Shown here piece by piece: positions 1 to 64,000 of a DNA stretch of 64,000 nucleotides; within the stretch, counting starts at the first letter, position 1, and every line of letters begins with the position of its first letter. The position numbers were made by a program, and so were the translations under genes. The notes under the pieces were generated by a model. The model searched no databases, had not been told where the DNA came from, and worked only from the letters and a program-made list of their open reading frames with translations. The DNA comes from Sutcliffiella horikoshii (GTDB lineage: Bacteria; Bacillota; Bacilli; Bacillales; Bacillaceae_I). The stretch spans positions 4,092,001 through 4,156,000 of the forward strand of contig NZ_CP020880.1 of NCBI RefSeq assembly GCF_002157855.1. The letters run 5' to 3'.

Positions 1-27
1 TACCTCTTCTTATCTAACTTTTTATTT

Positions 28-1002
28 TTAGTTATCTGCTTGGCCTGCTGTGATGAGCGCTAGTTTGTAGACGTCTTCTACGCTGCAGCCGCGGGATAGG
101 TCGTTTACTGGCTTGTTGAGGCCTTGTAGGATTGGGCCTACTGCTTCGAAGTTTCCTAGGCGTTGGGCAATTTTGTAGCCGATGTTTCCAGCTTCTAGGC
201 TAGGGAATACAAATACGTTTGCGTCCCCTTGAATTTTTGAACCTGGTGCTTTCTTTTCCGCAACAGATGGTACGAATGCAGCATCAAATTGGAACTCTCC
301 ATCCACTACAAGATCTGGAGCACGTTCTGAAGCAATGCGCGCCGCTTCTACCACACGCTCTGTTTCTGGTGATTTTGCAGATCCTTTTGTAGAAAAGCTT
401 AGCATTGCCACTTTCGGTTCGATTCCGAACATGTTCGCTGTTGCTGCACTTTCCACTGCGATTTCTGCAAGGTCGTTGCTGTCTGGTGAAATGTTGATTG
501 CGCAGTCCGCGAACACATACTTCTCATCGTTACGTACCATGATGAAGACACCAGAAGTTTTACGTACACCTTCTTTGGTTTTAATGATTTGCAGTGCCGG
601 ACGCACAGTGTCAGCCGTGGAATGTGCCGCTCCACTTACAAGCCCTTGCGCACGGTCCACGTGTACAAGCATCGTGCCAAAGTAGTTCGGGTTCAACAAA
701 ATCTTGCGCGCATCCTCTTCTGTCGCTTTACCTTTACGACGTTCCACGAAAGAAGCGACAAGCTCGTCCATGTTTTCGTATGACTTCGGATCGTAAATTT
801 CTACGCCGTCCAATGTTAATTTCAACTCGGAAGCAAGTCCGTTGATCTCGTCCAAATCTCCAACCACAATTGGCTTCACCATATTTTCTGCAGCCAAACG
901 TGCAACGGCCGTTAACACACGCTCGTCATTGCCTTCTGGAAATACAATTTTAATATCTTTTCCTGCTACTTTGTCTTTTAATGTTTGAAATAAATCGCTC
1001 AC
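28..1002 (-). CDS. pta: Phosphate acetyltransferase (Pta)
   Basis: Converts acetyl-CoA and phosphate to acetyl phosphate and CoA in the cytoplasm, the first step of acetate overflow. The 324-residue length matches Bacillus Pta. The N-terminus (MSDLFQTLKDKVAGKDIKIV) and the internal GLVSGAAHSTADTVRPALQI stretch are typical of the family. An upstream in-frame GTG at 1011 lies inside the Shine-Dalgarno AAGGAG, so the GTG at 1002, 8 nt downstream of it, is the better start. It is divergent from hemQ, as in other bacilli. A perfect cre box lies about 90 bp upstream, which suggests CcpA activation as known for B. subtilis pta. Confidence 0.96.
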   Translation of the reverse strand: MSDLFQTLKDKVAGKDIKIVFPEGNDERVLTAVARLAAENMVKPIVVGDLDEINGLASELKLTLDGVEIYDPKSYENMDELVASFVERRKGKATEEDARKILLNPNYFGTMLVHVDRAQGLVSGAAHSTADTVRPALQIIKTKEGVRKTSGVFIMVRNDEKYVFADCAINISPDSNDLAEIAVESAATANMFGIEPKVAMLSFSTKGSAKSPETERVVEAARIASERAPDLVVDGEFQFDAAFVPSVAEKKAPGSKIQGDANVFVFPSLEAGNIGYKIAQRLGNFEAVGPILQGLNKPVNDLSRGCSVEDVYKLALITAGQADN

Positions 1003-1087
1003 AAAGGTCACTCCTTAATCCGCTTTATTTTCGCTTCTATTGTTTAGGATACTCCTTCAATATGGAAAAGCAACCGATACCTTTTAT

Positions 1088-1101
1088 TGTTATCGCTTAC
1101 A
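1088..1101 (-). promoter_or_regulatory. cre box (CcpA site) upstream of pta
   Basis: TGTTATCGCTTACA (reverse complement TGTAAGCGATAACA) matches the catabolite-responsive element consensus TGWAANCGNTNWCA at every position. It lies upstream of a weak candidate promoter for pta (TTGCTT, 16 bp, TATCCT). An upstream location fits activation rather than repression, as in B. subtilis pta/ackA. Confidence 0.8.
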
Positions 1102-1194
1102 GAAAAAAGTCTTTATTTTCTAAAAAAAGCCCTCCATCTATGCCCTACTATTGTATCTGTGCTGCCCTTTCCTATTCATGAAGCTTTCACAATT

Positions 1195-1239
1195 TCACAG
1201 TTTTACTTACAGGAAGTCATGGCAAAACTGTGATATAGT
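1195..1239 (+). promoter_or_regulatory. Candidate hemQ promoter with flanking inverted repeat
   Basis: A perfect 10-bp inverted repeat, TCACAGTTTT (1195-1204) and AAAACTGTGA (1224-1233), ends against an extended -10 element TGATATAGT (1231-1239). No good -35 is visible, which fits an extended -10 promoter. The repeat could be an operator; no regulator is identified here. Confidence 0.5.
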
Positions 1240-1280
1240 TAGGAAGGATACATACTCAATCTTTTTAAGGAGTGATTGTA

Positions 1281-2024
1281 ATGAGTGAAGCAGCTCAAAC
1301 ATTGGACGGCTGGTATTGCCTCCATGATTTTCGTACGGTAGATTGGGCCCTTTGGAAGACGCTTTCTAGCGAAGAACGCCAAACGGCTATTAATGAATTT
1401 CTTGGACTTGTGGAGAAATGGAACACGGTTCAGTTAGAAAAGAACGGAAGTCACGCATTGTACTCCATCGTGGGGCAAAAAGCGGACTTCATGATGATGC
1501 TTCTTCGTCCGACGTTAGAAGAATTAAATGAAATCGAAAACGAATTTAATAAAACAACACTGGCTCAATACACAGTCCCAGTACATTCTTACGTGTCGAT
1601 TGTAGAGCTTAGCAACTACTTACCAGAAGGCGAAGATCCGTATCAAAATCCGCAAATCCTTGCTAGACTATACCCAGAATTGCCAAAAGCAAAGCATGTC
1701 TGCTTCTACCCGATGGACAAGCGCCGTAACGGGGAAGACAACTGGTACATGCTGCCGATGGAAGACCGTCGCCGCATGATGCGCAGCCACGGCATGATTG
1801 GCCGTCAGTATGCGGGAAAAGTAAAACAGGTCATCACTGGTTCTGTCGGTTTCGACGATTACGAGTGGGGCGTAACATTGTTTGCGGACGAAGCACTTCA
1901 GTTCAAGAAGCTTGTATATGAAATGCGCTTTGACGAAGTAAGTGCACGTTTTGGTGAGTTCGGTGCGTTCTATGTAGGAAACCTGTTAAAAGAAGATCGT
2001 GTTTATTCTTTCTTGCACGTGTAA
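1281..2024 (+). CDS. hemQ: Coproheme decarboxylase HemQ (chlorite-dismutase family)
   Basis: Last enzyme of the coproporphyrin-dependent heme pathway of Firmicutes: it oxidatively decarboxylates coproheme to protoheme in the cytoplasm. The 247-residue protein has the family signature FYPMDKRR (catalytic Tyr) and [15 protein letters not shown] (His of the heme pocket), then [16 protein letters not shown]. An upstream GTG at 1272 lies inside the Shine-Dalgarno AAGGAGTG (1267-1274), so ATG 1281 is the start. It is divergent from pta and followed by a 52-bp repeat array. Confidence 0.96.
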
Positions 2025-2124
2025 AATAAAGATTGGGTTGTTGACGTCAAGTCGCCCGGCTGGTTTTCCAGTTTGGTGGCTTGGCGTTTTTTATTGTGTT
2101 TCGGATTTGAAACGACTTGCCCTC

Positions 2125-2550
2125 TTCTCTGTTACCGAACACCATTGTTTTTCGGGGCTTCGGGCCTTGAGACGCCTTCTCTGTTACCGAACACCATTGT
2201 TTTTCGGGGCTTCGGGCTTTGAGACGCCTTCTCTGTTACCGAACACCATTGTTTTTCGGGGCTTCGGGCCTTGAGACGCCTTCTCTGTTACCGAACGCCA
2301 TTGTTTTCGGGGGTTCAGGCCTTAAGACGCCTTCTCTGTTACCGAACGCCATTGTTTTTCGGGGCTTCGGGCTTTGAGACGCCCTCTCTGTTACCGAACG
2401 CCATTGTTTTTCGGGGCTTCGGGCTTTGAGACGTTCTCTCTGTTACCGAACGCCATTGTTTTTCGGGGCTTCGGGCCTTGAGACGCCTTCTCTGTTACCG
2501 AACGCCATTGTTTTTCGGGGCTTCGGGCTTTGAGACGCCTTCCTTGTTAC
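2125..2550. repeat. Tandem array, 52-bp unit, 8 copies
   Basis: Units begin (TTCTCTGTTACCGAAC, or close variants) at 2125, 2177, 2229, 2281, 2332, 2384, 2436 and 2488, with a decayed ninth start at 2540. The period is 52 bp except for one 51-bp unit caused by a lost T. Each unit contains CCGAA...TTCGG arms spanning 21 nt and ends in a TTGAGACGCC-like stretch. A 52-bp unit is not a multiple of three, so the reading frame shifts between copies and the array is not coding. It fills most of the hemQ-gerQ gap; outside it there is only the gerQ promoter. Confidence 0.95.
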
Positions 2551-2608
2551 CTTCGAATGCAACTATTTCGGACTTTAACTTCCTTATCCAGTCTCCCCTT
2601 CCACCCTG

Positions 2609-2637
2609 TCATATTCCCTCTTCAATTTTCATACAAT
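2609..2637 (+). promoter_or_regulatory. Sigma-E-type promoter of gerQ
   Basis: -35 TCATATT (2609-2615), a 14-bp spacer and -10 CATACAAT (2630-2637) match the sigma-E consensus (KMATATT, N14-15, CATACA-T) essentially perfectly. gerQ of B. subtilis is a mother-cell gene of the sigma-E class. The implied leader is about 130 nt. Confidence 0.8.
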
Positions 2638-2777
2638 CAAGTAGTGCGACTTAATCATTTTAATCATTTGAACTTTAGCACCCCTTTTCAGCCTAAGCGA
2701 AGTGGGTTTGAGGCATGAAGATGGGAGTTATTTCTCACAACGAAGCAGATAAAAGTTTTTTGAGGAGGGAATGACAG

Positions 2778-3320
2778 ATGAATCAACAGTTTTCTCAGGC
2801 AGCAGGTGCCCCTTTTTCTGCGGGGTATGGAGCAGATCCTTACTCATCCTATTACAGAAACTACGGGCAGCAGTGGTATGGCGGCGGTGGAGGTGGAGGT
2901 TTCCCGATGCAGCAAATGCAACAGCAACAACCTCAGCAACAGCAAGTTGCAGGGCAGCAATCAGGCATACCATCTTATCCAACTCAATTCCAATCTGGCG
3001 GCCAGCAAGGTGGGCAGGATGTTCCAGGCATGCTTCCGCTAGAGCAATCCTATATTGAAAATATTCTTCGCTTAAATCGCGGTAAACTGGCAACTGTGTA
3101 CATGACATTTGAGAACAACCGGGAATGGAATGCTAAAATATTTAAAGGGATCATCGAAGCAGCAGGACGCGATCACATCATCCTGAGTGACCCGCAAACC
3201 GGCAAGCGCTATCTGCTCCTGATGGTTTACCTGGACTACATCACATTCGACGAAGAACTCGACTACGAATACCCATTCAACAGCGGCGGCCAAGGCCTCA
3301 GCCAATTCCAACCAAGATAA
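2778..3320 (+). CDS. gerQ: Spore coat protein GerQ
   Basis: Coat protein needed to localise the cortex hydrolase CwlJ; in B. subtilis it is crosslinked by the transglutaminase Tgl through Lys/Gln residues. The 180-residue protein has a Gly/Tyr- and Gln-rich N-terminal half (a run of QMQQQQPQQQQ around residues 50-60). The conserved C-terminal domain starts near MLPLEQSYIENILRLNRGK and ends in DYEYPFNS. GAGGAGGG at 2762-2769 fixes the ATG. A sigma-E promoter lies upstream and a strong terminator downstream. Confidence 0.95.
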   Translation: MNQQFSQAAGAPFSAGYGADPYSSYYRNYGQQWYGGGGGGGFPMQQMQQQQPQQQQVAGQQSGIPSYPTQFQSGGQQGGQDVPGMLPLEQSYIENILRLNRGKLATVYMTFENNREWNAKIFKGIIEAAGRDHIILSDPQTGKRYLLLMVYLDYITFDEELDYEYPFNSGGQGLSQFQPR

Positions 3321-3356
3321 AAAGCACCATAAGGAAAAAGCTTTAGAACAAATAAA

Positions 3357-3418
3357 AAAGAGGGGCTGACGATGTTGTGTGTTAACGCATTAACGCACAG
3401 CGGGTCAGACCCCTCTTT
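3357..3418. terminator. Bidirectional terminator between gerQ and ywdK
   Basis: AAGAGGGG-CTGAC pairs with GTCAGACCCCTCTT across a loop that contains its own GTTAACGCATTAACGC element. It is flanked by A- and T-rich tracts and serves the convergent gerQ and DUF423 genes. Confidence 0.85.
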
Positions 3419-3455
3419 ATCTCTTTATAACTTCACCGCAACGACCTAGTTCTTC

Positions 3456-3824
3456 TTACCCTTTCACCGCCGCCACAATGATGAGCACCCAGCCGATAAG
3501 GAAGGCTACGCCGCCTAGTGGGGTGATGGCTCCGAGTACTTTGATGCCGGAGAGGGTCAGGATGTACAGGCTTCCGGAGAATAGGATGATTCCGATGAGG
3601 AAGGACCAGCCTGCTCCGTTCAATAAGCCTGTGCTGCCAAAGCGTTCCATAAGCAACGCGACTACAAAAAGTCCACCTGCATGGAACATTTGATAAGTAA
3701 CACCGGTTTTCCAAATTTCAATCATTCTCTCGGATACTTTTCCTTCAAGTCCGTGGGCTCCAAATGCCCCGAGAGCCACTGCTAAAAATGCGTTTATTGC
3801 TGCAAGGATGATAAATAAATTCAT
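3456..3824 (-). CDS. ywdK: DUF423 membrane protein (YwdK family)
   Basis: A 122-residue integral membrane protein with about four hydrophobic segments, starting MNLFIILAAINAFLAVALGA. The family signature GAFGAHGLEGK and the conserved HAGGLFVVALL region are present. Function is unknown for the family. The longer frame to 3866 lacks a ribosome-binding site, whereas AAAGGCGG precedes ATG 3824 by 9 nt. Its position in the gerQ-to-ung block matches ywdK of B. subtilis. Confidence 0.88.
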   Translation of the reverse strand: MNLFIILAAINAFLAVALGAFGAHGLEGKVSERMIEIWKTGVTYQMFHAGGLFVVALLMERFGSTGLLNGAGWSFLIGIILFSGSLYILTLSGIKVLGAITPLGGVAFLIGWVLIIVAAVKG

Positions 3825-3989
3825 GTCAGTTTTCCGCCTTTCAAAAGATCTGTTATAGTTCTTCAATATAATGAATTATATAGTATTAGCTTCCCCGGAC
3901 CAAGTGGGATACCTAAGCGCTCACGTTAAATACCTATAAGAACTCTTGCAAGTACACATAATGTTCACTTACTCCCTCCAATCATAAAA

Positions 3990-4036
3990 ATAAAAAACGC
4001 TCCCACCGCTTCATCAACCAAAGCAGTAAGAGCATT
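3990..4036 (-). terminator. Terminator of the 4046-4345 gene
   Basis: Read on the minus strand, GCTCTTACTGCTT pairs with AAGCGGTGGGAGC, followed by GTTTTTTATTTTT. Confidence 0.75.
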
Positions 4037-4045
4037 TCCTCTAAA

Positions 4046-4345
4046 TTATCTAGAATGAAGATAAATTTGGAGAGCCTGTTTGAGCTCCCGTTCTTTCTTT
4101 TCCGTTTGTATATGATAATGATCACCATCTATGTTAGACAAAAAGTCATTATATCCATGTGAATGCAAGAATTCATTGACACTTGTGACGTCTTCTCTAG
4201 TGGAGAGCAGATTTTTCTGCCCAACAAAGTCACCATTTACATACACTTCGTAACGATCGTGGGAAAGTTTTGTCGACGTGTCGTAATTAGTGCTTACGTA
4301 CGCCGCCATTAAACCATACATCGATCCGTCTGTACCACCAGGCAT
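4046..4345 (-). CDS. Hypothetical protein, 99 aa
   Basis: I do not recognise this protein. It is soluble and polar (MPGGTDGSMYGLMAAYVSTN...), with a YEVYVNGDFVGQ strand-like segment and a C-terminal helix of mixed charge. The frame extends to an ATG at 4360, but that ATG is part of the ribosome-binding site (ATGGAGGTG), and GGAGGTG lies 6 nt before ATG 4345, so 4345 is the start. It has its own terminator, and another terminator separates it from ywdI, so it is probably monocistronic. It sits inside a block otherwise conserved in Bacillus and may be a genus-specific insertion. Confidence 0.7.
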   Translation of the reverse strand: MPGGTDGSMYGLMAAYVSTNYDTSTKLSHDRYEVYVNGDFVGQKNLLSTREDVTSVNEFLHSHGYNDFLSNIDGDHYHIQTEKKERELKQALQIYLHSR

Positions 4346-4440
4346 GTAAAACACCTCCATTACTTACTGGGGTGTTTATAGTTTTAAGTTACATCGCCGT
4401 TTTTAGTATGGTAAGTTGTGGGGAGAAACCCTAAAAGGAC

Positions 4441-4482
4441 AACAAAAACCCCTCTTTAACCCTTTAAATAGTTAAAGAGGGG
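4441..4482 (-). terminator. Strong terminator of the ywdI operon
   Basis: A 12-bp perfect stem, CCCCTCTTTAAC (4449-4460) and GTTAAAGAGGGG (4471-4482), is followed on the minus strand by GGTTTTTGTT. The right arm runs directly into a 15-nt odd palindrome, AGGGGTCTGACCCCT (4478-4492). Confidence 0.88.
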
Positions 4483-4496
4483 TCTGACCCCTATTC

Positions 4497-4844
4497 TTAA
4501 AAATCAAACAAAGAGTCCCCATTCGCGTCTTCTTCTTTGATTGGTTTGGATGGTACATTTGTGATGGTTGGTGGTTGGGTTGGCGGCGTGTAGATGGGTG
4601 CCGCTTGTTCGAATGATACGGGCGCCCTTTGGATGCTGCGGGCCGTTGAAGCCGCAGCTGGTTGGGAGGATGCCGCCCTCGGCACAGTAAACCCATCCCC
4701 TTCCGAATCCGTCTCCAATGCCAGCTCACAGAGTGATTTTATCGCTGCAAGGTGCTCTCGCTTTTTTTGCACATTTCCGGTGTCTATGGCACGCTCCAAT
4801 TCCGACTCTAAGCGCGCAAGAACCTTATCGATTGTGATGCTCAT
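4497..4844 (-). CDS. ywdI: YwdI family protein
   Basis: A 115-residue protein. An N-terminal helix pair (MSITIDKVLARLESELERAI...KREHLAAIKSLCELAL) precedes a Pro/Ala/Thr-rich disordered stretch and a conserved acidic terminus GDSLFDF. This architecture matches the YwdI family of bacilli, whose function is unknown. AAGGAGGGAAG lies just upstream. It follows the DUF420 gene by 31 bp on the same strand and is probably co-transcribed with it. Confidence 0.8.
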   Translation of the reverse strand: MSITIDKVLARLESELERAIDTGNVQKKREHLAAIKSLCELALETDSEGDGFTVPRAASSQPAAASTARSIQRAPVSFEQAAPIYTPPTQPPTITNVPSKPIKEEDANGDSLFDF

Positions 4845-4875
4845 CCTTCTTCCCTCCTTAAGAAATCAATAGATC

Positions 4876-5397
4876 CTAGTAATACGGCGAAATCATCAAG
4901 TACACGATAACACCCGTCAGGCTGACATATAACCATAACGGCATCGTCCAGCGCGCAATTTTCCTGTGACGTTCCTTATGCATGCTTAAGCCCGTTGCCA
5001 AGGAATACAAGGCCAAAGGCACAATCACGACGGCCAACACAATGTGTGTGAGTAAAATAAAGAAATAGATGGACCGGATGATTCCTTCTCCCCCAAATGG
5101 AGTCGATTCTGTTAAGGAATGATAGGTCACATATGTAACCAAAAACAAGGTGGTGGATGAAAAGGCAGCCAGAATGAAGCGGCGATGGACCGTTATATTT
5201 TTCTTCTTAATGGCAATTAAGGCACACACTAAAAAGACAAATGTAAAACTGTTGAAAATTGCGTTCATCATCGGTAAAAACGTTAAGTCGACATGCGCCA
5301 AACCTTCATACTGAGGAAGGAAAAACAGCACCACAACCAGTGCATTTACCGCAATTGAAATCCCGATGATCCATGGAAGATAATTTATTTTTTTCAT
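4876..5397 (-). CDS. DUF420 membrane protein (CtaM/YozB-like)
   Basis: A 173-residue protein with five or six membrane segments and conserved polar residues between them (MMNAIFNSFTFVFL, VHRRFILAAF, VTYVTYHSL, HIVLAVVIVP, HRKIARWTMPLWLYVSLTG). This pattern matches DUF420; the relative CtaM of Staphylococcus aureus is needed for maturation of a heme-copper oxidase. The His residues within the segments fit a metal- or heme-related role, but the function here is inferred. The start at 5397 is set by AAAGGAG 7 nt upstream. The preceding gene ends 13 bp upstream. Confidence 0.82.
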   Translation of the reverse strand: MKKINYLPWIIGISIAVNALVVVLFFLPQYEGLAHVDLTFLPMMNAIFNSFTFVFLVCALIAIKKKNITVHRRFILAAFSSTTLFLVTYVTYHSLTESTPFGGEGIIRSIYFFILLTHIVLAVVIVPLALYSLATGLSMHKERHRKIARWTMPLWLYVSLTGVIVYLMISPYY

Positions 5398-5410
5398 TGT
5401 TGAGCTCCTT

Positions 5411-5614
5411 TTACACATAATACCCGTTCTGACCCGGTTTTATTGGTGAATCTTTTGCTTCGAACTTTAAACAAGGACTTCCGGAAGAGCGCAGCACGGC
5501 AACAGAGGGCAACTGATTCGTTTTAAACCCGAAAGCCCGGCATCCTTTTGGGAACTTGGCATCCCAAGTGACATAGTAATGCTTGCATTTTAAGCAATTA
5601 ATCCGTTTGGCCAT
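5411..5614 (-). CDS. Small four-cysteine protein
   Basis: A 67-residue protein, MAKRINCLKCKHYYVTWDAK..., with a CxxC pair near the start and two further cysteines (GCRAFGFKT and SPCLKFE), a likely zinc- or metal-binding arrangement. Similar small proteins occur in many bacilli; no function is established. The start is uncertain: a GTG at 5623 has AAGGA at good spacing, and ATG 5614 has GGGTGGGG. It probably forms an operon with the DUF420 and ywdI genes downstream. Confidence 0.72.
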   Translation of the reverse strand: MAKRINCLKCKHYYVTWDAKFPKGCRAFGFKTNQLPSVAVLRSSGSPCLKFEAKDSPIKPGQNGYYV

Positions 5615-5724
5615 GCTCCCCACCCTTTTCCTTCGAATCCTTCTTGTCCATCCTTCATTCTACCATCTTCCAACTTCCCATCAAATATAAAACCTGCGGA
5701 GAAATACCTCCACAGGCTTCATGT

Positions 5725-7428
5725 TCACGATTTATTCATGTTTATGGATGCAATGTTGGATGCTAAATCTTCGGCGGTCTCTTTTACTGTATCAACGGTG
5801 CGCCTCATGTTATTGGAAAGGTCCACTTGGTGATCTGCAGCCTTGACGACTTCTCCCATCTCCTCCGTCAATTCCGATGAAGATGCAACCAAGTCGTTTA
5901 CAGAATGGACAATCTCATTTACTCCCTGACTGATTTCTTCCATCGTCACCGTGATATGAGTTCCCTGTTCAAGCAATGCCCCGCTATTCGTGGCGATTTC
6001 CTGGAACAACTTCGCGGAAGCTTCATTTTTTTCATTAGTTTGCTCGATCGTTTCTTTGAAAAGTTGGAATTCTTTCAGTACTTCGTTAGTATCTTCCTGA
6101 ATGCGGCCCGTGATGCCGTTAATTTGTTTGGAAAAGAGATCTGTCTGGCCGGATAATTTTCTGATTTCATCTGCCACAACCGCAAATCCTTTGCCAGCCT
6201 CCCCTGCCCGTGCCGCTTCAATTGAGGCATTAAGGGCAAGCAAGTTCGTCTGGGTGGTAATTTCCGTGATGCCTTTGAGGAAACTGTTCGCCTCATCAAT
6301 ATCTACTTTTATTTTGGTAAATCGATCTACAATAGTTTCCGTCTCCTTGGAAGATTGGTGCATGTCAGCCACCAATTGCTGCAACGATTGCGCCCCTTTT
6401 TTCGAAAGCTTCTCCATTCCTTCGAGGTTTCGTTTCATTTCATCGACAATGCTGTATATCTCTTGCGTGCTGGCAGAAGCCTGCTCGGTAACTGCAGAAA
6501 TGGCAGCCGTCCCTTCATATTGCATGGACACTTTTTCGGTTACTTGTTCCGACCGCTGTTTGATTCCGGCAGATTCCGCTAAATTTTGTTCTGCTGCCAC
6601 CAAGAGCTCTTTCATAACAAGCTGCAGGCGTTGATTTGCCCCGAGGCTTCCTTGCATAAGTTGCTCAATATTTTGTCCCATGGTGGTGAGAGACGCCTCG
6701 ATCTGTCCAAACTCATCTTTTCTAAAAGAAGCATGCTCTGCTTCATATAAGAAGTTCCCTTCCCGGTAAGCATTCACGCGACCAAGAACCTGGTTGACTC
6801 CTTTGTTGAATGCCTTTCTGAACGAGAGAAGGGTTAGAATTGGAACCAATACAAGAATCGCCAATGTCACCAAGGTCCAGCTTTCCGTGGATACTACTTT
6901 GTCCTGAATGACCTGTCTGTTTTCATCATTAAATGCCTGTAAAAACTGCATGCCACTATCATTTGCACGTTCTATTTGATTTCGTGCTTTCGCAAGGTCT
7001 TCAGATGTTGTAATACGAACACGATCCATGTTGGCAGCGTTCGAAACATCGCTAATGATGTCGAATTGTTTTGACAATGTTTCATGTGAAACAACAAAAT
7101 ACTGTTTTAGTTGACCAAATTCCTCATATTCCACAAAATAAGGCTCGAAATCTTGCAGCCTCTTTTCAGTTTTCGTTAAATTTTCTTCGATTTTTTGAAC
7201 ATGTGATTTGGAATACCCGCTTGATACGACGAAATACATATCTGCCAACGTACTTTGATAGGATTGAACCAGCTCAAAATAACTTTCATTGATCTTCGTA
7301 ATCTCGTCTAACTCATTGACCCCTTTTTGCACCTGCATGCTGTTCACCCAAATAACAAGAGATGCTGCAAGGCCAATACTCCCTATTAATAAAATCAAAA
7401 CTAAAAGTCTCTTTCTCATACTCCCCAC
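5725..7428 (-). CDS. Methyl-accepting chemotaxis protein
   Basis: Transmembrane chemoreceptor that signals to CheA/CheW. TM1 spans about residues 7-28. A mostly helical extracellular domain (30-180) is a four-helix-bundle or CHASE3-like sensor without a recognised ligand. TM2 spans about 184-205 and is followed by a HAMP region. The signalling hairpin has the conserved tip [20 protein letters not shown] and [15 protein letters not shown]. The GTG at 7428 is preferred because GGGGGGAG lies 7 nt upstream; the ATG at 7419 is the alternative. A sigma-D-like promoter lies upstream. It is separated from the preceding channel gene by a repeat element. Confidence 0.93.
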
Positions 7429-7513
7429 TTTTCTTCTCCCCCCGCAATATACTCATCCATAAATATGAAACCGTTTGCACAAAATGCCATAATTGTTTTC
7501 TCTCTTTTATATA

Positions 7514-7541
7514 TTTTCGGCAGATAGCAGCTGGGTCTTTA
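7514..7541 (-). promoter_or_regulatory. Sigma-D-like (motility) promoter of the chemoreceptor
   Basis: On the minus strand, TAAA (7541-7538), a 16-bp spacer and GCCGAAAA (7521-7514) resemble the sigma-D consensus TAAA-N15-GCCGATAT. The -10 is imperfect. Sigma-D control is the norm for Bacillus chemoreceptors. Confidence 0.55.
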
Positions 7542-7593
7542 GCATCATTTCGAAATAATTTTCTCTTTTTATAAAAGGTGAATGATATTTCCT

Positions 7594-7718
7594 TGTTGAT
7601 TGGAGTGGAAGGCGCGCAGACGCCCGCGGGAGGAAGGGACAGGTGAGACCCCTGAAGCGTTGTGAGGAGGCTCACGGACCGCCTGCAGGCAAGCGAAGCG
7701 CCTGGAACGGAAATCAAC
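7594..7718 (+). repeat. 125-bp dispersed repeat, type A copy 1
   Basis: Bounded by GTTGAT and ATCAAC. It contains GGAGTGGAAGGCG, GAGACCCC, GAGGAGGCTCAC and GCGAAGCGCCTGGAACGGA. AGGCGC near the left end can pair with GCGCCT near the right end, and GTGAG with CTCAC inside. Further type A copies are at 15419-15544, 17109-17185 (deleted) and 31120-31242. It fills the gap between the chemoreceptor and the channel gene. Confidence 0.93.
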
Positions 7719-7739
7719 GGTAATATATACTTTCTCTTT

Positions 7740-7784
7740 TAAAAAAGGACGCCAAGAGAGTACTAACACTCCTGCGCGTCCTTC
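7740..7784 (-). terminator. Terminator of the sodium channel gene
   Basis: AAGGACGC (7745-7752) pairs with GCGTCCTT (7776-7783); the minus strand continues into TTTTTT. Confidence 0.85.
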
Positions 7785-7787
7785 AAC

Positions 7788-8591
7788 TTACATCTTTTCT
7801 TTGTTTAGTAAAAGTTGCTTCAGCTCTGCAATCTCATTCGTAATTTTCGCCAACTCTTTCTTGCTGACTTCTATTTTTTCTTCCTTCAATTCTTCTTCCT
7901 TTGCTTCCTGGATATTGTTCAAGATCTCCCCGACAATCAGGTTCAAGACGATAAACGTTCCAACCAAAATGAAGGAAACGAAATAGACCCAAGAAAGTGG
8001 GCTCTCTGCGAAAATGGGCCGGAAAACGCCGCTTGCCCACGACTCCAATGTGATGACTTGGAACAGTGTTACAAGTGCTAAATGCAGCGATCCAAAATAT
8101 TCCGGTGAAATGTCTCCATAAAGCAGGACTCCCAATACCGCGTAAACGTAGAAGACAAGAGATAAAAGCAGCATGATGGTCCCAAGGGACGGGATTGTTT
8201 TTAGAAAAGCGGTCACAAGGCGGTTCAAGGACGGAACGACCGTAATGGCGCGCAGCACCCTTAGCACACGTAAGATCCGGATAGCCGATATAAAATAAGT
8301 ACCGCTAAAGAAAAGGACCCCTGCGACAATCACAAAGTCAAAAACATTCCATCTGCTTTTAAAGAAATGGTGAAGTTTCTTCTCTGCGAGCATTCTTAAG
8401 ATAATTTCAATTGTAAAAAACCATAAGAAAAACACTTCAAAACCATGAATAAGCCCTGCATATTCCGCTCTTAGATCAGGATATGTCTCCAACCCAATTA
8501 AGATCGCATTCAAAAGGATGACAAACATGACCGTATTCATAAAAAAGCGGTGTCCTACTATTTGTTGTATCGTTTTTTTAAAATTTTGCAT
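7788..8591 (-). CDS. Bacterial voltage-gated sodium channel (NaChBac type)
   Basis: A 267-residue, single-domain, six-TM ion-transport protein that acts as a homotetramer in the plasma membrane. The S4 segment has Arg at about residues 105, 108, 111 and 114 (RILRVLRVLRA). The pore motif TLESWAS (about 181-187) is identical to the NaChBac selectivity filter, so Na+ selectivity is expected. A C-terminal coiled-coil (EEELKEEKIEVSKKELAKI...) follows S6. In alkaliphilic bacilli such channels support pH homeostasis, motility and chemotaxis; a chemoreceptor gene is adjacent. The start has only a weak ribosome-binding site (GGAAGTGC). Confidence 0.95.
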   Translation of the reverse strand: MQNFKKTIQQIVGHRFFMNTVMFVILLNAILIGLETYPDLRAEYAGLIHGFEVFFLWFFTIEIILRMLAEKKLHHFFKSRWNVFDFVIVAGVLFFSGTYFISAIRILRVLRVLRAITVVPSLNRLVTAFLKTIPSLGTIMLLLSLVFYVYAVLGVLLYGDISPEYFGSLHLALVTLFQVITLESWASGVFRPIFAESPLSWVYFVSFILVGTFIVLNLIVGEILNNIQEAKEEELKEEKIEVSKKELAKITNEIAELKQLLLNKEKM

Positions 8592-8618
8592 TCGTGCACT
8601 TCCTCATTCTATTCTATT

Positions 8619-9290
8619 TTAAGGTGTTAACCGCCAATCGATCGCTTCTTCACCAATCTCCTCTAAGATGGCATTCACCTTTGTAAAAGGCCTGCTGCCA
8701 AAAAATCCTTTTCGCGCAGAAAAAGGGCTCGGGTGCGGGCTTTTCAGGATAAAATGTTGCTCATTCGTGATCAGTGCTTCCTTTTGTTCCGCATGTTTTC
8801 CCCAAAGGATGAAAATGACTGGTTTTTGTCGCTCGTTTAACGCTCTGATAACTTCATCGGTAAAAAGCTCCCAGCCCTTCCCTTTGTGAGAATTCGGATT
8901 GCTTTCTCTCACTGTTAAAACCGTATTTAATAATAACACACCTTGCTCTGCCCACTCCATTAAAAACCCATGGTTTACAGGCTCCAAACCTTGGTCCTCA
9001 TAAAGTTCACGGTAAATATTTTTTAGTGAAGGGGGGACACGCACCCCTTTTTGGACAGAAAAACTCATGCCGTGCGCCTGTCCTTTTCCGTGGTAGGGGT
9101 CTTGCCCAAGAATGACAACTTTTACATCTTCAAATCTTGTTGCTTGAAATGCTGAGAAGACAGCTTTCTTCTCTGGGTAGACGGTTTTGTTGGCATATTC
9201 CTTTTCTAGAAAATCCATCAGATCCTTAAAATACTTTTGGGACGCCTCTTTTTCCAGCAAAGCTTTCCACGTTCCACTTACATTTTCCAC
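8619..9290 (-). CDS. ung: Uracil-DNA glycosylase (family 1)
   Basis: Removes uracil from DNA to start base-excision repair. It has the catalytic water-activating motif GQDPYHG (VVILGQDPYHGKGQAHG), the LLNTVLTVRE strand and the HPSPFSARKGFFG minor-groove loop. The frame begins at ATG 9308, but a perfect GGAGGT sits 6 nt before GTG 9290, and 223 residues fits Bacillus Ung (about 225), so 9290 is chosen. It marks the end of the ywd-type block that began with gerQ. Confidence 0.95.
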   Translation of the reverse strand: MENVSGTWKALLEKEASQKYFKDLMDFLEKEYANKTVYPEKKAVFSAFQATRFEDVKVVILGQDPYHGKGQAHGMSFSVQKGVRVPPSLKNIYRELYEDQGLEPVNHGFLMEWAEQGVLLLNTVLTVRESNPNSHKGKGWELFTDEVIRALNERQKPVIFILWGKHAEQKEALITNEQHFILKSPHPSPFSARKGFFGSRPFTKVNAILEEIGEEAIDWRLTP

Positions 9291-9643
9291 TGCTTTACCT
9301 CCGTTCATTTCTGTCTTTCTTACTTTATCATATAGATGAATTTATTGGTCTCCGGAGTATTCCGTATGAATGGTTTTGCCCTTATTTTTTCATACTAAGA
9401 CGAGGCCTATCATTCTGAGAAATCACTTCAGATGTGATATAGTGTTTGATAAGTAAATAAGGCTTAATAAACATTGAAATCCTTCCCAGTAACAGATAAA
9501 ATAAAATACTTGGGTAGATTATTTTTTCAATGTTTCATACTTATTTTTGAAATTGTTACTTTTTTACATAATTAATCAGCCTAATTAACGGTAATGTTAT
9601 AACACATATTTTGAAGAATAGTACATAAAGCGAGGTTCTTAAG
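9291..9643. other. ung-zwf intergenic region with long inverted repeat
   Basis: AT-rich, with no credible ORF. An 11-bp perfect inverted repeat, AAACATTGAAA (9469-9479) and TTTCAATGTTT (9525-9535), encloses partly complementary inner arms, giving a 67-nt hairpin-capable element. An extended -10-like TGTGATATAGT near 9433-9443 repeats the one before hemQ. No promoter for zwf can be assigned with confidence. Confidence 0.6.
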
Positions 9644-11122
9644 GTGAGTAAAAAAGAAAATCCGACATCTTTAATTGTCATTTTTGGTGCAACGGGAGAT
9701 CTAGCAAAACGAAAGCTGTATCCTTCCATCTATCGTCTTTATAAAAATGGTAGCATCTCTAAAAACTTTGCTGTTGTCGGCGTTGCAAGACGTCCGCTCA
9801 CAAATGAGGAGTTCCGTTCTAATGTGTCTAAATCTGTCAGCAGCGTGGCAAATGGCGACGGAAATGTAGAGGAATTCAGCTCTCACTTTTACTACCATCC
9901 ATTTGATGTGACAAGTAGCGAATCCTATCAACAACTAAAAGGTTTATTGGGTGACCTGGATTCTGACTATGAAACGAATGGTAATCGAATTTTCTATCTT
10001 GCCATGGCTCCTGAGTTCTTCGGCACGATTGCGACGAACCTGAAGTCAGAGGGATTGACAGAAACGGATGGCTGGAAACGTCTTGTTATTGAAAAACCGT
10101 TCGGACACAATCTTCCATCTGCAAAAGATTTGAATGCTGAAATTCGTCAAGCATTCGATGAATCTGAAATCTATCGTATTGATCATTATCTTGGAAAAGA
10201 AATGGTCCAAAATATTGAAGTAATCCGTTTTGCCAACGCTCTTTTCGAACCGCTCTGGAACAACCGCTACATCTCCAACATCCAAATCACCTCTAGTGAA
10301 GTGCTTGGAGTCGAGGACCGCGGGCGTTACTACGAGAACTCTGGTGCCTTGCGAGACATGGTGCAAAACCATATGCTTCAGATGGTCGCGCTTCTTGCGA
10401 TGGAGCCGCCAATCAAGCTGAATCCAGAAGAGATTCGCAGTGAAAAAGTGAAAGTGCTTCGTGCGATGAGAAAGATTGAGCAAGATGATGTCGAGGACTA
10501 TTTTGTACGCGGTCAATACGGCGCCGGCTTTGTCGACGGTGACCAGGTACAAGGCTATCGTGAGGGAAATTCGGTGGACCCTAACTCCAATACGGAAACA
10601 TATGTGGCAGGGAAACTGTTGATTGATAATTTCCGCTGGGCAGGTGTTCCGATCTATATCCGAACCGGAAAAAGAATGAGTGAAAAGTCCACGAAGATTA
10701 TCGTCCAATTCAAGGATATTCCGATGAATTTATATTATAATCGCGGGGAAAAGGTCGATCCTAACCTTCTTGTCATCAACATTCAACCGGAAGAAGGCAT
10801 CACCTTGCATTTAAATGCGAAAAAATCGGGTAAGGATGTAACAACGACTCCTATCAAACTTGATTACACGAACAACTGCATCGATGGAATTAACACGCCT
10901 GAAGCTTATGAGCGTTTGATTTATGATGCGATGCGCGGCGATATGACGAACTTCACTCACTGGGATGAAGTGGCTCTTTCTTGGAGCTTTATCGATGAGA
11001 TTTCCAAAGCGTGGGAAAACACGAGAGCATTCGACTTCCCTAACTACGAATCAGGTTCCATGGGTCCAAAGCAGGCAGACGGATTATTGGAAAAAGACGG
11101 CTTCCACTGGTGGCCATTGTAA
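9644..11122 (+). CDS. zwf: Glucose-6-phosphate 1-dehydrogenase
   Basis: First enzyme of the oxidative pentose phosphate pathway: it oxidises glucose-6-P to 6-phosphogluconolactone with NADP+. The 492-residue protein has the N-terminal nucleotide-binding motif IFGATGDLAKRKL, EKPFGHN, and the active-site RIDHYLGKE. The GTG start is supported by GCGAGGT at 9630-9636. The cyclase-family gene follows after 44 bp. gnd, the next oxidative-branch dehydrogenase, is close by on the opposite strand. Confidence 0.97.
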   Translation: MSKKENPTSLIVIFGATGDLAKRKLYPSIYRLYKNGSISKNFAVVGVARRPLTNEEFRSNVSKSVSSVANGDGNVEEFSSHFYYHPFDVTSSESYQQLKGLLGDLDSDYETNGNRIFYLAMAPEFFGTIATNLKSEGLTETDGWKRLVIEKPFGHNLPSAKDLNAEIRQAFDESEIYRIDHYLGKEMVQNIEVIRFANALFEPLWNNRYISNIQITSSEVLGVEDRGRYYENSGALRDMVQNHMLQMVALLAMEPPIKLNPEEIRSEKVKVLRAMRKIEQDDVEDYFVRGQYGAGFVDGDQVQGYREGNSVDPNSNTETYVAGKLLIDNFRWAGVPIYIRTGKRMSEKSTKIIVQFKDIPMNLYYNRGEKVDPNLLVINIQPEEGITLHLNAKKSGKDVTTTPIKLDYTNNCIDGINTPEAYERLIYDAMRGDMTNFTHWDEVALSWSFIDEISKAWENTRAFDFPNYESGSMGPKQADGLLEKDGFHWWPL

Positions 11123-11166
11123 GTACTTGAACACGGTGCTTGAAAATAGAAGGGAGACTTTAACAC

Positions 11167-11781
11167 ATGAAAGTTTACGATGTATCATCCCCGATTTACA
11201 CGGGAATGCCAGTATATAAAAACAAACCGGAAAAGCAACCAACACAAACGACCAACACAAACGGTTATGTAACCGAAACCCGCCTGGAGCTGGACGTCCA
11301 CACAGGAACACACGTGGATGCCCCGCTTCACATGGTGGTAGATGGAGAGACAATTGAAACCTTGCCATTGGACAAGCTTGTTGGTCCTTGTAAAGTGGTT
11401 GACTTGACTGGCGTTGAGGACCGCATTACGGTGAAGGATATTGAAGGACTCAACATTCAAAAGGACGATTTCCTGTTATTTAAAACGAAAAACTCTTTTG
11501 ATGAAGAGTTCAACTTTGACTTTGTGTTTGTAGCGGAAGACGCTGCGGCATACTTGGCTGAAATCGGCGTAAGCGGCGTTGGTGTCGATGCACTAGGCAT
11601 CGAGCGCAGCCAAGAAGGCCACCCGACACATAAAACGCTTTTCGCAAATGGTGTAATCATCATTGAAGGCTTACGTTTGAAGGATATCGCAGAAGGCGAG
11701 TACATCATGTGTGCAGCGCCATTGAAGCTAAGCGGTGTGGATGCATCACCAGCACGTATAGTATTGATGGATATGAAGTAA
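11167..11781 (+). CDS. Cyclase-family metal-dependent hydrolase
   Basis: A 204-residue cyclase-superfamily (PF04199) protein, related to bacterial kynurenine formamidase KynB. It has the metal-binding signature HTGTHVDAPLHM near residue 43 and the later VDALGIERS and H-containing GHPTHKTL segments. The substrate is not predictable: there is no kynureninase gene nearby, and the tryptophan-dioxygenase homologue in this window is 38 kb away and atypical. GGGAGA precedes the ATG. It is probably co-transcribed with zwf and ends at a clear terminator. Confidence 0.85.
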   Translation: MKVYDVSSPIYTGMPVYKNKPEKQPTQTTNTNGYVTETRLELDVHTGTHVDAPLHMVVDGETIETLPLDKLVGPCKVVDLTGVEDRITVKDIEGLNIQKDDFLLFKTKNSFDEEFNFDFVFVAEDAAAYLAEIGVSGVGVDALGIERSQEGHPTHKTLFANGVIIIEGLRLKDIAEGEYIMCAAPLKLSGVDASPARIVLMDMK

Positions 11782-11796
11782 GATTTGAGTAGATTG

Positions 11797-11837
11797 GCCA
11801 CTCTGTCCCGGGGAATTTGGGGGCAGGGTGGTTTTTT
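11797..11837 (+). terminator. Terminator of zwf-cyclase unit
   Basis: CCACTCTGTCCC pairs with GGGGCAGGGTGG (one mismatch), followed by TTTTTT. Confidence 0.85.
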
Positions 11838-11891
11838 GTGTGGATTTGGGGGGATTTGGGGTGTGCATGCCATGTGAACAGGGGACTATTT

Positions 11892-12012
11892 TCGGGATAT
11901 CAATAATTATGGGATTATATCGAGAAATTTCGGGATATATCAAGAATTTTTGAGATATATCAAGAAAAAACGGGTGGATATCGAGAAAAAAACAAATATA
12001 TCAAGAATTGCT
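11892..12012. repeat. Tandem array, 20-bp period, 6 copies (TATCAAGAA core)
   Basis: TATC occurs at 11898, 11918, 11938, 11958, 11979 and 11999, a period of 20 bp with one 21. Most copies read GATATATCAAGAA or TATCGAGAA, followed by a less conserved AT-rich or CGGG stretch. The array lies in the convergent gap between the cyclase gene and gnd. The same core recurs, inverted, at 42738-42850. Confidence 0.9.
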
Positions 12013-12122
12013 GGTTAAATTAGGAAACTACACTCCCACGACTCCCCCACCATACAAAAAAACCAACCCACAGCCCCCGCACTAAGCGACAACCATAGAT
12101 TGGTCCAAATTTCATCTATATC

Positions 12123-13532
12123 TTACTTCATCCACTCCGTATGGAAGATCCCTTCCTTGTCCACACGTTGATACGTATGAGCACCGAAGTAGTCGCGCTG
12201 CGCTTGGATCAAGTTTGCAGGCAACGTCTCAGAACGGTAGCTGTCATAGTAAGCTAATGCGCTTGAGAATGATGGTACAGGTACGCCGTGCTGGATCGCA
12301 ACGCCAAGGATTTCGCGAAGGCCGCCTTGGTAGCTTTCCACGATTTCTTTGAAGTATGGGTCAAGCAATAGGTTTGCAAGACCAGCTTCACGGTCGTATG
12401 CTTCTTTAATTTTTTGCAAGAATTGGGCACGGATGATGCAACCGCCGCGGAAAATCATGGCGATCTCGCCGTATTTCAGATCCCAACCGTACTCTTCAGA
12501 TGCTGCACGCAATTGTGCAAATCCTTGAGCGTAAGAGCAGATTTTGCTCATATAAAGTGCTTTCCGCACGCTCTCGATGAATGCTTCTTTGTCTCCCGTA
12601 AAGCCAACCGCATCTGGTCCGCGAAGAATTCCGCTTGCTTTTACGCGCTCTTCTTTCATCGCAGAGATGAAACGTGCGAATACAGATTCTGTGATAATTG
12701 GAAGTGGAACGCCCAAGTCTAATGCGCTCTTGCTTGTCCATTTACCAGTACCTTTTTGTCCAGCTGTATCAAGGATAACATCTACAAGTGGCTTGCCTGT
12801 TTCGTCGTCCACTTTTGTGAAGATGTCTGCTGTGATTTCGATCAGGTAGCTGTCCAGCTCGCCTTTATTCCACTCAGAGAACACTTCGTGAAGCTCTTGA
12901 GCAGAAAGACCAAGTACATTCTTCAACAAGAAATACGCTTCACTAATAAGTTGCATGTCGCCGTACTCGATTCCGTTATGCACCATTTTCACATAGTGTC
13001 CGGCACCGTCTGGACCGATGTATGTGCAACAAGCGTCGCCTTCTACTTTTGCAGAAATGCTTTTCAAGATGTCTTCTACAAGTTCATAAGCTTCTCTCTG
13101 ACCACCAGGCATGATGGAAGGTCCTTTTAGTGCTCCCTCTTCCCCACCTGAAACACCTGTCCCGATAAAGTTTAAGCCAAGTTCGCCAAGTTCCTTGTTA
13201 CGACGGATTGTATCTGTGTAAAGCGTGTTTCCTCCGTCAATCAGGATGTCACCTTTATCAAGATAAGGTTTTAATGAGTCGATTGTTGCATCCGTAGGGT
13301 TGCCTGCTTTTACCATCAGTAAAATTTTGCGAGGGGATTCTAGTGATTGAACGAATTCTTCAATGCTGTATGTACCTTTGAAGTTTCTTCCTTCTGTTTC
13401 TTGAAGAAATTCTTCTGTTTTTTCCGGGGAACGGTTGAAAACGGAAACAGAATAACCTCTGCTCTCAATGTTCATTGCCAGGTTTTTTCCCATAACCGCT
13501 AAACCGATAACGCCGATTTGTTGCTTTGCCAT
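12123..13532 (-). CDS. gnd: 6-phosphogluconate dehydrogenase, decarboxylating
   Basis: Oxidatively decarboxylates 6-phosphogluconate to ribulose-5-P with NADP+ in the cytoplasm. The 469-residue protein starts [20 protein letters not shown] (Rossmann dinucleotide fold). It has [18 protein letters not shown] and the substrate-binding [21 protein letters not shown] region. The longer frame to 13556 lacks a ribosome-binding site; GAAGGGAAG precedes ATG 13532. It is convergent with the zwf unit, completing the oxidative branch. No obvious terminator lies immediately downstream. Confidence 0.97.
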
Positions 13533-13671
13533 AATATAAAAACTTCCCTTCTTCAAGGTAATTTATTTCGCGATAGTCCGCATTGAAAATACCATATTAA
13601 GCCCAGTCAAATCAAGCTTTAAACCTATTATAACCTAACTTCGACAAGTGAAGCGTTTACATGCAATAAAC

Positions 13672-14316
13672 TTATTCTTTTCCGTTTTCCCCCATCACAT
13701 ACCGTTGTGCCCAAGCTTTCAAAAAATTAGTTCGAACTGCGAGCGTCGCCACCATCATGGCATCAAAAATTTTCCCTTTATCTTCTACAGAAAATCCATC
13801 TTCTGCTCTCAAAAATTGTTCGATTTCCTGCTTAATAATGCTTTCCGTCAATAGATCTGTCTTTTGCATCAATTGCTCATACAAACAAGCATATCCTTGA
13901 TAAAATTTTAAAGGACTGATGATATCATCGGCCCGCTCCACAGGATTATTGAAAATAGAGCCAAGCACCTTCCTGATCGCTTCAAAATCAAGTAGAACTT
14001 TAAGGTCTTTGACAATAAAAAGCAAGGCGGCCTGCTGAACGGAATATTTCCGACCGACTTGAGGGGCACCTATGTATTCTTTTATTTCACGTTTGACCCA
14101 GTTTTTCAAAGCCGGCTCTGTATAATGGGCGCTTTCCAGCTGATTGCCGAGCCAAACGATATTGGACATCGTTAAACCGACTTCTTCTTTTTCTTTTTTA
14201 AAAGAAATATTTTGGAAACTTTTCGGCATGTCCTGCCTCTTTTCAACAGATAGCGTTCCTTGTTCCATCTTAGCAAGAAACTCCGCTAACTCCATCCGGG
14301 TCCACTCTTTTCCCAT
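13672..14316 (-). CDS. ykrK: DUF1836 transcriptional repressor YkrK
   Basis: A DUF1836 protein. In B. subtilis the homologue YkrK represses the divergent htpX gene (together with Rok). The N-terminal helical DNA-binding region runs from [20 protein letters not shown] to about residue 110 ([45 protein letters not shown]). The frame extends to 14352, but the predicted -10 of its promoter is at 14360-14355, so ATG 14316 with AGAGGGTG is the sensible start (214 aa). It is divergent from htpX. Confidence 0.88.
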
Positions 14317-14354
14317 ACCTAAACACACCCTCTTCTTCCGACATTCCTGCATTT

Positions 14355-14383
14355 ATAGTAAAATGGTCAGCCGGTTTCGTCAA
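14355..14383 (-). promoter_or_regulatory. ykrK promoter with operator half-site
   Basis: On the minus strand: TTGACG (14383-14378), 17 bp, TACTAT (14360-14355). The spacer contains GACCATT (14368-14362), the mirror copy of the same heptamer in the htpX promoter spacer. Confidence 0.7.
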
Positions 14384-14402
14384 ATAATGTCAGACACTTT
14401 CG

Positions 14403-14431
14403 TTGAAAAGTTAGACCATTCCATCTATAAT
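14403..14431 (+). promoter_or_regulatory. htpX promoter with operator half-site
   Basis: TTGAAA (14403-14408), 17 bp, TATAAT (14426-14431): a near-consensus sigma-A promoter. GACCATT (14414-14420) lies in the spacer and forms a 7-bp inverted repeat with AATGGTC at 14362-14368. It is a likely YkrK site occluding both promoters. Confidence 0.78.
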
Positions 14432-14485
14432 AGAGACACGAGAGATAGAGGTTCAAAAGACCTCAAAACATTCAGGAGGAGAAAC

Positions 14486-15364
14486 ATGGCAAAACGTATA
14501 TTCTTTTTTATCCTTACGAACGTACTTGTTTTAACAACGATTTCAATCATCTTTATGGTGACTGGTGCTGGAAACTATATTGAAGATGGCGGAATAAATT
14601 TCGGAGCACTTCTAGTATTTAGTGCCATTGTCGGTTTCACAGGTTCCTTCATTTCCTTATTGATGTCCCGTTGGATGGCGAAGAAAATGATGAATGTGAA
14701 GGTCATCGATCCAGATGGTCCGATGAATTCACAAGAGCGTCAAATTGTTGAAATGGTTCACCGCATGTCCCGTGCTGCTGGCATCACAAAAATGCCGGAA
14801 GTTGGAATTTACTACTCCCCAGAGGTTAACGCATTTGCTACAGGTCCTTCCAAGAACCGTTCTTTAGTAGCTGTTTCTTCTGGTCTATTAGATGAAATGG
14901 ACGAAGCCGCTGTTGAAGGTGTTATCGCCCATGAGGTTGCCCATATCGCCAATGGTGACATGGTAACCATGACATTACTACAAGGTGTTGTGAATACATT
15001 CGTTGTATTCTTGGCTCGTATCGCAGCTTTCATCGCGTCCCGTTTTGTAAAAGAAGAAATGGCACCGATTGTACATTTCATTGCCATCATCGTATTCCAA
15101 ATCGCATTCTCGATTCTTGGAAGCATCGTCGTATTTGCCTTCTCCCGTTACCGTGAGTTCCACGCTGACCGTGGAGGCGCAGACCTTGCAGGTAAAGACA
15201 AAATGGTGCATGCATTGCGTTCTCTTCAGGCTTACACAAACCGTGTGACAGAAGAGAAAGATACTGCGATTGCATCTCTTAAAATTAACGGGAAGAGAAA
15301 GAGTTCTTTATTCTCTACTCACCCTGATTTAAATGAGCGTATCCGTCGTTTAGAAGCGAAATAA
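14486..15364 (+). CDS. htpX: Membrane zinc metalloprotease HtpX
   Basis: M48-family protease of the cytoplasmic membrane, involved in quality control of membrane proteins. The 292-residue protein has two N-terminal TM segments (residues 5-24 and 33-55), the zinc motif HEVAH with the downstream third ligand in the [14 protein letters not shown] region, and two further hydrophobic segments. AGGAGG at 14474-14479 sets ATG 14486; the open frame running upstream through ykrK is not translated. It is divergently controlled with ykrK and ends at its own terminator. Confidence 0.95.
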
Positions 15365-15366
15365 GC

Positions 15367-15404
15367 AATAAAAAGAGGCAGCCGGTTGGTTGCCTCTTTT
15401 TATT
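15367..15404 (+). terminator. htpX terminator
   Basis: AATAAAAAGAGGCA pairs with TGCCTCTTTTTATT around a GCCGGTTGGT loop. Confidence 0.9.
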
Positions 15405-15418
15405 GCTTCCGTAAAGCC

Positions 15419-15544
15419 GTTGATCTCCGTTCCAGACGCTTCGCTTTCCATGGGCGGTCCGGGAGCCTCCTCAGGCTACGCCTTCCGGGGTCTCCCCTGT
15501 CCCTTCCTCCCATAGGAGTCTTCGCGCCTTCCACTACGATCAAC
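15419..15544 (-). repeat. 125-bp dispersed repeat, type A copy 2
   Basis: Bounded by GTTGAT and ATCAAC. It carries TCCGTTCCAGACGCTTCGC, GAGCCTCCTC, GGGGTCTC and CGCCTTCCACT, the reverse complement of the type A elements elsewhere. It lies between htpX and the convergent glsB-like gene. Confidence 0.92.
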
Positions 15545-15579
15545 TGGGATTTTCTTTAACACTATTTATTATCCTACTA

Positions 15580-15837
15580 TTATGTTGCGCTTCTTAGTCC
15601 TCTTGAAATCAATGTTAACAAGAATACGAAGATAGCGGCACCGATAATTGCTGGGATGATGGCAAAGTCAGCAATGACAGGTCCTACAGAACCGAATAAT
15701 CCGTGACCAATCCAAGCTCCCACTAAGCCTGCAAGCATAGCTCCTAAGATTCCCCCAGGCATACCACCCGGTGCGATGGCACTTCCGATCATTCCAATAA
15801 CGATTGCTATAATAAGAGTAATTAATAATCCTAACAT
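15580..15837 (-). CDS. GlsB/YeaQ/YmgE family membrane protein
   Basis: An 85-residue, very hydrophobic protein with three membrane segments and the glycine-rich signature APGGMPGGILGAMLAGLVGAW. This is the 'transglycosylase-associated' family, linked to stress responses in several Firmicutes; the biochemical role is unknown. AGAGGAGG precedes the ATG. No neighbour suggests an operon. Confidence 0.9.
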   Translation of the reverse strand: MLGLLITLIIAIVIGMIGSAIAPGGMPGGILGAMLAGLVGAWIGHGLFGSVGPVIADFAIIPAIIGAAIFVFLLTLISRGLRSAT

Positions 15838-15997
15838 AATGTTTTCCTCCTCTAACTTTTATTAGTTCAACTTGTTATTGTGTATATTTCCGTCCAAAGA
15901 ACTTTTTAAACTTCCCTATTCCAAATTCTCGCTAGTCCTTCCTTTTTCTGTGCTATTATTAAATCAGAATACATGGTTTACGAGAGGAGCAATCACC

Positions 15998-16468
15998 ATG
16001 CCAGATATCCAGGATTCCATCATCATTTCCAAACCCGTGGAAGAGGTATTTTCTTATGCGGCCAATATGGACAACTCTTCTAAAATAATGCAAAATGTTG
16101 TGGCTATTGAGAAGTTAACAGATGGACCAGTCCAGGTTGGTACCAAGTTTAAAGAAACCCGTGAAATTCGCGGGCGTCAAGCATCTTCTATCATTGAATT
16201 TATTGAATTCTTACCGAATGAGCGTTATGTGGTACAGAGTGAAGCAAATGGGCTGAAGGTTATTTACCATTATGACTTCAAGCCAACAGTGGATGGCGGA
16301 ACGAAGGTTCACTTTCAAGGGGACATCCATACTTCCGGCATCGTCATGAAGCTCACCAAGCCTATTATCCGAAAGATCTTGAAAAAAGAAGACGGCGATC
16401 ACCTCTCCCAATTAAAGAGATTGTTAGAAGGAACCGCCGAAGAAGAAGAAACGGAAACAAAAGAGTAA
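15998..16468 (+). CDS. SRPBCC (START-like) family protein
   Basis: A 156-residue protein with the polyketide-cyclase/SRPBCC fold: N-terminal strand IQDSIIISKPVEEVFSYAANMDN, then VGTKFKETREIRGRQASSIIEF and a C-terminal amphipathic helix. Such proteins bind hydrophobic ligands in a helix-grip cavity; the ligand is unknown. GAGAGGAG at 15982-15989 selects ATG 15998 over the longer frame to 15872. The VanZ gene follows 48 bp downstream on the same strand. Confidence 0.85.
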   Translation: MPDIQDSIIISKPVEEVFSYAANMDNSSKIMQNVVAIEKLTDGPVQVGTKFKETREIRGRQASSIIEFIEFLPNERYVVQSEANGLKVIYHYDFKPTVDGGTKVHFQGDIHTSGIVMKLTKPIIRKILKKEDGDHLSQLKRLLEGTAEEEETETKE

Positions 16469-16516
16469 TCGGGCGGTATACGACCCGGTTTTTTCTTTGA
16501 GCGGAGGTAGCACTTT

Positions 16517-17095
16517 TTGAAGAAAATATTTATTCCCATCCTAATGAGCATCGTAATTTTCACCATCTTCTTTCCCATCACAACTACTCTCACTACCTAC
16601 TTGCATCCTGTTGTGATGGTCGTGCTCTTTTTTTGCTTGCTAGTTGTGAACCTAGCCATCTATTTATTTGTAACGAAACAGCAAGTCTTGATTAGAAAAT
16701 CTCTTCTAATTGTCGCCTTTATTCTTTACACCCTTTCCCTGCTGGTTCTCCTTTTCATGAGACCAAGCGAGCCTGCCTATGATAACAGTAATCTAGTTCC
16801 TTTAAAAACCATTTCCATGTACCTCTCGGGCAATGCGGATTGGTTTGTTTCTTTCTATAATTTGGCTGCTAATGTAGGGTTGTTTGTCCCATTTGGCGTT
16901 TTACTGGCATTTTTGACTAGTAATATATTAATTAGAGCTTTCCTTCCCTTTGCACTAATCTCTTGCATCGAAATTACTCAATTGCTTACCAATAGAGGCA
17001 GCCTGGATATTGACGATCTGATTCTAAATGTATTGGGGTTTTATATCGGGTATGCGTTGGTTCCTATAGTGAGGAAGATAGTAAAAATAAAGTGA
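16517..17095 (+). CDS. VanZ family membrane protein
   Basis: A 192-residue protein with five predicted TM segments and the VanZ signature: NLVPLKTI, NLAANVGLFVPFGVLL, and IEITQLLTNRGSLDIDDLILNVLGFYIGY. The founding member confers low-level teicoplanin resistance; most chromosomal copies are uncharacterised. A TTG start is supported by GCGGAGGT 8 nt upstream. It is probably co-transcribed with the SRPBCC gene. Confidence 0.9.
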   Translation: MKKIFIPILMSIVIFTIFFPITTTLTTYLHPVVMVVLFFCLLVVNLAIYLFVTKQQVLIRKSLLIVAFILYTLSLLVLLFMRPSEPAYDNSNLVPLKTISMYLSGNADWFVSFYNLAANVGLFVPFGVLLAFLTSNILIRAFLPFALISCIEITQLLTNRGSLDIDDLILNVLGFYIGYALVPIVRKIVKIK

Positions 17096-17108
17096 ATGAA
17101 GTAACCTT

Positions 17109-17185
17109 GTTGATTGAAGTGGAAGGCGCTCCGAGGAGGCTCACGGACCGCCCGCAGGCAAGCGAAGCGCCTGGAACGGAACAAC
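17109..17185 (+). repeat. 125-bp dispersed repeat, type A copy 3 (internally deleted)
   Basis: It keeps both ends (GTTGATTGAAGTGGAAGGCG and GCGAAGCGCCTGGAACGGA) but lacks about 50 bp between GGAAGGCG and GAGGAGGCTCACGG. Confidence 0.9.
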
Positions 17186-17214
17186 GGTACTATATGCTTT
17201 CTTCTCTTTTAAAT

Positions 17215-17256
17215 AAGCAGCTCCGTTAACGATAACGAGGCTGCTTTCTATTTTTA
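17215..17256. terminator. Terminator between VanZ and nfrA
   Basis: AGCAGCTCCGTTA (17217-17229) pairs with TAACGAGGCTGCT (17233-17245); T-rich tracts on both sides suit the two convergent genes. Confidence 0.85.
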
Positions 17257-17261
17257 TAAAA

Positions 17262-18011
17262 TTACTTTTTCGCAAATCCCTGCTTTTCCACAAACCCCTT
17301 CATATGCATACGCTTCGGTTCTTTCAGCATACCTGCCATCTGACTCGTCCATGTGTCGGAACGCTTTCCTTGGGTACGCTCATGATAGTAGCCTGAAATC
17401 TCTCGATTGTAGTCTTCCAATTGCGCTTTAAAAACCTGTTCATCCTGTTGATATTCCTCTTCATGGTACACGTTCTCCATCGGCAAACGCGGTTTCACAC
17501 CTGTATCTTGAGCGGGATAGCCTACCGTAAGGCCGAATAAAGGAATCGTATTGGCCGGCATCTTCAAGAGCTCTGCCACTTCTTCAATATTCGTACGAAG
17601 TCCCCCGATATAACAGATGCCAAGGCCCATAGACTCTGCAGCAACAGAAGCATTCTGTGCGGCAAGCGATGCATCAATGACTGCCACCATGAATTTTTCC
17701 GTACTCTCAATGGAAGATGTGACATCTGTTCCTTCCATTTCACCAATTAGTGCATGGCGGTGGAAATCCGCGCAGAACACGAAGAAATGCCCGTTATCCT
17801 CTACATAGGATTGATTTCCGGAAAGTTCAGCCAACCGTTTTTTCTTGGCCTTATCTTTTACACCTATAATGGAATAGGCTTGAATAAAGCTTGACGTGGA
17901 AGCTGCCTGAGCGCTTTTTACGATTGTTTTTATCTGTTCCTCTGATAAGCTTTTATCTTCAAATTTTCGTACGGAGCGATGCGAAAGTATGGTTTCAATA
18001 GTCTGATTCAC
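17262..18011 (-). CDS. nfrA: NADPH-dependent FMN nitro/flavin reductase (NfrA)
   Basis: A 249-residue, oxygen-insensitive nitroreductase-family flavoprotein. It closely matches B. subtilis NfrA1 in length and in TIETILSHRSVRKFED, VKSAQAASTSSFIQAYSIIG, GHFFVFCADFHRH, AAESMGLGICYIGGLR and the GFAKK-type end. It reduces FMN and nitro compounds with NADPH. The GTG at 18011 has AGGAGG 7 nt upstream; the longer ATG frame to 18047 does not. The TetR gene lies 72 bp upstream on the same strand. Confidence 0.93.
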   Translation of the reverse strand: MNQTIETILSHRSVRKFEDKSLSEEQIKTIVKSAQAASTSSFIQAYSIIGVKDKAKKKRLAELSGNQSYVEDNGHFFVFCADFHRHALIGEMEGTDVTSSIESTEKFMVAVIDASLAAQNASVAAESMGLGICYIGGLRTNIEEVAELLKMPANTIPLFGLTVGYPAQDTGVKPRLPMENVYHEEEYQQDEQVFKAQLEDYNREISGYYHERTQGKRSDTWTSQMAGMLKEPKRMHMKGFVEKQGFAKK

Positions 18012-18083
18012 GATGTTCCCTCCTGTGGTCTTTTTTTTATTGTACACATGGAGGTTATTCTTTTTCCACTTTGACCGCTCTGT

Positions 18084-18707
18084 TTATTTTTGACCGGGAC
18101 TTAGCCCATCCATTAAGAAGGAAATAGCCTCTTCTAATTCTTGATTAAAATCCTGTTTTTGATCAAGAAATCGTTGAGTAAATATTGTTCCGGCAATAGT
18201 TGATATTGTAAAGCGGATAATTGTTTCAGGAGGAAGCTTTTTCAACTCTCCTTTATCTTGAAAATGCACCACTACTTTTGTAAAGTTTGGCAGGATAACG
18301 TCTTTGAAGAGGTTGAAATATGGCTTTTGAAACTCTTCATGGAACGCGACTTCCTGGATGAAAATTTTCAAAATCGGGAAATTCTGTTTAATAAATTCAT
18401 AGCGATTGTATGCCAGTTTTCTTAGGAACTCCTCGTAGCTGTCATACTCACCCTCCAATACTTCCTTGGAGAAGGATTTCACGAAATGCGGTGCGACAAA
18501 CTTCGCAACCGTTGGAGAAACGATGGAAAGGAGCAATTCCTTCTTCGTTTTGTAATGTCTGAATATGGTCCCCTCTGCCACTCCGGCCTTTTTTGCTATT
18601 TCATTGGTGGAAGTAGCCGCATACCCTTTCTCTGCAAAAGTATCAATGGCTGCCTCCAGTATTTTACGGTGTTTTTCGCTCATTTTTTTCTCTTCTTGAT
18701 TGCCCAT
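18084..18707 (-). CDS. TetR/AcrR family transcriptional regulator
   Basis: A 207-residue repressor. The N-terminal HTH (ILEAAIDTFAEKGYAATST, NEIAKKAGVAEGTIFRHYKTKKEL) is followed by an all-helical ligand-binding domain. AAGGAG precedes the ATG by 5 nt. It is the last gene of a minus-strand unit with the ABC ATPase and permease and probably represses it by binding the 10+10-bp palindrome at 20481-20504. The inducer is unknown; a toxic hydrophobic compound exported by the pump is the usual case. Confidence 0.9.
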   Translation of the reverse strand: MGNQEEKKMSEKHRKILEAAIDTFAEKGYAATSTNEIAKKAGVAEGTIFRHYKTKKELLLSIVSPTVAKFVAPHFVKSFSKEVLEGEYDSYEEFLRKLAYNRYEFIKQNFPILKIFIQEVAFHEEFQKPYFNLFKDVILPNFTKVVVHFQDKGELKKLPPETIIRFTISTIAGTIFTQRFLDQKQDFNQELEEAISFLMDGLSPGQK

Positions 18708-18731
18708 GCTTGCTCCTTTCCGTATGAAGCC

Positions 18732-19742
18732 TTAGGTCGGTCTGTATTTTTTCAAAGCTTTAATGTTTAATACGATAAATAAAAGAGAGAATCCAAATAG
18801 CAATAGAATATAGCTGAAAATCTCTTCTATTCCTTTCCCTCTAATCATGATATCCTTCATTGCTTCTCCTGCATAGGTTAAAGGCATCACTAAACTTACT
18901 TTTTGGAGCCAGGAAGGCATAGCTTCAATCGAAAACAAGCCAGAAAAGAACACTTGTGGAACGACAACCAGGGGAATGAATTGAATCATTTGTAACTCAT
19001 TTCTTGCATATGCAGACAACAAGGTTCCTAGTGTCAACGCTGTGATCGCGACTGTAAAGGTAACAAATAGGATGGATAGGATATTTCCTGCCATTTGAAT
19101 ATCTAGAATGTAAATAGTAAAAAAGACAATGATGCTAGACTGGATGAGCGTAAATATTCCAAAACCCGCTACATACCCCATTACAAGCTCCCACCTTTTG
19201 ATTGGTGTGGCCATCAGCCTTTCTAAAGTTCCACTGGTCCGTTCGCGAAGAAAGGATACTCCCGCAATCAAAAAGACAAAAAAGAAAACGAAGAAGACGA
19301 TAAGAAACGGACCGATATTATCAAACATCTCCATTGACTCTGATCCATATGCATACTCTACTTCATATGGTAGTTCCTTGTTTTCGACAGGCTGGCTAAA
19401 CTTCTGCAGCTTGAGCAGGATCGCTTTATTCACAGACGGATCGCTTCCCTCTAACACTATTTTTTCCTGTGTAAGAAGCGCATGGATTTCCGACTGAGTT
19501 ATTCTTTCCCAGCCCTCCTCTTCACTGTCGACTACTATTAATTGCATATTTTCATCTTCCATATGTTGCACGAGTGATTGAACCTCTTCCACCACTCCAA
19601 TTTCAATATTTGGTTCCTGGTCTGTGAACACCACATTCATTAAAGCCAAAATGAGCATTGGTGCAATAATCATAAGGCCTAGTGTTCTTTTATCTCGGAA
19701 AAACTGACGTAAAATTCGTATGATCACAGCAGTTACTCTCAT
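18732..19742 (-). CDS. ABC-2 type transporter permease
   Basis: A 336-residue permease. One N-terminal TM (about residues 18-40) is followed by a ~125-residue extracytoplasmic domain and a five-TM C-terminal bundle. GVSFLRERTSGTLERLMATP is the typical ABC-2 cytoplasmic signature. The start overlaps the ATPase stop by 4 bp (ATGA), so the two are translationally coupled. It probably forms a drug- or lipid-type exporter with the upstream ATPase; the TetR gene follows 24 bp downstream. Confidence 0.92.
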   Translation of the reverse strand: MRVTAVIIRILRQFFRDKRTLGLMIIAPMLILALMNVVFTDQEPNIEIGVVEEVQSLVQHMEDENMQLIVVDSEEEGWERITQSEIHALLTQEKIVLEGSDPSVNKAILLKLQKFSQPVENKELPYEVEYAYGSESMEMFDNIGPFLIVFFVFFFVFLIAGVSFLRERTSGTLERLMATPIKRWELVMGYVAGFGIFTLIQSSIIVFFTIYILDIQMAGNILSILFVTFTVAITALTLGTLLSAYARNELQMIQFIPLVVVPQVFFSGLFSIEAMPSWLQKVSLVMPLTYAGEAMKDIMIRGKGIEEIFSYILLLFGFSLLFIVLNIKALKKYRPT

Positions 19743-20464
19743 ACGGTCGCACCCCCAAAAGTCAAAAATGCATCTTCCATGCTAGTTGTGCCTGTCTTTC
19801 TTTGCAGATCTTCTGTACTTCCTACCGCTAGCAGTTTCCCCTCTCTTATCATTGCTAGGCGATCACATTTTTCTGCTTCATCCATTACATGTGTAGTAAC
19901 AATTACGGTGGTTCCTGATTGACTGAGTGCCTTAAGTTCCTGCCAAATAGATTTCCTAAGGAGAGGATCAATACCTACAGTGGGTTCATCTAAAATAAGA
20001 ATCTCCGGGTTGTGAATTAGTGATATGGCAAGTGAAAGTCTACGTTTCATCCCCCCTGAGAATTGCTGCACAGGTTTATGGAGATGCTCACTGAGGTTCA
20101 CAAGCTCCATCACTTCATGGATTCGCTTCTTCCTATCGATTCTATTTAATTTATAAAGAGATGAAAAAAATTGGAGGTTCTCCAGGGCAGTCAAATCTTG
20201 GTACAGAGCATCTGACTGCGCCATATACCCAATTTTCTCAGAGAGTGATAAAGTAGGCATCTTACGTGTAAGCACCTCTACCTCCCCATTATTAATAGGC
20301 TGAAGGCCAGCGATTGCTTTCACAAGCGTTGTTTTCCCTGCTCCTGATGGACCTAAAAAACCAAAGACTTCTCCTTTATTAATAGATAAATTGATATCTT
20401 TCAACACTTCTTGCTTTCCAAAAGAAATAGATAGATTAGATACTTTGCAAACTTCATTGTTCAT
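19739..20464 (-). CDS. ABC transporter ATP-binding protein
   Basis: A 241-residue single-domain ATPase: Walker A GPSGAGKTTL, Q-loop YMAQSDALYQ, signature FSGGMKRRLSLA, Walker B ILILDEP, and switch His in VTTHVMDEAEKC. This type powers ABC-2 exporters. GGGAGGGG 7 nt upstream sets ATG 20464; the frame to 20500 would read through the operator and is rejected. It is the first gene of the ATPase-permease-tetR unit. Confidence 0.94.
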   Translation of the reverse strand: MNNEVCKVSNLSISFGKQEVLKDINLSINKGEVFGFLGPSGAGKTTLVKAIAGLQPINNGEVEVLTRKMPTLSLSEKIGYMAQSDALYQDLTALENLQFFSSLYKLNRIDRKKRIHEVMELVNLSEHLHKPVQQFSGGMKRRLSLAISLIHNPEILILDEPTVGIDPLLRKSIWQELKALSQSGTTVIVTTHVMDEAEKCDRLAMIREGKLLAVGSTEDLQRKTGTTSMEDAFLTFGGATV

Positions 20465-20480
20465 GGATTTACCCCTCCCT

Positions 20481-20504
20481 AAAAGTGAGTGATTACTCAC
20501 TTTT
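20481..20504. promoter_or_regulatory. Palindromic TetR-type operator
   Basis: AAAAGTGAGT and ACTCACTTTT form perfect 10-bp arms around a 4-bp centre (GATT), directly upstream of the ATPase ribosome-binding site. Size and symmetry suit a TetR dimer, presumably the regulator encoded at the end of the same unit. Confidence 0.82.
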
Positions 20505-20653
20505 TATTACAACATACTGGAAGTACAAACTTTCTGTCAAGGAAAATCGGAAAAAGGACTACCCCAAAAAAAGAAGGAATATATCTATAAGTAGAGAAAT
20601 GTAAAGGAGGGATGGGATTAAATTTCGACAAAAAACTTATTGGGGGGATATGC

Positions 20654-21970
20654 GTGATTTCATTTTTTAATCGTTTAATGCAACGTTATTTACCGGATCC
20701 ATTCTTATTCGTTATTATCTTAACGCTTGTGGTATTCGGGCTTGGACTTATTTTTACTGACAGCAGTCCTGCCGATATGGTACAGCATTGGGGCGGCGGC
20801 TTCTGGGGATTGCTAGCCTTCTCTATGCAAATGGTACTTGTTTTGGTAACAGGACATGTATTGGCAAGTAGCCCCATTTTCAAAAGGTTTCTTGGTGCGT
20901 TGGCTTCCACAGCTAAAACTCCTGGAAGTGCCATCATTATAGTTACTGTTGTCTCCATTATCGCTAGCTGGATCAACTGGGGCTTCGGATTGGTTATTGG
21001 GGCTTTGTTTGCAAAAGAGCTTGCAAAAAGGGTTGAAAATGTGGATTATAGGCTTTTAATTGCAAGCGCTTACAGCGGATTCATTGTTTGGCATGGTGGG
21101 TTCTCTGGTTCCATTCCACTTACCATTGCGACAGAAGGTCATTTTGCCGAAGATATGATTGGCGTCATTTCCACCGATCAGACCATCTTTGCACCATTTA
21201 ACCTTATCATTCTTGCTGCACTTTTTGTGACTTTACCAATATTAAACCGTTTGATGATGCCTTCAAAGGATGAAACGATTACAGTCGATCCTGCGGTATT
21301 GGAAGATGCATCAAGTCTGCAGGCAGCCACGGTAGAAACGTCAGCTATGACACCTGCTGAGCGTCTTGAAAATAGCTGGGTTCTCTCACTGATAGTATCT
21401 GTTCTCGGACTAGTATTCTTGTTTTACTATTTTGCTGGAAACGGATTTAAATTGAATTTGGATATTGTCAATTTCCTATTCCTGTTCTTAGGAATTCTGT
21501 TCCACTGGCGTCCGAAATACTTTCTTGAGGCGGTTACCAATGCTGTCAAGGGAGCAAGCGGCATTATCATCCAATTCCCTTTCTACGCGGGAATTATGGG
21601 AATGATGACCTTGTCCGGTCTTGCTGCAGTCATGTCAGAAGCATTCGTTAACATATCGAATGAACATACCTTTCATTTCTTCGCTTTCCTTAGTGCCGGA
21701 ATTGTGAACTTCTTTGTTCCATCTGGTGGCGGACAATGGGCGGTTCAAGCCCCTGTCATGTTAGATGCAGCGCAAACTATGGATGTTTCCGTCGCAAGAA
21801 CCGCCCTTGCAGTCGCTTGGGGAGATGCATGGACGAATCTGATCCAACCGTTCTGGGCATTGCCGGCTCTTGCAATCGCTGGCTTAAAGGCGAAAGACAT
21901 CATGGGCTTTTGTGTGATTGTTCTGTTCGTCAGCGGAACCATTATTTCGTTGGCTTTCCTGCTTCTTTAA
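20654..21970 (+). CDS. Short-chain fatty acid transporter (AtoE family)
   Basis: Membrane protein with about 12 TM segments that matches E. coli AtoE along its length: RYLPDPFLFVIILTL, GFWGLLAFSMQMVLVLVTGH, INWGFGLVIGALFAKELAKR, FSGSIPL, FVPSGGGQWAVQAPV, and QPFWALPALAIAGLKAKDIMG. It probably imports butyrate-like short-chain acids. The frame opens at ATG 20612, which touches the AGGAGGG; GTG 20654 behind GGGGGGA gives a family-like N-terminus (MISFFNRLMQRYLPDP). The true start is either one. No acetoacetate-degradation genes are nearby. Confidence 0.88.
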   Translation: MISFFNRLMQRYLPDPFLFVIILTLVVFGLGLIFTDSSPADMVQHWGGGFWGLLAFSMQMVLVLVTGHVLASSPIFKRFLGALASTAKTPGSAIIIVTVVSIIASWINWGFGLVIGALFAKELAKRVENVDYRLLIASAYSGFIVWHGGFSGSIPLTIATEGHFAEDMIGVISTDQTIFAPFNLIILAALFVTLPILNRLMMPSKDETITVDPAVLEDASSLQAATVETSAMTPAERLENSWVLSLIVSVLGLVFLFYYFAGNGFKLNLDIVNFLFLFLGILFHWRPKYFLEAVTNAVKGASGIIIQFPFYAGIMGMMTLSGLAAVMSEAFVNISNEHTFHFFAFLSAGIVNFFVPSGGGQWAVQAPVMLDAAQTMDVSVARTALAVAWGDAWTNLIQPFWALPALAIAGLKAKDIMGFCVIVLFVSGTIISLAFLLL

Positions 21971-21995
21971 AAGACCGGGTACGTGCCGGGCATCA

Positions 21996-22038
21996 AAATA
22001 CCCTCTACACCTAGCTTACTGGTGCGGAGGGTATTTTT
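21996..22038. terminator. Terminator of the AtoE-like gene
   Basis: AAAATACCCTC pairs with GAGGGTATTTTT, with inner CACC/GGTG pairing. It overlaps the stop codon of the convergent membrane-protein gene. Confidence 0.85.
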
Positions 22039-22546
22039 CTGGGAGTTTTGTGATTTTCATGATGTAAAGATATAGGACGAGTGTGATCGTTTGTATATAA
22101 AAATAGAATGGAAAAGAAAAGATGAACACATACCCCTTTTTATAGTGAAACACACCAAGATATGCCGCGATCCCTTCTGTGAACATAGCAATGATGGACC
22201 ACATAACGATATATAACATATTAAAATAGCCTTTGATTTTGAGGTAGCTGTGCAAGTAGAAAAACAGGTAACCATATGGGCCATACTGGATATAAGAAAG
22301 AAAATCAAACAGCTCAAAATAAGAACTGTCGTTAACATCGTAAAAATCAAACGGCGGAATGCTGATGGTGTGATCAAAAACGATGCCGCTGTTGACCCCA
22401 ATTATGATAAAAAGCATAGATAACGGTAAGGGAAATCTTTTTGGCAAAAAGAAAATAAGTGCATAGCCGGCAAGCAAGGATGCAATGATAAACCATTCAT
22501 TGGAGTTAAAATAAAAATCATAATTAATAGTCGGTGTAGGTTCCAT
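22016..22546 (-). CDS. Hypothetical multi-pass membrane protein
   Basis: A 176-residue protein with about five TM segments, many Tyr/Phe residues and a PPFDFYDVND loop. I cannot assign a family with certainty; size, topology and pairing resemble the CBO0543-type membrane proteins of spore-formers. ATG 22546 lies 2 nt after the stop of the upstream gene, with GGGATGG as ribosome-binding site; the longer frame to 22660 would overlap that gene and is rejected. It is translationally linked to its partner. Confidence 0.75.
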   Translation of the reverse strand: MEPTPTINYDFYFNSNEWFIIASLLAGYALIFFLPKRFPLPLSMLFIIIGVNSGIVFDHTISIPPFDFYDVNDSSYFELFDFLSYIQYGPYGYLFFYLHSYLKIKGYFNMLYIVMWSIIAMFTEGIAAYLGVFHYKKGYVFIFSFPFYFYIQTITLVLYLYIMKITKLPEKYPPHQ

Positions 22547-22548
22547 TT

Positions 22549-23022
22549 TTACGTGTTCACCATCCCTTCTTTCACTAGTAAACGACGGTAAATTGCGGAA
22601 ACACCTAAAGCGAGCAGGAGGTAACATGCAGCTACAACAAACGATATAAGAAATGACCACATATGGTAGTTAATAATAGAAAAATGGATGGCAAGCGCCT
22701 CGCTTAACAAAATAACGATAGTCGTAAACAAGCCCCCGATTAGTTTTACTCCTTTTGACTTCATAAACACACCATTTACAAAAATAAGCAATATCAAGGG
22801 GAAAATTATATTCCGCTGCAGCCAAAAAGAGAGAAACAAATGCGGTTCCTTGCTATACATAATGAGACTTAAATTCATACTGATCATCGTCAGTACGCAT
22901 TTATTGATAAAAAGGAAAAACAGGAAGAGCATAAGGTTCTCTATAAAAAGTAGACGCTTCTTTTGGAAGAAAAAATAGGTCCCAATAAACCAGGTGAGGA
23001 TGAGGTAGATCACTAATTCCAT
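22549..23022 (-). CDS. Hypothetical multi-pass membrane protein
   Basis: A 157-residue protein with about five TM segments (residues 3-18, 26-45, 63-85, 92-115 and 122-145), followed by a short cytoplasmic tail. It shows general similarity in size and topology to the adjacent 176-residue protein, so the pair may be diverged paralogues or partners. AAAGGAGG precedes the ATG. No functional motif is visible. Confidence 0.75.
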   Translation of the reverse strand: MELVIYLILTWFIGTYFFFQKKRLLFIENLMLFLFFLFINKCVLTMISMNLSLIMYSKEPHLFLSFWLQRNIIFPLILLIFVNGVFMKSKGVKLIGGLFTTIVILLSEALAIHFSIINYHMWSFLISFVVAACYLLLALGVSAIYRRLLVKEGMVNT

Positions 23023-23075
23023 TGTTGGCGCCTCCTTTATTATATTCAGGACCTTTTGCCTAGTGGAAAAGCAAA

Positions 23076-23113
23076 AAAGAGAAGCCGTACTTTACACTTC
23101 GGCTTCTCTTTAG
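23076..23113 (-). terminator. Terminator of the sucrose operon
   Basis: AGAGAAGCCG pairs with CGGCTTCTCT; on the minus strand it runs into TTTTTTGC. Confidence 0.88.
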
Positions 23114-23134
23114 CATTCCTTATTGTAGTTTGTT

Positions 23135-24586
23135 TCATTCAGGTTCGATTTTCCAAACCTCCATCTCTCCAACCGTTCCATCACCGGACACCGTTACCAT
23201 TCCCGCGGCATGTCCATCAGGGAAAATCCGTGCAGTAAATACCTCTTCCCCACTGTTCAAAAACACCTCTACAGAAGAAGTATCCACATACGCTCGTAGC
23301 TCAGACAATTCCTGCAAACTACAGCTTCTACTTTCCCATTCTCCTGTAACAAAGCTCTTACGACGAAGGGAGAAAACCCTCTCAGAAGCATCAAAAATCA
23401 GCTGGATAGTATCACTCAGATCCATCTCAAATGATGCTACATCATCTTTAAAAGAAAGGCTCATCTCAAATGCTTTACTCTCCCTAATCTCCAATTCAAT
23501 TCCGTCCCCAGAAAGCTGTAAATCAATTTTTTTAACAAGCTGATCTTTTCTCATAAGAGCCAGCTCTTCCACCGGCACCTGCAACAACTTCCCATCAACC
23601 CACTTCAATTCACGTGGCAAGGTTAAGGCATGCACCCACTTGTGGGCAATAGTCGGATGCTTGTCCTCGTCTTGTTCAGGTACGCCCATCCAGCCGACCA
23701 TCAAACGGCGACCCTTTCCATCCAAGGTGGTTTGGGGTGCGTAGAATTCAAAGCCTCTATCCAGTTCGACAAAATCACCATGATCAAATGTAGCGCTCGC
23801 GTAATCAAGCTCCCCAACAAAATAGCCCGATTGGTACACGTTTTGATATTTCATACCTTCCGCTTCCATGCCTTGAGGAGAAGCGACCAAGACGTCGACA
23901 CCATCAAGTTCGAACAAATCAGGGCATTCCCACATATAGCCGAAGTCCCCCAAACCATTCATTCCAGATCCTGCGATAGCACCAAGATGTTGCCACTCCT
24001 TTAAATCAGATGACTTCAAAAGTGCCACTTTCCCTGTCAGGCTCTCACTTTGTGCACCAACAACCATGTACCAGTCTGCACCTTTTTTCCACACTTTCGG
24101 ATCGCGGAAATGAGCAGTATATCCTTCAGGCAACTCCACTACTGGACCTTTTTTATCAAATGTCACGCCATCTTCTGAAACGGCCATGCATTGGTAGGTT
24201 TCACGGTTTCCATCGGCATCTTTCACATTTCCTGTGTAAAAGAGGACCATCTTCCCGTGATGCTCGACGGCACTTCCAGAGTAGCATCCATTCTTCTCAA
24301 ACCATTCGCTTGGAGCCAAGGCAATCGGCTCATGCTTCCATGTCACAAGATCTTCAGAGGAATAATGCCCCCAAAATTTAGCTCCATGGCCTGTTTTGAA
24401 CGGCATCCATTGATAGAAAAGATGGTAAGTACCGTTCCACTGGATAAAGCCGTTCGGATCATTCAATAAGCCGACAGGTGGTATGAGGTGGTAGCGTAAT
24501 CGGTACGGATCGCTCTCGACAACCTCTATATTTTTTTCCACTTCTTCTTCTGCAAGTCTAATAAGCTCTTGCTCTCTTTCTGTCAT
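23135..24586 (-). CDS. scrB: Sucrose-6-phosphate hydrolase (GH32)
   Basis: Cleaves PTS-imported sucrose-6-phosphate into glucose-6-phosphate and fructose in the cytoplasm. A 483-residue GH32 enzyme with the nucleophile motif LLNDPNG (Asp about 43), FRDPKV (160-165), and the acid/base motif WECPDLF (Glu about 220), followed by the C-terminal beta-sandwich. There is no signal peptide. AAGGAG lies upstream. It is the last gene of the EIIBC-fructokinase-hydrolase run, 15 bp after the fructokinase. Confidence 0.95.
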   Translation of the reverse strand: MTEREQELIRLAEEEVEKNIEVVESDPYRLRYHLIPPVGLLNDPNGFIQWNGTYHLFYQWMPFKTGHGAKFWGHYSSEDLVTWKHEPIALAPSEWFEKNGCYSGSAVEHHGKMVLFYTGNVKDADGNRETYQCMAVSEDGVTFDKKGPVVELPEGYTAHFRDPKVWKKGADWYMVVGAQSESLTGKVALLKSSDLKEWQHLGAIAGSGMNGLGDFGYMWECPDLFELDGVDVLVASPQGMEAEGMKYQNVYQSGYFVGELDYASATFDHGDFVELDRGFEFYAPQTTLDGKGRRLMVGWMGVPEQDEDKHPTIAHKWVHALTLPRELKWVDGKLLQVPVEELALMRKDQLVKKIDLQLSGDGIELEIRESKAFEMSLSFKDDVASFEMDLSDTIQLIFDASERVFSLRRKSFVTGEWESRSCSLQELSELRAYVDTSSVEVFLNSGEEVFTARIFPDGHAAGMVTVSGDGTVGEMEVWKIEPE

Positions 24587-24601
24587 AAAAGAAAAACTCC
24601 T

Positions 24602-25546
24602 TTATTTTGCTAAGATTGATTGAACCTGCTCTAATGAAGGAAGTGCTGTCATTGCACCTTTTTCAGAGGCAGCAAGCGATCCGGAAACACTAGCGAAAGT
24701 TGCCATTTCCACTGCTTTTTCAAGAGTAATAGCGGAAATATTCCCATCCCACTCGTTTGCCATGTAGAGAATTCCGGAGACAAAGGCATCTCCTGCTCCT
24801 GTTGTGTCCACTGTTGTCACTTTGCGTGCCGGCACATGTTGATGGCCTTCATGAGTAAAGACGTAACTGCCTTCTGAACCAAGTGTCACAAGTAAAAGAG
24901 GAATGTCGTACTTCGCAAGCTTGTCCGCGCCTTTTTCGATATTCTTCTCACCAGTGATGAACTCCAGCTCTTCCTCGGATATTTTTAAAATATCGGCATA
25001 TGGAAGCATGGAAATAATCTGTTCTTTTGCCGCTACTTCACTGTCCCAAAGGCCTAGGCGTAAGTTTGGATCATAGGAGACTGTCAGGCCTTTTTCTTTA
25101 GCAAGCTTCACCGCTTTGATGGTGGCACTTCTTGTTGGTTCGCTGATTAGAGAGATGGAACCGAAATGCAGGATTTTATTTTCATCAAAAAGCTTTTCGT
25201 CTATTTCTTCTTCTGTTAGAAAGCGGTCGGCACTTGGGTTGATGTAGAAATCAAAGCTGCGTTCTCCATTTTCTAATGTGACGAAAACGACACCTGTGCG
25301 GATATCATCGGTTAACAGCATGGAGCTTGTGTTAACTCCGTAGTCCTCCAAGGTATTTTTCAGAAATCTTCCGAGCACGTCGTTTCCTACTTTTCCGATA
25401 AAAGTGGATTTTGCTTCTAGGCGCGCCACACCGACCGCTACGTTTGCCGGTGCTCCCCCTGGACTTTTTTGAAAGCTGATATTGTCCGGGTCAAGCGGGA
25501 TGAAATCTATTAACGCTTCTCCTAGTGAGATGATTCCTTCTTTCAT
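24602..25546 (-). CDS. scrK: Fructokinase (PfkB family)
   Basis: Phosphorylates the fructose released by the hydrolase to fructose-6-phosphate. A 314-residue PfkB/ribokinase fold with GEALIDFIP at the start, the SPGGAPANVAVGVARL substrate loop, and the catalytic DTTGAGDAFVSG motif near the C-terminus. ATG 25546 has GGAGGGG upstream; the frame running up to 25708 is an artefact of reading into a repeat element. It lies between the EIIBC and hydrolase genes of the sucrose operon. Confidence 0.94.
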   Translation of the reverse strand: MKEGIISLGEALIDFIPLDPDNISFQKSPGGAPANVAVGVARLEAKSTFIGKVGNDVLGRFLKNTLEDYGVNTSSMLLTDDIRTGVVFVTLENGERSFDFYINPSADRFLTEEEIDEKLFDENKILHFGSISLISEPTRSATIKAVKLAKEKGLTVSYDPNLRLGLWDSEVAAKEQIISMLPYADILKISEEELEFITGEKNIEKGADKLAKYDIPLLLVTLGSEGSYVFTHEGHQHVPARKVTTVDTTGAGDAFVSGILYMANEWDGNISAITLEKAVEMATFASVSGSLAASEKGAMTALPSLEQVQSILAK

Positions 25547-25598
25547 GGGATGGCCCCTCCTTTTGTTTAAGATGGTATTACTATCATCGGGATATATA

Positions 25599-25725
25599 GC
25601 TGTTGCTTGGAGCAAAAGGTGAAGACTCCGGCGGGAGGTAGCGGTAGGTTGAGACCCCGCAACGAAGTGAGGAGGCTCAAGCACACGCCCCGCGGAAAGC
25701 GAAGCCATTTGCGGAAAGCAACAGC
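25599..25725 (+). repeat. Dispersed repeat, type B copy 1 (inside the sucrose operon)
   Basis: 10-bp terminal inverted repeats GCTGTTGCTT and AAGCAACAGC enclose GGAGCAAAAGGTGAAGACTC, GGTTGAGACCCC, GTGAGGAGGCTCAAG and GCGGAAAGCGAAGCCATTTG. It shares the GAGACCCC...GAGGAGGCTCA core with type A but differs at the ends. It separates the EIIBC gene from the fructokinase gene of the same transcription unit. Confidence 0.93.
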
Positions 25726-25741
25726 GGTGTTAAAAAGAATC

Positions 25742-27127
25742 TTACTTTACGTCTTCTTCCTTAATGCCCATGAACCAGGTTGCGACAAAGGCACCTACGA
25801 CCGCGATGGCGAATCCGATCAGGTAGTTCACGACATTGACCGTTCCAAACTCCACCAGGATGGCAATCATCGGAATCCCTGTCAGGCCGTATGCGTTCGC
25901 GACAACATTCGTAAACACAACATAAGCTCCACCTAACGCGCCACCAATGGCAGCTCCGATAAACGGCTTACGGTATCTCAAGTTAACCCCGAAGATTACT
26001 GGTTCTGTAATTCCTAAAAAGGCAGAAAGCGCTGCAGGCAATGCCAGTTCTTTCGTTTTCGCACGTTTTGCCAGGAAATAAACAGCAAGCCCTGCTCCAC
26101 CTTGTGCCACATTGGCCATAGACCAGATCGGCAAGAGATAGTTGAAACCGAGTTCTGCAAGAAGTCCTGCTTCAATAGCATGGAAACTGTGGTGAACACC
26201 TGTGATAACGATCAGAGAGTACAATCCGCCAAAAATTAGTCCGGCAAAGACACTACCATAGTCGTAAACAAAGTTCAGTACAACCGTGATGCCGGAACCG
26301 ATGGCATTTCCAAGCGGCCCGATGGCAAGTAGCGTGATAAATCCAGTCAAGATGACGGTCACAAATGGTGTGACGAGTAAATCTACTGCGCTCGGTACGA
26401 TTTTACGCAGATTCTTTTCAATAAAGCTCATCACAAATACGGCAAGAAGTACCGGTACAACGGTTCCTTGGTATCCAATTAACGCGATATCAAGCCCCAT
26501 GAAATCCATGTATTCAGGGTTTGCTTCTGCAAGTCCCCAAGGATTCAGGAGGTCAGGGTGTGTCATGATTCCCCCGATAACTGCTCCAAGGAACGGATTT
26601 CCACCAAATTCTTTTGCAGCACTATAGCCTAGCAAAATCGGGAGAATAATGAAGGCTGCGCTGGAGAACATATTCAGCATTTTTACAAGGGAGCTATCAT
26701 CAGCGACCCAGCCAAATGTTGTCACCATTCCGAGTAGCCCCATTAACAGACCACTTGCCACGATGGCAGGGATGATTGGTACGAAAATGTTAGATAATGT
26801 TCTTGCGAAACGCGCGAACGGGTTCATTTTCTTTTTCGCCGCTTCTGCATGGTCTTGCGTGTCTTTTTCCTTGAGGCCCACTTCTTCTGCAAATTCCGCG
26901 TACACTTTGTTCACGATTCCTGTGCCGAAAATTACTTGGAATTGACCGGAGCTTGCAAATGCCCCTTTCACTCCGTCCAGCTCTTCTATTTTGTCGCGGT
27001 TTGCTGTTGCTTTTTCATCATCTTTTAACACAAGTCTTAGACGAGTCGCGCAATGTGTGGCACTGATGACATTGTCTGCTCCACCAAGGAGCGGGATCAA
27101 GTCTTTCGCTATCTTGTTATAATTCAT
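25742..27127 (-). CDS. scrA: PTS sucrose-specific EIIBC
   Basis: Membrane permease that imports and phosphorylates sucrose. The 461-residue protein has an N-terminal EIIB domain (ATHCATRLRLVLKD, phosphorylatable Cys about 26), then the glucose-superfamily EIIC domain from about residue 105 with GITEPVIFGVNLRY near 385. It lacks its own EIIA, which is supplied by the EIIA gene at 28268-28777. AGAGGTG sets ATG 27127. It is preceded by a RAT/terminator and a consensus promoter. Confidence 0.94.
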   Translation of the reverse strand: MNYNKIAKDLIPLLGGADNVISATHCATRLRLVLKDDEKATANRDKIEELDGVKGAFASSGQFQVIFGTGIVNKVYAEFAEEVGLKEKDTQDHAEAAKKKMNPFARFARTLSNIFVPIIPAIVASGLLMGLLGMVTTFGWVADDSSLVKMLNMFSSAAFIILPILLGYSAAKEFGGNPFLGAVIGGIMTHPDLLNPWGLAEANPEYMDFMGLDIALIGYQGTVVPVLLAVFVMSFIEKNLRKIVPSAVDLLVTPFVTVILTGFITLLAIGPLGNAIGSGITVVLNFVYDYGSVFAGLIFGGLYSLIVITGVHHSFHAIEAGLLAELGFNYLLPIWSMANVAQGGAGLAVYFLAKRAKTKELALPAALSAFLGITEPVIFGVNLRYRKPFIGAAIGGALGGAYVVFTNVVANAYGLTGIPMIAILVEFGTVNVVNYLIGFAIAVVGAFVATWFMGIKEEDVK

Positions 27128-27163
27128 TATGAGCACCTCTTTTTCCTATTAGTTTTATATAAA

Positions 27164-27252
27164 AAACAAAAGACCTAAAACCTGCAAGAAGATAGAGTGG
27201 TCCCTACGTCCTTGCCTGTTTTAGGTCTTGCCTGCATTACCAGTCACAATCC
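27164..27252 (-). promoter_or_regulatory. RAT antiterminator site with terminator, upstream of scrA
   Basis: The 29-nt antiterminator sequence lies at 27252-27224 on the minus strand (GGATTGTGACTGG then TAATGCAGGCAAGACC), the LicT/SacT/SacY consensus. Its 3' end overlaps a terminator stem: CTTGCCTGTTTTAGGTC at 27211-27227 pairs with GACCTAAAACCTGCAAG at 27172-27188, followed by TTTTGTTTTTT. The SacT-type protein encoded just upstream should prevent termination when sucrose is present. Confidence 0.95.
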
Positions 27253-27268
27253 TGTATATACATGTTAG

Positions 27269-27310
27269 CGAATACGTTTTCATTTTAAACAGTTTAACAA
27301 TTTCCGTCAA
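27269..27310 (-). promoter_or_regulatory. Promoter and cre-like site of scrA
   Basis: On the minus strand: TTGACG (27310-27305), 17 bp, TAAAAT (27287-27282), a strong sigma-A promoter. TGAAAACGTATTCG (27282-27269) immediately downstream matches 12 of 14 cre positions and is well placed for CcpA roadblock repression. Confidence 0.7.
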
Positions 27311-27324
27311 CAGTCAAACACACC

Positions 27325-28149
27325 TTATTTTCCTGTTAATCTTTGGATATGGAGCGTGATGTACCCTACCTCTGATAAAGGAAAATGGATGCTATATTCT
27401 GCCTCTAAAAAATCCGCAATCTTTTGCGCCGTGCCAAATGCCTTTGCAAATTTCATCTGAAATAATTCGAGCATTTCGGGATCCATGGAATGAAAAGGCT
27501 CTCCCTCTTCCACACGATTAATCGCGAACCGAAGATGTGTCAGCAACCGTTGATAATTGATGGAGGTTTCTTCTATCACGACATTGAATTCCTTCTCGAT
27601 TATCTCGATCGCATCGCGGATGATGGAAGCGAGCTGCATCGTGTTTTCCATGCTTTTGGAGCCCATTTTCGCCGTGTGAAGATGCAACGCAATATGTCCC
27701 ACTTCATCATCTGGAATGCTGACGCCTAATCGTTCCTTGATCAACCCTTGCGCCCATTGTCCGATTTCGAATTCCGGCTTATAAAGAACCCTTATTTCAT
27801 TCAGCAATTTATTCTGGATGGTATATCCTTTTTCCAAGCGTTCAATTGCAAAAGAAAGATGGTCTGTCAAAGAGATATGGATGTGGTTGCTCAACGGAAC
27901 CATCAGCTGTCCTTCTGCATAGCTGATAATTTCCTCTGCCACATCTATATGCTCGACAGGAAGGGTGGAAAGTAACTCCTGGAACTTGTCGCTTTCCTCT
28001 TTCATCACAAAGATCTTTTCAATTTTACTGCGATCGATCAAATCGTTCTTCCGCTTTTGGAAACCGACACCAAGACCCATCACGATCTTTTCCTGGTCAT
28101 CCTCTTTGACGACAACTGAGTTGTTGTTTAACACTTTACTTATTCTCAA
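27325..28149 (-). CDS. BglG/SacT-family transcription antiterminator
   Basis: A 274-residue RNA-binding antiterminator. The N-terminal CAT domain (MRISKVLNNNSVVVKEDDQE, VMGLGVGFQKRKND) binds RAT RNA; two PRD domains follow (about residues 65-170 and 175-274) with the phosphorylatable His in the HIALHLHTAK and YITLHIQRL segments. PTS phosphorylation couples its activity to sucrose. It sits between two RAT sites: one upstream of EIIA, likely autoregulatory, and one before scrA. It is most similar in logic to SacT/SacY. Confidence 0.93.
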   Translation of the reverse strand: MRISKVLNNNSVVVKEDDQEKIVMGLGVGFQKRKNDLIDRSKIEKIFVMKEESDKFQELLSTLPVEHIDVAEEIISYAEGQLMVPLSNHIHISLTDHLSFAIERLEKGYTIQNKLLNEIRVLYKPEFEIGQWAQGLIKERLGVSIPDDEVGHIALHLHTAKMGSKSMENTMQLASIIRDAIEIIEKEFNVVIEETSINYQRLLTHLRFAINRVEEGEPFHSMDPEMLELFQMKFAKAFGTAQKIADFLEAEYSIHFPLSEVGYITLHIQRLTGK

Positions 28150-28267
28150 TCTTGTCTCTCCCCATTTACAAAACGCCCTATTTTACCTCTTATTATAACC
28201 AATCATTGGGGCTATACAAAGCAGTTACATGCTTCATGAAAAGAAAACAAGGCGGCAATGGGTAAAA

Positions 28268-28777
28268 TTACGCTTTTATATTCCAATCTATCAATGCTGT
28301 TTCCCCTTTTGTTGTTGTTTTGACAGCATGCTTGGTCACTGTATCAATGATATCCCCATTTGTCAGGATAACAGGTGTGATGATGCTTTTTGCTTTTTCA
28401 TTAATAAGGTCGATATTAAAAGTTAAAAGTGGAGTACCGACTTTTACTTTGTCGCCTACTTCTACAAGTCCTTCAAAGCCCTCCCCTTTCATGCCAACTG
28501 TTTCAAGACCTACGTGGATCAGTACTTCCACACCTGTTTCTGACTTGATTCCGATCGCATGTTTTGTGGGGAAAAATTGAACGATTTCTCCGTTCACAGG
28601 GGAAACAACCGTTCCTTCTGTCGGCTCGATTGCGATGCCGTCGCCCATCATTTTTTGCGCAAATACAGGGTCTGGAACTTCTTCAAGTGGAACAATTTTC
28701 CCTGTAATAGGTGCTACCAGGATCTCTTCTGTTTTGGTTTCTTCTTTACCACCGAATAGTTTTTTGAAAAATGACAT
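28268..28777 (-). CDS. PTS glucose-type EIIA protein
   Basis: A free-standing 169-residue EIIA domain of the glucose superfamily. The phosphorylated His lies in VLIHVGLETVG (about residue 88) and the second active-site His in FPTKHAIGIK (about 73). It passes phosphate from HPr to the EIIBC, which lacks an EIIA domain. AGGAGGAA lies upstream. Its leader carries a RAT/terminator, so it is under the same antitermination control; the antiterminator gene follows downstream. Confidence 0.94.
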   Translation of the reverse strand: MSFFKKLFGGKEETKTEEILVAPITGKIVPLEEVPDPVFAQKMMGDGIAIEPTEGTVVSPVNGEIVQFFPTKHAIGIKSETGVEVLIHVGLETVGMKGEGFEGLVEVGDKVKVGTPLLTFNIDLINEKAKSIITPVILTNGDIIDTVTKHAVKTTTKGETALIDWNIKA

Positions 28778-28814
28778 GTATATTTCCTCCTATTGTCGGA
28801 ATTGTGCGTAAATA

Positions 28815-28887
28815 GAAAAAGACCCAATACGCTTCTCTTTTTGGGAGTAAACGTATTAGGTCTTGCCTGCATTACCAGTCACAATCC
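28815..28887 (-). promoter_or_regulatory. RAT antiterminator site with terminator, upstream of EIIA-antiterminator genes
   Basis: The RAT core at 28887-28859 (minus strand) is identical over its 29 nt to the one before scrA. It overlaps a terminator stem made of CGTATTAGGTC (28852-28862) and GACCCAATACG (28821-28831), then TTTTTC. It implies autoregulation of the antiterminator. Confidence 0.94.
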
Positions 28888-28946
28888 TATATGTTGTGTG
28901 TATTTTATTATGTTATTAAGGTAAGACAGATCTGTCCGTTTGTCAA

Positions 28947-29828
28947 TTAATACGTGAGGGTGCCTTTGACTAGCTTTTCCCAGTCCGGATACAGGTCGTT
29001 GCGGCGGTCTCTCCAGGTGGTAACAGATCCCGCTTCCCTTACTTTGTGTAAAAGGGTCAGGTCTAGGTCACCTGTTACGATCATATCTGTGTTCAGCTCC
29101 CCTTCCGCCACAATGCCTCGTGGAGGGAATGGAACATCGTTTGGTGAGATGATGGCAGCCTGTCCAAAGTTGCCACGCATAAAGTCAACAGTTGGCAAGG
29201 AACCAATTGTCCCTGTTGTCACCACATAAATTTGGTTTTCAATCGTGCGCGCATGACAAGAATATCTCACGCGGTGGAATCCGTGACGGTCATCTGTGCA
29301 GGAAGGACAAAACACCACATCCGCCCCCATCGCCTTCACAAGCCTTACCGCTTCCGGAAACTCAATGTCGTAACATGTGAGCATTGAAATGGTGCCAAAA
29401 TCAGTATGGAAGATCTGCAAATCCTCACCAGGGGTCAGACCCCATTCATACACTTCCGTTGGTGTTAAATGCAGCTTTGCTTGTGTGGCGATGCGGCCAT
29501 CAGGGTAAAAGAGGTGGGCTGCGTTGTAAAGTTTGCCTTCTTTTTCAATGATATGTGTTCCACCGATGATATGCATTCCGGTTTGTATGGCAATACCGCT
29601 GAAAAGTTGCTGGTAGTGTTCCGTGTATTTAGGCAAATCATGAATCGTCTGCTCTCTCCCATCCACAGGGAAAGAAATTAGTTGGGTTGTCAAAAACTCC
29701 GGGAACAGGACAAAATCCGCATCAAATTCAGCGGCAGTTTTCACATAATGAATGACTTGATTCGCAAACTCATCAAAGCTTGAGATCGTGTGCAATGGAT
29801 ATTGCACGGCAGAAGCACGAAACTTCAT
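28947..29828 (-). CDS. Carbon-nitrogen hydrolase (nitrilase superfamily)
   Basis: A 293-residue hydrolase with the full Glu-Lys-Cys triad: FPEFLT (Glu), KLHLTPTE (Lys) and LTCYDIEFPE (Cys), plus the HARTIENQIYVVTTGT segment. It hydrolyses a non-peptide C-N bond (amidase- or omega-amidase-like); the substrate is unknown. ATG 29828 with AAGGGGG upstream is preferred to the longer frame. It is monocistronic. A GGGGTCAGACCCC palindrome (29431-29443) lies within the coding sequence. Confidence 0.9.
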   Translation of the reverse strand: MKFRASAVQYPLHTISSFDEFANQVIHYVKTAAEFDADFVLFPEFLTTQLISFPVDGREQTIHDLPKYTEHYQQLFSGIAIQTGMHIIGGTHIIEKEGKLYNAAHLFYPDGRIATQAKLHLTPTEVYEWGLTPGEDLQIFHTDFGTISMLTCYDIEFPEAVRLVKAMGADVVFCPSCTDDRHGFHRVRYSCHARTIENQIYVVTTGTIGSLPTVDFMRGNFGQAAIISPNDVPFPPRGIVAEGELNTDMIVTGDLDLTLLHKVREAGSVTTWRDRRNDLYPDWEKLVKGTLTY

Positions 29829-30054
29829 GACAGCAGGCCCCCTTATATATGTAAATCTATTAGTTTGAAAGTCGAAATTCTTTTGTTGCAACTAGTCTAT
29901 TATAAGGGATTGGAAGAGAAAGTCTCAATGGTGAGTTTGTGGGATATTATGGCAGAAAGCCCCCAACACATCGGTAGTCATTATTACCTAGTAAAAGGAA
30001 ATAATTTACTCTACAATATAAAAGTAAGCATTTTTTTGCAGAGGGGCTTGGTAC

Positions 30055-30882
30055 ATGCTAAACAGTACAATGAGTTTTAACGCGAGTACACAAATACTAG
30101 AAGAAAAATCCGTTTTATCCGCACTTGAAAGAAATCTAGCAATGATTGAGTTAAATTTAAATAAAGAGGTTATTTGGGTCAACGAAAATTTTGCAAAGGC
30201 CATGGGCTATTCCGCGTATGAAATGAAGAATATGTCTCATAAACAGTTTTGTACGACGGAGTATAAAAATAGTAGAGAATACGAAGAACTATGGGAGAAT
30301 TTGAGTAAAGGGGTCAAATTCCAAGAAAAGATTGAGAGAGTGGATAGACGCGGAAACATCCTTTGGTTAGAAGCAACGTATATCCCTGTTGTTAATGACG
30401 AAGGACAAGTAGAGGCTGTGCTGAAAATAGCGACCGACATCACAGAGCGGGAGAGCAACTCCCTGAAAATATTGTCTGAGCTAAAAGAAATGCCGGTCGA
30501 ATTAGTAACGATAGTGGTCGATAACTCCAAAGAAAAACTCGAAGCATTGCAAGCGTTGAATAAACAAACAGACTTAATCAGTGACGTTTCCAAACTCATT
30601 AAAAATATATCCTCCCAAACAAACATCCTTGCCCTAAATGCGGCGATTGAAGCAGCTCGTGCAGGAGAACACGGTAGAGGCTTCAGTGTGGTGGCAGAAG
30701 AAGTTCGCAAACTTGCCGCGAATGTCGCAAAATCCATCAATCAAGTAAACGAAAATGTAGAAAACATCCGAGAAGAAGCCCAAAGAGTCAACCACATTAC
30801 CGACGACCTACAAAAACTAATCCGTGAAACAGAAACAAAGTTCCAAAAAGTCGTCACAGAACTGGAGAATTTGAATAAGTAG
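30055..30882 (+). CDS. Soluble PAS-domain methyl-accepting chemotaxis protein
   Basis: A 275-residue cytoplasmic chemoreceptor with no TM or HAMP. A PAS domain (about residues 20-135; [44 protein letters not shown]) feeds a very short signalling hairpin with the canonical tip [20 protein letters not shown] and [15 protein letters not shown]. This form resembles energy- or redox-sensing receptors such as Aer and the B. subtilis soluble receptor YfmS. GAGGGG precedes the ATG. Two repeat elements follow it. Confidence 0.92.
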
Positions 30883-30911
30883 AAAAGATTTTTGAGATCT
30901 GATTTAAAGCC

Positions 30912-31038
30912 GCTGTTCCTTTCCGCAAATGGCTTCGCTTTCCTAGGGGCGCTGCTGGAGCCTCCTCGGCAAGCCTGCGGGGTCTCCACCTAGCGCTATC
31001 TCCCTCAGGAGTCTTCGCCTTTTGCTCCAAGTCACAGC
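30912..31038 (-). repeat. Dispersed repeat, type B copy 2
   Basis: The reverse orientation of type B: CTTTCCGCAAATGGCTTCGC, GAGCCTCCTC, GGGGTCTCCACC, GAGTCTTCGCCTTTTGCTCC, ending CACAGC. The 30883-31294 gap holds only this element, type A copy 4 and a terminator. Confidence 0.92.
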
Positions 31039-31119
31039 TAGAAACTACTTTAAAGAATGATTTTCCTATTACCTAAGGTGAATGGGTTTTCATTAACCTT
31101 AGTTGAATGAAGCCATCTT

Positions 31120-31242
31120 GTTGATTGGAGTGGAAGGCGTGTAGACGCCCGCGGGAGGAAGGGACAGGTGAGACCCCGCAACGCAGTGAGGAGGCTCACG
31201 GACCGCCCGCAGGCAAGCGAAGCGCCTGGAACGGAAAGCAAC
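31120..31242 (+). repeat. 125-bp dispersed repeat, type A copy 4
   Basis: Starts GTTGATTGGAGTGGAAGGCG and contains GAGACCCC, GTGAGGAGGCTCACGGACCG and GCGAAGCGCCTGGAACGGA, but ends GGAAAGCAAC in the manner of type B, a possible recombinant end. It lies 81 bp from a type B copy of opposite orientation. Confidence 0.92.
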
Positions 31243-31252
31243 AGTTTTAGAA

Positions 31253-31284
31253 AAAACCGGGTAGCCTCAAAGCCGCCCGGTTCC
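31253..31284 (-). terminator. Terminator of the HAD phosphatase gene
   Basis: AACCGGG pairs with CCCGGTT, and the inner GTAGCCTC can pair with the GGC portion; on the minus strand it is followed by TTTTTT. Confidence 0.8.
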
Positions 31285-31294
31285 ATTCGTTCAC

Positions 31295-32167
31295 TTATCC
31301 AACCTCACTCTTCGCCATCGCCTCAACAATCGCCTTCGCAACACCACTATTTACATTCGTATCCGTAACCATATGCGCCTTCGCCTTCACGCCATCCGGT
31401 GCATTCCCCATCGCAACAGCACGACCAACACGCTCCAACATCGACACGTCATTGTAATTGTCTCCAATCGCCATTGTGTCTTCCATAGAAATCCCTCGCT
31501 CTTGTGTGAACGTAGTCAATGCAATTCCCTTCTGAGCATCCACACTTGTAATCTCCAAGTTGTCCTTACCAGAAGAACTCACAGCAACCGTTCCAAGTTC
31601 CAGCAATTCAGCACGTGCCGCTTCCAAGTTTTCTTTATCCATGGAGAATGCAAGAAGCTTGTAGATAACTTTTGACTCATCCTGCAAAATAGGTTCAAAG
31701 CTGTCTACCATTTTCACATTTCCGTCTTCCATTCTTTCTTGTGCTGCCTTTAAGACTTTATCGTAGTCGTTATCATTACTCGCTGACATGAAAACATCCA
31801 TAATGGTGGCAATTGCCTTATCGTAATCCTTTGAGAATGTTCCGTTCTGCGTATAGATTTCAAAATAGATCTCATGTTTGTCCAATATTCGCGCAAGCTC
31901 TCTACCTAGGTCCATGTTAATCGGATTAGTAGCGACGATTTCCCCTTCCGGCGTACGTGCCTCCGCTCCGTTTACACAGATAATCGGCGTATGGATGCCC
32001 GCTTCTGCCAATACGTCCTTGGCCTCCGAGTAGGATCTTCCGGTGGCGATGACCACTTCCACCCCATTGTTCCTTGCAAGCTTAATCGCATCCGCGTTCT
32101 CTTCACTAACTACATGGTTATTATTTAATAATGTTCCGTCCATATCTATGGCAATACATTTTACCAA
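31295..32167 (-). CDS. Cof-type HAD-superfamily phosphatase
   Basis: A 290-residue HAD hydrolase of the Cof/IIB cap class. Motif I is DMDGTLLN (Asp nucleophile about residue 8), motif II VVIATGRS, and motif IV IGDNYNDVSML, with Lys in the DAQKGIAL segment. Such enzymes dephosphorylate small phosphorylated metabolites (sugar phosphates, flavin precursors); the substrate cannot be told. GAAGGTGAA precedes the start. It is monocistronic with its own terminator. Confidence 0.92.
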   Translation of the reverse strand: MVKCIAIDMDGTLLNNNHVVSEENADAIKLARNNGVEVVIATGRSYSEAKDVLAEAGIHTPIICVNGAEARTPEGEIVATNPINMDLGRELARILDKHEIYFEIYTQNGTFSKDYDKAIATIMDVFMSASNDNDYDKVLKAAQERMEDGNVKMVDSFEPILQDESKVIYKLLAFSMDKENLEAARAELLELGTVAVSSSGKDNLEITSVDAQKGIALTTFTQERGISMEDTMAIGDNYNDVSMLERVGRAVAMGNAPDGVKAKAHMVTDTNVNSGVAKAIVEAMAKSEVG

Positions 32168-32356
32168 GTGAATTCACCTTCTTATATGTATGATTTTTTG
32201 TATATACCCTATCCTAGTTAATCTTTCTTCGTATTTCAAACATTATACTGAAAAAGCATTTTGCTAAAAATTTTGAAAAGTATAATTAGTTCTGTTTTAT
32301 ATGCGCCAAATCCCTTATAATAAAGGTATTAAACGGATCAGGCGAGGTTGAACTTT

Positions 32357-33388
32357 ATGAAAATTTCCTCCAATCATATTGGTAAAATTCTAAAAAATGA
32401 TATTTACTCTTTGTCGGGGAATCTTTTATTAAAAAAAGGGACGGTCCTGAATGCAAAACATGTGGAAAGCTTGCAAAAGCATGCTTACTACTTTGACCAG
32501 GCCTTTATATTGGATGAGCCCCACCATTTGTCCAAAGAGTATTTTCAGCATGTTAAAAATATGTATGAATCGAGCATCCATACGTTCCAATCCATATTCG
32601 CCAATCTTGAAGGGGAACAGCTGCCTCCACTTGAGGATATCCTAGGGATGTTGACTCCACTAATTGATAAGCTTGTGGACGATCCGGTTTTCACCCGATA
32701 CATAGAACAAGTGAAATGCTATGACAATTACACCTATACCCATAGTTTGAATGTCGGAATCTACTCTTCTTTAATCGGGAAGCTGCAAGGACTTGATAAA
32801 AGCAGCATCAGCTTGCTCGGTCAAATGGGGATGTTTCACGATGTTGGAAAATTACTAATCGACAAAGGTATTTTACAAAAGCCAGGCCGCTTGACGGAAA
32901 AAGAGTGGATGGAAATACAAAAACATACCACCTACGGATATGATTTGCTTAAAAGGAACCGAACCATCGATCCCCATATATTGCAAGGGGCGTTGCTACA
33001 TCATGAACGCTTGGATGGAAGTGGTTATCCAACAGGAATCAAGCATTCGAAGATTCCATACTTTGTTCAGATTCTATCAGTTGCGGATATGTATGATGCA
33101 CTCTCATCAGAAAGAAGCTATCGACCTAAGCAAAATATTTTTACCACTACTAAAATTCTTATCCAAGAGGCAAATTACAATAGATTGAATCCAGCCATCG
33201 TCTATCCGTTTGTCCGATATGTTCTTTCCAATCATCTTCGCGAAGAAGTGGTTCTGAATAACGGGAAACTTGCAGAAATTATTTTCATCCATTCTGATGA
33301 ACCACATCTGCCGATTATCAAGGTCGATGATCACTTTATTGACCTTAGAAAAAATAAAGAGTTGGAGATTCTCGACTTTGCGAATTGA
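32357..33388 (+). CDS. HD-GYP domain protein (putative c-di-GMP phosphodiesterase)
   Basis: A 343-residue protein. The C-terminal HD-GYP domain has HD at about residues 161-162 (GMFHDVGKLLIDKGIL) and HHERLDGSGYP at about 215-225, the residues expected for c-di-GMP hydrolysis. The N-terminal ~110 residues are a DUF3391-like region without a recognised sensor motif. The TTG at 32348 overlaps the GGCGAGGT ribosome-binding site, so ATG 32357 is the start. The YjiH gene follows about 145 bp downstream on the same strand. Confidence 0.92.
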   Translation: MKISSNHIGKILKNDIYSLSGNLLLKKGTVLNAKHVESLQKHAYYFDQAFILDEPHHLSKEYFQHVKNMYESSIHTFQSIFANLEGEQLPPLEDILGMLTPLIDKLVDDPVFTRYIEQVKCYDNYTYTHSLNVGIYSSLIGKLQGLDKSSISLLGQMGMFHDVGKLLIDKGILQKPGRLTEKEWMEIQKHTTYGYDLLKRNRTIDPHILQGALLHHERLDGSGYPTGIKHSKIPYFVQILSVADMYDALSSERSYRPKQNIFTTTKILIQEANYNRLNPAIVYPFVRYVLSNHLREEVVLNNGKLAEIIFIHSDEPHLPIIKVDDHFIDLRKNKELEILDFAN

Positions 33389-33531
33389 TTCGCTAATGTA
33401 GGTTTGCCACCACTTGTTTCGGGGTATCCAAGTGAAAGATAATACATAATTCCAGTAACTACCTTTGAAAAGTTTGAGAAATGTATTAAAATAACTAACG
33501 TTGCATATTTACGCATAAGGAGATTATTATA

Positions 33532-34887
33532 TTGAAAAACCATTCATCTTTTAGAACAGCAGATAAATTAAAATTCATTATTCCTTCTATCATAGGAATT
33601 TTATTATTTATGTTTCCTGTCATGTACAATGACGAATTAACCATTCCAATCGCCATCCTAGCTGGGTTGTTGGGAGACCTTTTAGGCAATAGCATCCCCT
33701 ACATTATGACTTTGGTCATCACTATCACTGCCATCGCAACGGTAGTGACCAAGCTAATGAAGCCCTCTTTTACAAAAGAGCCGGGATTCTTTAACACGTT
33801 ACTGAACGTATCTATCTTCTGGACGGTTGTAAGAGTTTTAGCGATGATCTTGGCCATTATGACGTTATTTGAACTTGGTCCAGAGGTTGTCTGGAGTGAG
33901 GTTACAGGTTCTGTTATTTTGTACGATTTGCTACCAGTTCTTTTTACGGTATTCCTTTTTGCCGGATTATTTTTGCCGTTATTATTAAACTTTGGATTGC
34001 TGGAATTGTTTGGCGCACTATTGACGAAAATCATGCGTCCTTTATTTAAACTCCCAGGACGATCTTCCATCGATGCCTTAGCTTCATGGCTTGGAGATGG
34101 AACAATCGGGGTCCTGTTAACTAGTAAACAGTACGAAGACGGTTATTATACAAAACGAGAAGCAGCGGTAATTGCCACAACTTTCTCTATCGTTTCGATT
34201 ACATTTAGCCTTGTTGTTATTACACAAGTAAAGCTTGGGTCCATGTTCATCCCATTTTATATAACAATTGGCGTGGCTGGGCTTGTAGCAGCCATCATCA
34301 TGCCGCGTATCCCTCCATTGTCCAGAAAGTCGGATACGTATTATAACGGGGAAGAGCAAGATGAGAAGGAACTGATCCCTGCCGGCTATTCACCGTTAAA
34401 ATGGGGATACACCCAAGCGGTAGAGCGCGCTTCTAAAAATAAGAGCGCCGGTAAGTTCTTCCGTGACGGCGGAAAGAATGTTCTTGATATGTGGATGGGT
34501 GTCGCACCGATTGTTATGGCATTCGGTACTATTGCCTTGATCCTAGCTGAAAACACAGACCTTTTCGTTTACCTTGGAATGCCATTCATTCCGTTACTAG
34601 AGTTACTGCAAATTCCTGAAGCGGCTAAAGCGTCTGAATCTCTTATTGTTGGTTTTGCGGACATGTTCCTGCCAGCACTTTTAGCTTCTGATATTCAAAG
34701 CGAGTTAACACGTTTTGTAGTCGCGGCAGTATCTGTTACACAGCTAATTTATCTTTCTGAGGTTGGGGGCGTTATCTTAGGTTCTAAAGTTCCTGTATCG
34801 CTTTGGGAGATGTTCGTGATTTACGTTTTACGTACGTTGATTACGTTACCGGTTATTGCGCTGATGGCGCATGTGTTTTTCTTTTAA
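33532..34887 (+). CDS. YjiH family membrane protein (nucleoside-recognition/GATE domain)
   Basis: A 451-residue membrane protein with about 11 TM segments. GATE-domain features include FKLPGRSSIDALASWLGDGTIGVLL, YYTKREAAVIATTFSIVSI and the C-terminal repeat-like LYLSEVGGVILGSKVPVSL region. It belongs to the YjiH family, of unknown substrate. TTG start with AAGGAG 9 nt upstream. It has a strong terminator downstream. Confidence 0.88.
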   Translation: MKNHSSFRTADKLKFIIPSIIGILLFMFPVMYNDELTIPIAILAGLLGDLLGNSIPYIMTLVITITAIATVVTKLMKPSFTKEPGFFNTLLNVSIFWTVVRVLAMILAIMTLFELGPEVVWSEVTGSVILYDLLPVLFTVFLFAGLFLPLLLNFGLLELFGALLTKIMRPLFKLPGRSSIDALASWLGDGTIGVLLTSKQYEDGYYTKREAAVIATTFSIVSITFSLVVITQVKLGSMFIPFYITIGVAGLVAAIIMPRIPPLSRKSDTYYNGEEQDEKELIPAGYSPLKWGYTQAVERASKNKSAGKFFRDGGKNVLDMWMGVAPIVMAFGTIALILAENTDLFVYLGMPFIPLLELLQIPEAAKASESLIVGFADMFLPALLASDIQSELTRFVVAAVSVTQLIYLSEVGGVILGSKVPVSLWEMFVIYVLRTLITLPVIALMAHVFFF

Positions 34888-34897
34888 TAGTGGAATG

Positions 34898-34947
34898 TAA
34901 AAAAGCTATCCTTAGGGTCCTTTTGGGACTTTTGGATAGCTTTTTTT
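34898..34947 (+). terminator. Terminator of yjiH
   Basis: AAAAAAGCTATCC pairs with GGATAGCTTTTTTT, with inner AGGGTCC/GGGACTT pairing. Confidence 0.9.
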
Positions 34948-34966
34948 GGTTAATGCATTTACTAAT

Positions 34967-35088
34967 GCCGTTCCTTTTCGCTGCAGGCACTCGCTTTCCG
35001 CGGGACGGTGCTTGAGCCTCCTCACAACGCTTCAGGGGTCTCAACCTACCGTTACTCCCCCGCTGGAGTCGAGTGCCTTTCGCTTCAA
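34967..35088 (-). repeat. Dispersed repeat, type B copy 3 (diverged)
   Basis: GTTCCTTTTCGCTGCAGGCA, CGCTTTCCGCGGG, GCTTGAGCCTCCTC, GGGGTCTCAACCTACCG, GAGTGCCTTTCGCTTCAAC. It has the type B core but altered ends, matching each other as GCAGGCACTCG/CGAGTGCC. Confidence 0.9.
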
Positions 35089-35115
35089 CCCACTCATTTA
35101 ATTAACAAACTCGCC

Positions 35116-36072
35116 TTAGTAAACTTTTTGTTCTTTAATTCCATGCTCCAGCTCTTTGCCTAATAGCTTTGCAAGTTCCAGCATGCCGTATTTCCCGGCT
35201 GCTTTTTCCGCGTCTGCATTGTAATTAGTGTTGGTGTTGACATCATAAGTGAAGATTTCACCTTGACTGTTGCGGATAAACTCAATACCAGCTACCTGAA
35301 TCTCGTTTTCTTGCAGGAAGTTTTCATATTTTTCGATGATCGGGTCGGCAAAGCCTTCCACGATGCGAAATTTTGGCTTCTCCTCCACTTCTTCGCCTAC
35401 AGGGCAGAACAGGTCCCCGATCTGGCAGGCATCGGCCGGGCACAGCTCAAACCCTTCTGATGTATCGACCTGAACGGCATACATGAACTTCCCGCCAATA
35501 AACTCACAACGGGTAATAAAAGGTTCTGGCGCCTGAATGTATTCTTGGATCAACGTGATTCCATCTACAGGCTCTTCAAAATCAGGTCCATACAGGTATT
35601 CTTCAAGGGAGGCCGTTGAATGGAATAGCTGTACCCCAAGCCCTTTTCCAGCGCGGTTATGTTTAGTAATGAAGGAGGCAGAACCTATTCGCTTTGCTGC
35701 TTGAAGAATATGTTCCTTTCCTACTGCGGCAATAGTTCTCGGTGTTCTCACCCCAGCCTTTTCAAGTGCTGTGTATTGATTAACTTTGCTTAATTCCAAC
35801 TGAAGAGCACGACTGCCATTGAGCACTTTTCGTCCATGGTGCTCGAGCCACGCCAATACCGCTCCTGTTAACTCAGGTGCAAAGCGGTGGTCTCTTGTAT
35901 GGGAGGAAGCGCTCATTCTGTTGTAAAATACGCCTTCAGGTGGTTCTTCCGTCAAAGGAACTATTCCTTCGTCTAAATGCCATTCTTCATATGGCAATCC
36001 CAACTCTTCCAATCTAGTAGTTAAATGTGTTGTCCACTCTTTATTTTCATGGATAATGTATATTTTTTTCAC
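35116..36072 (-). CDS. RimK-like ATP-grasp ligase
   Basis: A 318-residue ATP-grasp protein. An N-terminal pre-ATP-grasp domain (MKKIYIIHENKEWTTHL) is followed by the central domain with FITKHNRAGKGLGVQLF (P-loop-like) and the ligand-binding DPIIEKY...AGIEFIRN...EIFTYDVNTNTNYN C-terminus, where Glu/Asn bind Mg-ATP. It would join a carboxylate to an amine or thiol; the substrate is unknown. The GTG at 36072 has GGAGG 8 nt upstream. It is the second gene of the S-box-controlled unit, 52 bp after the monooxygenase frame. Confidence 0.87.
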   Translation of the reverse strand: MKKIYIIHENKEWTTHLTTRLEELGLPYEEWHLDEGIVPLTEEPPEGVFYNRMSASSHTRDHRFAPELTGAVLAWLEHHGRKVLNGSRALQLELSKVNQYTALEKAGVRTPRTIAAVGKEHILQAAKRIGSASFITKHNRAGKGLGVQLFHSTASLEEYLYGPDFEEPVDGITLIQEYIQAPEPFITRCEFIGGKFMYAVQVDTSEGFELCPADACQIGDLFCPVGEEVEEKPKFRIVEGFADPIIEKYENFLQENEIQVAGIEFIRNSQGEIFTYDVNTNTNYNADAEKAAGKYGMLELAKLLGKELEHGIKEQKVY

Positions 36073-36124
36073 GATGTTTTCCTCCATTTTATGCATATAT
36101 GCTAGTGTATTCTCTGCTTGGTTT

Positions 36125-37176
36125 TTATGATTGGGCAAGCTCTCCTGTCCTCGATTTTACAAGTGGCATCACCTTTTTGGCGAAGCGATCCATTTCTTCA
36201 AGCTGTGGGGAGAACTGTAATAGCAATAAGTCCACGCCAGCTTTCTCGAATTCTTGTATTCTTGTAGCAATCTGCTCTGGCGTGCCTATTAAATTTGGAC
36301 GCAATCCCCTATTTGATACAGAGTAGTCCTGCAATTGTATTTGTTGTTCAAGCTGTGATTTGCTTGTAAAGTCCTTAAATCCAGCATACGCATCGGATTC
36401 TTTGACAGCTGTGATCCGCGCAAGTTCCGCCTGCGCTTCCTCTTCTGTATCTCTGCAAATGATATAGGCAGCCATCCCAAAGGATTGAAAAGGAGGATTG
36501 GTTGTGTTAGCTCTCTTTTCTTTCATATCATTAATCTTTGCTGCCACTTCCTCCACCGTGCCCCCGTGCATGACATAGGCATCACAGTGTGAGGAGATAA
36601 CTTCCTTGCCTTTTGGACTCTCGCCACCTGCATAAAGGATTGGATTAGGTCGTTGTACAGGTTTAGGGTGGAGTTTTGTATCTTTTAGCTGATAGTACTT
36701 ACCGTCATAGCTAAAAGAGTCCTCTGTCCATAAGCCTTTAAGGACATCAATAAACTCTTTCGTGCGGTCATAACGCTCATCATGCTCAGTGAATATCCCG
36801 CCATACTGACGAGCCTCCTCTTCCCACCAAGCTGAGACGACATTAAGGGTAAATCGGCCTTTGCTGATATGATCGATATTCGTCGTTGCTTTTGCCGCAA
36901 TTGCCGGGTTATGAAAACCAGGCCGGATCGCCGTCATGATTTCAATTTTTTCTGTAACAGCTGCTAAGGCTGCGGCAGTCGACCATGCCTCGAGGGTATC
37001 TTCTTTCGGTCCTTTAATATCATTTAGGAAAAGCTCGGCAATTAAAGTGGTGTCAAAACCAAGCTGTTCTGCCTGTTGGATCACTTTTTTGCATAATCAA
37101 AAGTCGGGGGCATCTGTTCGTCCTCCACATTTCGCAACCAACCGCCGAATATCGGCAACCAAAATCCAAACTTCAT
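36125..37176 (-). pseudogene. LLM-class flavin-dependent monooxygenase, interrupted by a frameshift
   Basis: A luciferase-like (alkanesulfonate/dimethylsulfone monooxygenase-type) enzyme expected to use FMNH2 and O2 on an organosulfur substrate. The first 31 codons from ATG 37176 (AAGGGGG 7 nt upstream) encode MKFGFWLPIFGGWLRNVEDE... and run into TGA at 37083-37081. The rest continues in the -1 frame from GTG 37084 (VIQQAEQLGFDTTLIAELFL...). Joining the frames at the A6 run (37085-37090) gives one ungapped family-like protein of about 350 residues. The junction A AAA AAG then TGA could be a lost A, a sequencing error or programmed -1 slippage. An S-box riboswitch in its leader supports a role in sulfur acquisition. 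Confidence 0.85.
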
Positions 37177-37211
37177 TTTACGCTTCCCCCTTAAATGTTT
37201 GTGTAGGTAGA

Positions 37212-37374
37212 CAAACAAAAAACTCCTTCGATAAGAAGAAGTCTGAGTACAAGCCCGTAACATCCACTTATCTTCCAAGAACGTTTGTCTTGCTGGAATT
37301 GGCACCTATACGGTTGTTTATACCATACGGTTGCCGGGCTTCGCAGGGCCAGTCCCTCCACCTCTCTTGATAAG
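37212..37374 (-). ncRNA. S-box (SAM-I) riboswitch
   Basis: On the minus strand the aptamer runs from CTTATCAAGAG (37374) through GGTGGAGGGACTGGCCC, GAAGCCCGGCAACC and GGTGCCAATTCCAGC to GAAGATAAG (37267), closing P1 with CTTATC/GATAAG. A terminator follows (ACTTCTTCTTATCGAAGGAGT then T6, about 37242-37216). High SAM should switch off the monooxygenase and ATP-grasp genes; expression is expected when methionine or sulfur is scarce. Confidence 0.96.
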
Positions 37375-37539
37375 AAAACTTACTATTCAATTATTATTAT
37401 CTAGACTAATCCTATCACGAAACTTGGGAATGGACAAGTCTTTCGGATAGCTAAATAAAGTTGGTGTTTTTTATAGCTTATTAGCTTGTTGGGGAATTGA
37501 TGAAGGGGAATTTGGGGAGGATGAGCGGGGACAGGCAGC

Positions 37540-38157
37540 GATGAAGACATTTTTGAGCCGGAAACGGTCCCACTAAGGTCTTCATACACCTTATGAAGAC
37601 ACTTTTGAGCCTGAATTCTTGCCACTGAGGTCTTCATACACCTTATGAAGACACTTTCAAGCCTGAAACCCTCCCACTGAGGTCTTCATACACCTTATGA
37701 AGACACTTTCAAGCCTGAAACCCTCCCACTGAGGTCTTCATTCACCTTATGAAGACACTTCTAACCCTGAAACCCTTCCACTAAGGTCTTCATACACCCT
37801 ATGAAGACACTTTCAAGCCTGAAACCCTCCCACTAAGGTCTTCATACACCTTATGAAGACACTTTTGAGCCTGAATTCTTGCCACTGAGGTCTTCATTCA
37901 CCCTATGAAGACACTTTCAAGCCTGAAACCCTTCCACTAAGGTCTTCATTCACCCTATGAAGACACTTTTGAGCCTGAAACCCTTCCACTGAGGTCTTCA
38001 TTCACCTTATGAAGACACTTTTGAGCCTGAATTCTTGCCACTAAGGTCTTCATACACCCTATGAAGACACTTTCAAGCCTGAAACCCTCCCACTAAGGTC
38101 TTCATACACCTTATGAAGACACGCTCAAGACTGAATTCCTTCCACTGAGGTCTTCAT
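37540..38157. repeat. Tandem array, 52-bp unit, 11 full copies
   Basis: GGTCTTCAT starts at 37577, 37629, 37681, 37733, 37785, 37837, 37889, 37941, 37993, 38045, 38097 and 38149 (the last partial), an exact 52-bp period with no indel. Each unit has a perfect inverted repeat GTCTTCAT-N7-ATGAAGAC, then a ~29-bp spacer (ACTTTCAAGCCTGAAACC... or TTTTGAGCCTGAATTCTT...) ending CCACTGA or CCACTAA. It is non-coding. It lies between the S-box leader and the terminator of the lipoprotein gene. Confidence 0.97.
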
Positions 38158-38182
38158 CCCGACCATTACCTTAATTCCGCAC

Positions 38183-38214
38183 CAAAAAACGCCCCCAAAA
38201 CCAGGAAGGCGTTT
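38183..38214 (-). terminator. Terminator of the lipoprotein gene
   Basis: On the minus strand, AAACGCC pairs with GGGCGTTTTTT around a CTGGTTTTGG loop. Confidence 0.8.
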
Positions 38215-38226
38215 CGCATAAAACTA

Positions 38227-38721
38227 TTAATAGATATCCTTTTCGAAGTTAGGGGCATGCAAACCTACCTCTTCAAAGGCTTCTCCTATTTTCTGGTGGA
38301 AAGTATCCAATGCAGCTGTCACTTCTTCACCATCTGAGCCTTCTGACATGGCTGCAGCACGTTCTTCAAAATATAGAGCTAACAACTCGATGGAATCCTT
38401 CATATCCGCGCTAAGATCATCATCCAAGTTCTCAGGGATCTCAATTCCACGAAGTTCGTTGGCAATACGATTACTAGCCTCAACGGCTGCTTCAAGATCT
38501 CCTTCACCTGCTGACATTTCATAAGATGTTACAGGCTCGAGATGCTTGCGGATGGTCTGAATCATTTCCATTTGTATATTCATAAGGACGGTTACCGTTT
38601 CCCCGCTTTGATCAGCAGGAACCTGTTCTGAATCGGCAGTGTCCACATTGTTCGCTTCCTCTGTGCAGGCTGATAGCACAATTACTAAAACAAGTATCAT
38701 AGAGAAAATCCACTTTTTCAT
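38227..38721 (-). CDS. Hypothetical lipoprotein
   Basis: A 164-residue secreted lipoprotein. The signal peptide MKKWIFSMILVLVIVLSAC has a lipobox LSAC (Cys about 19), followed by an acidic linker (TEEANNVDTADSEQVPADQS) and an all-helical domain rich in acidic residues. No family is recognised; helical lipoproteins of this size occur in spore-formers. AAGGAG sets ATG 38721. It is monocistronic. Confidence 0.82.
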   Translation of the reverse strand: MKKWIFSMILVLVIVLSACTEEANNVDTADSEQVPADQSGETVTVLMNIQMEMIQTIRKHLEPVTSYEMSAGEGDLEAAVEASNRIANELRGIEIPENLDDDLSADMKDSIELLALYFEERAAAMSEGSDGEEVTAALDTFHQKIGEAFEEVGLHAPNFEKDIY

Positions 38722-38869
38722 ATCAAGTCTCCTTTTCTTCATACATTACGGAAACAGTGTACTCGTTTTCACGGAACCTGTATATACTTCCAACAAATGT
38801 TGTATTCTTCTATTTTTTCTTACATCTTGATATAGTTTGTTAAAAATTTATTAAAATAATATTTTCTGC

Positions 38870-38919
38870 TTGCATTGTTCACCCACATCCCATACAATAG
38901 GGAAATGCAAACGGTTGCA
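38870..38919 (+). promoter_or_regulatory. malT promoter and LacI-type operator
   Basis: TTGCAT (38870-38875), 17 bp, TACAAT (38893-38898). The palindrome TGCAAACGGTTGCA (38906-38919) sits at the expected transcription start, a typical site for a LacI/GalR-family repressor such as MalR, and may also be read by CcpA. No MalR gene is in the window. Confidence 0.75.
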
Positions 38920-38999
38920 CCAGATTTGTACTGTTTTACATTAAAATGAATTCGTTTTCAACAAAAAATAGATCTTTTATAGAAAGAAGGCTGTTAATA

Positions 39000-40643
39000 A
39001 TGAAGAACTTTTTGTCTTTTGATTTCTGGCAGAAATTCGGTAAAGCTTTACTGGTAGTGGTTGCGGTTATGCCTGCTGCTGGTATTATGATTTCCCTTGG
39101 TAAGTTGGTTGGAATGACCGGCGGAGACTTGGCTCTTGTGCAAACGATTGCAAGAGTGATGGAAGATATCGGTTGGGGAATCATCACCAACCTGCATGTA
39201 TTATTTGCGGTTGCCATTGGTGGATCGTGGGCAAAAGAACGTGCAGGAGGAGCTTTCGCTGCACTGATTGCATTCGTTCTTATCAACCGTATCACTGGTG
39301 CAATCTTTGGGGTTAACAACGATATGGTGGCAGACCCTGAAGCAACGTTCACCACTCTTTTTGGACAAGAACTAGTTGTTGGTGACTACTTTACTACTGT
39401 ATTAGGTGCACCAGCGTTAAACATGGGAGTATTCGTTGGTATCATTGCTGGTTTCCTTGGTGCTAACCTTTTCAATAAATTTTATAACTATAGTAAATTA
39501 CCAGATTCCTTATCATTCTTTAACGGTAAACGTTTCGTGCCATTCGTTGTAATTGGTGGATCTGTTATCGCTGGTATCGTATTGAGTGTTGTTTGGCCGT
39601 TCATTCAAGGATTGTTAAACGATTTCGGTGTTTGGATCGCTTCTTCTAGAGACAGCGCGCCAATCGTTGCACCATTCATTTTCGGTGCGTTAGAGCGTCT
39701 ATTATTGCCTTTCGGATTGCATCATATGTTAACGGTGCCAATGAACTACACGTCACTTGGCGGGACTTATACAATTCTGACTGGGGGCAGCGCTGGTTCT
39801 GTTGTAGCAGGACAAGATCCATTATGGTTAGCTTGGATTGCCGACCTAAACAACTTCCTTGCAGCTGGTGACACAGAGTCTTATGAAGCATTATTACGTG
39901 AAGTGGTACCTGCTCGATTCAAAGTAGGACAAATGATTCTTTCTTGTGCAGCATTGATTGGTATTGCTTATGCGATGTACCGCAATGTGGACAAAGATAA
40001 GCGTAAAAAGTACAAGTCTATGTTCTTATCTGCAGGTCTTGCAGTATTCTTGACTGGTGTTACAGAGCCAATTGAATTTATGTTTATGTTTGCTGCTCCT
40101 GTGTTATATGTAATCTATGCGATTATGACCGGACTAGCTTTCGCTATTGTTGATATTATTGACATCCGTGTTCATGCATTCGGTGTAATTGAGTTGCTGA
40201 CTCGTACACCGATGATTGTAAAAGCCGGCTTATGGTTAGATCTAGTGAACTTTGTGATTGCATGTCTAGTATTCTTCGGATTGAACTTTGCGGTGGCGAA
40301 CTTCATGATTAAGAAATTCAACTTCCCTACTCCGGGACGTAACGGAAACTATATCGAGCAAGAAGAAGGCGCTGGCAACGGTGCAGCTGCAAGTGTACAA
40401 GCAGATTCCTTGGCACCTGCAATCATCGGCTTGCTTGGTGGAGCGGAAAATATTGAAGATGTGGATGCATGTATGACTCGTCTGCGTGTTACAGTAAAAG
40501 ATAGAGAGAAAGTTGCAAATGAAGCGGCATGGAAAGAAAAAGGTGCGCTTGGACTGATTGTGAAAGACCGTGGTGTACAAGCGATCTACGGACCAAAAGC
40601 TGATGTAATCAAATCTGATATTCAAGACTTGTTAGGAGCGTAA
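39000..40643 (+). CDS. malT: PTS maltose-type EIICB permease
   Basis: A 547-residue glucose-superfamily permease. The EIIC domain (residues 1-440; start MKNFLSFDFWQKFGKALLVV, signature LPFGLHHMLTVPMNYT and LTGVTEPIEFMFMF) is followed by a C-terminal EIIB domain with the phosphorylated Cys in VDACMTRLRVTVKD (about 490). The adjacent MapP-like phosphatase points to maltose as substrate (MalT of Enterococcus). The start is at ATG 39000 behind AGAAGG. EIIA must come from another protein. Confidence 0.9.
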   Translation: MKNFLSFDFWQKFGKALLVVVAVMPAAGIMISLGKLVGMTGGDLALVQTIARVMEDIGWGIITNLHVLFAVAIGGSWAKERAGGAFAALIAFVLINRITGAIFGVNNDMVADPEATFTTLFGQELVVGDYFTTVLGAPALNMGVFVGIIAGFLGANLFNKFYNYSKLPDSLSFFNGKRFVPFVVIGGSVIAGIVLSVVWPFIQGLLNDFGVWIASSRDSAPIVAPFIFGALERLLLPFGLHHMLTVPMNYTSLGGTYTILTGGSAGSVVAGQDPLWLAWIADLNNFLAAGDTESYEALLREVVPARFKVGQMILSCAALIGIAYAMYRNVDKDKRKKYKSMFLSAGLAVFLTGVTEPIEFMFMFAAPVLYVIYAIMTGLAFAIVDIIDIRVHAFGVIELLTRTPMIVKAGLWLDLVNFVIACLVFFGLNFAVANFMIKKFNFPTPGRNGNYIEQEEGAGNGAAASVQADSLAPAIIGLLGGAENIEDVDACMTRLRVTVKDREKVANEAAWKEKGALGLIVKDRGVQAIYGPKADVIKSDIQDLLGA

Positions 40644-40649
40644 TAAACG

Positions 40650-41444
40650 ATGAAACTACTAACCTTAAACTGCCACTCTTGGCAGGAAGAGAACCAAATG
40701 GAAAAGATACAGCATATCGCGAGAGCCATTAAGGAACAAGCATACGATGTCATCGCTCTTCAAGAGGTTAGTCAAAGCATCGATGCAGATGTTGTCGAAG
40801 GGATTATTAAGCAAAAGAACTTCGGCCTTGTTTTACAGCAAGAGCTTGAGAATCTTGGAGTGTCAGACTACGAGTTAGTCTGGGACTTCGCCCATATGGG
40901 GTATGATACGTACGAGGAAGGCCTTGCGATCTTGACACGCCATCCTATTAAAAAGACACATTCCTTTTTTGTATCTAAAAGTACGGACACTGACTTTTGG
41001 AAAACACGTAAAATAGTTGGTGTGACGGTTGAAGTGCAGGGTGAGGAGATGTCCTTTTATACATGTCACCTAGGTTGGTGGGATGATAAAGAGGAGCCGG
41101 GTAAGTATCAAATGGAGCAACTGCTCGAACAGGTTAAAGGAACGGAACCTTACTTCCTGATGGGAGACTTTAATAATAGTGCCCATATTGAAGGAGAAGG
41201 CTATGACTATTTGACTTTGGCCGCTAGGCTGCATGATACGTACCTCCTTGCATCTGAAAAGGATTCAGGTGTGACGGTGGAAGGCAGTATAGCCGGCTGG
41301 GATGAAAACAAACAAGACTTGCGAATTGATTTGATTTTGGCAAGCTCCCCTGTTAAGGTCGCTTCTTCTAATGTTGTTTTCAACGAAAAAAACAGAGAAG
41401 TTGTCTCAGACCATTATGGAGTAGAAGTAACGGTGGAAATATAG
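40650..41444 (+). CDS. mapP: Maltose-6'-phosphate phosphatase (MapP-like, EEP family)
   Basis: A 264-residue endonuclease/exonuclease/phosphatase-fold protein: LNCHSWQEEN at the N-terminus, ALQEV (metal-binding Glu), MGDFNNSAH, and terminal VSDHYGVEV (catalytic Asp-His). In Enterococcus the neighbour of malT, MapP, removes phosphate from maltose-6'-phosphate made by the PTS. The gene starts 6 bp after malT, with GGAGCG within the malT end. The assignment rests on fold plus context, so another phosphorylated disaccharide is possible. Confidence 0.87.
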   Translation: MKLLTLNCHSWQEENQMEKIQHIARAIKEQAYDVIALQEVSQSIDADVVEGIIKQKNFGLVLQQELENLGVSDYELVWDFAHMGYDTYEEGLAILTRHPIKKTHSFFVSKSTDTDFWKTRKIVGVTVEVQGEEMSFYTCHLGWWDDKEEPGKYQMEQLLEQVKGTEPYFLMGDFNNSAHIEGEGYDYLTLAARLHDTYLLASEKDSGVTVEGSIAGWDENKQDLRIDLILASSPVKVASSNVVFNEKNREVVSDHYGVEVTVEI

Positions 41445-41472
41445 TCGATTTATGACGTATTTCCTGGGAAAA

Positions 41473-41515
41473 TGTAAAAAGGTGAACGGCATTTAGGTGC
41501 TGTTCACCTTTTTTA
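41473..41515 (+). terminator. Terminator of malT-mapP
   Basis: AAAAAGGTGAACGGC pairs with GCTGTTCACCTTTTTT. Confidence 0.92.
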
Positions 41516-41521
41516 GTGTGG

Positions 41522-42619
41522 TTATTTTCTAGCAGCAATGGCTTCTATTTCTGCTTGGATCTTCTTTGCCCACTCATCCACTACTCCGTAATCCATTGCC
41601 TTAACATAGATTTCTTCTAGGCTACCATGCCAGCTTTTTGCTTCTGCCAATTTCCCAATGGCCTCTTGCATCGCTTCCGTATAGCGTTCTTTTACAAGAG
41701 CAATTTCTTTTTCATATCGCTCGTCTGTCCCTGTTCGAATGGTGATATCGTACATATCCACAATGGAATCCCCTTCGCGCTCTGGGAAATATTCATGTGG
41801 AGCCGTGCTGTCAAAAATGGCGAACCCAAGTTCGCGGCAAATAATCATATCAAGACTGTATGGATCAAATCCGCAATGATATACTTCCACGTCAAAGCCT
41901 TTTTCTTCAGAAGCTTTGGCGAGCTTTTTCAGCATGGTGGATTTACCCGAGCCGGGACGACCTTTAATAAAATAACGATGCGTCAGGTCTTCTGTCAGGT
42001 TTGGCACAAAATCTTTTGCTCCGGCAGGCGTTGCCGCACCGAGGAAGCGATGCCTGACATCTGCTTTTTTATCTAAAGTCTTACCTTGGAACAATTGCTC
42101 TACGAGATCCTGTGTCAGCTTATTTGCAGCTTCAAAGTTCATGTTATGAATATAATATCTTTCCCAATCGTCATGTATTTTCAGGGCTCTGGCGAAGGTT
42201 TGGTATGCAGTCTGGAAAGCTTCCTTCTTTTTGGTTGCTAAGTGTTGTATTTCCGTTTTTTGTTCTGCCAGCAGTTTGGAGTCCCATGCCTCGCCTAGGT
42301 TCACGTATTCCTCTACAGCCCCCGGAGCTTTCGGTTCAATGACATGCGGGGCAGTTCCATCTACAATTCCGATGCCGAGCGCACGGATGACCACTCCGTC
42401 CACCGATTTCGTATCAGATGAACAGTGCAGCAGTTCAATGTCATACCCTTTTTCGTTCCAAACTTTTCCGATTTTTTTGATAAGCGATGATTTTCCTGTC
42501 CCCGGTCCACCTTTTAAAATAAAGATGCGGTCCAATCCTTCTATGTTCGATTCATAAAGACTATAAAATCCGCGCGCTGTATTTCCACCAGCATAATAGT
42601 TTAAAATTTTCCCTGCCAA
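41522..42619 (-). CDS. Double P-loop ATPase (PRK06851-like)
   Basis: A 365-residue protein made of two homologous nucleotide-binding halves. Walker A motifs are GGPGTGKSS (37-45) and GRPGSGKST (220-228), each followed by a matching pattern: LLHCSSDTKSVDGVVIRALG...DGTAPH in the first half and VYHCGFDPYSLDMIICRELG...DSTAPH in the second. Function is unknown; it may be a tandem kinase-like or ATPase fold. It is conserved in spore-forming Firmicutes. AAAGGGTG precedes the start. It is monocistronic. Confidence 0.83.
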   Translation of the reverse strand: MAGKILNYYAGGNTARGFYSLYESNIEGLDRIFILKGGPGTGKSSLIKKIGKVWNEKGYDIELLHCSSDTKSVDGVVIRALGIGIVDGTAPHVIEPKAPGAVEEYVNLGEAWDSKLLAEQKTEIQHLATKKKEAFQTAYQTFARALKIHDDWERYYIHNMNFEAANKLTQDLVEQLFQGKTLDKKADVRHRFLGAATPAGAKDFVPNLTEDLTHRYFIKGRPGSGKSTMLKKLAKASEEKGFDVEVYHCGFDPYSLDMIICRELGFAIFDSTAPHEYFPEREGDSIVDMYDITIRTGTDERYEKEIALVKERYTEAMQEAIGKLAEAKSWHGSLEEIYVKAMDYGVVDEWAKKIQAEIEAIAARK

Positions 42620-42729
42620 GATCTAACACCCTTTCAATGGTAGGTTATCTTACAATTGCGATTCCTTTTAGCCTATGCGGGAGGGTTTGTTTGGGTGAAA
42701 GCCTAGCTGTGGTCGGCTGAGGAAGGGGC

Positions 42730-42850
42730 TGTTTCTGGATATATTTCCATTTTTCTTGATAAAACTTAAAATTTATTGATATCCTAGAATTTTTCTTGAT
42801 ATATTACAAATTTTCTCGATATCTTGCAATTTTTCTTGATATATCGGGTC
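42730..42850. repeat. Tandem array, 20-bp period, 6 copies (TTCTTGATA core)
   Basis: GATA occurs at 42738, 42758, 42778, 42798, 42818 and 42838, an exact 20-bp period. Most units read TTTTCTTGATATAT. It is the reverse complement of the 11.9-kb array core. It lies between the topB terminator and the start of the double P-loop ATPase gene. Confidence 0.92.
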
Positions 42851-42867
42851 AGCGGAGCTTTTAAACT

Positions 42868-42900
42868 TAAAAAAACCGCACTCCCAGCAAAAGAGTGCGG
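42868..42900 (-). terminator. topB terminator
   Basis: CCGCACTC (42876-42883) pairs with GAGTGCGG (42893-42900); the minus strand continues TTTTTTTAAG. Confidence 0.9.
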
Positions 42901-42910
42901 CCCAAAACCA

Positions 42911-45100
42911 TTATTTCAGCTTCAATTTCGCCAATGCATCCGCAAGTGCGGTATTTACCGGCTCATCATTATTCTGCTTTTTCAAGTACTGATTCACATC
43001 TCGCTTGGATGCTTTCTGGTTAGAATTGTTCTTGCGGCGTTCTTGGAAGGTGCTTAGCTTCTCGCGGTGTCCGCATACGCAGGCGAACATCTGGCCTTCC
43101 CCTTCCCCACGTAACTCCAGCTTCTTACGGCATTTCGGACAACGCGCATTGGTCACTTTGGAGACATTTTTACGATGACCGCACTCTCTGTCCTGACAAA
43201 CAAGCATCTTTCCTTTTTTCCCGTTCACTTCAAGCATCGGCTTGTCGCAGTCCGGGCAGCGTTTGCCTGTGATATTGTCATGCTTGAACTTTTGATCGGT
43301 ATTTTTAATTTCATGGACGATTTGTTTCGCATATGCCTTCATTTCGTTAATGAATGTAGCTTTTTTCAGCTGGCCTTTTGCAATCAACCCAAGCTTCTGC
43401 TCCCATTCTCCGGTCAAGGCTGGGGATTTGAGGTCCTCTGGTGCAAGATTCAGCAGCTGTTTCCCTTTAGAGGTGATGTGCAATCCTTTGCCACGCTTCT
43501 CCATCAGGAAGCTGTTGAATAGTTTCTCGATGATATCCGCTCTTGTGGCAACCGTGCCAATCCCGCCTGTTTCCCCAAGTGTCTTCACAAGCTTCTGGTC
43601 GGTTTGCTCCATGTATTTTGCCGGGTTCTCCATCGCAGAAAGCAAAGTACCCTCGTTAAATGGTTCAGGCGGCTTCGTTTTACCGGAAGTCAGTTCGACT
43701 TTTCTAATCGATAGCGTGTCGCCTTTATTCAAGCTCGGCAACAGCTGATCGGTGAATCCGTCACTCCCATCTTCCTGTTCCTCCATGGAACTGAGAACTT
43801 CCTTCCAGCCTTGAGAAATGACCGTTTTTCCTTTTGCCACAAACTGTTCTGTTCCAATCGAAGCAGTGATGTTTGTCTGTTCATATAGGAAAGGTGGTAA
43901 AAGTACAGCAAGGAATCGCTTCACAATCAAGTCGTATATCTTGTATTCCTTGTCGGATAGCTTGCTTAACAACACTGCTTCCTCTGTCGGGATAATCGCA
44001 TGGTGATCCGTCACTTTTTCATTGTTCACAAAGGACTTGTTCGCTTTGATTGGTTTGGTGAGCAGTTTGGATGCAATCGGCTTGTAGGAGTGCGCACGAA
44101 TCGCCTCCACACGCTCTTTTAACGTATCCACCATGTCAGTGGAAATGTATCTGGAGTCCGTTCTTGGATACGTAACGATTTTATGTTGTTCGTAAAGGCG
44201 CTGCAAGATAGATAATGTCTCTTTTGCAGAATAGCCAAAAATGCGGTTGGCATCGCGCTGTAATTCAGTCAGATCGTAAAGCGCAGGAGCGTAGCTTTTC
44301 TTCTCTGTTTTATTTATGTCGGTTACCTTTGCATCCTGATTCTTCACTTTGCTGTGCAAGCTTTCTAAGGCCTGCTTGTTGAAGTTTCTTCGTTCTTTCG
44401 TCTTAGCGTCCTGCCACACCAGTTGGAATCCTTTTTCTGTGATGGCTTTCATTCCGAAAAACTCTTTTGGGACAAAGCTTCTGATTTCCTCTTCCCGTTT
44501 GGCAATCATGGCAAGTGTAGGAGTCTGAACTCTTCCACAGGAAAGCTGGGCATTATGTTTGGTGGTTAAGGCTCTTGTGGCATTCATCCCAACTACCCAG
44601 TCCGCTTCAGCACGGGCAACGGCAGAGTAAAAGAGATTTTCGTACTCTTTTCCGTCACGAAGCTTTGCAAAACCTTCTTTAATAGCGCGGTCTGTTACTG
44701 AGGAAATCCATAAACGTTTTACAGGTTTTTGGATACGGGCTTTTTCCAAAATCCATCTGGCCACAAGCTCCCCTTCACGGCCGGCATCTGTAGCAATGAC
44801 AATTTCATTTACGTCCTTGCGGGTAAGTTGTGCTTTTACTGCACTGTATTGCTTGCTTGTATTCTTTATGACAACAAGCTTCGTTTCGTTCGGAAGCATC
44901 GGCAAGTCCTCAAGCTTCCACGCTTTAAACTTTGCGTCGTATGCTTCCGGATCGGCAAGGGTGACGAGATGACCAAGCGCCCATGTGACGATGTACTTGT
45001 CCCCTTCAAAAAATCCGTTTCCTTTTTTCGTACATTTCAATACTCTTGCTATATCTCTACCTACAGAGGGTTTCTCTGCAAGGACGACAGTTTTTGGCAT
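42911..45100 (-). CDS. topB: DNA topoisomerase III
   Basis: A 729-residue type IA topoisomerase that relaxes and decatenates DNA. The N-terminal TOPRIM domain contains VVLAEKPSVGRDIARVL and ATDAGREGELVARW. The active-site Tyr is in TYPRTDSRYIS (about residue 310). Two C-terminal zinc-ribbon-like repeats follow (CPDCDKPM...CQDRECGHRK and CPKCRKKLE...CVCGHREK). AAGGATTG precedes the start. It is monocistronic. Confidence 0.96.
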   Translation of the reverse strand: MPKTVVLAEKPSVGRDIARVLKCTKKGNGFFEGDKYIVTWALGHLVTLADPEAYDAKFKAWKLEDLPMLPNETKLVVIKNTSKQYSAVKAQLTRKDVNEIVIATDAGREGELVARWILEKARIQKPVKRLWISSVTDRAIKEGFAKLRDGKEYENLFYSAVARAEADWVVGMNATRALTTKHNAQLSCGRVQTPTLAMIAKREEEIRSFVPKEFFGMKAITEKGFQLVWQDAKTKERRNFNKQALESLHSKVKNQDAKVTDINKTEKKSYAPALYDLTELQRDANRIFGYSAKETLSILQRLYEQHKIVTYPRTDSRYISTDMVDTLKERVEAIRAHSYKPIASKLLTKPIKANKSFVNNEKVTDHHAIIPTEEAVLLSKLSDKEYKIYDLIVKRFLAVLLPPFLYEQTNITASIGTEQFVAKGKTVISQGWKEVLSSMEEQEDGSDGFTDQLLPSLNKGDTLSIRKVELTSGKTKPPEPFNEGTLLSAMENPAKYMEQTDQKLVKTLGETGGIGTVATRADIIEKLFNSFLMEKRGKGLHITSKGKQLLNLAPEDLKSPALTGEWEQKLGLIAKGQLKKATFINEMKAYAKQIVHEIKNTDQKFKHDNITGKRCPDCDKPMLEVNGKKGKMLVCQDRECGHRKNVSKVTNARCPKCRKKLELRGEGEGQMFACVCGHREKLSTFQERRKNNSNQKASKRDVNQYLKKQNNDEPVNTALADALAKLKLK

Positions 45101-45189
45101 AATAACAATCCTTTCAAGCTTCTTGTCTTCTAATCTTTACATATTGTGTTGGGGTAGTCAAAAAGAGAAGACTGTGATCAGGTAAGGCG

Positions 45190-45744
45190 TTACTTGTTCC
45201 AATCGTTCTTTAGTAGTGAAAACGAATAATGGTCATAGTATTTGCCTTTATAGAAATGTTTGTCTCGATATATCCCTTCATTTACGAAACCTAAACTTTC
45301 TAATGTATTGGAAGACTTTTTGTTTTCCAACGCGACATATGCATTTATTCTATTTAGTTTCATGTTACTAAAGCCACTTTCTATTGCTGCAGTCAAAGCC
45401 TCTTTCATATAACCGCTTCCCCAAAATTCATACCACAAATCATAACCTATTTCTGCTATATTATTGGTTCTGTCCCATAAATGAAATCCACAGGTACCCA
45501 TCTTTTCATTACTGTCTTTTCGTTCAATAATCCACCTATTATATCCTTTTCCTTCAGGATCGTTATACCACTCTATTAATTCGATAGCATCTTCTTTTTT
45601 CGTAAATAATTCTTCATCATATAAAAATTCACAAATCTTTTCGTTACTGAAAAGTTTAAAGATAAAATCAGCATCCGTGTCGTTTACATTTCTCAATTTT
45701 AATCTATCAGTCTCTAATTCAGGGAAAATCCATTGTTCGCCCAT
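45190..45744 (-). CDS. GNAT N-acetyltransferase (RimJ/RimL type)
   Basis: A 184-residue acetyltransferase. LETDRLKLRNVNDTDADFIF opens the fold; the CoA-binding region is IGYDLWYEFWGSGYMKEALTA, followed by NRINAYVALENKKSSNTLESLGF. It is probably an N-terminal or small-molecule acetyltransferase with unknown acceptor. ATG 45744 behind GGAAAGGATG is preferred to the frame start at 45762. The codons are AT-richer than those of its neighbours, which may hint at separate acquisition. Confidence 0.88.
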   Translation of the reverse strand: MGEQWIFPELETDRLKLRNVNDTDADFIFKLFSNEKICEFLYDEELFTKKEDAIELIEWYNDPEGKGYNRWIIERKDSNEKMGTCGFHLWDRTNNIAEIGYDLWYEFWGSGYMKEALTAAIESGFSNMKLNRINAYVALENKKSSNTLESLGFVNEGIYRDKHFYKGKYYDHYSFSLLKNDWNK

Positions 45745-45805
45745 AATAAACATCCTTTCCATTGATTTCGTTTACCTGCCCCATTCATAAATAGGGTTAG
45801 ACTAT

Positions 45806-46828
45806 TCACTTCTTCTCCGGAAGCTTCTCTAATGCATTCACGGCATCCTCTATTGTCCCTACGGGTATAAGTTCGATATCTAGACCTTCTTCGCTTATGG
45901 TCTTTCTCGCAATGGATTCATTTTTGTCCCACTCACCATCCAGTGGAACGATGAAGTAATCAAAGCCTGCATTGGCAGCCCCGATCACCTTTTGTTTCAC
46001 GCCTCCGATTGGACCCACTTCCCCGTCAATCGTAATGGTTCCCGTACCTGCTACGGCATTTCCTTTGAGGAGGGATTCTTCCATCATTTTATCCAGGAGC
46101 GTGAGCGTAATCATGAGACCGGCACTTGGACCTCCCAGGTTCTCTATGTTTTGCCACTCAATGTTAGCGTCCTTTGACGTCTCATACACTTCCTCGAAAA
46201 ATACTCCAAGCACCGTGTTTCCGTAGTAATCCTTATACGGATATGTCCTAACATCCACCTCTATTTCCTGACCTTCTCGTATCAGCGAAAACGTGAGCAT
46301 TTCTCCCGGTTCTTTTTCTACAATTAGTTGATCTAATTGGTCATAGGATTCCAGCTTTTCTCCGTTAATCCCTACCAGAATGTCTGTTACTTTCACCGCA
46401 TCTTTGTCATTCCAATCGGGCAAATAATACACGGGATAGAATCCTTGCAGCTCAAGCTTGGGTTCCTCTCCCAATATGCCGCGTGCTATGTATTCTGCCT
46501 TGATTTTCGACTGTTCCATCATTAGTTTATTTTGATAGTCGAGGTCTTCTATGGACATATCGAGTTCTTCTGATACAGAGGGAACAATTTCAACTCCCTC
46601 TTCCACGAGCTTCGTTATTATCATAAATGGCCAAATGGTATTTTCTAGGCTTGACACATAGGTCATGCCCAAGTCCCCATCAAGCTCCGATCCGCCTTCA
46701 TATTGGACAAATTCATCTAAATTGATTGGGTCCCCGGCCAGGAGGATATCATACCCGGTCGGTATAAAGCCGCTACCTATAACCATTAGTAAAACTACTA
46801 GAACAATCCACGGTGCCCGTCTCTTCAT
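45806..46828 (-). CDS. PDZ-Lon (S16) serine protease, membrane-anchored
   Basis: A 340-residue protein resembling B. subtilis YlbL. An N-terminal signal-anchor (about residues 8-26) precedes a PDZ domain (about 140-210; VTDILVGINGEKLESYDQLDQ) and a C-terminal Lon-type proteolytic domain with catalytic Ser in LGGPSAGLM and Lys in GGVKQKVIGAANAG. Without an ATPase domain it would act on extracytoplasmic substrates. There is a GGGGAATCGG region before the start. It is monocistronic. Confidence 0.9.
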   Translation of the reverse strand: MKRRAPWIVLVVLLMVIGSGFIPTGYDILLAGDPINLDEFVQYEGGSELDGDLGMTYVSSLENTIWPFMIITKLVEEGVEIVPSVSEELDMSIEDLDYQNKLMMEQSKIKAEYIARGILGEEPKLELQGFYPVYYLPDWNDKDAVKVTDILVGINGEKLESYDQLDQLIVEKEPGEMLTFSLIREGQEIEVDVRTYPYKDYYGNTVLGVFFEEVYETSKDANIEWQNIENLGGPSAGLMITLTLLDKMMEESLLKGNAVAGTGTITIDGEVGPIGGVKQKVIGAANAGFDYFIVPLDGEWDKNESIARKTISEEGLDIELIPVGTIEDAVNALEKLPEKK

Positions 46829-47008
46829 CCGATTCCCCCACCATCCCTTGTATCTACTTTTTATTTTATTTTATAGTAGATTGGTAGAATTTAGTATAGA
46901 TATTCCAGGCTAAGAGGAAGAAACTTCTTTCATTTCCCACATAGCCATTCCTAGGAAATTTTAGTATGATGAAAAGTAGATATTTTTTTAGATAGGATGG
47001 ATACAAAC

Positions 47009-48559
47009 ATGAGTTTATTGAGCATAGATGGGTTAAGCCACAGCTTTGGCGACCGCACGTTATTTAGAGATGTTTCCCTTCGCCTATTGGCAGGCGAACA
47101 TGTTGGCCTTGTAGGGGCAAATGGCGTCGGTAAATCGACTTTGATGAATATTATCACAGGAGAGATTGTATACGACACAGGACGCGTTGAGTGGACTCCT
47201 GGTGTGCATTACGGATATTTGGACCAGCATACGGTCCTAACGCCAGGAAGAACGATCAGAGACGTCCTGCGCGATGCGTTCTTGCCTTTATATGAAAAAG
47301 AAAAAGAACTGAATGCCATCACCGATAAAATGGGAACGGCCACTCCAGAAGAGTTGGAAGAGCTTTTGGAACAAATGGGAGAAATTCAAGATCATTTGGA
47401 TGCAGGCGGTTTCTACAACTTGGATATTAAGGTCGAGGAAGCTGCGCGCGGTCTTGGACTGGATGCCATTGGTTTAGAGCGTGACGTTGCTGCGCTAAGT
47501 GGCGGACAGCGTACTAAGGTTCTTTTAGCGAAGCTGTTGCTTGAGCAGCCACAAGTGTTGTTGCTGGATGAGCCGACGAACTACTTGGATGTGGAACATA
47601 TCCGCTGGTTAAGCTCGTATTTGAAAGAATACCCGCATGCATTCCTATTGATCTCGCATGATACCGAGTTCATGAACGGTGTGGTGGATGTTATTTTCCA
47701 CTTAGAGTTCTCCAAATTGACTCGCTACACAGCATCTTATGAAAAATTCTTGGAGCTTGCGGAAATTAATAAAAACCAGCATATCAATGCATATGAAAAG
47801 CAAAAAGAATTTATTAAGAAGCAAGAAGACTTTATTGCGAAAAATAAAGCACGTTACTCCACAACTGGCCGAGCGAAAAGCCGTCAGAAGCAGTTAGACC
47901 GCATGGATCGTATTGACCGTCCAGAAACTTCAGCCAAGCCGACTTTTGAATTTAAAGAGTCTCGCGCAAGCAGCCGTTATGTGGTGGAAGCGAAAGACCT
48001 TGAGATTGGGTATGCGGAACCATTATTGCCAAAGCTATCAATGGAAATTGAGCGCGGAGATAAGATTGCGATTGTCGGGTGCAATGGTGTCGGTAAGTCG
48101 ACCTTATTGAAAACAATTCTGGGTAAAATAGATCCTCTTGGCGGTTCGGTGATTCGCGGTGATTTCTTGTTCCCTTCTTACTTTGAACAGGAAGTTAAAG
48201 CGAAGGATATCACGCCAATTGATGATGTTTGGAACGAGTTCCCTTCCCTTGATCAGCATCAGGTTCGTGCAATCTTGGCGCGTTGCGGGTTGAAGAACGA
48301 ACATATCTCCCGTCCGTTGAGCCAGCTGAGCGGTGGAGAGCAAGCTAAAGTTCGTTTATGTAAGTTAATGATGCATGAAAGCAACTGGCTGCTGTTTGAC
48401 GAGCCGACGAACCACTTGGATGTGGTAGCGAAAGAAGAATTGAAGCGTGCTATCAAAGCTTATAAAGGTACCATTCTCCTTGTTTGCCACGAACCTAGCT
48501 TTTATGAGGACTGGGTGACGAAGGTTTGGAATGTGGAAGAGTGGGCGGAGCAGAAGTAA
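47009..48559 (+). CDS. ABC-F family ATPase (ribosome-associated type)
   Basis: A 516-residue soluble protein with two ABC domains: Walker A GANGVGKST / GCNGVGKST, signatures LSGGQ and LSGGE, and Walker B LLLDEPTNYLD / LLFDEPTNHLD. A ~60-residue interdomain linker (KKQEDFIAKNKARYSTTGRAKSR...) is present, as in ABC-F proteins that act at the ribosomal E site. It resembles the YbiT/YkpA group. ATG 47009 has AGGATGG 8 nt upstream, whereas the in-frame ATG at 46997 overlaps it. No TM segments are present. Confidence 0.93.
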   Translation: MSLLSIDGLSHSFGDRTLFRDVSLRLLAGEHVGLVGANGVGKSTLMNIITGEIVYDTGRVEWTPGVHYGYLDQHTVLTPGRTIRDVLRDAFLPLYEKEKELNAITDKMGTATPEELEELLEQMGEIQDHLDAGGFYNLDIKVEEAARGLGLDAIGLERDVAALSGGQRTKVLLAKLLLEQPQVLLLDEPTNYLDVEHIRWLSSYLKEYPHAFLLISHDTEFMNGVVDVIFHLEFSKLTRYTASYEKFLELAEINKNQHINAYEKQKEFIKKQEDFIAKNKARYSTTGRAKSRQKQLDRMDRIDRPETSAKPTFEFKESRASSRYVVEAKDLEIGYAEPLLPKLSMEIERGDKIAIVGCNGVGKSTLLKTILGKIDPLGGSVIRGDFLFPSYFEQEVKAKDITPIDDVWNEFPSLDQHQVRAILARCGLKNEHISRPLSQLSGGEQAKVRLCKLMMHESNWLLFDEPTNHLDVVAKEELKRAIKAYKGTILLVCHEPSFYEDWVTKVWNVEEWAEQK

Positions 48560-48576
48560 TAAATAAGTTTAAACTC

Positions 48577-48611
48577 AAGTAGCATGGGGTAACTCCCATG
48601 CTACCTTTTTT
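48577..48611. terminator. Terminator between the ABC-F and Mn-catalase genes
   Basis: AGTAGCATGGG pairs with CCCATGCTACC, followed by TTTTTT; convergent genes end on both sides. Confidence 0.92.
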
Positions 48612-48613
48612 GA

Positions 48614-49435
48614 TTAATGATTCATCGGTGTACCGTGAATATATCCTGGGGCCGGGTTTAATGTAGGGTTCTGTCCATGAGGAACAGGGTTTTCAATAAA
48701 TGAAAATTCACCCTTGCCGTCAATGGAAGGTCCACTTGCCCAACGTCCTGACTTACTTTCTATTCCTTGTGAACAATTTAGGAATTGATGTGAAACTTCT
48801 TGTTTTTCGAATTCCTGATTGAATGTTGAAGGAACCACAAACCCTTCTTTTTGCTGTAATTCTTCAATCGCTGCCGCCCATTGATTCTGGTGCATCGTAT
48901 CCCTTGCGATTAAGAAAGAAAGCATATCTCGTACCCCTGCATCATCCGTCATTTCATAAAGTCTAACTACTTGAAGTCTTCCTTGCGTTTCTGCATTTAA
49001 GTTTGCCCTGAAATCTGCAAGCAAATTACCACTCGAAATAGTGTATCGAGCGGACCAAGGATACCCTACACTATCATTAGGACTAGCACCTAAACCATTT
49101 ACGATGGCATGCTGAGGATTCATGCCACCCATAATATCCTTAATAATAGGATCTTTAGCCGCTTGTTCTTGTTCTTCTACTGGTGCTTTATCCAAGAGTT
49201 GAGCAATCATTGTTGCCAACATTTCTACATGTGCTATTTCTTCTGTTCCAATATCTAAAAGCATATCTCTATACTTTTGCTCGCCTCTACAGTTCCAACC
49301 TTGAAACAAATATTGCATCATTACAGAAATCTCCCCATATTGCCCGCCTAAAACCTCTTGAAGTTTCTTAGCGTAAACAGGGTCTGGTCTATCCGGTACA
49401 GCGCGATATTGAAGGTCCTTTACATGAAAAAACAA
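48614..49435 (-). CDS. Manganese catalase
   Basis: A 273-residue non-heme dimanganese catalase: four-helix bundle with metal ligands in GEISVMMQYLFQGW (Glu), EEIAHVEMLATM (Glu, His), NLLADFRANLNAE (Glu) and DTMHQNQW (His). The C-terminal tail contains SSGRWASGPS-like and PGYIHGTPMNH segments. It disproportionates H2O2; homologues such as YdbD/CotJC are stress or spore proteins. A TTG start is supported by AAGGATG about 8 nt upstream. It is monocistronic. Confidence 0.93.
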   Translation of the reverse strand: MFFHVKDLQYRAVPDRPDPVYAKKLQEVLGGQYGEISVMMQYLFQGWNCRGEQKYRDMLLDIGTEEIAHVEMLATMIAQLLDKAPVEEQEQAAKDPIIKDIMGGMNPQHAIVNGLGASPNDSVGYPWSARYTISSGNLLADFRANLNAETQGRLQVVRLYEMTDDAGVRDMLSFLIARDTMHQNQWAAAIEELQQKEGFVVPSTFNQEFEKQEVSHQFLNCSQGIESKSGRWASGPSIDGKGEFSFIENPVPHGQNPTLNPAPGYIHGTPMNH

Positions 49436-49598
49436 GCTAACACATCCTTATTTTTTATTTACGAGCTTATCTTAACCCGATAAATTATTGCTATTCATCC
49501 TGTAAATATAGAGGGGGTTTGTAAATTTGGGATAAAAAAAGACCGCCCCAAAAGGCAGCAACCACACACGCCCTTCAGAACAGTCCCCAAATCCCCTA

Positions 49599-50291
49599 TT
49601 ACAACGGCTTCGGATCGTAACTTGAACCCGTCCAGTCTGTCAATTCACAAATCGCTTCCCAAAGCTGAGGATAAAACTCGAACTTAGCTCCTCGCTCCAA
49701 TGCCTGTGCAGGTATTCCCTTCAAACTCTTCGTATTCAAGCCTATCATCCTGCGTACAAGCTGAATATGGTGCTTACGGAACGTTTGAAAATTTTCATCA
49801 AAAGCAATCAATTCTTGCATCAGTAAGTAAAGCTCATAATTGTCACCTGCCGCTTTGTGCAGCATGAACGGTGTCAGTTGCTTGTCGTTCAGCAGTTGTT
49901 CAAACGGCCCCCACAACGTCGGGCCAAGTCTTAGAATTTCATTGAATCCAGGTGAATCCTGCCCGCTTCCACGTCCAAGTGCAAGTCTGATAGTATGGTA
50001 ATCTCTTGGACTAATCACTTTTACCATATCGAACACTGGTGGCAAATGCTTTAAGTGCATGTTCACCCTTTGAAGTTGTTGTGTAGCCCCCAAGACTTCC
50101 CCATGATTCATGTTGGCGTCCGCTAAGTGGATGTACTGAATGATCAGCTTGAAATGCAGTTCTGCAATTTGATGAATCATTTGAAACGTGAGTTCGTCAT
50201 CACAAGAGAGTTCTCCGTCCCTCTTTTGCAAGCCTAACAGTTCTTCCGTACGAATATACTTTTCATAATCTGTCACTTTTCTCTCTTCCAT
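49599..50291 (-). CDS. Divergent tryptophan 2,3-dioxygenase-family protein
   Basis: A 230-residue, all-helical TDO-superfamily protein. YEKYIRTEELLGLQ, LTFQMIHQIAELHFKLIIQ and FRKHHIQLVRRMIG correspond to conserved TDO helices, including the proximal heme His. The GTGGS-type loop that binds the substrate carboxylate in true TDO is missing: the sequence after RMIG reads LNTKSLKGIPAQAL. The usual ELWFK is ELHFK. It is therefore a heme-binding relative whose substrate is doubtful. GGAGGAG precedes the start. The flavoprotein gene upstream is on the same strand. Confidence 0.8.
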   Translation of the reverse strand: MEERKVTDYEKYIRTEELLGLQKRDGELSCDDELTFQMIHQIAELHFKLIIQYIHLADANMNHGEVLGATQQLQRVNMHLKHLPPVFDMVKVISPRDYHTIRLALGRGSGQDSPGFNEILRLGPTLWGPFEQLLNDKQLTPFMLHKAAGDNYELYLLMQELIAFDENFQTFRKHHIQLVRRMIGLNTKSLKGIPAQALERGAKFEFYPQLWEAICELTDWTGSSYDPKPL

Positions 50292-50421
50292 TTCTTCTCC
50301 TCCAAATACCGGATAAATGGAATGTCGCTAGCAACTAATGTCTTCTATCTTCCATTCACACGTTTATGTAAACCCTTACATTAATGTTACGCACTCGGAC
50401 AAATAACTGTCAAGCACCAAG

Positions 50422-51318
50422 TCAACTTTCCAGCAAGCTTTTATGAATCCAGATGGCCGCTTGTATGCCGTCCCCCATCGCAATGGCCGCTTGTTCGGAA
50501 TGGACGGTAATGTCACCCGCAGCCCATACATTCTCGACAGAGGTCATTTTTGTCCGGGGGTCCACAAGGATATGTTTATTGGCTTCCAATTCCACTCTCA
50601 ATTGCAAAGCTAGGTCGGTATTCGGCCTATTGCCACCGAGTGCTAAAAACGCAAAACTACATTCAATGCCTTTTCCGTTAGCAAGCGTTACTCCTTTAAA
50701 GTCTGAGCAATCTGTATGTATTTGAGAAATCTCATTAGATACAATTGTGATTCCTTTTCCCGCTAACTTTTCCACCAAGTCAGCGTCAATCTCCCCTTTT
50801 CCATGGTTGATAAAAGTAAGCTCATCTGTCCAATATGTCAAAGTCAGCGCCATCGAAGCACCTGCATTCCCCGAACCAATCACCAGGGCTGGCTTATTTA
50901 AAATTTCATATCCATCACAATCCGGACAAACAAATATACTCTTTCCAAGACACGGCAACAAACCTTCAAAAGATGGAATATTGTCCTTGATACCCGTGGC
51001 TAGCAAAAGCTTTCTACCAAAAAATTCATGAGATTTAATTGTGGTTACGCAAAACCGCCCGTCTAACTCCCGAACCATCTCCACACGCTCTCCCTTAAAC
51101 TCCACACCCAATCTCAGCGCATGCTCCTTCCCAAGACCCCGTAGCTTTTCCCCACTCACTCCATCCGGCCACCCCAGAAGGTTATGATAGCAATGACACA
51201 TACTTGAACGACCTTTTCCCTCATCCAACACAAGCACCTTATGTTGATACCTTCCAAGCTGGATGGCAGCCTGAAGACCTGCAATGCCTCCCCCAACAAT
51301 AATACAATCATAAACCAC
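50422..51318 (-). CDS. Thioredoxin-reductase-like FAD/NAD(P) oxidoreductase
   Basis: A 298-residue pyridine-nucleotide disulfide oxidoreductase of the low-Mr TrxR class. It has an FAD motif IIVGGGIAGLQAAIQLGRY, a redox pair CPDC (Cys about 131 and 134) in place of the usual CATC, an NAD(P) motif VIGSGNAGASMAL and a C-terminal VENVWAAGDIT FAD contact. A sulfide or thiol substrate is likely. No thioredoxin or peroxiredoxin gene is adjacent. The ribosome-binding site is weak (GGGGAG). Confidence 0.87.
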   Translation of the reverse strand: MVYDCIIVGGGIAGLQAAIQLGRYQHKVLVLDEGKGRSSMCHCYHNLLGWPDGVSGEKLRGLGKEHALRLGVEFKGERVEMVRELDGRFCVTTIKSHEFFGRKLLLATGIKDNIPSFEGLLPCLGKSIFVCPDCDGYEILNKPALVIGSGNAGASMALTLTYWTDELTFINHGKGEIDADLVEKLAGKGITIVSNEISQIHTDCSDFKGVTLANGKGIECSFAFLALGGNRPNTDLALQLRVELEANKHILVDPRTKMTSVENVWAAGDITVHSEQAAIAMGDGIQAAIWIHKSLLES

Positions 51319-51422
51319 AGAAAACTCCCCATTCTTTTCATCAGATGCTTACTAGTATTTGAAGTTTTCCGCGTATTATCAAACAAGTTATGTAGGCAAA
51401 ATAAAAAAATTTTCAAGAGCAT

Positions 51423-51447
51423 GTTTCATTTTCAGTCAGCCGGGTAT
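51423..51447 (+). promoter_or_regulatory. Sigma-B-type promoter of yflT
   Basis: GTTTCA (51423-51428), 13 bp, GGGTAT (51442-51447) matches the general-stress sigma-B consensus (GTTTWW, N12-15, GGGWAW). The downstream product is a general stress protein. Confidence 0.8.
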
Positions 51448-51478
51448 TTTTATTACATAACCAAGGAGGCGATACAAA

Positions 51479-51823
51479 ATGAAACCCACTTATAAAGAGT
51501 TTCAAAATGACGAACAAGTAGTAGGAGCAGTACAAGAGCTAAAAACAAGAGGTGTTCATGACGATGACATCTATGTCATTACTCACGACGATGACCGTAC
51601 GAAACGTGTAGCTGATAACGCTGATGCTAATACTGTTGGCGCCGGTGAAGTTGGTATGGATACTTACGTGAAAAACATCTTCCGTAGCAAAGGTGACGAG
51701 CTTCGCGCTCAATTCCAGGAGTTAGGATTCACAGCTCCAGAAGCGGAACAGTTAGAAGAAAAGCTTGATCACGGTAAAGTGATCCTAGTGGTAAAAGATA
51801 CAACAGCAAGCACGACATTATAA
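51479..51823 (+). CDS. yflT: General stress protein 17M-like (YflT)
   Basis: A 114-residue acidic protein with the YflT/heat-induced stress domain: KPTYKEFQNDEQVVGAVQELK, DDIYVITHDDDRTKRVAD, ELRAQFQELGFTAPEAEQLEEKLDHGKVILVV. Homologues belong to the sigma-B regulon; the molecular function is unknown. AAGGAGGCG precedes ATG 51479. The sigma-B promoter above it makes the assignment coherent, and a terminator follows. Confidence 0.9.
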   Translation: MKPTYKEFQNDEQVVGAVQELKTRGVHDDDIYVITHDDDRTKRVADNADANTVGAGEVGMDTYVKNIFRSKGDELRAQFQELGFTAPEAEQLEEKLDHGKVILVVKDTTASTTL

Positions 51824-51861
51824 GACTTGAACGAAGCTTGACTCCCCCCCCTTAAAATATA

Positions 51862-51900
51862 GAGAAGCGGATGGCCCTGGGTCGTCCGCTTCTTCGTTTT
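51862..51900 (+). terminator. Terminator of yflT
   Basis: GAAGCGGATGG pairs with CGTCCGCTTC (one mismatch), followed by TTCGTTTTTTC. Confidence 0.8.
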
Positions 51901-51978
51901 TTCTTTTTTTCCTTTTCATGTTACACTCTATATAAGCAATCTCTCAAAAAGGCGTACGACCAATTAGGAGGGAATTAT

Positions 51979-53376
51979 ATGACAAACAAAACAACCAGCA
52001 TTCAAATCCAGCATGAGAAAAAGCACTTACACCTCACACCTGCTAACCTTTACATGTATCAAGGATTTCAAGTCATAGAAGCTTATCATCAAGAGCACGC
52101 AGAATGTTATTATTTATTTTTCTACAAAGCATCTTACCTCACCGGAAAATCCACATCTAAAATCAAACGTAAATCTCAGCTAAGTAACATTCTTCAAAAA
52201 GGTATCCGCTTCTCACCAGAACATCCGCTATTAGCCTATCTACTCAACCATAATCGAATTCACACATTTCCTAGCCTGACTCCGCTGTGGGAAAGAATAC
52301 AGAAAAAATACTCGCCGCTCGAAGCTTCCAACATTCTTACCATATTCGATAACTATATGAAAAAAGAGAAAATCACTAAAGTGATGAAAGAGTTTGCTCT
52401 ACAATACCGCAGGGAAGGTCAGCTCCTGCACACCTACCAACTTCTACGACTAATAACAGATATTTATCCTGCCAACAAATGGGCACAGGAAATGTCTAAA
52501 AATCTTCAATATCAGACCTATCAATCACTCTATACTTCCCATGCATCCACCTTGCTTTCCAAGGATCCGCTATATGTCGAGAAATACTGCTACGAGCATT
52601 TAGAGCATGACGATTCCAAGGACCTCCTGCTGCAACTTATGCAAAAAGAGGGCCGGAAAATGGAGCAATTCTCCTTATACACACATTTACTCATCACCAG
52701 TAAAAACGATGAACACACCTGCTATAAGCAAATGATTGCCAACTTACCGCATGATTTCACAACCGATGAGAAGGTGGATCTCCTCAGCTATATTTTAAGG
52801 AAACGAGCCACTCATCATGAAGGGTTATATCATGATTTGCTCGGTTTATTGAAAAAATCTAACCGATATGAAGACCTTTTAATTCTACTTACAAAAAATA
52901 AAGCCCTCATTACCGAAAAAGACCTTCCTTACGTGCAGGAAGCTTTACTGCAGGTAAAATGGATAGAGAATTCCGATTGGCTGAGTGAGCTTACCTTCCA
53001 CTTTGATGAAGACGTAACAACTAAACAAGTTCAGATACTTTTTCAAACCTTTGTGCCAAATTTGCTACAAATAAAAGGACTGGACTATACAGAGCAGTGG
53101 ATCGCGCCTTATTGCGCAAGGTATCCAGGCATCCCCATCTTGATGAAGATTAAGAAGATGGCTGCCCTGAAGGATGACCCGGATCAAATGTATGCACTCG
53201 GGGAACTTTATTATGAGTTTAAACAGTTGTCCGAAGCCGTGGAGTGCTTTAACTGGGAGCTGGAGCTAGATCCTTCCAATACTGGTTCTATAAAGTGGTT
53301 GTCGAAGCTTTATCTAGAGATGGGAATGGTGGAGGAATCTAAATCGTATCAGTATATGTTGAGGGATGGAAGCTGA
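51979..53376 (+). CDS. Hypothetical TPR-like helical repeat protein
   Basis: A 465-residue protein, apparently cytoplasmic. The N-terminal ~130 residues are Lys/His/Tyr-rich; the rest is helical, with clear TPR-like units at the C-terminus (DPDQMYALGELYYEFKQLSEAVECFNWELELDPSNTGSIKWLSKLYLEMGMVEES). AGGAGGG at 51966-51972 selects ATG 51979 over the frame from 51871, which runs through a terminator. No family is recognised; it may be a scaffold or regulatory partner. The convergent histidine kinase shares its terminator. Confidence 0.78.
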   Translation: MTNKTTSIQIQHEKKHLHLTPANLYMYQGFQVIEAYHQEHAECYYLFFYKASYLTGKSTSKIKRKSQLSNILQKGIRFSPEHPLLAYLLNHNRIHTFPSLTPLWERIQKKYSPLEASNILTIFDNYMKKEKITKVMKEFALQYRREGQLLHTYQLLRLITDIYPANKWAQEMSKNLQYQTYQSLYTSHASTLLSKDPLYVEKYCYEHLEHDDSKDLLLQLMQKEGRKMEQFSLYTHLLITSKNDEHTCYKQMIANLPHDFTTDEKVDLLSYILRKRATHHEGLYHDLLGLLKKSNRYEDLLILLTKNKALITEKDLPYVQEALLQVKWIENSDWLSELTFHFDEDVTTKQVQILFQTFVPNLLQIKGLDYTEQWIAPYCARYPGIPILMKIKKMAALKDDPDQMYALGELYYEFKQLSEAVECFNWELELDPSNTGSIKWLSKLYLEMGMVEESKSYQYMLRDGS

Positions 53377-53424
53377 ATAATAATAGTGGGTCTGCCAGCT
53401 GATACTGGCAGACCCATTATTTTT
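53374..53424. terminator. Bidirectional terminator
   Basis: ATAATAGTGGGTCTGCCAGC pairs with the perfectly matching TGGCAGACCCATTAT and runs into TTTTTT. It overlaps the ends of the TPR gene and the kinase gene. Confidence 0.92.
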
Positions 53425-55138
53425 TGGAAGGAGGTTCTTCCAATCCGTTAGGCAATGTTATCGTAATGGTTGTTCCTTTCCCTTTTTCGCTTTCTACAAA
53501 GACATTTCCACCGTGTGCCAAGACCAGCTGGTGGGCGATGGCCATGCCAAGTCCGGTACCGTTTGATTTATCGGTTGTGCTGCCGCCTCTGTAGTAACGG
53601 TCAAACAATTTACTCTGTGTTTCATCATCCATCCCCACTCCGTTATCCTTTATGGTGATGAAGGTGTGGTCAAGGTTTCGTGAGGCACTCAGCGTAATGT
53701 CCGTTCCTTTTGGGTTGTGCTTTTGTGCATTTGCAAGCAGGTTGGTGAGAATGCGGGTGAACCATTTGGAATCAACCGCCACACGAATTTCCTGTTCCAC
53801 GTTTTCCATGAATATTGTCGAATTTGTGTTGTTCAGTGACTTGATGACGTCCTGCATGAGTGGAACAATGTCTTGTATGCTTTTTTCAATCGGTAGTGCA
53901 TTGTTTTTCAAACGATAAGTAAGGTTTAAATCCTCAATCAAGTCGCTCATATAGGAGGCTTTTTCTGTCATGGTGCCACCCATTGCCTGTATCTCTTCTT
54001 CGGTCCATTTGTATGACCCTGTTTCCAGTATTTTTGCGTAGCCATAGATGGAGCTTAAGGGAGTTTTCAGGTCATGGCTTAAGCCTGTGATCCACTCTTC
54101 CCTTGTCTGATCGACTCGCTTTTGGTATTGTTCGTTCTTTTCCAGTGTGGTGGCAAGCTTACGGATGGAAAAAAGGATGTCGCGGAAAATCCGGAAGCGT
54201 TTGTGAAGCTTACCGTTCTTTTTCCTGAATGGGATGTTCCCCTTTTTATTCCTCGGTACAGATAAGTCACCCTTTGACATTCTTTTGATCCAATTCATCA
54301 TGTAAAGCAAAGGCACCCCAATTGTCCTGCCGTACCAGATGGAAAGGACGATAATGATGACGAGAAGCACTACAATTACTAGTAGAAAGCTTTTGACCAA
54401 AGAAGCGCCTACCAGACCGTCCAGTACGTCATCTGGGGAATAATAGGCATTTTCCATCCCAACAACATAGATCTTGCCCCCTTCTAGTAAGGTGGATATG
54501 TCGTATTTGTAGTTCCACGGCCTTTCCTTTATGGAAAGGAAGTCCCTAGCTGTAAGTGTGAGATCTTCGGGGGCATTCCATTGCTCGGTTTTTTCCCCAT
54601 TGGAATTATATACTTGTACCCATGCCGCTTGGTTCTCAAGGAACTTTCTACCTTCCTCTGTAATAGCTGATAAATCGCCTAGTTTTTGCAGCTCAGCAAG
54701 TATTCCTTCGCTCAGGTTCTTCTCCCCATATAATACGACAAGGTCACTCTCATCCTTATGTATCCTCCAGTAAGAGGTCCTGTAACCGGGAACGTCAAAA
54801 TCGGCAAGCTCTTGAAAGGTGTATGCCTCCTTTAAATCTGCAGGAGCATTTACTTCTTTGACTACCACTCCATCTTTATCTATCAATTGCAGCCAGCCGT
54901 CATTTTGATGGACAGCTGTTTTCACTGTCTCACTAATATGAATATCCTCTTCCGACTTCACATCCATTTCAAGCTCGAGAAAATATGGGTCCGTCCTTGT
55001 AAAACTTGCTTTCATTTCCGACTCTGTTAAGTGGGAGGCGAAGAATAATAATGCTGCGGTCAAAGCGATAATTATGATTACCAAGAGGACAAATAATTGT
55101 TTAACAAAATGAAAAGCCAGCTTTTTGCTAACATTCAT
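53417..55138 (-). CDS. Sensor histidine kinase
   Basis: A 573-residue membrane kinase. TM1 spans about residues 12-35, a large extracytoplasmic sensor region 36-247, and TM2 248-270. A HAMP-like segment follows, then HisKA with phospho-His 355 (TGLSHDLKTPLSSIYGYAK), then HATPase with LLANAQKHNP, IKDNGVGMDDE and GTGLGMAIAHQL. The start overlaps the response-regulator stop by 4 bp. It partners the OmpR-type regulator and probably controls the divergent ABC transporter genes. Confidence 0.93.
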   Translation of the reverse strand: MNVSKKLAFHFVKQLFVLLVIIIIALTAALLFFASHLTESEMKASFTRTDPYFLELEMDVKSEEDIHISETVKTAVHQNDGWLQLIDKDGVVVKEVNAPADLKEAYTFQELADFDVPGYRTSYWRIHKDESDLVVLYGEKNLSEGILAELQKLGDLSAITEEGRKFLENQAAWVQVYNSNGEKTEQWNAPEDLTLTARDFLSIKERPWNYKYDISTLLEGGKIYVVGMENAYYSPDDVLDGLVGASLVKSFLLVIVVLLVIIIVLSIWYGRTIGVPLLYMMNWIKRMSKGDLSVPRNKKGNIPFRKKNGKLHKRFRIFRDILFSIRKLATTLEKNEQYQKRVDQTREEWITGLSHDLKTPLSSIYGYAKILETGSYKWTEEEIQAMGGTMTEKASYMSDLIEDLNLTYRLKNNALPIEKSIQDIVPLMQDVIKSLNNTNSTIFMENVEQEIRVAVDSKWFTRILTNLLANAQKHNPKGTDITLSASRNLDHTFITIKDNGVGMDDETQSKLFDRYYRGGSTTDKSNGTGLGMAIAHQLVLAHGGNVFVESEKGKGTTITITLPNGLEEPPSKK

Positions 55139-55845
55139 CTTTGAACACCTGCAGCAGGTACGAGTTTGTACCCTATCCCTCTAACGGTTTTAATATATTC
55201 TGGTTTGCTTGGGTTTTCTTCAATCTTTTCTCTAAGCTTGCGGATATGGACCATGACGGTGTTTTCATCCACCAGGATATTGTCTCCCCAAACGTGGTAA
55301 TAGAGCTGTTCTTTCGTGAAAATTCGATTTGGATTTTTACAAAAGAACACTAGCAGGTGATAAAGCTGACCACTTAATACCACGCTCTCTCCCAGCACTG
55401 TAAGTTCTGCTGATTGGAGGTTCAGCTTAAATCTGCCAAATTCGAGGATATCTTCCTCTTTGGTTGAAGTGCTTTTCAAATATCGATTTAATTGCACCTT
55501 AACTCTTGCTACTACTTCTAACGGGTTAAATGGCTTAGTGATATAGTCGTCTCCACCGTGTGCAAAGCCCGTCAATTTATCAAGATCTGACGTTTTGGCT
55601 GATAGGAAAAAGATTGGGGCTTCTGTCGTTTTCCTGATTGCCTGGCAAATCTCATAACCTGTCATATCAGGGAGCATGATATCTAGCAATATAAGGTCAT
55701 ATGCGTGATGCTTCAGCTTATGTAAGGCCATTTCCCCTGTACCGCATGTATCTACGTGTTGAAAGCCCTCTTTTGTTAACACTAATTTCATCATATCTAT
55801 AATGGATTGTTCATCGTCGACCATTAATATCCTTGCGTGTTCCAT
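55135..55845 (-). CDS. OmpR-family response regulator
   Basis: A 236-residue regulator. The receiver domain has acidic pocket VDDE, phospho-Asp 55 (LILLDIMLPD) and Lys in FFLSAKTS; the C-terminal winged helix includes SGQLYHLLVFFCKNPNRIFTKEQLYYHVWG and VMVHIRKLREKIEENPSKPEYIKTVRGIGYKL. AAGGAG precedes the ATG. It forms a translationally coupled operon with the kinase and is divergent from the ABC permease, with TTAAGG direct repeats in between. Confidence 0.94.
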   Translation of the reverse strand: MEHARILMVDDEQSIIDMMKLVLTKEGFQHVDTCGTGEMALHKLKHHAYDLILLDIMLPDMTGYEICQAIRKTTEAPIFFLSAKTSDLDKLTGFAHGGDDYITKPFNPLEVVARVKVQLNRYLKSTSTKEEDILEFGRFKLNLQSAELTVLGESVVLSGQLYHLLVFFCKNPNRIFTKEQLYYHVWGDNILVDENTVMVHIRKLREKIEENPSKPEYIKTVRGIGYKLVPAAGVQR

Positions 55846-55860
55846 TTGTGAACTCCTTTT

Positions 55861-55887
55861 TTAAGGTAATGTTAAGGTTCCCTTAAC
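55861..55887. promoter_or_regulatory. Candidate response-regulator binding site
   Basis: TTAAGG (55861-55866) and TTAAGG (55872-55877) are direct repeats at 11-bp spacing, the usual geometry of OmpR/PhoP-type sites. The second also forms a GTTAAGG-TTC-CCTTAAC inverted repeat (55871-55887). A -10-like TATACT (55909-55914) with a poor -35 lies downstream, fitting an activated promoter for the ABC genes. Confidence 0.65.
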
Positions 55888-55938
55888 TTTCTAATAAACT
55901 ACCATTATTATACTAAACTATGAAGGGAGCGAGATGAA

Positions 55939-56631
55939 ATGTGGGCAATTTGTTTGAATGAATTTAAAGGGCATTTTAAGAGTTTCAAGTCGATTGTTGT
56001 GATTGCGATTATTTTTGGTGTTACGTATTTAACTGCTGATTTGATGAGCAACCTGATGGCAAGCTTTCCAGAAGAAGCGGCAGAGTTGGGAACGGATGGA
56101 TATGCTACAGGGATTGTTATCTTAATCTTTGTGCTTGGTTTTTTCTTTATTACCGGTCTTTCTCATGACATCGTCAACAGGGAAGTCAGCGAGAGAACGA
56201 TGCGGTTTTTAGTGACAAAGACTACTAGATTGAATGTATTGATGGGCAAATACTTAGGAGTTTGGTTCTTTTGGCTTTTCTGTATGGTTGTCTGTTTTCT
56301 GTTAATCACCATTAAATCAAAGGACTTTTTGTGGCTCGGTTTAGTAGATACCATGCTGTTTCTTTCTGTAGCTTTGGCGTTAAATCTTGTGTTTTCCATT
56401 GTCATACCAAAGCCCGGCGTTACGATGTTTGTGGGGATTACTTTTGCTTTAGTGTTTCCTGCTTTAAGCTTTTGGGCAATATTTTCAGGGAAGCTGTACA
56501 TTACGTGGTTTAAATTCCTCACTCCATATTACTATTCTTCTTTGGCAGACTATTACATCTTGATAAATGGACTCTATGCGTTCTTACTGCTATTACTTGC
56601 TTATTGGTTGTTTAAGAGGAGGGACTTTTGA
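55939..56631 (+). CDS. ABC transporter permease
   Basis: A 230-residue ABC-2-type permease with six TM segments: FKSIVVIAIIFGVTYLTADL, TGIVILIFVLGFFFITGLSHDIVNREVSERTMRFLVTK, and later membrane helices ending in LLLLLAYWLFKRRDF. REVSERTMRFLVTKTTR is the expected cytoplasmic coupling segment. AAGGGAGCG precedes the ATG. The ATPase start overlaps the stop codon region. It is the likely target of the divergent two-component system; the exported compound is unknown. Confidence 0.9.
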   Translation: MWAICLNEFKGHFKSFKSIVVIAIIFGVTYLTADLMSNLMASFPEEAAELGTDGYATGIVILIFVLGFFFITGLSHDIVNREVSERTMRFLVTKTTRLNVLMGKYLGVWFFWLFCMVVCFLLITIKSKDFLWLGLVDTMLFLSVALALNLVFSIVIPKPGVTMFVGITFALVFPALSFWAIFSGKLYITWFKFLTPYYYSSLADYYILINGLYAFLLLLLAYWLFKRRDF

Positions 56632-57554
56632 TGAGTGTGATTGAGGCTGGCGGTTTAACAAAAGCTTTTGGAGGAAAAACGGTTGTAGATAAGGTAGACC
56701 TTACCGTTGCAAAAGGAGAGATATACGGGTTTCTCGGGCGAAATGGGGCAGGAAAATCGACTTTTATCAATATGATCACTGGAATCATCCTTCCCACTTC
56801 CGGTACGTTTAAGTTGTTGGGGGAATCTGATCTTCAGAAGGTGCAGAACCGAATTGGAGTCCTTCCCGATTATTCACAGTTCTACGATAGCATGTCTGCT
56901 ATGGATCATATTAAATTTTTCGGCAAAATAAATGGGTGCAAATTGTCTACCACGGAAGCAAATGCTGTCTTGGATCGGGTTGGTTTGTTAGAGCATGCCA
57001 AAAAGAAAGTGGGAAAGTTTTCGTTTGGGATGAAAAAGAAGTTAGGGATTGCGCAGGCGATCGCTCATAATCCAGAGCTGATTTTCCTTGATGAACCGAC
57101 ATCAGGTATTGATGCTGAATCCGGGTTGAGCATTCAGCAGCTGATTAGAGACTTGCAGTCAGAAGGTAAGACCATTTTCATGACCTCTCATAACTTGAAC
57201 GAAGTGGAGAAAATTTGTACACGGATTGCGATTATGAAAGACGGTACCATCATTAACGAAGGAACACTGGAAGAATTGCGTGCACATTATTCGTCTTCCA
57301 TCGAGGTGAAGATAAAACATTCTGCCCTAAAGAACCCAGATAGTGTTGGCCAGATGTTAAAGCGCTTTGCCACACAGATTTCTGCCCAAGAGCAATATAC
57401 GTCGTTTACGGTAGATTCAGAAGCTAAGATTGCGGCTGTAGTTAGAGCACTTACGAAAGAAAATATCGATGTTTACCGTATCAATGTGGAAGAGCCTTCC
57501 CTTGAAGAAATTTTCTTGGAGGAATCCAGTACCAAGATGAAAGGAGCCAGCTGA
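56631..57554 (+). CDS. ABC transporter ATP-binding protein
   Basis: A 307-residue ATPase: Walker A GRNGAGKST, signature FSFGMKKKLGIAQ (FSFGM instead of LSGGQ, common in exporters of this group), Walker B LIFLDEP and switch His in MTSHNLNEVEKI. The ~90-residue C-terminal extension is typical of ABC-2 drug-type ATPases. ATG 56631 has GGAGGG 7 nt upstream, while the TTG at 56628 is too close. It is translationally coupled to the permease (TGATG). Confidence 0.93.
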   Translation: MSVIEAGGLTKAFGGKTVVDKVDLTVAKGEIYGFLGRNGAGKSTFINMITGIILPTSGTFKLLGESDLQKVQNRIGVLPDYSQFYDSMSAMDHIKFFGKINGCKLSTTEANAVLDRVGLLEHAKKKVGKFSFGMKKKLGIAQAIAHNPELIFLDEPTSGIDAESGLSIQQLIRDLQSEGKTIFMTSHNLNEVEKICTRIAIMKDGTIINEGTLEELRAHYSSSIEVKIKHSALKNPDSVGQMLKRFATQISAQEQYTSFTVDSEAKIAAVVRALTKENIDVYRINVEEPSLEEIFLEESSTKMKGAS

Positions 57555-57572
57555 GATGCTGACTCCTTTTCT
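57538..57572. terminator. Terminator between the ABC ATPase and the methyltransferase
   Basis: AAAGGAGCCAG pairs with CTGACTCCTTT (one mismatch), then TTCTC. It overlaps the ATPase stop codon, and the convergent gene ends at 57573. Confidence 0.75.
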
Positions 57573-58769
57573 CTATCCTATTCTTTTTATAAACAATACC
57601 TTCAGATAGTTCCCTTCCTTAAACTCCTTGATGGTCGCGAAGTCGCTTGGCAAGGAGAACTCCTCTACGATTTTGTATTTTACTTTGTTTTCTTTAAAAG
57701 CCTGGTCGATAAAGCCTTTGAAATTGTCCATGCCGAATGTAGCGGCGTTGGTGGAGGCGACAATCAGGCCATCCTTTTCGGTAATGGCAATGGCATCAGA
57801 TACTAAGCTTGTGTAGTCTTTTTCTGCTCGGAATGTCACCTTTTTGGAACGAGCAAAGCTTGGTGGATCCATGATGACTATATCGAATTTCAGGTTTTTC
57901 TTTTTCGCGTATTTGAAATAATGGAATACCTCTTCTACGAGAATCGATTGTGTTTTTTCGTCGATATTATTTACGTTGAATTGCTCGGTTGTTTTGGGCA
58001 GGCTGCGTTTAGCCAAGTCTACGCTGGTCGTTTTGACGGCACCGCCTAATGCTGCATAAACAGAGAATGCTCCTGTATAGGAAAAAGTATTAAGGACGGT
58101 TTTCCCTTTGGCGTATTTGTCCCGGATGGTTTTTCTTACTTCCCGTTGATCAAGGAATACTCCAACCATTGCGCCATCGTTTAAATGCACGGCAAAGTTG
58201 ACGCCGTTTTCTTTGATGATAACGGGGGATGGTGCGCGTTCTCCTTTTACAAAATCATCGTCCTCGACATACTGACCGTCCGTGTTGAATCGTTTCTTTT
58301 CGTAAATTCCTTTGTAGTTGATAACCCCTTCGATGGCTTCAAGGATTTCCTTACTGAAGGAGTAGATTCCTTTGCTGTACCAGTTAATCACTAGATAGCC
58401 GTCAAAGTATTCAATCGTAAAGCCGCCGATTCCGTCGCCTTCTCCGTTAAAAAGGCGGAAAGCAGTGGTGTCTTCTGCTTTCATAAGGTCGGAACGTTTG
58501 TTTACAGCTTTTTGAAGCGCACGTTTGAAGAAAGGAATGTCCATTTCTTCGTTGGAATCTTTGCTGACAATCCAGCCGTATCCTTTATTTTGGTTACCGT
58601 AGTAGCCTTTGCCGAGGAAGTTGTTCTGTTCGTCTACCAGCTTTACGAGTGTGCCCTCTTCTTTTAGGTCATTGCCGTTAATGAGGGATTGTTTAGAGAT
58701 AAGTGGGTAGCCATTTTTGTATGGTTTGGAGAATTTATTTTTCACTTTAAGTGTTAGTAGCTGTCGCAT
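57573..58769 (-). CDS. Class I SAM-dependent rRNA methyltransferase (RlmI-like)
   Basis: A 398-residue protein: N-terminal PUA domain (about 1-75), RlmI central region (about 80-180), and C-terminal Rossmann methyltransferase with LNTFSYTGAFSVYAALGGA (SAM loop) and IVMDPPSFARSK (DPPS catalytic motif). This matches the RlmI/YwbD family that makes m5C in 23S rRNA; the exact base is inferred. ATG 58769 is preferred to the TTG at 58781, which overlaps the TTGGATG stretch. Confidence 0.88.
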   Translation of the reverse strand: MRQLLTLKVKNKFSKPYKNGYPLISKQSLINGNDLKEEGTLVKLVDEQNNFLGKGYYGNQNKGYGWIVSKDSNEEMDIPFFKRALQKAVNKRSDLMKAEDTTAFRLFNGEGDGIGGFTIEYFDGYLVINWYSKGIYSFSKEILEAIEGVINYKGIYEKKRFNTDGQYVEDDDFVKGERAPSPVIIKENGVNFAVHLNDGAMVGVFLDQREVRKTIRDKYAKGKTVLNTFSYTGAFSVYAALGGAVKTTSVDLAKRSLPKTTEQFNVNNIDEKTQSILVEEVFHYFKYAKKKNLKFDIVIMDPPSFARSKKVTFRAEKDYTSLVSDAIAITEKDGLIVASTNAATFGMDNFKGFIDQAFKENKVKYKIVEEFSLPSDFATIKEFKEGNYLKVLFIKRIG

Positions 58770-58942
58770 GCTTTCATCCAATCTTTTTGGGTTTTTATTG
58801 TGGTTGTATTATATCGCAAATGAGGAGAAAAGCCGAATTTGGATGAAATAAAGTTGGAATAGATATTAAGGACTAGACTAGGGGATTGGGGAAGTTTTTT
58901 TGTGCAATATGTCATTTATCTAACTTCAGATCAAATTATCTC

Positions 58943-59119
58943 TTATTTGTTCATTTTTCTCCAAATTAATGATGCGATTAGGAGTATAATACCAACCGAA
59001 GCCCCAATAATTTGGTCTAATAGAAGTTCACCCGTTCTGAAATAACGAATAGTAAAAGTTCCGCCAAAAATAGCGATTATGGTAATTGCTAATTGAATAA
59101 GATATGAGTTAATTTTCAT
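58943..59119 (-). CDS. Small two-TM membrane protein, 58 aa
   Basis: Translates as MKINSYLIQLAITIIAIFGG..., with hydrophobic segments at about residues 6-24 and 34-53 separated by a short charged loop (IRYFRTGELLLDQ) and ending WRKMNK. GGAGGT lies 8 nt before ATG 59119. I do not recognise it; two-TM proteins of this size are often toxin-like, regulatory or accessory subunits. It stands alone between the methyltransferase gene and a repeat array. Confidence 0.72.
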   Translation of the reverse strand: MKINSYLIQLAITIIAIFGGTFTIRYFRTGELLLDQIIGASVGIILLIASLIWRKMNK

Positions 59120-59260
59120 CACCGGATACCTCCAAATCGATTTTGTTGTATATCTTTTATACGTTTTAGAAGGAGGAAGGTTTCAATATTAGATTTGTTT
59201 CTGAGATTTCAATATCGTCGACTATGAGGACCTCTTTTCTTCTTTTTCTTCGTCACTGAT

Positions 59261-59440
59261 GTCTTCATACGGGCGATGAAAACCCCTCTTCACTTTTTTC
59301 CTCGTCACTGATGTCTTCATTTGGGCGATGAGAACCTCTCTTCTCCTTTTTCCTCGTCACTGGGGTCTTCATACGGACGATGAGAACCTCTCTTTTCCTT
59401 TTTCTTCGTCACTGGGGTCTTCATATTGGCGTTCAAGAAT
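59261..59440. repeat. Tandem array, 52-bp unit, 3-4 copies
   Basis: GTCTTCAT occurs at 59261, 59313, 59365 and 59417, exactly 52 bp apart, each preceded by TCACTGAT or TCACTGGG and followed by N7 and ATGA(G/A)AAC. Spacer parts are CT-rich (CCTCTTCTCCTTTTTCCTCG-like). A further decayed unit begins upstream near 59218. The GTCTTCAT...ATGA arms and the CACTG lead-in are shared with the 37.5-kb array. The 59120-59665 gap otherwise holds only two hairpins. Confidence 0.93.
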
Positions 59441-59445
59441 TCGAC

Positions 59446-59485
59446 AAAAAAGCAGGTCTAATTATGCGGATTAGACCTGCTTTTT
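59446..59485 (-). terminator. Terminator downstream of the dynamin-like gene
   Basis: AAAAAAGCAGGTCTAAT pairs with ATTAGACCTGCTTTTT; T-rich on both sides, so it can act in either direction. It lies 180 bp past the stop of the minus-strand GTPase gene. Confidence 0.8.
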
Positions 59486-59563
59486 AATGTTATTTATATA
59501 GTTCCGCTCACAACGGGACTTGGTTAGTTGAATCGGTTAGCGTGAATTTTGGTTAGAGCGGGT

Positions 59564-59636
59564 AGGGTCAGGCACCTGCATTTGTTTGCTGTGGTGCTTT
59601 GGATTTTTGCTTTAGGTGCCAGACCCTATTTTTTTT
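59564..59636 (+). terminator. Terminator-like hairpin (GTCAGGCACC type)
   Basis: AGGGTCAGGCACCT (59564-59577) pairs with AGGTGCCAGACCCT (59614-59627), one mismatch, followed by ATTTTTTTT on the plus strand. No plus-strand gene feeds it, so it may be a mobile or repeated hairpin rather than a functional terminator. Confidence 0.6.
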
Positions 59637-59665
59637 CACTTTTGTTGCTGTAACCAAGTTTTGGT

Positions 59666-62404
59666 TTAGTGCGTTGGCAACATTTCATTCTCTTCGCATG
59701 CTTTGACCATGAATTCGTATTGGAGCAGGCGTGCTTCGAATAGTTTCAGTGGGTCGTAGTAGCGTTCTGGGCTTGCTTTCATTTGTTCTAGTTTTTTGTT
59801 GGCGTTGTGGATGGCGTGTTCTGTGTCTTCCACGGTTTTGTTCAGTTCTGTGAATGGTGCTTCGTAGAACATGTTGATGTCGGCTTTTAGGGCCTTTTCA
59901 AACAGGTCGAATTCTAGGAAGAACTTATCCACGACGGATTGCGCCACATCTGTGAAGCGTTCGTTTTCGATATATTTTTTATACTGAGTGAAGAGCAGTT
60001 GATTGCTCTGCTGCAAGGAACCGAACAGGCGGCCTGCACCTTTTAGCAAGTATTGAGTGGTGCTCGGGCGGTTTAGGATGTTTTCCTTTTCCACTTCCAC
60101 TCTGCTTAGGATTCTGTTAATGTCTCGACGCCAGTCTTCCATGACCTTAAAGTCACAGTTCAGGTGCATCTTCTCTTCTTTGTATAGATTGTTAAATGTG
60201 CCACTCATTTCCTGCAAAAATTCTTGGCTGTCAATCAGTTCACGGTTGGATGTATCGAGCCATAATTGAAGTTCCTGACGCAAACGAGGCAACAGGTCGG
60301 AATGCATATATGTGCGAATCGTTTCATTCATGCGTTCATTCAATTCAAGATGCAGTGTTTTAAAGTTGCTGTCTTCCTTCACATAGCTAGAGCATTCTCT
60401 AAGCAGACGAGGAATGGTTTTCGCTGCTTCTCTTTTCATTTCGATCGTCACAGCACGGTAATTTTCTGTGATGCTGCGAATCTTTTCGGATTCCGCATCA
60501 TGCAGGTGATTGATAAAACCACTTAGCCTGCTTAGGATATCCTCATTGAACTCCACCGTGTTGGTCAGGTTATCTTCCATCGCAATTCGGCTGTCCAGCA
60601 ATTCTGTTAAGGTAGAACGAATCAGTTGCAACAACTTGGTTGCGCGGCGTTCTTCCACTGCTTTTGCACGCAGTTTGAAATTGGCCTCCATGAAAGTTGC
60701 CAACCCTTGGTGTTGCTTGCTTGCCGAACGAAGGGAGGAGTAAGGGAATACTCTTGCATCCGGGAAGAATTCGTTAATACGATGCTTTGCTTCTTCCACA
60801 ATTTGTGCTGCTTCTGCTTCGTGGAAGGCAGTATCCATTTTATTAATAACAAAGTGTACCGGCACTTCCGGCGCGCGCTCTTTAATTTTCACCAATACTT
60901 TCAGTTCATCTTCTGTAAAAGGTGTTTGCGCGTCTAAAATGTATAATAGTCCGTCTGATAACGGGATATATTTCATCGTTTCGTTGTTTTCAATCGCGTC
61001 TACGCTGAATTCCGGTGTGCTGATTAAAGAGTATTCCTCATCTTCTAGGAACTGAGATGGCCATTTAAGGTCAATTATGGACCCTGCTTTGTGCTCACTA
61101 ATGTCCCCTAAAGCAGAAGTGCCTGTAGTGGAAATCTCATTCATCTCTGCAATATCACCGTTGGAAGAAACAAATACCGGAACCGTTTCATCCCCAAGAA
61201 GCTTTTCGCCAATAATGGAATTGATGAAGGAAGTCTTCCCATTTTGAACGGTACCTGTAACAACTAGGTTTTTTCTGTTTAAATTGCTAAGATGCGAGAA
61301 TAGCCATTTCTTTTGATGCGCCACTTCAAGGTGGTTATCTTTTGCCCAATTGATCAGCGTCTTGAACAACTCGACCGTATAACTCAATTGGATGCTGTCA
61401 TGCTCATAATGGAAAATTCTGTTTTCTGCATCCGCCAATACATGTGCAGGTAATGCTGTTGGGAATACTTCATTCCAAGACATTACCGCTGCAGAAGCAA
61501 ACAGGGATTTAGATCTGTTGGATACTTTCAGCCAGTTTCCAAGTAGATCCGGTACAATGCCTTGCAGTTCTTTGATTAAGTATTCTCCCTCAATAAGAGA
61601 TAAATAGGTATGTTGATGCAGTTCCTCTACTTTTGTCCAAGAGGCCTCCGAATCTCTGTCCAAAGCCATGAATAAATGATTTGCCGTCTTCACCCATTCT
61701 AAATACATTGGATGGTTTTCGTAACTGTTCCATAACGCTGCTGTGATTTCTTCAAATTTCCGTTGATTAATCTCAAGTAACTTTAACAGGACTTCTTGAA
61801 AATAATCAGGAGTGAATTCTCTTGTATACCCAACTTCTATATAATTTTTTAAGCAATCATACCATGCTTCCGAACCGGTTCTCATTGCCTCATTTACAGC
61901 CAACTCCACCGCATGTTGACTGTCTTCTTGCTCTTCATAAAAGGTGCGGGCAGTTTGTGTGACATGCGGATAATCTGGATCGATCGCAATTGCTTTCTTA
62001 ATATTTTTATAGGCATTTTCCAGTTTTTCACGCTGAATATATAAAGTGAATAGCTGAAGGGCCACTTCTATTTTAAGTGTTTTATTATCTGTATTAATTT
62101 TGGCGTAGATATCTTCCGCTTCTACTAACATTCCTAAATCATAGTATGCATCTGCAATATTTTTCTTCGCCCAAGGTTCCAATTCATTGTGAACATTCTC
62201 CCACTTGTATATAGCACTCTCGTAATCTTTGCTATGAAAATATACTTCTCCTTGCGCATACCGAATAAACGAGAGATCTGACACCTCGTTGTTCTGCTCT
62301 GCCAGGAAGGCTTCTCCAAGCACTTGAACAGGATGCTTTGTCTCCACATCCAGCATAAAAGTTTCAAAATACGTTTTGCTAATAAATTTGTTTTCCTGTG
62401 TCAT
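59666..62404 (-). CDS. TPR-containing dynamin-like GTPase
   Basis: A 912-residue protein. The N-terminal ~200 residues are TPR-like (FIRYAQGEVYFHSKDYESAI, NIADAYYDLGMLVEAEDIYA, NAYKNIKKAIAIDPDYPHV). A dynamin-type GTPase domain spans about 370-570: P-loop GTVQNGKTS (384-392), G4 VINKMD (519-524), and the LLYILDAQTPFTEDELKVL helix typical of the superfamily. A long helical stalk follows. The G3 site reads STPEF instead of DTPGF, so hydrolysis may be altered. GGTGGAGG selects ATG 62404. It is downstream of, and on the same strand as, an RHH protein and a ParM-like actin, suggesting a shared machine. I know of no functional study of this arrangement. Confidence 0.85.
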   Translation of the reverse strand: MTQENKFISKTYFETFMLDVETKHPVQVLGEAFLAEQNNEVSDLSFIRYAQGEVYFHSKDYESAIYKWENVHNELEPWAKKNIADAYYDLGMLVEAEDIYAKINTDNKTLKIEVALQLFTLYIQREKLENAYKNIKKAIAIDPDYPHVTQTARTFYEEQEDSQHAVELAVNEAMRTGSEAWYDCLKNYIEVGYTREFTPDYFQEVLLKLLEINQRKFEEITAALWNSYENHPMYLEWVKTANHLFMALDRDSEASWTKVEELHQHTYLSLIEGEYLIKELQGIVPDLLGNWLKVSNRSKSLFASAAVMSWNEVFPTALPAHVLADAENRIFHYEHDSIQLSYTVELFKTLINWAKDNHLEVAHQKKWLFSHLSNLNRKNLVVTGTVQNGKTSFINSIIGEKLLGDETVPVFVSSNGDIAEMNEISTTGTSALGDISEHKAGSIIDLKWPSQFLEDEEYSLISTPEFSVDAIENNETMKYIPLSDGLLYILDAQTPFTEDELKVLVKIKERAPEVPVHFVINKMDTAFHEAEAAQIVEEAKHRINEFFPDARVFPYSSLRSASKQHQGLATFMEANFKLRAKAVEERRATKLLQLIRSTLTELLDSRIAMEDNLTNTVEFNEDILSRLSGFINHLHDAESEKIRSITENYRAVTIEMKREAAKTIPRLLRECSSYVKEDSNFKTLHLELNERMNETIRTYMHSDLLPRLRQELQLWLDTSNRELIDSQEFLQEMSGTFNNLYKEEKMHLNCDFKVMEDWRRDINRILSRVEVEKENILNRPSTTQYLLKGAGRLFGSLQQSNQLLFTQYKKYIENERFTDVAQSVVDKFFLEFDLFEKALKADINMFYEAPFTELNKTVEDTEHAIHNANKKLEQMKASPERYYDPLKLFEARLLQYEFMVKACEENEMLPTH

Positions 62405-62715
62405 TTTACCCTCCACCAATCATTTCACATTATTTTCGTAATTAAAATGATCTAGTAACTTCGTCTCTTGATACAAAAATAGTTATTCTGCTATATAGTT
62501 CGAATGTCTTTTGGATTTTAGGACCATTCTATTCTATACCCTTTTTACCGCAGCTATAACTAATTTGCTAACAAATATTGACCTCATACTACCATATTTC
62601 CCGGGAATAGAAGAAGAGCCTAAAATGGTTAGGCCCTTCCTACTTTTACAACCTCTTTTTTGATATAAGCCCACATAATTAAGGCCGCTAATTTCATAGC
62701 GGCCTTCCATGTCAT
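62405..62715. other. Gap between the RHH and dynamin-like genes
   Basis: Two hairpins on the minus-strand path: AAGGCCGCT (62681-62689) with AGCGGCCTT (62698-62706), 9 nt past the RHH stop, and GAAGAGCCTAA (62613-62623) with TTAGGCCCTTC (62629-62639), then TTCTTCT. Both may attenuate read-through into the GTPase gene. An open frame at 62534-62719 spans both hairpins and is not credible. Confidence 0.55.
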
Positions 62716-63288
62716 TCATTTATTCATATGTGAAAGAAAATCTCCCAATATTTTATCGACATCTTCCACATCCAACTCTTCCTCTTCTTCCGTTGACGCC
62801 TGCTCTTGGAGAGCTGTGTCCCAGTCAAAAGAGTCTAAGTCATCATCGTTTAATACGTTAGCATTCACCTTTTCATCTGTCTCTTCATCAGAATTGTATG
62901 GCTTATCCTCTTGAAGGTACAAAGCTTGGTCAATATCCGTAGAATTGCTGTTCATCGCCGCGAGAATGCTTGTTGCACGCACAGGGTCTGAAAGCAACTG
63001 ATAGACGATATTGCCGAGCAATGCCTCCGAATGCTGATGCTTCAACCAATCCCTTTGTGTTTTAGATAAAGATTTAGGAAGTGGAATAGAAATTGTCTCT
63101 TTTTCGCGTGCATGTGAACTTGTCACACCTTGAAGAACAAATTCTGCTATTTTACTAGAGAAATTCCTTCTTTCTGTCTCTTTTAGACGTTGTAAATGCT
63201 TAATTAGATGGTCAGGCGTATCAGAAGGGATACGGAACGAAATAGCTTGTCCCCTCTGAATCCCCTGACTCGAACTGGAATTCTTCAT
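62716..63288 (-). CDS. Ribbon-helix-helix DNA-binding protein (ParR/AlfB-like adaptor)
   Basis: A 190-residue protein. Residues about 14-55 fit a ribbon-helix-helix: strand QAISFRIPSD, helix TPDHLIKHLQRLKETER, helix NFSSKIAEFVLQGV. A second predicted unit (about 65-110: ISIPLPKSLSKTQRDWLKHQ) precedes a very acidic disordered tail ending DVDKILGDFLSHMNK. RHH plus a flexible acidic tail is the design of plasmid ParR adaptors that link DNA to ParM filaments. AAGGTG precedes the ATG. It starts 13 bp after the ParM-like gene. Confidence 0.78.
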   Translation of the reverse strand: MKNSSSSQGIQRGQAISFRIPSDTPDHLIKHLQRLKETERRNFSSKIAEFVLQGVTSSHAREKETISIPLPKSLSKTQRDWLKHQHSEALLGNIVYQLLSDPVRATSILAAMNSNSTDIDQALYLQEDKPYNSDEETDEKVNANVLNDDDLDSFDWDTALQEQASTEEEEELDVEDVDKILGDFLSHMNK

Positions 63289-63301
63289 CCAATCACCTTA
63301 T

Positions 63302-64000
63302 TTACGCTTTCACAGGTTTTTGTTGTTCTTTGGACTCTTTATCCTTGCCTGTTTTCTTTACATAGTCAGCAATCAATTTGTAGTAGGCATTTGCCATCAT
63401 CCAGATGCTTTCTTTTTCATCTTCAAAGAAGTCGATATTGTAGCCGTCTAGATTGTTGTTAAGTGTTTTTAGGTATTCTTTAAGGACAGTTGAACCACCG
63501 CCAACGAAATAGCAAATCTCCGTTTGGGAATTCTTCTGCCAAATATTTCTCAACAGGCGGTATTGTTTTTTCGCTAAGTCTAAAAGAATGCGGTCCGTGA
63601 TATCATGCACGCTCGTTCTACTACCACGTACCATGATGTGGTTGCGGTCATTCTTTTTCGTAATGATCTCTACCACATCTCTTCTGCTATCAAGCTCGAT
63701 GCCGTGTTTAGAACGAATTTCCTCACGAATTTGCTCAAGTGCTTCAGATACTCCAAGGTTAAAGCCTTGTGCTTTGTCATCATCCACATTACGGTTTTTG
63801 ATGACAGCGATATCTGTGGAAAGACCGCCGATATCTTGGATAAGGATGCGCTTGTCGATCAAGTCTTTATTGATGATGTTGCCGTTGTTATCTAATACAA
63901 GGTTAATGTAAGCTGCGAAGCCCTCTGGATAAACCTTGATTTCATCAAATTTAATATTAACTTTGATGCCTTGGTATTTAGGTGTAATTAAGAATTCCAC
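63302..64000 (-). CDS. ParM/StbA-family actin-like ATPase (5' end outside the window)
   Basis: The visible 232 residues are the C-terminal two thirds of an actin-like ATPase: phosphate-2 motif LIQDIGGLSTDIAVI, adenosine-binding FVGGGSTVLKEYL, and the helical segment DRILLDLAKKQYRLLRNIW. The reading frame is open to the window edge, so the start lies beyond 64000. Polymerising ParM-type actins segregate plasmids; this copy sits among housekeeping genes, with an RHH adaptor gene immediately downstream in the same operon. Confidence 0.88.
   Translation of the reverse strand: MEFLITPKYQGIKVNIKFDEIKVYPEGFAAYINLVLDNNGNIINKDLIDKRILIQDIGGLSTDIAVIKNRNVDDDKAQGFNLGVSEALEQIREEIRSKHGIELDSRRDVVEIITKKNDRNHIMVRGSRTSVHDITDRILLDLAKKQYRLLRNIWQKNSQTEICYFVGGGSTVLKEYLKTLNNNLDGYNIDFFEDEKESIWMMANAYYKLIADYVKKTGKDKESKEQQKPVKA

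Follow-up and report, generated by a model that had tools for sequence, protein, structure and literature searches.

Alp7A-Alp7R-alp7C is a system of Bacillus plasmids, and ParABS (Soj/Spo0J-parS) combines an origin-proximal centromere with a DNA-binding adaptor. The locus described here resembles ParABS in its origin-proximal centromere-like array and its DNA-binding-type adaptor; however, ParABS employs a Walker-type ATPase and ParB, whereas this locus encodes an actin and an RHH protein. A further relative in design is AlpA-AlpC-alpS of the Corynebacterium prophage CGP3, in which an actin, a DNA adaptor, and specific sites serve viral DNA (PMC4446434, PMC5539076). As far as the available parts of these sources go, our locus shares the actin, the adaptor, the specific sites, and residence in the chromosome. 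Distinct from the prophage-borne CGP3 system, it has just five weak phage matches (≤27% identity); an integrated phage remnant was not supported.

In the accessible part of the literature, the closest precedent is the genome-encoded ParMs of Ali et al. (2025), termed cParM/cParR/cparC (PMC12270681). Dh-cParM1 is conserved across one genus, Cb-cParR binds a cparC, and, in the passages available, no conserved cparC was identified for Clostridium. Bt-cParMR-1/2 of Bacillus tropicus were named, Bt-cParM was stated to be conserved in Bacillus species, and a role beyond plasmids was proposed for genome-encoded ParMs (PMC12270681). Both that system and the present one consist of a chromosomal ParM with an adjacent ParR, conserved between species. 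Dynamin goes unmentioned in the available portion of that paper, and its 'origin' and 'oriC' passages give no cassette position; the cassette described here, in contrast, has an array in 38 of 40 other genera and lies at most 234 kb from dnaA in 29/29 genomes. In this study, we analyzed a window of 64,000 nucleotides from Sutcliffiella horikoshii; at its end and just past it, the actin gene, the RHH gene, and the array upstream of them probably constitute a complete chromosome-borne ParMRC (Alp7ARC-like) cassette; positioning of the origin region is its most likely function, a reading that we hold with somewhat better than even confidence.

The actin and its ParR-like adaptor

The features at the end of the window and just beyond it are as follows.

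59666..62404, minus strand: TPR and dynamin-type GTPase protein, 912 aa (Pfam Dynamin_N 1.5e-7, weaker TPR matches)
62681..62706, minus strand: hairpin directly 3' of the RHH stop codon (folding energy versus shuffles)
62716..63288, minus strand: ParR-like adaptor, 190 aa (orthologue alignment, plasmid homology, locus conservation)
63302..64000, minus strand: Alp7A/ParM-type actin-like ATPase, C-terminal 232 of 403 aa (ORFs, Pfam, PHROG)
L002:6302-7513: full actin gene, 403 aa, extending 513 bases beyond the window
L002:7618-7790 (contig C1 4156618-4156790): parC-like array outside the window, 14 GTNNAC sites

An earlier sequence-only reading had described an actin, an RHH protein, and a 912-residue TPR/dynamin protein encoded on one strand. 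All three genes are indeed on the minus strand, and the ORFs agree with its gap of 13 bp between the actin stop and the RHH start. The ORF finder placed the start of the GTPase gene at 62419, at a TTG codon.

The full-length actin matched Pfam ALP_N (2.7e-9) and Alp7A_like_C (4.1e-38), both above the Pfam cut-offs, and a PHROG 'partition protein' (1.4e-42), which supports its original assignment as a ParM-type actin. A search of the PDB by sequence with the single actin as query returned no match at E 0.001, and a search with the actin profile returned weak matches to Clostridium ParM (0.0029). The AlphaFold model, built from a shallow alignment (mean pLDDT 47.6), was too poor for a check of the ParM fold or the closed beta-barrel.

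Alignment of 20 orthologues of the adaptor revealed a conserved N-terminal part, a variable acidic linker, and a conserved C-terminal peptide with the consensus LLGDFLAxMNK, where five plasmid counterparts carry TFLxFDDDD. A conserved ParR tail behind a variable linker suggests that a DNA-bound adaptor continues to be coupled to a filament. The adaptor is homologous to the ParR-position proteins of the five plasmids (tblastn 6e-13 to 1e-22; HH profile probability 99.8%). The window's 190-aa protein matched no Pfam family, its 20 orthologues matched none of the RHH families in Pfam at E 10, and a PDB search with the profile of the RHH protein gave nothing convincing. Its AlphaFold model, from a shallow alignment, has a strand-helix-helix order at low confidence (mean pLDDT 57.5), too low for a check of the RHH fold. 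The protein is read as an RHH protein because of the plasmid homology and this strand-helix-helix order. The same model hinted at a tandem RHH in one chain; this was dropped, as the half-versus-half profile probability was 0.2%.

The actin and RHH genes were adjacent in 40/40 loci of other genera and in 80/80 named loci. These two families alone recurred in all 80 neighborhoods; the next commonest family occurred in 21. Adjacency, plasmid homology, and the array support a ParM-ParR-type pair, as first proposed. The cassette resembles Alp7A-Alp7R-alp7C in gene order, in an actin 41-44% identical to five plasmid ParM/StbA proteins, and in the ParR-position homologue, and differs in being chromosomal and in its larger GTNNAC array. 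It is built like a plasmid ParMRC but is not plasmid-carried. It is related to the plasmid Alp7A type; in roughly half of the order genomes sampled, it has probably settled as a resident of the chromosome.

The TPR-dynamin gene and the hairpin

The sequence-only reading had joined the filament, the adaptor, and the TPR-dynamin GTPase into one system acting on a membrane or on phage DNA. Within the genus, the GTPase gene was adjacent and co-oriented in 11/11 loci (own genome included) and in 12/12 loci of a separate named set, as such a system would have it. However, the adjacency was limited to Sutcliffiella: the gene lay next to the pair in 12 of the 80 named loci, all of the Sutcliffiella group, and in 0/68 outside it, as well as in 0/40 loci of other genera, so that co-conservation of the three families fails for the GTPase. 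Co-occurrence of actin and GTPase across the order was weak, at an odds ratio of 2.3 with the genus excluded and kinship uncorrected, and it is set against 80 of 204 actin genomes that lack the GTPase and 72 of 196 genomes with the GTPase that lack the actin. In 15 of the 29 genomes in which positions were compared, all 15 being from outside the genus, the dynamin gene was found 93 kb-1.7 Mb from dnaA, on either side.

The hairpin reported in the gap before the GTPase gene was recovered. It starts 10 bases past the RHH stop and spans 62706 to 62681 on the minus strand, and with its flanks it folds at -22.4 kcal/mol (z -4.4), with 0/200 shuffles as stable. In the own genome, the hairpin lacks a T run behind it and was missed by a simple terminator scan. 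Of 12 related genus loci, however, 8 carry nearly the same stem with TTTTT after it; hence, the hairpin is read as a putative terminator of the actin-RHH unit, parting it from the dynamin gene. The gap between the RHH and GTPase genes ranges from 307 to 1240 bp, with room for an ORF of 112-171 aa in 9/12 loci. At each of the 70 loci of other genera with a complete match to the RHH gene, the 75 bases that follow it folded below -10 kcal/mol; this uncontrolled count is not used as evidence.

The neighborhood data, the terminator-like hairpin, and the actin-only and dynamin-only genomes together speak against the three-gene system. As a conserved system, the joint reading is refuted, and we regard it as scarcely credible; the TPR-dynamin gene is a genus-specific neighbor outside the cassette. 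A functional link of the GTPase to the cassette specific to the genus could still be shown. The suggested role in phage defense found no backing either, as no PADLOC model matched the actin, the RHH protein, or the GTPase at E 0.001.

The parC-like array

The sequence-only reading had advised a search for parC-like repeats upstream of the actin gene, beyond position 64000, and the 14-site GTNNAC array was found there. The 450 bp upstream of the actin contained a mean of 11.5 GTNNAC sites versus 2.0 in shuffles, and the count exceeded all 200 shuffles in 49/51 loci, with the array present in 38/40 other genera tested; the two failing loci either equaled the best shuffle (L089) or fell below it (L098). 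Spacing between sites peaked at 8 and 12 bp, and the array was conserved across an alignment of 18 loci. A spaced triple of sites matched three times in the own genome, each time at the cassette locus, versus one match for a backward-read control. In 24 further near-complete genomes, 57 of the 58 matches were beside the actin (control, 25 matches), and 20 genomes had the triple there. The remaining four comprised three without a match and G026, with one match elsewhere. The five plasmid relatives have 0-5 GTNNAC sites each, so that a plain plasmid parC does not account for the array. A TTGA...TATACT-like consensus after the array suggested a vegetative promoter in the alignment; a scan gave 6 sites versus 7.9 expected from shuffles, and the promoter is not claimed.

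An array directly upstream of the actin, with just one match elsewhere in 25 genomes, could also be mainly an operator for autorepression by ParR. The actin would then be a resident cytoskeleton with another job, such as cell shape, spore formation, or the organization of a complex. A different actin-like family, FcmB, acts in cell morphology according to the available part of the source (PMC12645912); the actin here scored 26.7 bits against the FcmB model NCBIfam NF052678, the cut-off of which is 300. Moreover, ParABS-type ParB genes coexist with the cassette in 26/26 genomes checked, so that the need for another segregation system is not evident. Nevertheless, approximately 14 sites over approximately 170 bp, phased at 8 and 12 bp, exceed in our judgment what self-repression needs, and plasmid relatives carry few sites. 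The conserved ParR tail speaks for persisting adaptor-filament coupling, and an operator leaves the origin-proximal site in 29/29 genomes unexplained. We therefore consider this explanation unlikely, albeit the most serious alternative to a cassette that positions the origin region.

Chromosomal setting and proposed function

The cassette is carried on a dnaA-bearing contig of 4.28 Mb. In 29/29 genomes, it is on the opposite strand from dnaA and 34-234 kb (median, 90 kb) to the left of that gene. This position may simply be inherited, because the 29 genomes are related. Over these genomes, the mean protein distance was 0.167 for the actin and 0.142 for DnaA, and the two sets of distances agreed in part (Pearson 0.49, Mantel 0/2000, Spearman 0.14). 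Mapped on taxonomic families, the actin tree required 39 changes of label, against a minimum of 29 and a mean of 46.9 in shuffles, with 0/200 shuffles as low. Strict vertical inheritance was not supported by this tree, the bootstrap of which had not settled. Since the tree tracks families poorly and the agreement with DnaA is partial, some exchange of the cassette between lineages is likely, judging from these comparisons.

The actin was present in 16/16 genomes of the genus, 17/18 of the family, and 204/397 of the order sample. Its clade forms a single tight group in 203 of the 397 order genomes, and the other 194 are without it; therefore, the cassette is dispensable within the order. The dN/dS values of the actin (0.012, 0.020, and 0.012) indicate purifying selection; they derive from three usable pairs of seven in the genus, one of which (L112) is saturated at a dS of 4.4. 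The excluded pairs were L116, an artifact in which the aligner dropped a stop symbol, and three with infinite dS. L107 was removed from the actin alignment because of a stop inside its hit range.

These data bear on whether the cassette was left behind by plasmid integration and is now neutral or serves visiting plasmids in trans. Bacillaceae plasmids do carry a ParM 41-44% identical (five compared) and a ParR 32-39% identical to those of the cassette. However, matches were found in 115 of 72,556 plasmid records, all below 60% identity and thus with no relative of at least 60%, and the nine neighbors scanned contained no rep or mobility gene, in line with the chromosomal setting and the lack of replication and mobility genes noted earlier. 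The single tight group in 203/397 genomes, the dN/dS of about 0.01-0.02, and the array retained beside the cassette also argue against an integrated plasmid remnant, which the sequence-only reading had named as its possible undoing. This explanation is largely refuted, and we consider it improbable.

Slightly less probable still is an incompatibility-like defense, in which the chromosomal parC, ParR, and ParM interfere with incoming Alp7-type plasmids. Plasmids of related hosts, e.g., pBM69 of Bacillus methanolicus, carry homologous systems, but cross-interference is doubtful because both the adaptor (32-39% identity for the RHH protein) and the site density of the centromere have diverged. 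Additionally, no defense family was matched.

For the origin-positioning cassette, we infer that ParR binds the array, that the actin forms filaments, and that these act on the origin region. Many ParR molecules would bind the approximately 14 TGTATACA-like sites and form a nucleoprotein platform 34-234 kb to the left of oriC. Their conserved tails would hold the ends of ParM filaments, and growth or shrinkage of the filaments would push, pull, or anchor the two sister origin regions, adding to the action of the resident ParABS system. We tentatively propose, at rather less than an even chance, that a domesticated ParMRC with an enlarged parC moves or anchors sister origins beside ParABS, possibly in sporulation, across much of the Bacillaceae.

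Found near oriC in many relatives of Bacillus, the locus is a candidate for chromosome positioning by actin, and one that can be tested. The genetic case is strong: across dozens of genera, all three parts are conserved, the array is found at the locus, and the locus is origin-proximal; the adaptor tail is conserved as well, and the divergence of the actin is near that of DnaA. Direct experiments are possible in Bacillaceae from soil, among them Bacillus methanolicus PB1, Mesobacillus, and Sutcliffiella. If the proposal is false, a strongly conserved bacterial actin remains without a known job; if it holds, actin filaments would rank beside ParABS and SMC in moving bacterial chromosomes.

Actin-RHH pair and its dynamin neighbour

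The window covers bases 4,092,001-4,156,000 of a contig 4.28 Mb long. Among named genomes, Sutcliffiella horikoshii comes nearest (99% identity in actin), and on this basis the genus is given as Sutcliffiella. Three open reading frames (ORFs) occupy the last 4.3 kb of the window:

59666-62404, minus strand: 912-aa protein combining TPRs with a dynamin-type GTPase (dynamin gene)
Within the last 4.3 kb, minus strand: RHH protein, ParR-like, 190 aa
Within the last 4.3 kb, minus strand: C-terminal part of an actin of the ParM/Alp7A type

The trio was present as the sequence-only reading had claimed. Full-length actin comprises 403 aa, and its gene starts 513 bases past the window end. Actin matched Alp7A/ParM-type proteins in Pfam and partition proteins in PHROGs, the dynamin gene matched dynamins and TPRs in Pfam, and a domain search with the RHH protein gave no match.

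The actin-RHH pair is real and conserved. RHH directly followed actin in all 40 loci taken one per genus from actin-bearing genomes (identity 79.8-87% for actin and 49.5-68.5% for RHH) and followed it in 80/80 named loci, a set skewed toward close relatives because it holds the best 80 of 428 confirmed loci. The alignable parts of the two lay 17-30 bp apart in 71 of the 80. When all ORFs of the named loci were clustered, only the actin and RHH families occurred in every locus; the next commonest occurred in 21/80. In the RHH protein, the N-terminal part and the last peptide (consensus LLGDFLAxMNK) are conserved, and the acidic linker that joins them varies; a ParR with a filament-binding tail is laid out in this way. 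Its homology to the ParR-position proteins of five plasmids, together with the adjacency, bears out the proposed ParM-ParR-type pair.

The dynamin gene is a neighbour of the cassette (actin, RHH, and the upstream array). It was adjacent to the pair in 11/11 Sutcliffiella loci as well as in 12/80 named loci, these 12 records bearing seven Sutcliffiella and five Bacillus names, the latter with 91-98% actin identity. It occurred within about 3 kb in 0/40 other-genus loci and within about 6 kb (less at contig ends) in 0/68 other named loci; hence, the proposal that filament, adaptor, and dynamin GTPase form a novel three-gene system fails. A strong hairpin lies just after the RHH stop codon, with a near-identical stem followed by TTTTT in 8/12 Sutcliffiella loci, and the RHH-to-dynamin gap is 307-1240 bp across the 12. 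Nine of these gaps (loci L155, L156, L158, L160-L163, L165, and L166) have room for an extra ATG-initiated ORF of 112-171 aa; the own-genome gap is too short. For the 15 genomes of other genera that were compared and had both genes on a single contig, the distance between the two was 60 kb to 1.65 Mb. Among 397 genomes of the order, 124 carried both genes, 80 actin only, 72 the dynamin gene only, and 121 neither (odds ratio 2.6, or 2.3 without Sutcliffiella, uncorrected for kinship). The TPR-dynamin family is widespread in the order (196/397 genomes, 63/132 genera), with 34-52% identity outside the genus among the matches listed.

Distribution and divergence of the chromosomal actin

Actin was found in 16/16 genomes of the genus and 17/18 of the family; the sole genome without it, G016, has the dynamin gene. 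In the order, 204/397 genomes, spanning 56/132 genera, matched at E 1e-20; 203 of these matches had E below 1e-200, and the remaining one was distant. The class sample gave 59/398 matches at E 1e-20, 24 at 76% identity or more and all others at 45% or less. No PF22128 protein was detected in 14 control genomes, a set including Bacillus subtilis. Actin matched 115 of 72,556 plasmid records, all below 60% identity (top-ranked, 43.7%), and five phage sequences weakly (≤27%). A tree of 56 sequences placed the 50 chromosomal members of the clade in one group (support 100/99) and the five plasmid sequences outside it. Taxonomic families were mostly not monophyletic within the clade (39 changes versus a minimum of 29 and 46.9 when shuffled); therefore, lineages may have exchanged the gene or lost it, or the signal may be lacking.

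Actin is under strongly purifying selection, with dN/dS of 0.012, 0.020, and 0.012 in the three usable of seven Sutcliffiella pairs. Across 29 genomes, mean protein distance was 0.167 for actin and 0.142 for DnaA. The two sets of distances correlated partly (Pearson 0.49, Mantel 0/2000, Spearman 0.14), a comparison affected by incomplete DnaA in five of the genomes (G000, G151, G178, G191, and G313).

Five genomes sharing one genus handle (G201, G344, G177, G245, and G286) were without the origin-proximal clade, but each had two to four Alp7A-type genes outside it. For G201 and G344, the plasmid contigs match Priestia megaterium. Some record titles look wrong: L172, L175, and L188, each with an 87% actin copy, are titled Pseudomonas, Chryseobacterium, and Paenibacillus, and L261, titled Arthrobacter, is a plasmid contig of a clade-bearing genome.

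GTNNAC array upstream of actin

parC-like repeats were looked for upstream of actin and were found as a dense array of GTNNAC sites, mostly GTATAC, GTAAAC, GTTTAC, GTGTAC, and GTACAC; the own genome has 14 of them within 450 bp. In 51 loci (40 from other genera and 11 from Sutcliffiella), the mean was 11.5 sites versus 2.0 in dinucleotide-preserving shuffles, and 49/51 loci exceeded all 200 shuffles made per locus (exceptions, L089 and L098). Site starts were mostly spaced 8 or 12 bp apart, and in an 18-locus alignment the sites were conserved and the spacers less so. The spaced triple GTNNAC-2-GTNNAC-6-GTNNAC had three matches in the own genome, all inside the array, versus one for the reversed control pattern. 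It was present in 21/24 further near-complete genomes, beside actin in 20 of them; 57 of its 58 matches lay beside actin, the other being in G026, and the reversed pattern gave 25 matches in total. The five plasmid relatives have only 0-5 GTNNAC sites in the 500 bp upstream, so the chromosomal array would represent an enlarged or different centromere.

That array and operon travel together is compatible both with a single centromere on the chromosome and with an elaborate operator. The candidate centromere is favoured by site number and phasing, by the conserved RHH tail, and by the position near the origin.

Two loci, L265 (genome G300) and L266 (G358), have two arrays upstream of actin. These are separated by about 0.8-0.9 kb, and the ORF fragments in the interval resemble the start of the adjoining gene (by eye an oxidoreductase); the double array is a local duplication. 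Both share a genus handle with G194, a contig of which matches Peribacillus simplex.

Position near the origin and proposed role

In 29/29 actin-bearing genomes with dnaA on the same contig, actin lay to the left of dnaA at a distance of 34-234 kb (median 90 kb). The two genes occupy opposite strands, so that transcription of actin runs away from the origin. In 15 of those genomes, all outside Sutcliffiella, the distance between dnaA and the dynamin gene ranged from 93 kb to 1.7 Mb, with the dynamin gene on the left in five and on the right in ten. The genes flanking the cassette vary between genera; thus, its position is kept while its neighbours turn over. The constant origin proximity is suggestive only: the genomes are related, and the distances compared were those of the cassette and the dynamin gene. 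Two ParB-family genes per genome lay near dnaA in 26/26 genomes, 25 of them with actin; the cassette is additional to ParABS-type genes. A further ParM-like gene, distant in sequence (30-37% identity), was located some 2 Mb from dnaA in six genomes; that of G191 has an RHH-like neighbour (34%) and no array.

Second ParM-like genes (genome:contig 1:position)
G191:C1:2349378
G116:C1:3324540
G258:C1:839728
G247:C1:2797764
G129:C1:2497169
G288:C1:2821118

The analysis shows the parts of the cassette and their conservation. By analogy with ParMRC, drawn partly from PMC12270681, ParR would load onto the GTNNAC array and hold the ends of ParM filaments with its tails; sister origin regions would be separated, pulled, or anchored by these filaments. 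We infer ParR binding, polymerisation, and cargo from this analogy. A role in sporulation is speculation. In B. subtilis, a region to the left of the origin is important for polar capture.

Chromosome-encoded ParMs have been described from Desulfitobacterium, Clostridium, and Bacillus tropicus, among others, by Ali et al. (2025; PMC12270681), who in the available sections of the paper leave their role open. The clade studied here belongs to this kind; relative to those sections, what is added is the conservation of actin, RHH, and array across the order, the enlargement of a conserved array, and an origin proximity that stays constant. Among open-licence PMC papers, as far as their available text goes, no other report on the clade was found. 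A chromosomal, origin-proximal ParMRC is well supported by the sequence evidence and is worth experiments.
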